This document shows positions 1 through 21,319 of a stretch of 21,319 nucleotides of DNA, piece after piece. Under the pieces are notes generated by a model. The model worked only from the letters and a program-made list of their open reading frames with translations. It did not search any database and was not told the origin of the DNA. Made by a program: the position numbers and the translations under genes. Position 1 is the stretch's first letter; each line of letters opens with the position of its first letter. This DNA comes from a virus: positions 1-21,319 of the IMG/VR virus record IMGVR_UViG_3300010885_006368. The stretch is one strand, 5' to 3'.

Positions 1-114
1 ATATTTTTGACTTATATCGCTTGCAACTTCCCATTGTTCGCCGCTAAAAGCAAAAAAAGCACCGTTGGCATCGAGTATCTTTGTTTGTTCTGCTTCATTA
101 TTAAAATGTTTCAT
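1..114 (-). CDS. Small phage protein, N-terminal 38 residues only (runs off the left edge)
   Basis: Read leftward from the ATG at 114-112, the frame stays open to the window edge (38 codons, beginning MKHFNNEAEQ). The ATG overlaps the stop of the RadC-like gene (TAATG) and has GGAGAG a few bases upstream, so it is the next, translationally coupled gene of the same leftward operon. The stretch ILDANGAFFAFSGEQW resembles the N-terminus of small mobile-element proteins of the DUF7659 type; that is recalled resemblance, not a search result. No function can be given. The C-terminus lies outside the window. Confidence 0.6.
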   Translation of the reverse strand, partial: MKHFNNEAEQTKILDANGAFFAFSGEQWEVASDISQKY

Positions 115-608
115 TACATCTCTCCATTATTAGCTAAAGAATACACATCAACCCCACCAACGATAATATGGTCTAAAACACGGATATCGAACAGTTCCGC
201 ACATTCCTTAAGTTTTTTTGTAATATTTTTATCTGCTTGGGATGGCGGACAGCTTCCAGACGGATGATTATGTGCAAAAATTAGAGCCGCCGCATTATAC
301 TGCAATGCCTTTTTTATAACTTCCCTTGGATACACACTAGCACCATCTATAGTGCCGGTAAAAAGACATTCGTGTTTTATTAGTGAGTGCTGATTGTCTA
401 AAAATAAACAATGGAACTCCTCATGCTCTAATGTGGCTAATTTTAGTTTTAGATAATTCTCAGTATCTTCTGGCGACGTAAAATAATACTCTTTTTTGAT
501 TAGTCTTGACTCTAAAATAAAAAGAGCTTTTTTAATTGTCATGCTCTCACTGCTTATTGTTGATTGCGCGTTATAAGACGTCTGCGCCTCTGTTTCTATC
601 TTGTTCAT
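114..608 (-). CDS. radC: RadC-like JAB/JAMM domain protein
   Basis: A 164-aa protein covering essentially only the JAB (MPN/JAMM) domain of the RadC family. The signature is intact: PREV at 94-97, then HNHPSG (H113, H115), S123 and D126, matching the HxHx7Sx2D zinc-binding pattern, followed by LDHIIVGG at 145-152. It lacks the N-terminal helix-hairpin-helix part of chromosomal RadC (about 220 aa) and so resembles the short RadC copies of prophages and plasmids (YkfG/YeeS type). JAMM motifs are typical of zinc isopeptidases or peptidases, but the role of RadC is unsettled and the old DNA-repair assignment is doubtful. The ATG at 608-606 has AAAGGA upstream. The gene sits just downstream of an intrinsic terminator and overlaps the next small gene, so expression probably depends on readthrough. 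A counter-defence role is conceivable but unproven. Confidence 0.88.
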   Translation of the reverse strand: MNKIETEAQTSYNAQSTISSESMTIKKALFILESRLIKKEYYFTSPEDTENYLKLKLATLEHEEFHCLFLDNQHSLIKHECLFTGTIDGASVYPREVIKKALQYNAAALIFAHNHPSGSCPPSQADKNITKKLKECAELFDIRVLDHIIVGGVDVYSLANNGEM

Positions 609-631
609 TGTAATTTCCTTTAGTGTATTAA

Positions 632-653
632 AAGGCCGTCATTAGTCGGCCTT
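632..653 (-). terminator. Intrinsic terminator between the 46-aa gene and radC
   Basis: A perfect 7-bp stem, AAGGCCG (632-638) with CGGCCTT (647-653), has an 8-nt loop. Read on the minus strand it ends in CCTTTTAAT, a short U-run. It lies 8 bp after the stop of the 46-aa gene and about 24 bp before the radC start. No separate promoter is visible between it and radC, so it may act as a partial terminator that lowers radC expression. Confidence 0.6.
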
Positions 654-661
654 GATTGATG

Positions 662-802
662 TTAAAACTTTGCTTTTAATATCTCTTCTAGTAATTCTAA
701 AAGTCTAGCATTTTGAGCATCAAATTCTGCTATTAGCTTAGTATTATGCACCCTTTGCTCTACTAACATATCGTCCATTAATTCCGTAATTGTCTTTTTC
801 AT
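662..802 (-). CDS. Small helical protein, 46 aa, unknown function
   Basis: An uninterrupted frame runs from the ATG at 802-800 to the TAA at 664-662 and encodes 46 residues (starts MKKTITELMDDM, ends LLEEILKAKF). Leu, Ile, Glu and Lys are spaced as in an amphipathic helix or short coiled coil over residues 5-45, with no membrane segment or metal motif. It starts 1 nt after the stop of the 27-aa gene (TAAAATG), and the AGGATT near that gene's end serves as its ribosome-binding site, so the two are probably translationally coupled. It ends just before a terminator. It is too short for family assignment. The tight spacing, good Shine-Dalgarno and flanking terminator support it being real. Confidence 0.6.
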   Translation of the reverse strand: MKKTITELMDDMLVEQRVHNTKLIAEFDAQNARLLELLEEILKAKF

Positions 803-803
803 T

Positions 804-887
804 TTATAATCCTATTTCAAAAATTATCGCGACAATGACACAAGCTATTATTAGATAGGCCGACGTTAATTTAATTATTGTTTTCAT
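804..887 (-). CDS. Small single-pass membrane peptide, 27 aa
   Basis: The ATG at 887-885 opens a 27-codon frame ending in TAA at 806-804. After a short basic N-terminus (MKTIIK), residues 9-26 (SAYLIIACVIVAIIFEIG) form one hydrophobic segment long enough to span the membrane, giving a likely N-in single-pass topology. GGG lies upstream of an A-run before the ATG, a modest ribosome-binding site. It is the first gene of the leftward operon, about 40 bp downstream of the predicted transcription start, and nearly abuts the 46-aa gene. Small membrane peptides of this sort are common in phage accessory operons, but this one cannot be assigned a function. Confidence 0.55.
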   Translation of the reverse strand: MKTIIKLTSAYLIIACVIVAIIFEIGL

Positions 888-905
888 TTTTTTTCCCTGG
901 CTTTG

Positions 906-924
906 CGCTTAAGATATTTAAGCG
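906..924. promoter_or_regulatory. Palindromic operator candidate at the leftward promoter
   Basis: CGCTTAAgatatTTAAGCG is a perfect inverted repeat of 7 bp per arm with a 5-bp centre. It begins right after the predicted start site of the leftward promoter, where a dimeric repressor would block initiation. It could instead be a hairpin in the 5' leader. It has no U-run, so it is not a terminator. That it is a protein-binding site is inferred from symmetry and position. Confidence 0.45.
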
Positions 925-932
925 ACGGATAG

Positions 933-962
933 ATTATACATAACAATGATATTTAAATACAA
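933..962 (-). promoter_or_regulatory. Sigma-70-like promoter for the leftward small-gene/radC operon
   Basis: On the minus strand a perfect TATAAT (938-933) is preceded, with an 18-bp spacer, by a weak -35 hexamer TTGTAT (962-957). The start would be near 926, about 40 bp before the ATG of the 27-aa gene. The poor -35 suggests a weak or activated promoter. The overlapping AT-richness lowers certainty. Confidence 0.45.
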
Positions 963-1022
963 CATATAAATATTATTTATTTTAGATTGATATACTTTTT
1001 TAAACAAAAACTTATTTTTATA

Positions 1023-1060
1023 TAATAGCGAATCGAAATTATATTAATAGCGAATCGAAA
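1023..1060. repeat. Two 16-bp direct repeats, 22 bp apart
   Basis: TAATAGCGAATCGAAA occurs at 1023-1038 and identically at 1045-1060. The 22-bp centre-to-centre distance is about two helical turns, so both copies face the same side of the DNA, as expected for cooperative protein binding. A shorter related string, CGAAACTAT, occurs at 1056-1064 and again at 1150-1158. They are candidates for regulator sites, terminase recognition sites or iterons. Confidence 0.75.
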
Positions 1061-1250
1061 CTATCCCTTTTTATTATCCAAAAAATCGATACACCTTGCT
1101 AATTCCATCTTATTTTTAGATAATCAAAACAGGGCAGGGCGGGCCGGTGCGAAACTATTATATAATCTTTTATTTGATAATAAATTTAACATAATATACA
1201 TTATGCGAAGTGCTGAACCCGCGTAATCCGTGCCTTGCAGTTCCTCCTGA

Positions 1251-1308
1251 CTCTGTAAGCCGCGCCATTCGTGGGCTTGCTCTGTAAGCCACGTCAACCG
1301 TGGGCTAG
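1251..1308. repeat. Two tandem 29-bp repeats with internal dyads
   Basis: Two adjacent units, 1251-1279 and 1280-1308, both begin CTCTGTAAGCC and contain CGTGGGCT near the end. They differ at only a few central positions. In each unit the AAGCC(G/A)CG arm can pair imperfectly with CGTGGGCTT across a 5-nt centre, so each can form a hairpin. A third, more diverged unit may lie at about 1213-1235 (AACCCGCG..CCGTGCC). The block is GC-rich in an AT-rich background, ends against a G8 run and lies about 140 bp before terS. Confidence 0.7.
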
Positions 1309-1391
1309 GGGGGGGTGACCTACACTTTTGCAGCGTTTTTTGCTACCGTTAAGCCTCCACAAAAAATTTACAAAAAAACCGAAAAATCTGG

Positions 1392-1421
1392 TTTACATGA
1401 TAGGATATATTCCGATACCAT
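1392..1421 (+). promoter_or_regulatory. Candidate rightward promoter for terS and the late genes
   Basis: TTTACA (1392-1397, 5 of 6 matches to the -35 consensus) is followed after 18 bp by TACCAT (1416-1421, 4 of 6 matches). The predicted start would be about 20 bp before the terS ATG. A second TTTACA lies at 1367-1372. This is a modest match. Late promoters of such phages often depend on a phage activator. Confidence 0.3.
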
Positions 1422-1445
1422 AATAAGAACATAAGGTTACAAATA

Positions 1446-1901
1446 ATGGAACACCGCCATACACGCTCTACACAAAAACTAACAGATAAACAGCGTCGCT
1501 TTTGTGAATTAATGATAGCTGGACATGGTTCTACCACCGCCTATGCGCTGGCTTATGAAATAGAAGAAACAGAGTCTAGTAAATCCGCTTTGGGGGCAAG
1601 AGGAAGTAGACTAATGAAAACTGAAAGCGTAGTAGACTATATGGACAAAATACGCGCCCCTATAATAGTTAGACTTGGACTTACATTGGAAAGACACCTA
1701 GACGACCTTGGTGCAATAAGAGATGCCGCATTAGCTGCCAATAACTTTACTGCGGCTTGCACTGCTGAAATAGCTCGTGGTAAAGCTGGTGGACTATATG
1801 TAGAGAGGTCAGAGTCAACAATCCGAAGTCTTGCGGCTAATGTCACTGTCCCCCTTGAACAGCTTAAGGATGTTGCAGCCGCTCTGTTAACTAAGATATA
1901 A
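1446..1901 (+). CDS. terS: Terminase small subunit
   Basis: A 151-aa protein with the N-terminal layout of phage terminase small subunits: LTDKQRRFCELMIAG (about 12-27), then an alanine-rich HTH-like helix pair with TAYALAY and a SRLMKTESVVDYMDKIR helix (about 53-70), a central helical oligomerisation part and an alanine-rich C-terminal helix. In this family the subunit forms a ring that recognises the packaging site and delivers DNA to TerL. It lies directly upstream of terL and downstream of the repeat-rich region, where a pac or cos site is often found. The ATG at 1446 has AAGG about 10 nt upstream. The stop is followed at once by three 12-bp repeats whose other reading frames are open, so the C-terminus may have been shortened by an ancestral frameshift. 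Confidence 0.85.
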   Translation: MEHRHTRSTQKLTDKQRRFCELMIAGHGSTTAYALAYEIEETESSKSALGARGSRLMKTESVVDYMDKIRAPIIVRLGLTLERHLDDLGAIRDAALAANNFTAACTAEIARGKAGGLYVERSESTIRSLAANVTVPLEQLKDVAAALLTKI

Positions 1902-1904
1902 CTC

Positions 1905-1940
1905 AACAAGTAACCGAACAAGTAACCGAACAAGTAACCC
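1905..1940 (+). repeat. Three tandem 12-bp repeats between terS and terL
   Basis: AACAAGTAACCG occurs three times head to tail (1905-1916, 1917-1928, 1929-1940; the last base of the third copy is C instead of G). The unit length is a multiple of three, and in the frame starting at 1901 it reads QVTE-QVTE-QVTP before a TGA. The array fills most of the 54-bp gap between the two terminase genes and could change copy number by slippage. Confidence 0.85.
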
Positions 1941-1955
1941 CATGAGCAACCAAAC

Positions 1956-3395
1956 ATGAGCGAAAAGAAAGTATTTACCGAAAGTGAAATAGCCCTTGCC
2001 AGAGAGTTTTGCAGGCAGGACTTTTACTTTTTTGTAAGGTGGATGTTCTATCACAACAAGAATATCGAATGGCAGAAAAATGGACACCATGACATTATGG
2101 CGAAAGCCATGACTGATGTGTACAACAAGAAAATAACCCGATTGGTGATTAACATCGCCCCCAGGTATGGGAAAACCGAGATGGTCATAGTCATGTTTTC
2201 AGCATGGTGTTTTGGTCTCAGCCCTGACAGTGAGTTTATCCACGCGTCCTATTCTGCTCAGCTAGCTGGTGAGAACTCCTTTAACGTAAGAAGTATTATT
2301 ACCCATCCAGAATACCAGACTATATTCCCTGAAGTTACGCTCAGAGCGGATAGTAAAGCCAAAGATCACTGGAAAACAACTTCTGGTGGTGTGTTTTATT
2401 CTACCGGTACTGGAGGGGCATTAACCGGGTATGGTGCTGGGAAAGAGCGTGAAAGATTTGGGGGTTGTATCCTGCTCGATGACTTACATAAGAGTGACGA
2501 AGCCCGATCAGATATTATGCGTAACAATGTTATTGAATGGTACGCCAATACACTCGCCTCCCGTGTAAACAGTAAAGACACTCCTATCGTTTTAATCATG
2601 CAGAGATTGCATGAGCAGGATCTAGCCGGCTGGTTGCTTGAAGGTGGAGCCGGGGAAAAATGGGAACACATTAATATCCCAGCTATCAACCCTGATGGAA
2701 CAGCCCTATGGCCACTTAAGCACACCATTGAAAAGCTCAGGGAAATGGAGCAAGCAAATCCGTATAACTTCTCTGGTCAGTATCTACAGATGCCCTCACC
2801 ACCTGATGGTGGTCTATTTAGGCCTGAACAGCTTAAGGTTATGGAGATATTACCGGCAGAGCGTATTCAATGGGTAAGAGGATGGGATTTAGCCTCATCC
2901 ACCAATGGTGATTATACTGTTGGTGCTAAATTAGGTCGATTATCTGATGGTAGGCTTATAATTGGTGATATAGTGCGAATTAAGGTAAATGCGGACGAAA
3001 GGGACGCAATTATACAAAATACAGCCGAATTTGATGGTAAAATGTGCAAAATATCCCTTCCTCAAGATCCAGGTCAAGCTGGTAAAACTCAGGTGCTTTA
3101 TCTGACTAGATCATTGCAGGGTTATCGAGTAGTTTCTAGTGCAGAGTCTGGGAATAAAGTTACCAGAGCAGAACCTTTTGCAGCTCAGGTGAATATTGGT
3201 AATGTGTACATGCTAAGAGGTGTTTGGAATCAGGCATTGATTAATGAGATGCGAATGTTTCCTAATGGTAAGAATGACGACCAGATTGATGCTCTTTCTA
3301 GGTGTTTTGAGCAATTATTAACTGGTGGAATGGGTTTTAAGATAAGCAATGCCGCTTTAGAACGGGCATCCATACGTAATAGACATAGGTTTTAA
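1956..3395 (+). CDS. terL: Terminase large subunit (packaging ATPase/nuclease)
   Basis: A 479-aa two-domain motor that packages phage DNA into the prohead and cuts it. The N-terminal ATPase has an adenine-binding Q/W region near 30-45, a Walker A-like APRYGKT at 68-74, Walker B CILLDD at 171-176 and the coupling region IVLIMQRLHE at 211-220. The C-terminal RNase H-like nuclease (Terminase_6C type) shows its acidic residues at D311 (RGWDLAS), D371 (LPQDPG) and D441/D442/D445 (NDDQIDAL). Length and motif order are complete, so the enzyme looks functional. The start follows the 12-bp repeat array with only a poor Shine-Dalgarno; a GAGC sits 8 nt upstream. It is followed after 1 nt by the portal gene. 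Confidence 0.97.
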   Translation: MSEKKVFTESEIALAREFCRQDFYFFVRWMFYHNKNIEWQKNGHHDIMAKAMTDVYNKKITRLVINIAPRYGKTEMVIVMFSAWCFGLSPDSEFIHASYSAQLAGENSFNVRSIITHPEYQTIFPEVTLRADSKAKDHWKTTSGGVFYSTGTGGALTGYGAGKERERFGGCILLDDLHKSDEARSDIMRNNVIEWYANTLASRVNSKDTPIVLIMQRLHEQDLAGWLLEGGAGEKWEHINIPAINPDGTALWPLKHTIEKLREMEQANPYNFSGQYLQMPSPPDGGLFRPEQLKVMEILPAERIQWVRGWDLASSTNGDYTVGAKLGRLSDGRLIIGDIVRIKVNADERDAIIQNTAEFDGKMCKISLPQDPGQAGKTQVLYLTRSLQGYRVVSSAESGNKVTRAEPFAAQVNIGNVYMLRGVWNQALINEMRMFPNGKNDDQIDALSRCFEQLLTGGMGFKISNAALERASIRNRHRF

Positions 3396-3396
3396 T

Positions 3397-4923
3397 ATGA
3401 AAACAGAAAAAGACCACCTTCCCTTTATAAGTGCTTTGGCGATAAACAAAGCTGCTAAAAAGCCTGTTAGACCAAAGTTTAAAGCTCCAAAGCTAATGGA
3501 TGGCGTTGTGCCTGAAGGACGGCAAGCTGCTGTGGCTATGGATGATGCTATGGGAGCTTATACCTATAGCAATAACTTGTTCTCGGTTAACTTCCAGACG
3601 TTCCCCGGCTATCCTTATCTTGCAGCATTGACCACTAGAGCGGAGTTTAGGCAAATATCAACTACTATTGCCAATGAGATGACTCGCGGTTGGATTACTA
3701 TCACATCTACTAAAGATGGCGATGTAGATTACAACAACAAGATCAAAGAGCTTGAAAAAGCAATGGATGACTTTGATATTAAGCAGAATCTTAATCAAGC
3801 TATCCTAAATGAAGGCTTGTTCGGTCGTGGACAGATGTACATTGAGGTGGATGGTCATAATATGGACGATCCGTTGGTGATTAGTCACCATACGATTAAG
3901 AAAGGTTCTGTGCAGGGCTTTAGGTCTATTGAGCCTATGTGGACCACTCCAAGTGTCTATAATGCCTTAAAACCCTATAAACCTGACTTTTACAAGCCTA
4001 GAGCATGGTTTATGTTGGGTGAAGAGACGCACGCGTCCCGTCTACTGACGTTTGTAACCCGTCCTTTACCGGATATGCTCAAACCGTCTTATAACTTCAG
4101 TGGTATGAGTCTATCCCAGATGGCTGAAGCTTATGTGGATAATTGGTTACGGACTAGACAGGCTATCTCTGATCTTGTTAATAACTTCTCTACCACTGCA
4201 TTAGCTACTGACATGAGTCAAACGCTGATGGGCGGTAATGGCTCTGATATTGATGCTAGAGCTGACTTATTCACCATGCTCAAATCCAATAGGGGCATGA
4301 TGCTGATTAACAAAGATACTGAAGAACTGGTACAGTTGAATGTACCATTATCTGGCTTAAGCGACCTACAATCACAAGCTTTAGAGCATATATGCTCAGT
4401 AACACGCATTCCGGCTATGATTTACACCGGAATTTCACCCGCTGGTATGAACGCATCATCTGATGGCGAGATAAGAATATTCTATGATTGGATATTATCG
4501 CAGCTAGAAGCGCATTACCGTGATGGCCTACAAAGCATTTTAGAGATTATTCAATTACACCTATGGGGCGAGATTGATGCTGATATTGGTTTTAGCTTTA
4601 ATCCTTTATGGGAACAGAGCTATACCGAGATGGCTAATGTCAGGAAGATGGATGCTGACACTGCGGCTATCTATATAGCCAATGGTGTTATAGACCCGTC
4701 TGAGGTGCGCGAGAAGCTTGCACACGACCCAGAATCAGGCTACCAAGGTCTTGACCTTAGTATTGAGATTTTGAACCCTAACGAGGGTAACGATAACCCT
4801 TTTGAAGATAACAATGATGACCCATTTAAGAAAAATCCGTTCCAAGAAAATGAAAGTAGCGAGAAAGGCGTATCTAGTCAAGAAGAGATAGACGATGCAG
4901 ACGCTCAGACCGGTTCACGCTAA
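3397..4923 (+). CDS. Portal protein (DUF1073 family)
   Basis: A 508-aa protein of the DUF1073 / phage-related HI1409 family, which forms the portal ring at one capsid vertex, the docking site for terminase and neck. Family-typical blocks include FPGYPYLAALTTRAEFRQI near 68-86, an EMTRGW motif near 93-98, LFGRGQMYIEV and the RIPAMIYTGISPAGMNAS region around 340-357. The C-terminal 50 residues (from about 458) are Asp/Glu/Asn-rich with repeated NPFED/DPFKKNPFQE motifs and look disordered. Databases sometimes label this family 'anti-CBASS Acb1-like'; nothing here shows a nuclease domain, and the position between terL and the Mu F-like gene supports a portal. It overlaps the next gene by 29 bp. 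Confidence 0.9.
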   Translation: MKTEKDHLPFISALAINKAAKKPVRPKFKAPKLMDGVVPEGRQAAVAMDDAMGAYTYSNNLFSVNFQTFPGYPYLAALTTRAEFRQISTTIANEMTRGWITITSTKDGDVDYNNKIKELEKAMDDFDIKQNLNQAILNEGLFGRGQMYIEVDGHNMDDPLVISHHTIKKGSVQGFRSIEPMWTTPSVYNALKPYKPDFYKPRAWFMLGEETHASRLLTFVTRPLPDMLKPSYNFSGMSLSQMAEAYVDNWLRTRQAISDLVNNFSTTALATDMSQTLMGGNGSDIDARADLFTMLKSNRGMMLINKDTEELVQLNVPLSGLSDLQSQALEHICSVTRIPAMIYTGISPAGMNASSDGEIRIFYDWILSQLEAHYRDGLQSILEIIQLHLWGEIDADIGFSFNPLWEQSYTEMANVRKMDADTAAIYIANGVIDPSEVREKLAHDPESGYQGLDLSIEILNPNEGNDNPFEDNNDDPFKKNPFQENESSEKGVSSQEEIDDADAQTGSR

Positions 4924-5656
4924 TATAGGCGCTATTGCCAAGTATAGGAGACAATTACAGGACGCGATTAAGGAAATGTCCGACAGTTACCTATATTGGC
5001 TAACAGCCGCCTATAATAAAAACCAACCAACTAACATGGCGGCAGATTTATTGCCGTCTGCTGACGCACAAAAGAAACTTGATGAACTTAAGAGGAAATG
5101 GCGACACAAGTTTGAACTATTAGCGCTTTATTTGGCGTTAATGCACATTACTAGGGCAGCGCGTATCACTGATAATGCATTAATGAGTGCTTTAGCTGCG
5201 GTAGGTATTAGTGCCACTTTTAAAGATACTCGCGCCATAAAAGACATTTTGAACGCCAGTGTTGGAGAAAATACTAACCTAATAGAGTCTATCCAAGAAC
5301 AATACCATACTCGGATAGAGGGTATTGTTATGCGTGGCTACTCTATGGGAAGTTCTTTGGATGTTATCCGAAAAGAAATGAAGAAAGCACAAGCTATTAC
5401 CGAACGTAGGGCAGGTACTATCGCTGGCGATCAAATATCCAAGATAAATAGCGTTGTGCAGAGCGCAAGATTATTGGAAGTGGGTATTACTCATGCAACA
5501 TGGTTTCATTCGCATAAAGGTGTACCTAGACCAGATCATTTAGCGGCTGACGGCAGGGTATATGAAATAGCAGAAGGCTGCTTAATTAGTGGGGAGTATT
5601 TACAACCTGGTCAACTTATAAATTGTCGCTGTGTAGGCAGGGGAATATTAAATTAG
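4895..5656 (+). CDS. Minor head / head morphogenesis protein (Mu F-like)
   Basis: A 253-aa protein of the phage Mu gpF / SPP1 gp7 head morphogenesis family. These minor capsid proteins are carried in or near the portal vertex and are needed for head assembly or for DNA delivery. The N-terminal two thirds are helical. The diagnostic C-terminal motif is complete: HSHKGVPRPDH from residue 205, then DGRVYEI and PGQLINCRC with C244 and C246 at the extreme end. The ATG at 4895 lies inside the portal gene behind AAGAGAT, so translation is probably coupled. The stop at 5654-5656 nearly touches the -35 hexamer of the promoter that begins the next transcription unit. Confidence 0.88.
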   Translation: MQTLRPVHANIGAIAKYRRQLQDAIKEMSDSYLYWLTAAYNKNQPTNMAADLLPSADAQKKLDELKRKWRHKFELLALYLALMHITRAARITDNALMSALAAVGISATFKDTRAIKDILNASVGENTNLIESIQEQYHTRIEGIVMRGYSMGSSLDVIRKEMKKAQAITERRAGTIAGDQISKINSVVQSARLLEVGITHATWFHSHKGVPRPDHLAADGRVYEIAEGCLISGEYLQPGQLINCRCVGRGILN

Positions 5657-5657
5657 T

Positions 5658-5684
5658 TTGACACAAGCAAAAAACTGTTATAAT
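5658..5684 (+). promoter_or_regulatory. Consensus sigma-70 promoter with extended -10 before the capsid cassette
   Basis: Perfect TTGACA (5658-5663) and perfect TATAAT (5679-5684) are separated by 15 bp, and the -10 is extended (TGTTATAAT). The spacer is 2 bp shorter than ideal, which the extended -10 may offset. It lies in the only sizeable gap of the head module, 50 bp before the DUF2213 gene, and would start near 5691 inside the late operon. Confidence 0.75.
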
Positions 5685-5701
5685 CCGAATTAATTACTGT
5701 C

Positions 5702-5719
5702 GGGAGATAGTATTCTCCC
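5702..5719 (+). promoter_or_regulatory. Stem-loop in the 5' leader of the capsid cassette
   Basis: GGGAGA (5702-5707) pairs perfectly with TCTCCC (5714-5719) around a 6-nt loop. It would lie near the 5' end of the transcript from the promoter at 5658-5684, 2 nt before the GAAGGA ribosome-binding site. Such a 5' hairpin may stabilise the mRNA or tune translation. There is no U-run, so it is not a terminator. Confidence 0.5.
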
Positions 5720-5734
5720 TTGAAGGACTCATGT

Positions 5735-7123
5735 ATGCCACAATTAGCTTTTGATAAGTCAGTAAGACGTTTGGACGAGAACGGTATGCTGCACGTTGAT
5801 GAAACTCATATAAGCAAAGCTGTCATTAATCCTTATATGGGATATGAGATACCTAGAAGTGAAGAACTAGGTCTTGATCCCGACAAAGTCTATTATATGT
5901 ACAGAGATGCGGACGAACTAGCTAAATCGGCTGATAGTTTTCGTAATCTACCTGTGCTATCAAAGCACGTTCCAGTATTCGCAGACAAACCACCTAAAGA
6001 CCTAATTATTGGTTCTACAGGATCGGATGTCGAATTTAACTTACCTTATTTGTCAGTATCTCTATCTATATGGGATGAACAAGCGATTAATCTTATTGAA
6101 GCAAATGCTAAGAAAGAATTATCGAGTGCCTATCTATATGATGCAGATATGACTGCTGGTGAAGTTAATGGTGAAAAGTACGATGGTATCATGAGGAACA
6201 TTCGTGGAAATCATGTAGCCGTTGTCGAGTCGGGAAGGGCGGGGCCAGATGTGGTCGTTGCTGATTCTAACCCGTTTTATAATCCTTCATCTATGGAAAC
6301 AGACACGATGAGAATGACCAAAAAAGGCAAAGCACGTTTGACGTTGCTGAAAGCCGCTCTACCGAAGTTGGCACAGGACGCAGCTCTGCCATCATTGGTG
6401 AACGGTAAAACGATAGACGCAAAAAAGATTAAAGCTCTTTATTTAGCTCTTGATGATTCAATGGATCCTGAACAATTAGACAACATCATTGATGCTGTTC
6501 TAGGCGTTGAAGAAGTTGATGCTAATCCTGAAGCTCAAAACTTAGAGCCAACAGAAGCTGGTGTTGGTGACGAGGATGAAGTTGAAGGCGAGAAAGAAAG
6601 CGAAACTGAAGGTTCTCCACATGAGAAACTACATGGCTTTCTAGCTGGTAAAGGTATGGGCGAAGACGATATTGAAACTGCTAAAGGTTTCTTTCCAAGC
6701 ACTGACTGTTCAGATAGCGATGACAACATCGAAGAATCTGAAGAAAGTAAAATGGAAGACAAACCAGTAGAAGATGAAGAAATTATCGACGAAGACCAAG
6801 ACAACAAAGAATGGGGTAAACCAGCAATGGATGCCGCATTAAAAGCTCACGAAGTTAAGCTTACTAAGAAGTTTAAAGAGTTGGAATTGGCTAAAGCTGA
6901 TGTCCGTTCTGTAGTAGGTGATGTTCTGGGTATGGATAGTGCAGAAGAGATTTATAAATTCGCACTTAAATCTAAAAAGATTGCATTTGATGGTGTTAAT
7001 GAACTTGCCGGTTTAAAAGCCGTATTTAAAGCTTCTTTGACGATGGATGCAGTAACTCACAAAACCTTCAGTGGTAAAGTTAAGTCTATGACTGATGCTT
7101 TCCCTGGTCTATCACGTTTCTAA
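5735..7123 (+). CDS. DUF2213 prohead protease/scaffold-like protein
   Basis: A 462-aa protein beginning MPQLAFDKSV. The frame is open back to a TTG at 5720, but the ATG at 5735 has GAAGGA seven bases upstream and is preferred. Residues about 1-180 are the DUF2213 domain and follow the herpesvirus/HK97 prohead-protease pattern: His in LSKHVP (H78), IIGSTG, Ser in KKELSSAY (S130/S131) and NHVAVVESGRAGP (H160). The remaining part (about 180-400) is very acidic with Glu/Asp runs and charged helices, like a scaffold, followed by a folded tail. The likely role is an internal scaffold with self-processing protease, degraded or cleaved during prohead maturation. It sits just before cement and capsid genes, as expected. 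Activity of the Ser/His residues is inferred. Confidence 0.8.
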   Translation: MPQLAFDKSVRRLDENGMLHVDETHISKAVINPYMGYEIPRSEELGLDPDKVYYMYRDADELAKSADSFRNLPVLSKHVPVFADKPPKDLIIGSTGSDVEFNLPYLSVSLSIWDEQAINLIEANAKKELSSAYLYDADMTAGEVNGEKYDGIMRNIRGNHVAVVESGRAGPDVVVADSNPFYNPSSMETDTMRMTKKGKARLTLLKAALPKLAQDAALPSLVNGKTIDAKKIKALYLALDDSMDPEQLDNIIDAVLGVEEVDANPEAQNLEPTEAGVGDEDEVEGEKESETEGSPHEKLHGFLAGKGMGEDDIETAKGFFPSTDCSDSDDNIEESEESKMEDKPVEDEEIIDEDQDNKEWGKPAMDAALKAHEVKLTKKFKELELAKADVRSVVGDVLGMDSAEEIYKFALKSKKIAFDGVNELAGLKAVFKASLTMDAVTHKTFSGKVKSMTDAFPGLSRF

Positions 7124-7132
7124 GGAATATTC

Positions 7133-7684
7133 ATGGGCTTTCAAAACACAGTAAATAATGCACAACCAGTAGGTTTACCAGGCGATTTCGCATCTGAAAA
7201 CCCTGCTCGTCAACTTATCCCTTCATTCGGTATTGCTGGCGGTATTGATACTGCTAATGCTGCCGGTGTAGATTACTTCTTAGTTGGTACTACTGGCGCA
7301 ACTATCGGTCAATTTGCTTGGATTCAAGCTGATACTACTATTACAAGCGTTGGTGTTTCTACTAATGCGCCAGATGGTTTCATCCCACGCAATCAACAAG
7401 GTTTTATATTAACTCAACCTACAGGCGTTACTCCATCTACTGATACCTGGTATGGAATGACTGTTCCTGCTGGTCAAAGCATAACTGTATTTGAATCAGG
7501 AAGCTTTTATGTTAGAGCCACTGTTGCTGGTGCAACTTATGGTCAAAAAGCATTTGCTAAATCAACTGACGGCTCTATCCAATTTGCTGCTGCTGGTGCA
7601 ACTGTAACTGGCTTTGTTGAGACATCATGGGTTTGCCGAGCTACTGTTGCTGTTGGCGAAATCACTATCATTTCTGCGGCTTAA
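7133..7684 (+). CDS. Structural cement / head decoration protein (gp24-like)
   Basis: A 183-aa protein, beta-rich with many Gly, Ala and Thr residues and no charged helices. The N-terminus (MGFQNTVNNAQPVGLPGDFA, then ENPARQLIP) matches the opening typical of capsid cement proteins encoded directly before DUF2184 capsid genes. Such proteins bind the outside of the capsid lattice and stabilise it against DNA pressure. The ATG has AAGGA upstream, and the gene is 9 bp after the DUF2213 gene and 11 bp before the capsid gene. Assignment rests on the N-terminal pattern and the gene order. Confidence 0.75.
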   Translation: MGFQNTVNNAQPVGLPGDFASENPARQLIPSFGIAGGIDTANAAGVDYFLVGTTGATIGQFAWIQADTTITSVGVSTNAPDGFIPRNQQGFILTQPTGVTPSTDTWYGMTVPAGQSITVFESGSFYVRATVAGATYGQKAFAKSTDGSIQFAAAGATVTGFVETSWVCRATVAVGEITIISAA

Positions 7685-7695
7685 GGAGCTTATAA

Positions 7696-8751
7696 ATGGA
7701 CAATTTAGACGTATTAAAAGATTTGATTGGTGTTGTTTATCCAGAAGGCTACGAATTAGCTATGGATTCTGCTGATTATAAAGAAAAAATGATGGCGTTA
7801 GATGCTCAAACTCAAACTGTTACTTATAGCAACAGCGCAATCCCTGCATTCTTAACTACTGTCGTTGATCCTAAAATCATCGAAATCTTAACTACTCCAA
7901 TGAAAGCAGCAGATATTGCTGGTTCTGAAGTTAAGAAAGGTAGCTGGGTAGATACAACTTGGTTGTTCCCTGTTATTGAATCAACTGGTAACGTATCTTC
8001 TTATGGCGATTTCAGCACTACTGGTCGTTCATCTGCAAATGCTAACTGGCCTGAGCGTCAACAACATTTCTATCAAACTGTTACTAAATGGGGCGAAAGG
8101 GAATTAGCTCGCATGGGTCAAGCTCGTATTGACTGGGCATCACGTTTGAACATTGCTTCAGTATTAACTCTGAACAAATTTCAAAACTTGTCTTACTTCT
8201 ACGGTATTAAAGGCTTACAAAACTACGGTATCTTAAACGATCCTTCTTTGTCTGCTCCTTTATCTCCAGGTGTTAAAGCTAACTTTGGTGCATCAGGTAC
8301 TAATGCTTGGTTTACTTCTGCTGGTGCGGTTAACGCAACTGCTTTAGAAGTGTATGCTGACATTCAAGCTGCATTCAAATTGTTGCAAACTCAATCACAA
8401 GGTTTGATTGATCTAAGCACTCCAATGACTTTAGCTATGTCTCCTTCTTCTGAAGTCGCATTAACATTGACTACTCAGTACAATGTTAACGTACAAGACT
8501 TGTTGAAAAAGAACTTCCCTAACTTACTTGTTAAAACTGCACCTGAGTACGCTGGTACTGCTGGTCAGTTGATGCAATTAATTGCAGATGAAGTTGAAGG
8601 TCAACGTACAATGGAAGTTGCTTTCTCTGAAAAGTTAAGAGCGCATCCAGTTATTCTTGATGTTTCTTCTTTCAAACAAAAGAAATCTCAAGGTACTTGG
8701 GGCGCTATTATTTATCGTCCATTCTTAATTTCACAAATGAGCGGTATTTAA
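7696..8751 (+). CDS. Major capsid protein (DUF2184 family)
   Basis: A 351-aa protein of the DUF2184 family, a HK97-fold major head subunit. Family-typical blocks are YSNSAIPAFLTTVVDPKIIE (about 44-63), the WVDTTWLFPVIESTG region (about 84-98), FYQTVTKWGERELARMGQA and a C-terminal WGAIIYRPFLISQMSGI. It has AAGGAG upstream, and its codon choice is uniform, as expected of a highly expressed gene. It is followed 12 bp later by a strong intrinsic terminator, so capsid transcripts largely end here. No N-terminal propeptide is obvious. Confidence 0.93.
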   Translation: MDNLDVLKDLIGVVYPEGYELAMDSADYKEKMMALDAQTQTVTYSNSAIPAFLTTVVDPKIIEILTTPMKAADIAGSEVKKGSWVDTTWLFPVIESTGNVSSYGDFSTTGRSSANANWPERQQHFYQTVTKWGERELARMGQARIDWASRLNIASVLTLNKFQNLSYFYGIKGLQNYGILNDPSLSAPLSPGVKANFGASGTNAWFTSAGAVNATALEVYADIQAAFKLLQTQSQGLIDLSTPMTLAMSPSSEVALTLTTQYNVNVQDLLKKNFPNLLVKTAPEYAGTAGQLMQLIADEVEGQRTMEVAFSEKLRAHPVILDVSSFKQKKSQGTWGAIIYRPFLISQMSGI

Positions 8752-8763
8752 TACTGTACAATG

Positions 8764-8795
8764 GAGTAGAGCCTTAAAAAGCTCTACTCTTTTTT
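8764..8795 (+). terminator. Strong intrinsic terminator after the major capsid gene
   Basis: A perfect 9-bp stem, GAGTAGAGC (8764-8772) with GCTCTACTC (8781-8789), has an 8-nt A-rich loop and is followed directly by six T (8790-8795). No promoter is visible in the 20 bp before the next gene, so downstream tail genes probably depend on readthrough or antitermination. Confidence 0.93.
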
Positions 8796-8815
8796 ATTAA
8801 CTAACGAGAAATAAC

Positions 8816-9148
8816 ATGGCTGGAATAATTAAAATTGGCTGTACTTTGCCACATGGCATTATCTTACATCACAATGATGTAACCGTTGAAATTGCTGGCG
8901 CAAACCAACAAACATCCGAATATTTTAAACTACTTGGTGATTTTGGTATCACTGATGTAGACGCTGACTTCTGGACAGCATGGAAAAAAGCTAACTACGC
9001 TTTCACAGCTTATGTAGTTGGGGCTATTTATGAAGCCACCGATGAAAAGAGCGCTAAAGCTAAAGGCAAAGAACAAGCAACAATAGATACAGGCTTTAAG
9101 CCTTTAGATCCAAGTTCACATGGCGTAGAAGAAGATAAGGGCGAATAA
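8816..9148 (+). CDS. Conserved small phage protein between capsid and neck genes
   Basis: A 110-aa protein. The N-terminal part (IKIGCTLPHGIILH, then VTVEIAGAN) looks like a small beta domain, and the middle has FGITDVDADFWTAWKKAN. The C-terminal 35 residues are charged and probably flexible. Similar small proteins with a K(I/V)GC.LP.G start and a G(I/L)T.V..DF...W motif are commonly encoded at this exact place in DUF2184-type myophages and prophages, but I know of no established function. A minor head or decoration role is possible. It is the first gene after the terminator and its stop overlaps the next start (TAATG). Confidence 0.65.
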   Translation: MAGIIKIGCTLPHGIILHHNDVTVEIAGANQQTSEYFKLLGDFGITDVDADFWTAWKKANYAFTAYVVGAIYEATDEKSAKAKGKEQATIDTGFKPLDPSSHGVEEDKGE

Positions 9149-9552
9149 TGGCTGTCGTTGCGTTTGATTCATTTGGTTTCACGGTGAGATATCCTGAGTT
9201 TCAGGAAGTATCTTCTTTGCAATTAGCAGCCTATTTTATTGATGCTGGTCTGTATTGCGACAATTCAGATCAAAGCAGAATAGTGAATCTTATGCAACGT
9301 CAATCTTTATTATGGATGATGACGGCTCACATAGCTTTCTTAAGTGGGGCTATTGATTGCAACAATGTCAAACCAGTTGGTCGTGTATCGAGCGCAGAAG
9401 AAGGTTCTGTTAAAGCAGAACTGGAATATATGACATTAACAGCAGGGTCAGGGCCATGGTTCCAACAAACACAGTATGGAGCTGCATTCTGGCAAGCTAC
9501 AGCCTCTTTCAGAGGATTTAGATATAAAGTAAGGTCAACACTACCGTGGTAG
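9148..9552 (+). CDS. DUF4054 head-tail connector protein
   Basis: A 134-aa protein of the DUF4054 family: an N-terminal F..RYPEFQEV motif (about 12-21), a helical core and VGRVSSAEEGSVKAELEYM (about 77-95) followed by an aromatic WFQQTQYGAAFWQ segment. These proteins are adaptor or connector proteins that attach below the portal at the neck. The start overlaps the previous stop by one base, with AAGGGCG upstream. The end overlaps the GTG start of the next gene. Confidence 0.8.
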   Translation: MAVVAFDSFGFTVRYPEFQEVSSLQLAAYFIDAGLYCDNSDQSRIVNLMQRQSLLWMMTAHIAFLSGAIDCNNVKPVGRVSSAEEGSVKAELEYMTLTAGSGPWFQQTQYGAAFWQATASFRGFRYKVRSTLPW

Positions 9553-10052
9553 ACTTTTCTAGCTCCTTTGACGCTAAGATAGATGCTTATGCTAAAAACA
9601 TGACTAGCGGAAATGTTGAGATAGGGTTTTTAGGTGGTCACGTTAGTAACAAAGGCATCAACTACGCCACCATTGCTTTCTGGAATGAATTTGGTGTTGC
9701 AGCATCAGGGGCATTATGCCGTTTTTTAGTGGGCGATCACTATATGACTATCCCCCATGCTGGCATCCCATCAAGGCCATTTTTTAGATCAATGATAAGT
9801 AAAGAAAAAGGAACATGGGCTTCTAAGTTAGGTGTGTTATTGAAATCAAATAAGAACACGACACAAAGTTTAAGTTCAATGGGCGCAGATATAAAGGGCG
9901 CGCTACAAGCATCAATACAAAGCTGGACGGAACCAGCTAATGCTCCAATTACAATAGCCAAAAAAGGCTTTGACAATCCTTTAGTTGATACTGGCAATAT
10001 GGGAAACACTGCCATAGAAGTTAAGGTAAACAAAGGGCTGCAAGATGATTAA
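9546..10052 (+). CDS. Tail completion / HK97 gp10-like neck protein
   Basis: A 168-aa protein starting with GTG at 9546, inside the end of the DUF4054 gene. Hallmarks are NVEIGFLGGH, YATIAFWNEFG, GIPSRPFFRSMI (about 75-86), a central helix and NPLVDTGNMGNTAIEVKV at the C-terminus. The IP(S/P)RPFFR and LVDTGxM motifs are characteristic of phage tail-completion proteins of the HK97 gp10 / Mu gpG type, which link head and tail. An insertion carrying GALCRFLVGDHYMTIPHA sits between the two conserved blocks. An in-frame ATG lies at codon 19, but GTG keeps the conserved N-terminal helix and the coupling overlap. Confidence 0.72.
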   Translation: MVDFSSSFDAKIDAYAKNMTSGNVEIGFLGGHVSNKGINYATIAFWNEFGVAASGALCRFLVGDHYMTIPHAGIPSRPFFRSMISKEKGTWASKLGVLLKSNKNTTQSLSSMGADIKGALQASIQSWTEPANAPITIAKKGFDNPLVDTGNMGNTAIEVKVNKGLQDD

Positions 10053-10416
10053 TGTTCGTGGATTGGCTAATAGCGCAACAAGCACTGTTAATAATAATGC
10101 GTATATTACTATTTTAAGCTCTAATGGGTACACCATTGGTGCTGGGCGTAAACAAATACCAACTTACGACCCTATAGTGTCAGGAATGGCGCAGACTCAA
10201 GCATTAGATAATGCAGACCTTGAAAAGATACAAGGTTTAAATATGCAGGGTGTTTACCGCTCATTATACTTGCAAGGAGCATTACACGGTGTTATTAGAA
10301 AGACTGGTGATGGTGGAGACTTAATAAGTTATAATAATCAAAGATGGTTAGTATCAAAAGTTATTGAAACTTGGGATGACTGGACTAAAGTTGTTATCTG
10401 TTTACAGGTTGATTAA
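10045..10416 (+). CDS. Phage neck/collar protein, conserved, 123 aa
   Basis: A 123-aa protein overlapping the preceding gene by 8 bp, with AAAGGG upstream of the ATG. It appears as a small beta-rich domain: YITILSSNGYTIGAGRKQIPTY, then GVYRSLYLQGALHGV and a C-terminal WLVSKVIETWDDWTKVVICLQ. This pattern and the position between the gp10-like protein and the tail terminator match a conserved collar/neck gene of DUF3383-type myophages. It is likely to be head-completion or tail-interface, but I cannot name a characterised homologue. Confidence 0.6.
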   Translation: MINVRGLANSATSTVNNNAYITILSSNGYTIGAGRKQIPTYDPIVSGMAQTQALDNADLEKIQGLNMQGVYRSLYLQGALHGVIRKTGDGGDLISYNNQRWLVSKVIETWDDWTKVVICLQVD

Positions 10417-10418
10417 TT

Positions 10419-10928
10419 ATGACAATGTTTGTTCCTTCCATTACCGTTGACCAAGTTATTGATGCACTAGGAGCTTATATTCAACTATTTACAACTTCTC
10501 AAATTATAAGAGGAGCTGTTAATAGGACGGCAATGCCTTTAAGTCCATTTGTTGAATTAACAGAAGTAACTTCAATTTCTTTAAATAAACCTATTGAAAC
10601 ATATACTGATACAACAGAAATAATATCTGAGCATGTTAAACTTGAAGTTCAAATAGATTTATATGGATGGGAGTTGAGTGATACGGCTAGGGCATTACAT
10701 TCGTCATTTAGGACTATATGGGCTGTTTCACAGCTTCCTGAGTCTATTGTCCCATTGTATTGCACTGAGCCTATAAAGATGCCTATACAGAACGCAGAGG
10801 ATCAGTACGAACAGCGTTGGACAATGACTATATCATTGCAATATAATCCTGATGTAATTGTTCCTCAAACAAGTTTTAATGCACCAGGAACCAATAATCT
10901 AATCCCTGTGGATATAGTTTATAGTTAA
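10419..10928 (+). CDS. Phage neck terminator / tail terminator protein (LIC_12616-like)
   Basis: A 169-aa protein with VDQVIDALGAYIQLF near the N-terminus, a central beta part with FVELTEVTSISLNKPIETY and KLEVQIDLYGWE, and QYEQRWTMTISLQYNP near 128-143. The last motif and the alternating strands resemble tail-terminator-type proteins placed before DUF3383 sheath genes. They cap the tail tube and sheath at the head-proximal end. It begins 2 nt after the preceding stop and ends 36 bp before the sheath start. The assignment is moderately certain and rests on position and general pattern. Confidence 0.65.
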   Translation: MTMFVPSITVDQVIDALGAYIQLFTTSQIIRGAVNRTAMPLSPFVELTEVTSISLNKPIETYTDTTEIISEHVKLEVQIDLYGWELSDTARALHSSFRTIWAVSQLPESIVPLYCTEPIKMPIQNAEDQYEQRWTMTISLQYNPDVIVPQTSFNAPGTNNLIPVDIVYS

Positions 10929-10964
10929 TTTTAGTAACAACCAACAATGTCGGGAGACATAATT

Positions 10965-12491
10965 ATGGCATCATCTATACCAATTTCTAAAGAAGTAACC
11001 GTAATACCTGGTGTTGTAGGTACAGGCGGTAATCCTTTAGCATTAAACACTGTTTTTTTAACTCAAAATACATTAGCACCAAATGAAGCTATATTAAGTT
11101 ATTCAAATGCAACTGATGTAGGAGCGTACTTTGGCACAACATCAGCGGAGTATTTGGCTGCTGTATGTTATTTTGCTGGATTTGATAATGCAAGTAAATT
11201 TCCAAGTACATTATTTATAGCGGGTTATGCAGCTACATCACAACCTGCGTGGTTGCGTGGTATTAACTTAGCTGGTCAACCATTAACGTATTTTACAGCA
11301 TTAAATGGTTCATTGAGTATTGTAATCAATGCTGTAACTTATAGTAATCCCTCTTTAAATTTAGCTTCTGGAACAAGCATTGGTGGCGCAGAATCGACAT
11401 CCATTATAAATCTTATTAAAACAGGATTAGGCTTTACCGGTGGATCAGCTCCAACAATTACTTGGGATTCAATTAGAAGCCAATTTGTTATCACATCGTA
11501 TGCAACTGGGGATGGCGTAACAATAGCTTATGCATCTGGCACATTATCGTCACCATTAGGTGTCGCTGCTGGTATATTAAGTCAAGGTGACAGTATTGAT
11601 ACACCCGCTGATGCAATGAATGATTTGCTTAATTTGTCAAATAATTGGGCTACTTTCATGACAATTTGGGAAACTGTCAACACTGATACAATTCTTTTTG
11701 CACAATGGACTCAAGCCCAAAATGATCGCTATGCCTATATAGTGTGGGATTCTGACATAGGAAACAAAACTGCAAATAACGCCACAACTATTGGTGCTAT
11801 TATCGCAGCGGATACATTTGATGGGACATTAGTTTGTTATGCGCCAACAGGAGGCGTGTATTTAGCAGCAGCCATAGCTGGTTATGCAGCGGCAGTTGAT
11901 TGGAGCGCACTCAATGGCAGGGCTACTCTTAAATTTAGACAGCAATCTGGTTTAGCTAGTTATGTGGGAGAAGTAACTAATATAGCTGATGCCAATGCTG
12001 TATTAAGTAATAATTCTACTTATTTTGGTAGCTATTCTGCTCCAGGTGTTGGCAATAATTACAACATCATTGCTGATGGAGCTATGGGCGGCAGTCGTTT
12101 CGCATGGTTTGATACTTATATTGGTCAGATTTTCCTTAATTCACAACTAGCTCTTTCAATATTTGAGGGTTTACTACAAGTGAATATGGCTCCATACAAT
12201 GACTTAGGCTACAACCTAATTAGAGCGTGGTGTGCTGATCCTATTGAACAGGCATTAAATTGTGGAATCATTAGAACTGGCGTGTCTTTAAGTAATAGCC
12301 AAAAAGCAGCGATTAGCTATAGCGTGGGCAAGGATATTTCTACCCAATTACAAACACAAGGCTATTATCTAAATATTGTTGATGCAACCGCTCAAGAGCG
12401 TGGCGCACGCGTTAGTCCACCAATGAAATTGTATTATATGGATGGCGGTGCGATTCAACAAGTTACCTTAAACTCTATCGTAGTATTATAA
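10965..12491 (+). CDS. Tail sheath protein (DUF3383 family)
   Basis: A 508-aa contractile tail sheath subunit. The frame is open from an ATG at 10947, but the ATG at 10965 gives the family-typical start MASSIPISKEVTVIPGVVGT and has GGGAG eight bases upstream, so 10965 is preferred. Other DUF3383 features are the LFIAGYAATSQPAWLRG region, an inserted beta domain (about 105-195), a conserved C-terminal part with FLNSQLALSIFEGLLQ, DLGYNLIRAWCADPIEQAL and a closing beta strand. Its presence establishes a contractile, myovirus-type tail. It is followed by the tube gene 10 bp later. Confidence 0.92.
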   Translation: MASSIPISKEVTVIPGVVGTGGNPLALNTVFLTQNTLAPNEAILSYSNATDVGAYFGTTSAEYLAAVCYFAGFDNASKFPSTLFIAGYAATSQPAWLRGINLAGQPLTYFTALNGSLSIVINAVTYSNPSLNLASGTSIGGAESTSIINLIKTGLGFTGGSAPTITWDSIRSQFVITSYATGDGVTIAYASGTLSSPLGVAAGILSQGDSIDTPADAMNDLLNLSNNWATFMTIWETVNTDTILFAQWTQAQNDRYAYIVWDSDIGNKTANNATTIGAIIAADTFDGTLVCYAPTGGVYLAAAIAGYAAAVDWSALNGRATLKFRQQSGLASYVGEVTNIADANAVLSNNSTYFGSYSAPGVGNNYNIIADGAMGGSRFAWFDTYIGQIFLNSQLALSIFEGLLQVNMAPYNDLGYNLIRAWCADPIEQALNCGIIRTGVSLSNSQKAAISYSVGKDISTQLQTQGYYLNIVDATAQERGARVSPPMKLYYMDGGAIQQVTLNSIVVL

Positions 12492-12501
12492 AGGATAAAT
12501 C

Positions 12502-12930
12502 ATGGCAACTATAACCTCAGCAGATGCAGTATTTATAATTACTGTGCCTGATATTGCAATTATTCACCAAGTACAAGGCTACGCAGCAGACGCAGCCTTT
12601 GATGTTGGTGAGCAAGACGTAGCACAAAACATTCTAGGTGTTGATGGTAAAAAGTCATCAGGTTGGATTCCACAAATGTACACACAAGCTGTACATTTAC
12701 AAGCAGATAGCCCTAGCGTTAGTGTGTTTGATGCAATTTATCAATTCCAAAATACTAACAAAACTGTCTATTCAATCACTGGAACTGTTACTTATAACGC
12801 AACAGGTAGATCGTATGCCTTACGTAATGGTACTTTAACTTCTTACAAACCCTTACCTGATGCTAAACAAGTATTGCAAGCGCAAGACTTCTCTATCGTT
12901 TGGGAAAAAGTACAACCAGCTTTAATTTAA
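12502..12930 (+). CDS. Tail tube protein (DUF3277 family)
   Basis: A 142-aa protein of the size and pattern of DUF3277 inner tail tube subunits: MATITSADAVFIITVPDI at the N-terminus, GYAADAAFDVGEQDVAQNIL, GVDGKKSSGWIPQMYTQAVHLQ and a C-terminal FSIVWEKVQPAL. The tube runs inside the sheath and conducts DNA. AAGGA lies upstream of the ATG. The gene follows the sheath gene directly and precedes the tail chaperone, which is the invariant order in this phage type. Confidence 0.88.
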   Translation: MATITSADAVFIITVPDIAIIHQVQGYAADAAFDVGEQDVAQNILGVDGKKSSGWIPQMYTQAVHLQADSPSVSVFDAIYQFQNTNKTVYSITGTVTYNATGRSYALRNGTLTSYKPLPDAKQVLQAQDFSIVWEKVQPALI

Positions 12931-12931
12931 T

Positions 12932-13330
12932 ATGAGAAAAACAGTCGATATATTAGGCGTAGGTCGTGACGAAAACAAGGTTTATAGAATAACCGAGTTT
13001 GGTGCTTTCAAAGCTGAAAGAATAGCTATGAGGGGGTTATGGGCTATTGCCGCATCAGGAGTGGAAATTCCTGAAGATATGTCGACTGCTCCACTGGCAA
13101 AGCTCGTTGAAATAGGTATTATGTCTTTGGCAAAAATACCTTTCAACGTAGCTGAGCCTTTATTAATAGAAATGTTAGAGGCTGTCACATTAGTAATGCC
13201 AGACTCTCAGATTAGGAAAATACTGCCTGATGACATTGAGGAATACCGTACTATTCTTAAATTGAGAAAGGAAATTATTTCTCTACATATTGATTTTTTT
13301 TTCGAAAACGAAGTCCAGATTACGGAATAG
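12932..13330 (+). CDS. Tail assembly chaperone, zero-frame product (gpG analogue)
   Basis: A 132-aa, mostly helical protein located between tube and tape measure, where myo- and siphophages encode tail assembly chaperones. It starts with a small beta part (KVYRITEFGAFKAERIAMRG), then helices rich in Leu/Ile/Met. Near its end lies a run of nine T (13294-13302) read as Asp-Phe-Phe-Phe, after which the zero frame stops within nine codons. The -1 frame continues for 76 codons up to and into the tape measure gene, so this is the short form of a G/GT-type pair. The start is 1 nt after the tube stop and has no strong Shine-Dalgarno. Confidence 0.8.
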   Translation: MRKTVDILGVGRDENKVYRITEFGAFKAERIAMRGLWAIAASGVEIPEDMSTAPLAKLVEIGIMSLAKIPFNVAEPLLIEMLEAVTLVMPDSQIRKILPDDIEEYRTILKLRKEIISLHIDFFFENEVQITE

Positions 13331-13533
13331 GTTTACCGGGTAAAACTGTTGAACCTCACAAGCTGGTGGCCTGTGTAAACATACCGGGCATCCATGCGAG
13401 TTTAATAACCAATAAGCTTGCAACATTACATGAATTACAAGAAGTATATAGCGCGGAAGATGCGTATGATATGCTTGAAATGCTTACAGTTAATTTTCAT
13501 AACGATAGGATAGTTCATGGCAACCGTACTTGA
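12932..13533 (+). CDS. Tail assembly chaperone, frameshifted long form (gpGT analogue)
   Basis: This is the fusion made if ribosomes slip -1 at the T tract (12932..13303 joined to 13303..13533). It would be about 200 aa: 124 zero-frame residues plus 76 from the -1 frame. The extension reads RKRSPDYGIGLPGKT, continues through ACVNIPGIHASLIT and ends with EVYSAEDAYDMLEMLTVNF then HNDRIVHGNRT. The AEDAYDMLE(M/I)L segment is typical of C-terminal T domains of tail chaperones. The extension has no start codon of its own before residue 57, is open throughout and ends 17 bp inside the tape measure gene. In lambda-type systems the long form bridges tail subunits and tape measure. Confidence 0.72.
13294..13303 (+). 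promoter_or_regulatory. Probable -1 ribosomal frameshift site (T9C slippery tract)
   Basis: In the zero frame the tract reads GAT TTT TTT TTC, giving the X XXY YYZ heptamers T TTT TTT (13294-13300) and T TTT TTC (13297-13303). Slippage by -1 at either gives the same fusion, ...DFFF-RKRSPDYG.... A run of nine T could also support transcriptional slippage. No strong pseudoknot was found; only a small hairpin (13332-13344) lies downstream. Confidence 0.75.
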
Positions 13534-14965
13534 TTCATTAAAAGTAATCTTAGGTTTAGATGCTACAGGCTTCCATGCTGAAATAAAGAAGATTAAGCAA
13601 GAACTGAAAGAAATAACTAAAGAACAAAAGATTGATGTTACAACTGTCAAAAAAGTCGAAGCTGAAAAAGACAAAATATTAGATAAGGCTGTTAAGAAAA
13701 GAAAGGTTGTTCGCAAAAAAGAAACTACCGAAGTAAAGAAAGAAAGAAAAGAAGAAGATGAACAAACAAAGGCTGCCGAAAAAACCCAAACAAACACATT
13801 AGTTGATGTCATATCAAAAAGATTTGCTGCTGTTGCCATAGCTAATAAAGTATGGAATATTGCAAAAGAGGGACTAATTGACGCTGCAACTTTTGAAAGA
13901 TTATCTTCTTCAATGCAAGACTCAGCTATTGATCTGAAGGCTTATTCACTTAGCATGGAAATGATTGGTGGAAGTGCGGAATCTGCAGTCAGAGGCATTC
14001 TTGATCTACAATCAAAATTAGATAGATTTCAATTATATGGCGAAGGCGCAGAAGATTTATCTAAATCAATAGGTATGATAGGGGCCGACCTTTTAAAGTC
14101 CACAGGCGAGGCTAAAACAGCCCTTGAGCTTATGGACGATGTTCAAAGCTATATTGACAGAAACCCACAACAATTAACTGGATCACAACTAAGAGAAGTT
14201 GTGACACCATTGCTTGGTGATGATGCTATTAATAAATTCTATGCAATGAGCCAACCCAAACCTAAAAGAACGTCTTTACAGGAGATAGCACAATCAAACG
14301 CAAAGGAAGCACAAAAAACAGGTAAAACTGCTCAGAATACAATAGAGACTGCCAGAGGAACTATACAAGACGTAAAAACTAGCATTGCAGGTGCAGTTGG
14401 TGATATTTTAAATCCAGACAATTATTTTCAAACGGAAAAAAATAAAGCAAAAGCCAAGTCATTAGGATCAATAGTAGAAAAATTAGAATCTAATCCAAAT
14501 GACCCTAATAAAGTAAGTCCCGCAGGTGCTATGGGGGCAAGGCAAATGTTACCCGCTACTTTTGATGCGGAAGCTAAGGAAATGGGGATTAAAAACCCTA
14601 ATATAAATGATCTTGATACAAATAGAAAGGTTAGTGACCATTATTTAGAAAAATTAGCTAAGAAGTTTGGGGGGCAAGGTCAAGCATTATTAGGCTATAA
14701 TCGTAAGGGTGAAAGTACTGAATTTAAAGATGGAAAATTTGTAGGTGGCAAGATACTAGGAGAATCACAAGATTATTTAGGTAACGCTCTAGCTATGAGA
14801 GCGCCTAACGAGTATAAATATGACAAAAACACAAATAAAGTTACAAATATTTTAAGTGGAATGGTTATTAATATTAATGGCGACCAAGATTCTACAAATA
14901 AAATTATAAACGAAATAAATCGTACATTTATTGATATGGGCAGCAATAATACGGGGATGCAATAA
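13517..14965 (+). CDS. Tape measure protein with lytic transglycosylase-like domain
   Basis: A 482-aa protein, the first after the tail chaperone. Residues 20-90 are a highly charged Lys/Glu coiled coil, followed by helices and an Ala/Gly-rich segment (about 260-300). Residues about 316-425 resemble a soluble lytic transglycosylase/lysozyme-like fold: LESNPND with candidate catalytic E324, then SPAGAMGARQMLPATF (334-349) and LLGYNRKGES (391-400). Such domains help the tail open peptidoglycan during DNA entry. The protein is short for a tape measure; at about 0.15 nm per residue it would specify a tail of roughly 70 nm. AGGA lies upstream of the ATG. The start overlaps the -1 frame chaperone extension. 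Confidence 0.82.
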   Translation: MATVLDSLKVILGLDATGFHAEIKKIKQELKEITKEQKIDVTTVKKVEAEKDKILDKAVKKRKVVRKKETTEVKKERKEEDEQTKAAEKTQTNTLVDVISKRFAAVAIANKVWNIAKEGLIDAATFERLSSSMQDSAIDLKAYSLSMEMIGGSAESAVRGILDLQSKLDRFQLYGEGAEDLSKSIGMIGADLLKSTGEAKTALELMDDVQSYIDRNPQQLTGSQLREVVTPLLGDDAINKFYAMSQPKPKRTSLQEIAQSNAKEAQKTGKTAQNTIETARGTIQDVKTSIAGAVGDILNPDNYFQTEKNKAKAKSLGSIVEKLESNPNDPNKVSPAGAMGARQMLPATFDAEAKEMGIKNPNINDLDTNRKVSDHYLEKLAKKFGGQGQALLGYNRKGESTEFKDGKFVGGKILGESQDYLGNALAMRAPNEYKYDKNTNKVTNILSGMVININGDQDSTNKIINEINRTFIDMGSNNTGMQ

Positions 14966-15768
14966 TGGGGATTGGAATACCACAATTACTTGTGCCATCT
15001 ATTGGTAGCATCGGTCGGGCTGCATTAACTTTAGCTCAAGGTGCTTTGTTTGATTTTTTAACTGTTGATACTAAGTGGGGCATTTATTATCAAGGAAGCA
15101 CTCAGGAGATTATATTAGGTAAAGTTAAGCCTAGTAGTATAAGCGGTATTGCTGGTCAAGCCACTTCATTGGCAGGTGTTAAATCCCTGTTAAGTGGTGA
15201 GTTATTAGCTAATAATGTGTTTATTGATAGCGTAGTATCCATTTCTCAGAAAAAAGGCTCTGAATTATCTAACTACCGATTAGAAACAGGAAGTTTTACA
15301 ACTTACAATAAAGTAGAAGCTCCTAGGCAAGTTAATATTCGCATTACTAAAGGTGGCACAGAAGAAGAACGAGGATTGCTTCTAGTATGGCTGGATATGG
15401 TTAGTAAAGGCTATACAAAAAAAAGAACAAAAATTAAAACTGGCGGTTCATTTCATAATAATTATTTTGATATTTATGTTCCAGAAGTTCATTATCCAAA
15501 TATGACGTTAGTTGATTATTCAATTACTAGAGACTCGTCATCTGGCGTTAGTTTATTAATTGCAGATTGTATTTTCCAAGAAATAATGCAAGTTTCAATG
15601 CAGTATTCTTCGTCAAAAACATCCAATTCAACACAAGCTCAAGATATAGGTGCAGAAGACAATTCAGTACAAGCTAATAAACCTTCACTATCAATATTAG
15701 ATAAAATAAAAGGCGTTGCCGATTCTTTTTCCAGTGTTGCTGATGGTTTAGGGGGAATAGGCTTATGA
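14965..15768 (+). CDS. Tail/baseplate protein downstream of the tape measure (Dit-like)
   Basis: A 267-aa protein. A short hydrophobic/Ala-rich N-terminus is followed by a beta-rich core, with the conserved-looking block APRQVNIRITKGG, LLLVWLDMVSKGYTKK and YPNMTLVDYSITRDSSSG (about 178-195), then a Ser/Thr/Gln-rich flexible tail and a last amphipathic helix. The Y(P)NM.L.DYS..R....G pattern and the position after the tape measure fit a baseplate or distal-tail (Dit-like) protein that connects tube end and baseplate hub. It is coupled to both neighbours (TAATG at its start, ATGA at its end). The family is only partly recognised. Confidence 0.6.
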   Translation: MGIGIPQLLVPSIGSIGRAALTLAQGALFDFLTVDTKWGIYYQGSTQEIILGKVKPSSISGIAGQATSLAGVKSLLSGELLANNVFIDSVVSISQKKGSELSNYRLETGSFTTYNKVEAPRQVNIRITKGGTEEERGLLLVWLDMVSKGYTKKRTKIKTGGSFHNNYFDIYVPEVHYPNMTLVDYSITRDSSSGVSLLIADCIFQEIMQVSMQYSSSKTSNSTQAQDIGAEDNSVQANKPSLSILDKIKGVADSFSSVADGLGGIGL

Positions 15769-16061
15769 ATTATCTACAAATACCTTTACAAGCTATACCT
15801 TCACAAACTGTTGGTGTGTCTTTAAATTCTCAGCAATGCTCTATTACATTAAGAGAGTTGAATGGAAGGCAATATTTAAGCCTTTCAATAAATGGAGCGC
15901 CTATATGTAATAACGTGTTATTACAAAGCAGCACATCAATTATAAAAGCAGCTTACACAGGTTTTGTGGGCGATTTAATTGTCATAGACTCTGTTGGTAG
16001 TGACGCGCCCATTTATACTGGGTGGGGTTCACGATGGAGTTTGATATATAACTATGCCTAG
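15765..16061 (+). CDS. Baseplate plug protein (DUF6983 family)
   Basis: A 98-aa, all-beta protein. It opens with LQIPLQAIPSQTVGVSLN, followed by SITLRELNGRQYLSLSINGAPI and GFVGDLIVIDSVGSD.PIYTGWGSRWSLIY, which is the pattern of DUF6983 / phage baseplate plug proteins. These small proteins sit in the baseplate hub of contractile tails. The ATG overlaps the preceding stop (ATGA), and the end overlaps the next gene by 8 bp. Its length is the usual one for the family. Confidence 0.75.
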   Translation: MNYLQIPLQAIPSQTVGVSLNSQQCSITLRELNGRQYLSLSINGAPICNNVLLQSSTSIIKAAYTGFVGDLIVIDSVGSDAPIYTGWGSRWSLIYNYA

Positions 16062-17055
16062 TAACGTCCCTGATATAAATACTGATGGTACCGCTACTAA
16101 GAAAGACTTGGTGGTTGCTGTTGATAGGTCTTTTAAAAATAGAGATATTAAAGTAATTATTACATTACCAGACAATATTAATAACTCACCTAATGTATTT
16201 TTCAATGATTCTAATGTAATTACTATACAAAATGCAAGGGTAACTGCGCATGTTTTATTAGCTGGATCAGCATCATTGCCAGTCACTAAAGTGATGATTT
16301 ATGGTTTAGATAAATCAGTAATGGACAAGTTAACTGTTTACCAATGGAATCTTAATAAATACACCAATGCTAAAATTGAATTATATGCCAATGACAACCT
16401 AGTTTGCATAGGCACATTTCAAGATGCATATGCTGATTATAATAGTATGCCGAACGTGCCTTTTATTATCACAGCATCTTATGGTGTGCTTGATAATCTT
16501 AAAAATGTAACAGGCATATCATTTGGTAAAGCAATTAAAGTAACTGATATTGCTCAATCAATTTGCAATTTAATGGACGATAAGCCTACTGTAATTAATG
16601 GATTAGCTACTATTGACAATAAAGGTAATCCAATACCTATTCCAACAGTAACAGACGCAGTGTTTTCAGGATCTCCAATAGCTATGCTATGGAAACTAAA
16701 AACATCAGCCAACATGGATGTGACACTTGATGCTTCAAACAATGAGGTATTATTAACCTACAAGGGTGATTGCGCGTATTTTGCAGTTCATAAGGAAATT
16801 CCATTAGTAACATCAGAAACAGGGTTAATTGGTTCACCATTACGTAAATCACAAATATTATGGACTATAAAGGTGCTTTATTCTCCTGTTTATAAGCCAC
16901 ATGGGTTAATTAGAATACAATCTAAATTAGTACCTAATGGCGGTGATTTTTATGCGACTATTCAAAACATGGTAATATCGTTAGATAGTCAAACACCAAA
17001 TGGGCAATGGTTTATTGAAATGGATGTTTGGTTAAAGGATGGATATGCCCAATAA
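16054..17055 (+). CDS. Baseplate hub protein
   Basis: A 333-aa beta-rich protein between the plug and spike genes, the position of the baseplate hub (T4 gp27 / Mu gp44-type role) in this phage group. The N-terminal part is a repeated beta domain (FKNRDIKVIITLPD, then VLLAGSASLPVTKVMIYGL). The middle has ITASYGVLDNLKNVTGISF and VTDIAQSICNLM. The C-terminal part (QILWTIKVLYSPVYKPHGLIRIQSKL, written here as two consecutive blocks QILWTIKVLYSP and VYKPHGLIRIQSKL) resembles hub proteins that form the ring on which the spike sits. No enzymatic motif is seen. It overlaps both neighbours. Naming it hub is inferred from order and fold type. Confidence 0.6.
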   Translation: MPSNVPDINTDGTATKKDLVVAVDRSFKNRDIKVIITLPDNINNSPNVFFNDSNVITIQNARVTAHVLLAGSASLPVTKVMIYGLDKSVMDKLTVYQWNLNKYTNAKIELYANDNLVCIGTFQDAYADYNSMPNVPFIITASYGVLDNLKNVTGISFGKAIKVTDIAQSICNLMDDKPTVINGLATIDNKGNPIPIPTVTDAVFSGSPIAMLWKLKTSANMDVTLDASNNEVLLTYKGDCAYFAVHKEIPLVTSETGLIGSPLRKSQILWTIKVLYSPVYKPHGLIRIQSKLVPNGGDFYATIQNMVISLDSQTPNGQWFIEMDVWLKDGYAQ

Positions 17056-17674
17056 TAGCGCAAGGTATTACACGAGCAAGGCAACGCCTAATGACTACAA
17101 GACGCTACCCAATGCTATTAACTTTAACATAGACCAGAAGCTTTTAGGCTTACAAACCAGTATGCCAGTCATAGTGCAGGCAGTTACACCTAATACTTTG
17201 TTTGCTGGCACAGTTGACGTATTTCCTATGTTACAACAGGTAGGTAATGATGGTTCTTTATGGGATTATTCAACTTTGTACAGCTTGCCTTATACAAGGA
17301 TGCAAGGCGGGACAAATGCTGTTATCATTGACCCTGTAATTGGTGATATAGGTATTGCGATATTTGCATCTAGGGACATTACTACCATTAAAAGTACAAG
17401 GAAGAAGGGCAAACCTGGTAGCTATCGTTCTTACGATCTTTCTGATGGAATGTACATTGGTGGTATACTTAACGCTACTCCAACGCGCTTCATACAGTTT
17501 AGTGACATTGGGATAACGATAACACCTAATACTACGCTTACTATTAATGGTAACGTGTCTGTAACAGGCACTATAACAGCCACAGGGGATATTACTGGAG
17601 CTGGAACATCATTACATACACATACGCATAAAGGCGTACAGACTGGAAGTGGAAATACGGGAGCGCCTAACTAA
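17045..17674 (+). CDS. Baseplate central spike protein (phi92 gp138-like)
   Basis: A 209-aa membrane-piercing spike. Both ATG 17039 and ATG 17045 are in frame; AAAGGA at 17034-17039 lies 5 nt before 17045, so that start is chosen. Residues about 20-125 follow the Gp138 N-terminal OB-fold pattern (PVIVQAVTPN, LPYTRMQGGTNAVIIDPVIG, DIGIAIFASRDI). A DGMYIGGILNA motif and a short repetitive beta stretch follow (TLTINGNVSVTGTITATGDI), and the end is SLHTHTHKGVQTGSGNTGAP. The alternating histidines (H191, H193, H195) are the metal-binding tip motif of phage spikes. It overlaps the hub gene and is coupled to the gp25 gene (TAATG). Confidence 0.85.
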   Translation: MPNNSARYYTSKATPNDYKTLPNAINFNIDQKLLGLQTSMPVIVQAVTPNTLFAGTVDVFPMLQQVGNDGSLWDYSTLYSLPYTRMQGGTNAVIIDPVIGDIGIAIFASRDITTIKSTRKKGKPGSYRSYDLSDGMYIGGILNATPTRFIQFSDIGITITPNTTLTINGNVSVTGTITATGDITGAGTSLHTHTHKGVQTGSGNTGAPN

Positions 17675-18030
17675 TGCTTGATACAATTTATGTTGATCCA
17701 ACAGCTTGGGATTTTGCATTAGATATTTATGGTAACATCGCGGTAGCTAATGCTCCTTATGCGGCAGCTCAAGACGTAGCGTCTTCATGTAGGTTATGGA
17801 CTGGCGAATATATTTATGATGTTACTAGAGGTATTCCTTATGATACATCTATATTAGGTAAATTATTACCTAGAAATGTATTAACAGCTTTTTATAACAC
17901 AGAAGCTAAGACAGTGCCTGACATATCAGAAGCCAGTACATTATTACAATTCAATAGAGCTAGTAGACAGCTTATTGGTCAAATTAATTTAACGCTTGTG
18001 GACGGTACGACAAATGGCATCAACATCTAG
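17674..18030 (+). CDS. Baseplate wedge protein (GPW/gp25 family)
   Basis: A 118-aa protein of the W/gp25 lysozyme-like baseplate family. It has DIYGNIAVANAPYAAAQDVA near the N-terminus, then LWTGEYIYDVTRGIPYDTSI (about 41-60), LPRNVLTAFYNTEAKTVPDI and a C-terminal beta hairpin GQINLTLVDG. The pattern (C)RLWtGE.WYD...GIPY is typical. gp25-type proteins start sheath polymerisation and form the baseplate wedge core with baseplate J proteins, which is the next gene. It overlaps the next gene by 17 bp. Confidence 0.88.
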   Translation: MLDTIYVDPTAWDFALDIYGNIAVANAPYAAAQDVASSCRLWTGEYIYDVTRGIPYDTSILGKLLPRNVLTAFYNTEAKTVPDISEASTLLQFNRASRQLIGQINLTLVDGTTNGINI

Positions 18031-19234
18031 TGTTCCACCATTATTAATAACATCAACAGGAGTCAGTCTACCACAAACGGCTGATATTCTAACTGGTGTA
18101 TTAACAGATATGAATAATTCATTTGGGGGTAATTTAAACACCACATCACTTGCTACTCCACAAGGGTATTTGAGTGAAAACTTAACTTATTATATTACTC
18201 AATTAAATGCAAATATTGCTTATGTATTAAGTATGTTTGATCCCTCTACAGCAGATGGAAGATGGCAAGACGCTATCGGTAGGCTATATTTTCTAACACG
18301 AAATCCTGCAACAGCTACAATAGTTAGTTGTGATTTAATTGGACAACCAAGTGCGTCAGTACCTGCTGGGTCTTTAGCAACAGATGGTACTTATAACTAT
18401 ACTGCGTTAGGTGCGTATACTTTTTCTAGTGGCGGTACAGTTACAGGATCATTTGCCTGCACTACACTTGGCGCTATACCATGCCCAGCTAATAGTTTAA
18501 ATCGTATCGCACAAGCTGTATCAGGGTGGGATGCTATAAACAATACAGCAAATGGGTCTATTGGTAATGATGTTGAGGATAGAACTAGCTTCGAGTTTAG
18601 AAGGCAGCAATCTGTAGCTGGTAATGCAAAATCTTCTGTATCATCAATTTTAGGGGCTGTAATAGAAGTACCTAATGTATTAGACTGTTTTGTTTATGAA
18701 AACTTCACAAATGCAGCTGTTACTGTTGGGGCCACATCATATTCCGTTGCTCCTCATAGTATTTATGTAGCGGCCATTGGCGGAATAGATTTGTCGGTTG
18801 CAACAGCTATATGGAATAAAAAATCTATAGGGTGCGCTATGAATGGAAATACAACAGTATCTGTTACTGACACATCATCATTAAGTTTACCACAACCTAT
18901 TTATTCGATTATTTTTGAAAGACCTGTCTCTTTACCAATATATGTTGTTGTTAATATTGGCAATCATACTGGCGTACCCTCTAATTATGCCGCATTAACC
19001 CAACAAGCCATTGTAGCCGCATTTAATGGTACAGATGGAAGCGATAGAGTTCGCATAGCATCAGACTTATACGCTAGCCGATTTTATGCTGGAATATCTG
19101 CTATTTCACCATATATTAAAATCATATCACTATATATTGGAACGTCTGTTGCTCCAACAGGTACAGAAGTATTAGTTGGAATAGACAAAATTCCGACTAT
19201 AACAACAGCAAATATTAGTGTTAATCTAGTATAA
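18014..19234 (+). CDS. Baseplate J-like wedge protein
   Basis: A 406-aa baseplate J family protein (P2 gpJ / Mu gp47 / T4 gp6 type), which forms the wedge ring that triggers sheath contraction. The frame is open back to a TTG at 17996, but the ATG at 18014 gives the usual start MASTSSVPPLLITSTGV. Conserved features are DILTGVLTDMNNSFGG, DGRWQDAIGRLYFLTRNPAT, SWDAINNTANG-like residues and GNDVEDRTSFEFRRQQSV (about 184-201), a classical baseplate J signature, then IYVAAIGG near 255. It is coupled to the following DUF2612 gene by TAATG. Confidence 0.9.
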   Translation: MASTSSVPPLLITSTGVSLPQTADILTGVLTDMNNSFGGNLNTTSLATPQGYLSENLTYYITQLNANIAYVLSMFDPSTADGRWQDAIGRLYFLTRNPATATIVSCDLIGQPSASVPAGSLATDGTYNYTALGAYTFSSGGTVTGSFACTTLGAIPCPANSLNRIAQAVSGWDAINNTANGSIGNDVEDRTSFEFRRQQSVAGNAKSSVSSILGAVIEVPNVLDCFVYENFTNAAVTVGATSYSVAPHSIYVAAIGGIDLSVATAIWNKKSIGCAMNGNTTVSVTDTSSLSLPQPIYSIIFERPVSLPIYVVVNIGNHTGVPSNYAALTQQAIVAAFNGTDGSDRVRIASDLYASRFYAGISAISPYIKIISLYIGTSVAPTGTEVLVGIDKIPTITTANISVNLV

Positions 19235-19887
19235 TGGCTATTTACAATTATGTTAATGATGGATATGTAAACGCAGGGTATCTAGCTACTGTAACTACAA
19301 ATACAGATGCTGTTAGCGTAGTATCCATGAGACAATATGATAGTAGTCCTATAATTCAAGGGATATTAAATAATTGGGCGGCTAATTTATATTCAGCTGG
19401 CATCTTGGACACAATATATGATACTTGTGTAAATATACAAACATGTACCGGTCACTGGTTAGACTTGTGGGCAGTGAAAGTTGGGGTATCAAGATATGTG
19501 CAAATACCTTCACAAGAAACTTCATTTGGTTTTAATGAATCTGGAAATGATTGGCTTCCTTTTAATGATGGGTGTTTTTATTTATCATCATCAACGCAAA
19601 CCTATGCTTTGACAGATGTTGCGCTTTCTTCATTAATATTATCAAAAAGTGCGGCTAATATAACTAATTGCACTGCTAACAGCATTAATAATTGGTTAAA
19701 TATATCATACGGTAGTCGTGGAAATTGCTACTGCATAGATAATCATGATATGACTGCAACTTATTATTTTAATTTTGCACTAGCAGTCTGGGAAATAACA
19801 ATTTTAACACAAAGCACAGTATTACCAAGACCAGTTGGTGTGCAGGTTACTTTAAATGTATTAGGAGTGAATTACAGTGTCAATTAG
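19234..19887 (+). CDS. DUF2612 baseplate/tail fibre-attachment protein
   Basis: A 217-aa protein of the DUF2612 family, found between baseplate J and the tail fibres in contractile phages and thought to act like P2 gpI / Mu gp48 in holding the fibres. Features are SMRQYDSSPIIQGIL, LDTIYDTCVNIQTCTGHWLD, LWAVKVGVSRYVQIP, PFNDGCFYL and LSSLILSKSAANITNCTANS, with PRPVGVQVTLNVLG near the end. Motif order and length are normal for the family. It overlaps both neighbours (TAATG at the start, 11 bp with the GTG start of the fibre gene). Confidence 0.85.
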   Translation: MAIYNYVNDGYVNAGYLATVTTNTDAVSVVSMRQYDSSPIIQGILNNWAANLYSAGILDTIYDTCVNIQTCTGHWLDLWAVKVGVSRYVQIPSQETSFGFNESGNDWLPFNDGCFYLSSSTQTYALTDVALSSLILSKSAANITNCTANSINNWLNISYGSRGNCYCIDNHDMTATYYFNFALAVWEITILTQSTVLPRPVGVQVTLNVLGVNYSVN

Positions 19888-20824
19888 TATACCCACTAAA
19901 ATAACAGTTCCATTTGCGAACTCTGCTGGAGCTTATAAGAATACAATACCTATACCATCACAGATAGGGATAACAAATGGTATTGCTAGTTTTACTGATG
20001 GCTTTCCACCATTAACTATGACACCAAAAGCATCGGGAGGCGTACCTCCTTATGGCCAAGATATGAACGGCATTTTATATAATGCTACTCAAGCACTTCA
20101 ATACACGCAGGCTGGTGGATCGTTCATTTATGATGGAACTTTCTCTACAGCAGTGGGCGGCTATCCTATAGGGGCAAAAGTTCAAGCGACAGATTATTCT
20201 GGGTATTGGTTAAATAAAACAGCCAATAATACAACGTCACCTGAATTATTTGGGGCAGGATGGGTTCCATATAATCAACAAGGTGAAACTTTAGTTACTA
20301 TGAGTAGCTCTAATATAACTTTAAGTGCATTACAAGCTGCCAAAAATATTATTATTTTGTCTGGCACAATAAGTAGTAATTTAAGCTTAATATTACCTAC
20401 TTATACGCAGGAATGGCAAATAGTTAATAACTGTACTGGGTCAGCATATGTAACAGTTAAAACGGCATCTGGAAGTGGTATCAATGTATCATGCGGAAAT
20501 AATACTGTTGTATATGGAGATGGCACAAATATTAAAAACGTAGCTGCGTCTTCCGCTTTATTAGCAACAAATGGCTATCAATTACTGCCTAGTGGCTTAC
20601 TAATGCAGTGGGGATCCGCAACCACACCATCTGGAGGCACAAGTGTTACTGTTACACTCCCTATACCATTTACGACCGCTGGAGTTAATATTTCTGGTAG
20701 CGCGGTAGCTAGTCCTACTTACAATTCAGGTATGGTTCAGTTTTATGGATTAAATACAACCTCATTTATTGGGCTAACAGCTGCTGGGCCTGTTCAATTT
20801 AATTGGTTAGCAATAGGATATTAA
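19877..20824 (+). CDS. Tail fibre protein with gp53-like C-terminal tip
   Basis: A 315-aa protein starting at GTG 19877, with AGGAG nine bases upstream. Residues 1-130 form the attachment part seen in many prophage fibres (KITVPFANSAGAYKNTIPIP, then GGVPPYGQDMNGILYNATQA and YPIGAKVQATDYSGYWLNKT). The middle is a repetitive beta region. The C-terminal ~85 residues (NGYQLLPSGLLMQWGSAT onward, ending FNWLAIGY) match the gp53-like fibre tip, a receptor-binding domain type. It is probably a short trimeric side fibre that recognises the host surface. The next fibre gene starts 1 nt after its stop. Confidence 0.85.
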   Translation: MSISIPTKITVPFANSAGAYKNTIPIPSQIGITNGIASFTDGFPPLTMTPKASGGVPPYGQDMNGILYNATQALQYTQAGGSFIYDGTFSTAVGGYPIGAKVQATDYSGYWLNKTANNTTSPELFGAGWVPYNQQGETLVTMSSSNITLSALQAAKNIIILSGTISSNLSLILPTYTQEWQIVNNCTGSAYVTVKTASGSGINVSCGNNTVVYGDGTNIKNVAASSALLATNGYQLLPSGLLMQWGSATTPSGGTSVTVTLPIPFTTAGVNISGSAVASPTYNSGMVQFYGLNTTSFIGLTAAGPVQFNWLAIGY

Positions 20825-20825
20825 T

Positions 20826-21319
20826 ATGACTACAATCGTGACTCGATCAGGGAAGGGTTCTGAATTAACTTGGAACGAAATGGATACAAATTTAGTTAAT
20901 TTAAATAATGCTATAGGTATTGGTGGCGGTGGTGGAATAGGGTATCCTCCAAGTGGCCTAGCTAACTCTACAGGTACAGCTTGGGGTACACCATTGACAA
21001 CCTCTGGAACAGGTACAGTAGTTGCATTAGCAGCATCACCTGTTCTTGTCACCCCTGCTTTGGGTACACCAACTAGCGGAAACTTAATTACTTGTACAGG
21101 TTTACCTTTGGCAACTGGTGTAACTGGGACTTTACCTACTGCTAATGGTGGAACAGGAACAAGTGTATCAACTGGAACTGGTAGTTTTGTATTAGCTACA
21201 AGCCCTACTCTTGTTACACCAATACTAGGAACACCATCTAGTGTAACATTAACGAGTGCTACAGGTTTACCTTTAACAACTGGTGTAACAGGAACTTTAC
21301 CTGTAGCTAATGGAGGAAC
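20826..21319 (+). CDS. Second tail fibre protein with 55-residue repeats (partial, cut at the right edge)
   Basis: The ATG at 20826 has AGGA seven bases upstream and directly follows the previous fibre gene. The frame is open to the window edge (164 complete codons). After a short N-terminal anchor (MTTIVTRSGKGSELTWNEMD, then TNLVNLNNAIG) and a Gly-rich hinge, the sequence enters repeats of the type SP(V/T)LVTP(A/I)LGTP...TGLPL.TGVTGTLP.ANGG, common in phage fibre shafts. The C-terminal receptor-binding part lies outside the window. Confidence 0.85.
   Translation, partial: MTTIVTRSGKGSELTWNEMDTNLVNLNNAIGIGGGGGIGYPPSGLANSTGTAWGTPLTTSGTGTVVALAASPVLVTPALGTPTSGNLITCTGLPLATGVTGTLPTANGGTGTSVSTGTGSFVLATSPTLVTPILGTPSSVTLTSATGLPLTTGVTGTLPVANGG
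21036..21319 (+). repeat. 165-bp (55-residue) coding repeats in the second tail fibre gene
   Basis: Two successive units begin with codons for S-P-(V/T)-L-V-T-P, at 21036 and 21201, 165 bp apart and in frame. Each holds LGTP, then TGLPL.TGVTGTLP.ANGG. The second is cut by the window edge. Divergence at third positions shows they are not a recent exact duplication. Confidence 0.8.

Follow-up and report, generated by a model that had tools for sequence, protein, structure and literature searches.

The closest described counterparts of the locus analysed here are the G/GT pair of phage lambda, with the slip site G_GGA_AAG, and E/E+E′ of phage P2. In P2, E+E′ arises by a -1 frameshift on TTTTTTG, and no downstream structure was detected in P2 and its relatives (PMC3091744). 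The roles of the short and long chaperone forms of lambda have been reviewed (PMC5009743), and for the TAC-N and TAC-NC proteins of Pakpunavirus Adele and the Vandenendeviridae a -1 frameshift at a GTTTTT motif has been proposed bioinformatically (PMC12846349). Here we describe a locus in which a run of nine Ts (T9) lies where a chaperone gene meets an overlapping open frame. Judging from its sequence arrangement, its homologies and the conservation of its frame among relatives, this locus very probably uses -1 programmed ribosomal frameshifting to make two forms of a tail chaperone with a single start codon.

Layout of the junction

The window, a virus record of 21,319 bases analysed over its whole length, contains exactly nine Ts close to the 3′-end of the 132-aa chaperone gene (Table 1), which confirms the T9 observation of the earlier note. 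The zero frame reads GAT TTT TTT TTC GAA at the tract and then reaches the stop codon TAG at 13328–13330. In the -1 frame no stop occurs between 13294 and a TGA at 13531–13533, 76 codons past the T9 run, and the end of this frame overlaps the tape-measure gene, which starts with the ATG at 13517, by 17 bp; both the open stretch and the overlap agree with what had been claimed. Two in-phase heptamers of the form X_XXY_YYZ stand at the frame junction, T_TTT_TTT at 13294–13300 and T_TTT_TTC at 13297–13303, and, as had also been claimed, a slip on either would give the same product, a predicted fusion of 124 zero-frame residues and 76 further residues (200 aa). T9 alone does not stand out in a window so rich in AT, where 1.0 such run is expected by chance on both strands; it is its position that matters. 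The -1 frame stays open in 14 of 5000 dinucleotide shuffles of 13303–13530.

Table 1. Features around the junction, with single-frame counterparts from two other phages (positions in the window unless a locus is named)
Feature	Position	Strand	Evidence
Tail sheath (DUF3383)	10947..12491	+	Pfam 3e-112, PHROG 205 tail sheath
Neighbouring tail gene, E217 gp32-like, probable tail tube	12502..12930	+	PF22764 1e-16, PHROG 1964
Tail assembly chaperone, short form (G-like / TAC-N), 132 aa	12932..13330	+	PHROG 1932, AlphaFold2 model, fold
T9 slippery tract, two overlapping heptamers	13294..13302	+	Sequence; aligned T_TTT core in 144/147 relatives
Predicted -1 frame extension (T-like / TAC-C domain), 76 codons + TGA	13303..13533	+	PHROG, tblastn, AlphaFold2 model
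Gene at tape-measure position, 482 aa, SLT transglycosylase domain	13517..14965	+	Pfam SLT 8.4e-8, PHROG 2013 lytic tail protein 3.9e-6
PB1 gp41 (Pseudomonas phage)	L015:17601-18134		
Wifcevirus gp044	L013:2171-2692		

The order sheath, tube, chaperone and tape measure is the classical one, with the chaperone between the probable tube gene and the tape-measure position. Elsewhere in the window, 7133–7684 matches the XM1 gp53 and E217/Pam3 cement families and 15765–16061 the Pam3 baseplate plug family; these matches place the phage near contractile phages of the E217/Pam3/XM1 type. Near its left end the window carries a RadC-like JAB domain gene (114–608; Pfam 1.2e-45) on the minus strand, opposite to the structural genes, then about 840 bases (609–1445) with a G8 run at 1308 and no ORF of at least 60 aa wholly inside, and then a 151-aa ORF at 1446, probably the terminase small subunit.

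The two halves of the predicted chaperone

The upstream gene is supported as a tail chaperone by its profile match, with PHROG 1932 ('tail assembly chaperone') at E 1.6e-29, and its predicted model may share the fold of solved tail chaperones. Pfam Phage_TAC_15 fell below the cut-off for the window protein (E 0.086); among relatives it reached 3.4e-7 at best, and at E 0.1 it matched 26 of the 75 members. Sequence searches of the PDB with the short form or the extension gave nothing significant, and the NCBIfam search gave no match. The AlphaFold2 model of the short form (pLDDT 87.4) found as its best solved matches the PICI-like ORF19 (5ir0, Z 7.6), the HK97 tail assembly chaperone gp13 (2ob9, a middling Z of 5.6 over 82 residues, rmsd 3.3) and YqbN (3klu, Z 4.9), unrelated rows having Z below 3; at about 5–8% identity the likeness to HK97 gp13 and YqbN is one of predicted structure alone. 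AB1gp01 is among the predicted viral structures that match the short form, as are several entries that bear the name tail assembly chaperone.

The extension matches PHROG 3976 (2.9e-13), PHROG 4774 (5.1e-10) and PHROG 4625 (3.8e-8), so the profile search suggested earlier does find families for it, but all three are labelled 'unknown function'. By tblastn (E up to 0.1) it has matches in 365 phage records, and its AlphaFold2 model shows three helices with good confidence (pLDDT 87.0). The top matches of the extension among viral structures are short uncharacterised phage ORFs of 48–59 residues and a 172-residue protein of Serratia phage SMP, none below E 0.001, and no chain was listed in a fold search of the PDB. 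By sequence and model the extension is a genuine and conserved domain; its conservation, together with its frame among relatives (see below), supports the earlier likening to a chaperone T domain.

Frame and slip site among relatives

The stop-to-stop ORFs of all fetched loci were searched with a profile of each half. The extension lies in the -1 frame in 147 of the 147 distinct loci that carry both domains, which are not 147 independent events because the sequences are related; grouping at about 80% similarity gives 80 extension groups. Where the earlier note had allowed for relatives with an unrelated, separately started gene at this place, the opposite was found. Because the extension query began with FF, the loci fetched through it may be biased toward the slip site. 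A set of 80 loci chosen solely through the neighbouring tail gene nevertheless agrees: both halves are present in 77 of these (69 distinct), the extension being in the -1 frame in all 77, and the remaining three are short loci. An alignment of nine relatives was too diverse for degenerate scans, and closer subsets were used.

When the junctions are aligned, 144 of the 147 loci show a T_TTT core there and three lack it. Most core-bearing loci have T_TTT_TTN and/or G_GGT_TTT (the latter in 43/147), one has A_AAT_TTT, and 20 have T_TTT without a full heptamer, which counts against frameshifting. The T runs in the 144 loci are T4 in 5, T5 in 52, T6 in 59, T7 in 25, T8 in 2 and T9 in one, the window's own; the window's nearest relatives have T7. 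The same GAT TTT TTT TTC site with T9 was also seen near position 1988 of a distant relative (locus L196; 42% identity in the chaperone). Conservation of the T tract therefore holds for the core but not for the nine-T length, and the homopolymer slip site described earlier, though present with its heptamers, is not special among relatives that have T4 to T9 or G_GGT_TTT. The residue after the conserved F varies in the zero frame (F 56, S 45, L 25, others), whereas 126 of 131 have FF in the -1 frame; it is therefore the nucleotides that are kept, not the zero-frame protein.

The length of the window's own tract suggests another route, in which RNA polymerase adds one U at T9 and the resulting U10 mRNA encodes the same 200-aa protein. 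Programmed transcriptional realignment has been ascribed to T runs longer than eight (PMC3711429), selection against such runs is seen at a length of nine in a substantial fraction of bacterial genomes (PMC1088944), and the distant relative with T9 shares the site. We nevertheless consider transcriptional slippage improbable, as nearly all relatives show the same -1 arrangement with T4–T8, below the usual threshold, the nearest of them with T7, and others carry G_GGT_TTT. The family also has no conserved tract of at least nine A or T, the hallmark taken from MxiE and Thermus dnaX, its lengths being 4–9 (plus the T9 of the distant relative). Ribosomal slippage is preferred because relatives whose tracts are too short for polymerase slippage keep the arrangement, and it is the likely mechanism for the family, T9 being one length in a T4–T9 series. 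It is possible that transcriptional slippage at T9 adds to ribosomal slippage, with the same protein as the result. Since T9 both holds two heptamers and has the length for polymerase slippage, this phage may even combine the two and raise its long-to-short ratio above that of its relatives, although we rate such a combination as rather unlikely.

Two further explanations would remove the frameshift altogether. The extension might be a separate small gene that starts at the GTG at 13366, codon 25 of its frame; the earlier statement that the first 56 codons lack a start codon is right for ATG, the first of which is at 13471, but not for GTG, and many phage records annotate a hypothetical gene of its own here. 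However, no good Shine-Dalgarno sequence was found upstream of this GTG, the conserved FF at the slip site precedes it and is part of the conserved stretch, no ATG lies between slip site and core in 114 of 182 loci, and PB1 and Wifcevirus carry the domain fused in frame. We therefore rejected a gene starting there as highly improbable. Homopolymers are also prone to assembly errors, and a true tract of T8 or T10 would make the frame relation an artefact. Against this, a second IMG/VR contig, possibly from the same reads, is identical over 8396 nt including T9, and the same frame relation recurs in every one of the relatives with other tract lengths, which makes an error of this kind barely credible.

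From the arrangement we infer the slippage itself, its efficiency and the binding roles of its products as follows. Most ribosomes would read 12932–13330 and release the 132-aa short form, while a minority, with tRNA-Phe decoding UUU in both the P site and the A site, would slip one base backward within U9, read on to 13530 and make the 200-aa long form. By analogy with lambda gpG and gpGT, many short copies would sit on the tape measure and a few long copies would use their three-helix domain at the C-terminus to recruit tail-tube subunits. In E. coli, which may not be the host, U_UUU_UUU is less shifty than A_AAA_AAG (work cited in PMC5009743), which counts against the proposed slippage. A downstream stimulatory RNA structure was rejected: folds of 50–100 nt in the window were not clearly better than shuffles (z 0.18, -1.43 and -1.02) and downstream folding across the family was weak (mean z -0.9), so the earlier impression of no obvious strong pseudoknot was right; this result, too, counts against frameshifting.

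Comparison with other phages

Two proteins of 173–177 aa, PB1 gp41 and gp044 of Wifcevirus WFH, carry the extension domain at their C-terminal end within one continuous reading frame (Table 1). The C domain of PB1 aligns with the extension by hhalign at 96%, E 3.5e-9, and in both proteins it directly follows NFGFL, which resembles the H-x-D/G-F junction of the window. The fused gene sits after a tape-measure-like gene and one more tail gene, and WFH gp044 matches PHROG 20369 ('tail assembly chaperone') weakly, at 2.2e-4. By profile, the N-terminal parts of these two proteins are at best weakly similar to the short form, and the link therefore rests on layout and the C domain. PB1 gp38 was rejected as a short-form homologue after no homology was found, and sequence searches of the PDB with PB1 gp38 and gp41 gave nothing significant. 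We take PB1 gp41 and Wifcevirus gp044 to be a natural fusion, which favours the frameshift reading of the window. Because the domain stands in a single-frame protein after a tape-measure-like gene, the chaperone of these phages may be made without any frameshift; how or whether a short form arises in PB1-type phages, with their related C domain in a single frame, becomes a question of its own. The PB1 record itself annotates another potential ribosome slippage site, at gp43 (L015:18898-18906), just before the baseplate wedge gene.

Direct homologues of both domains, in the same gene order and with the extension in the -1 frame, are found in Acinetobacter phages of the Obolenskvirus type (AB1, AP22), Aeromonas phages vB_AsaM-56, 2_D05 and 4_D05 and Pseudomonas Orisa phages. 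Their sites are T_TTT_TTN or G_GGT_TTT, with a T run shorter than that of the window, and their annotation shows a chaperone beside a separate hypothetical protein, or simply hypothetical proteins. In the public records examined, the protein is either split in two or its second half is left unannotated. These findings indicate that what many contractile-tail phages have annotated beside the chaperone as a 'hypothetical protein' (e.g. PHROG 3976) is the latter part of a chaperone made by frameshifting. The natural series of slip sites, from T4 to T9 and G_GGT_TTT, could be used to relate tract length to frameshift efficiency. The added value of this analysis is modest, and consists of this large comparative series and the split or missing annotation in public records.

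The chaperone-frameshift interpretation is thus supported, and the arrangement is an ordinary one among tailed phages. The Adele and Vandenendeviridae proteins are, like the window's, myovirus chaperones with a proposed -1 shift at a T run, and belong to another phage family likened by arrangement. The lambda G/GT arrangement proposed earlier is supported by the chaperone profile, the gene order and the invariant -1 extension: as in lambda, a two-form chaperone would lie between the tail tube and tape-measure genes with a -1 shift near the end of the upstream gene, although lambda is non-contractile and is likened by arrangement. P2 E/E+E′ shares more with the window, namely a contractile tail, a gene before the tape measure, a T-rich heptamer and the -1 direction, and in neither has a stimulatory structure been detected; the window differs in its nine-T run and its two overlapping heptamers, and the likeness to P2 is again one of arrangement. 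By this analogy the locus would belong with lambda G/GT and P2 E/E+E′ as an ordinary example of -1 programmed frameshifting, P2 being the closest.
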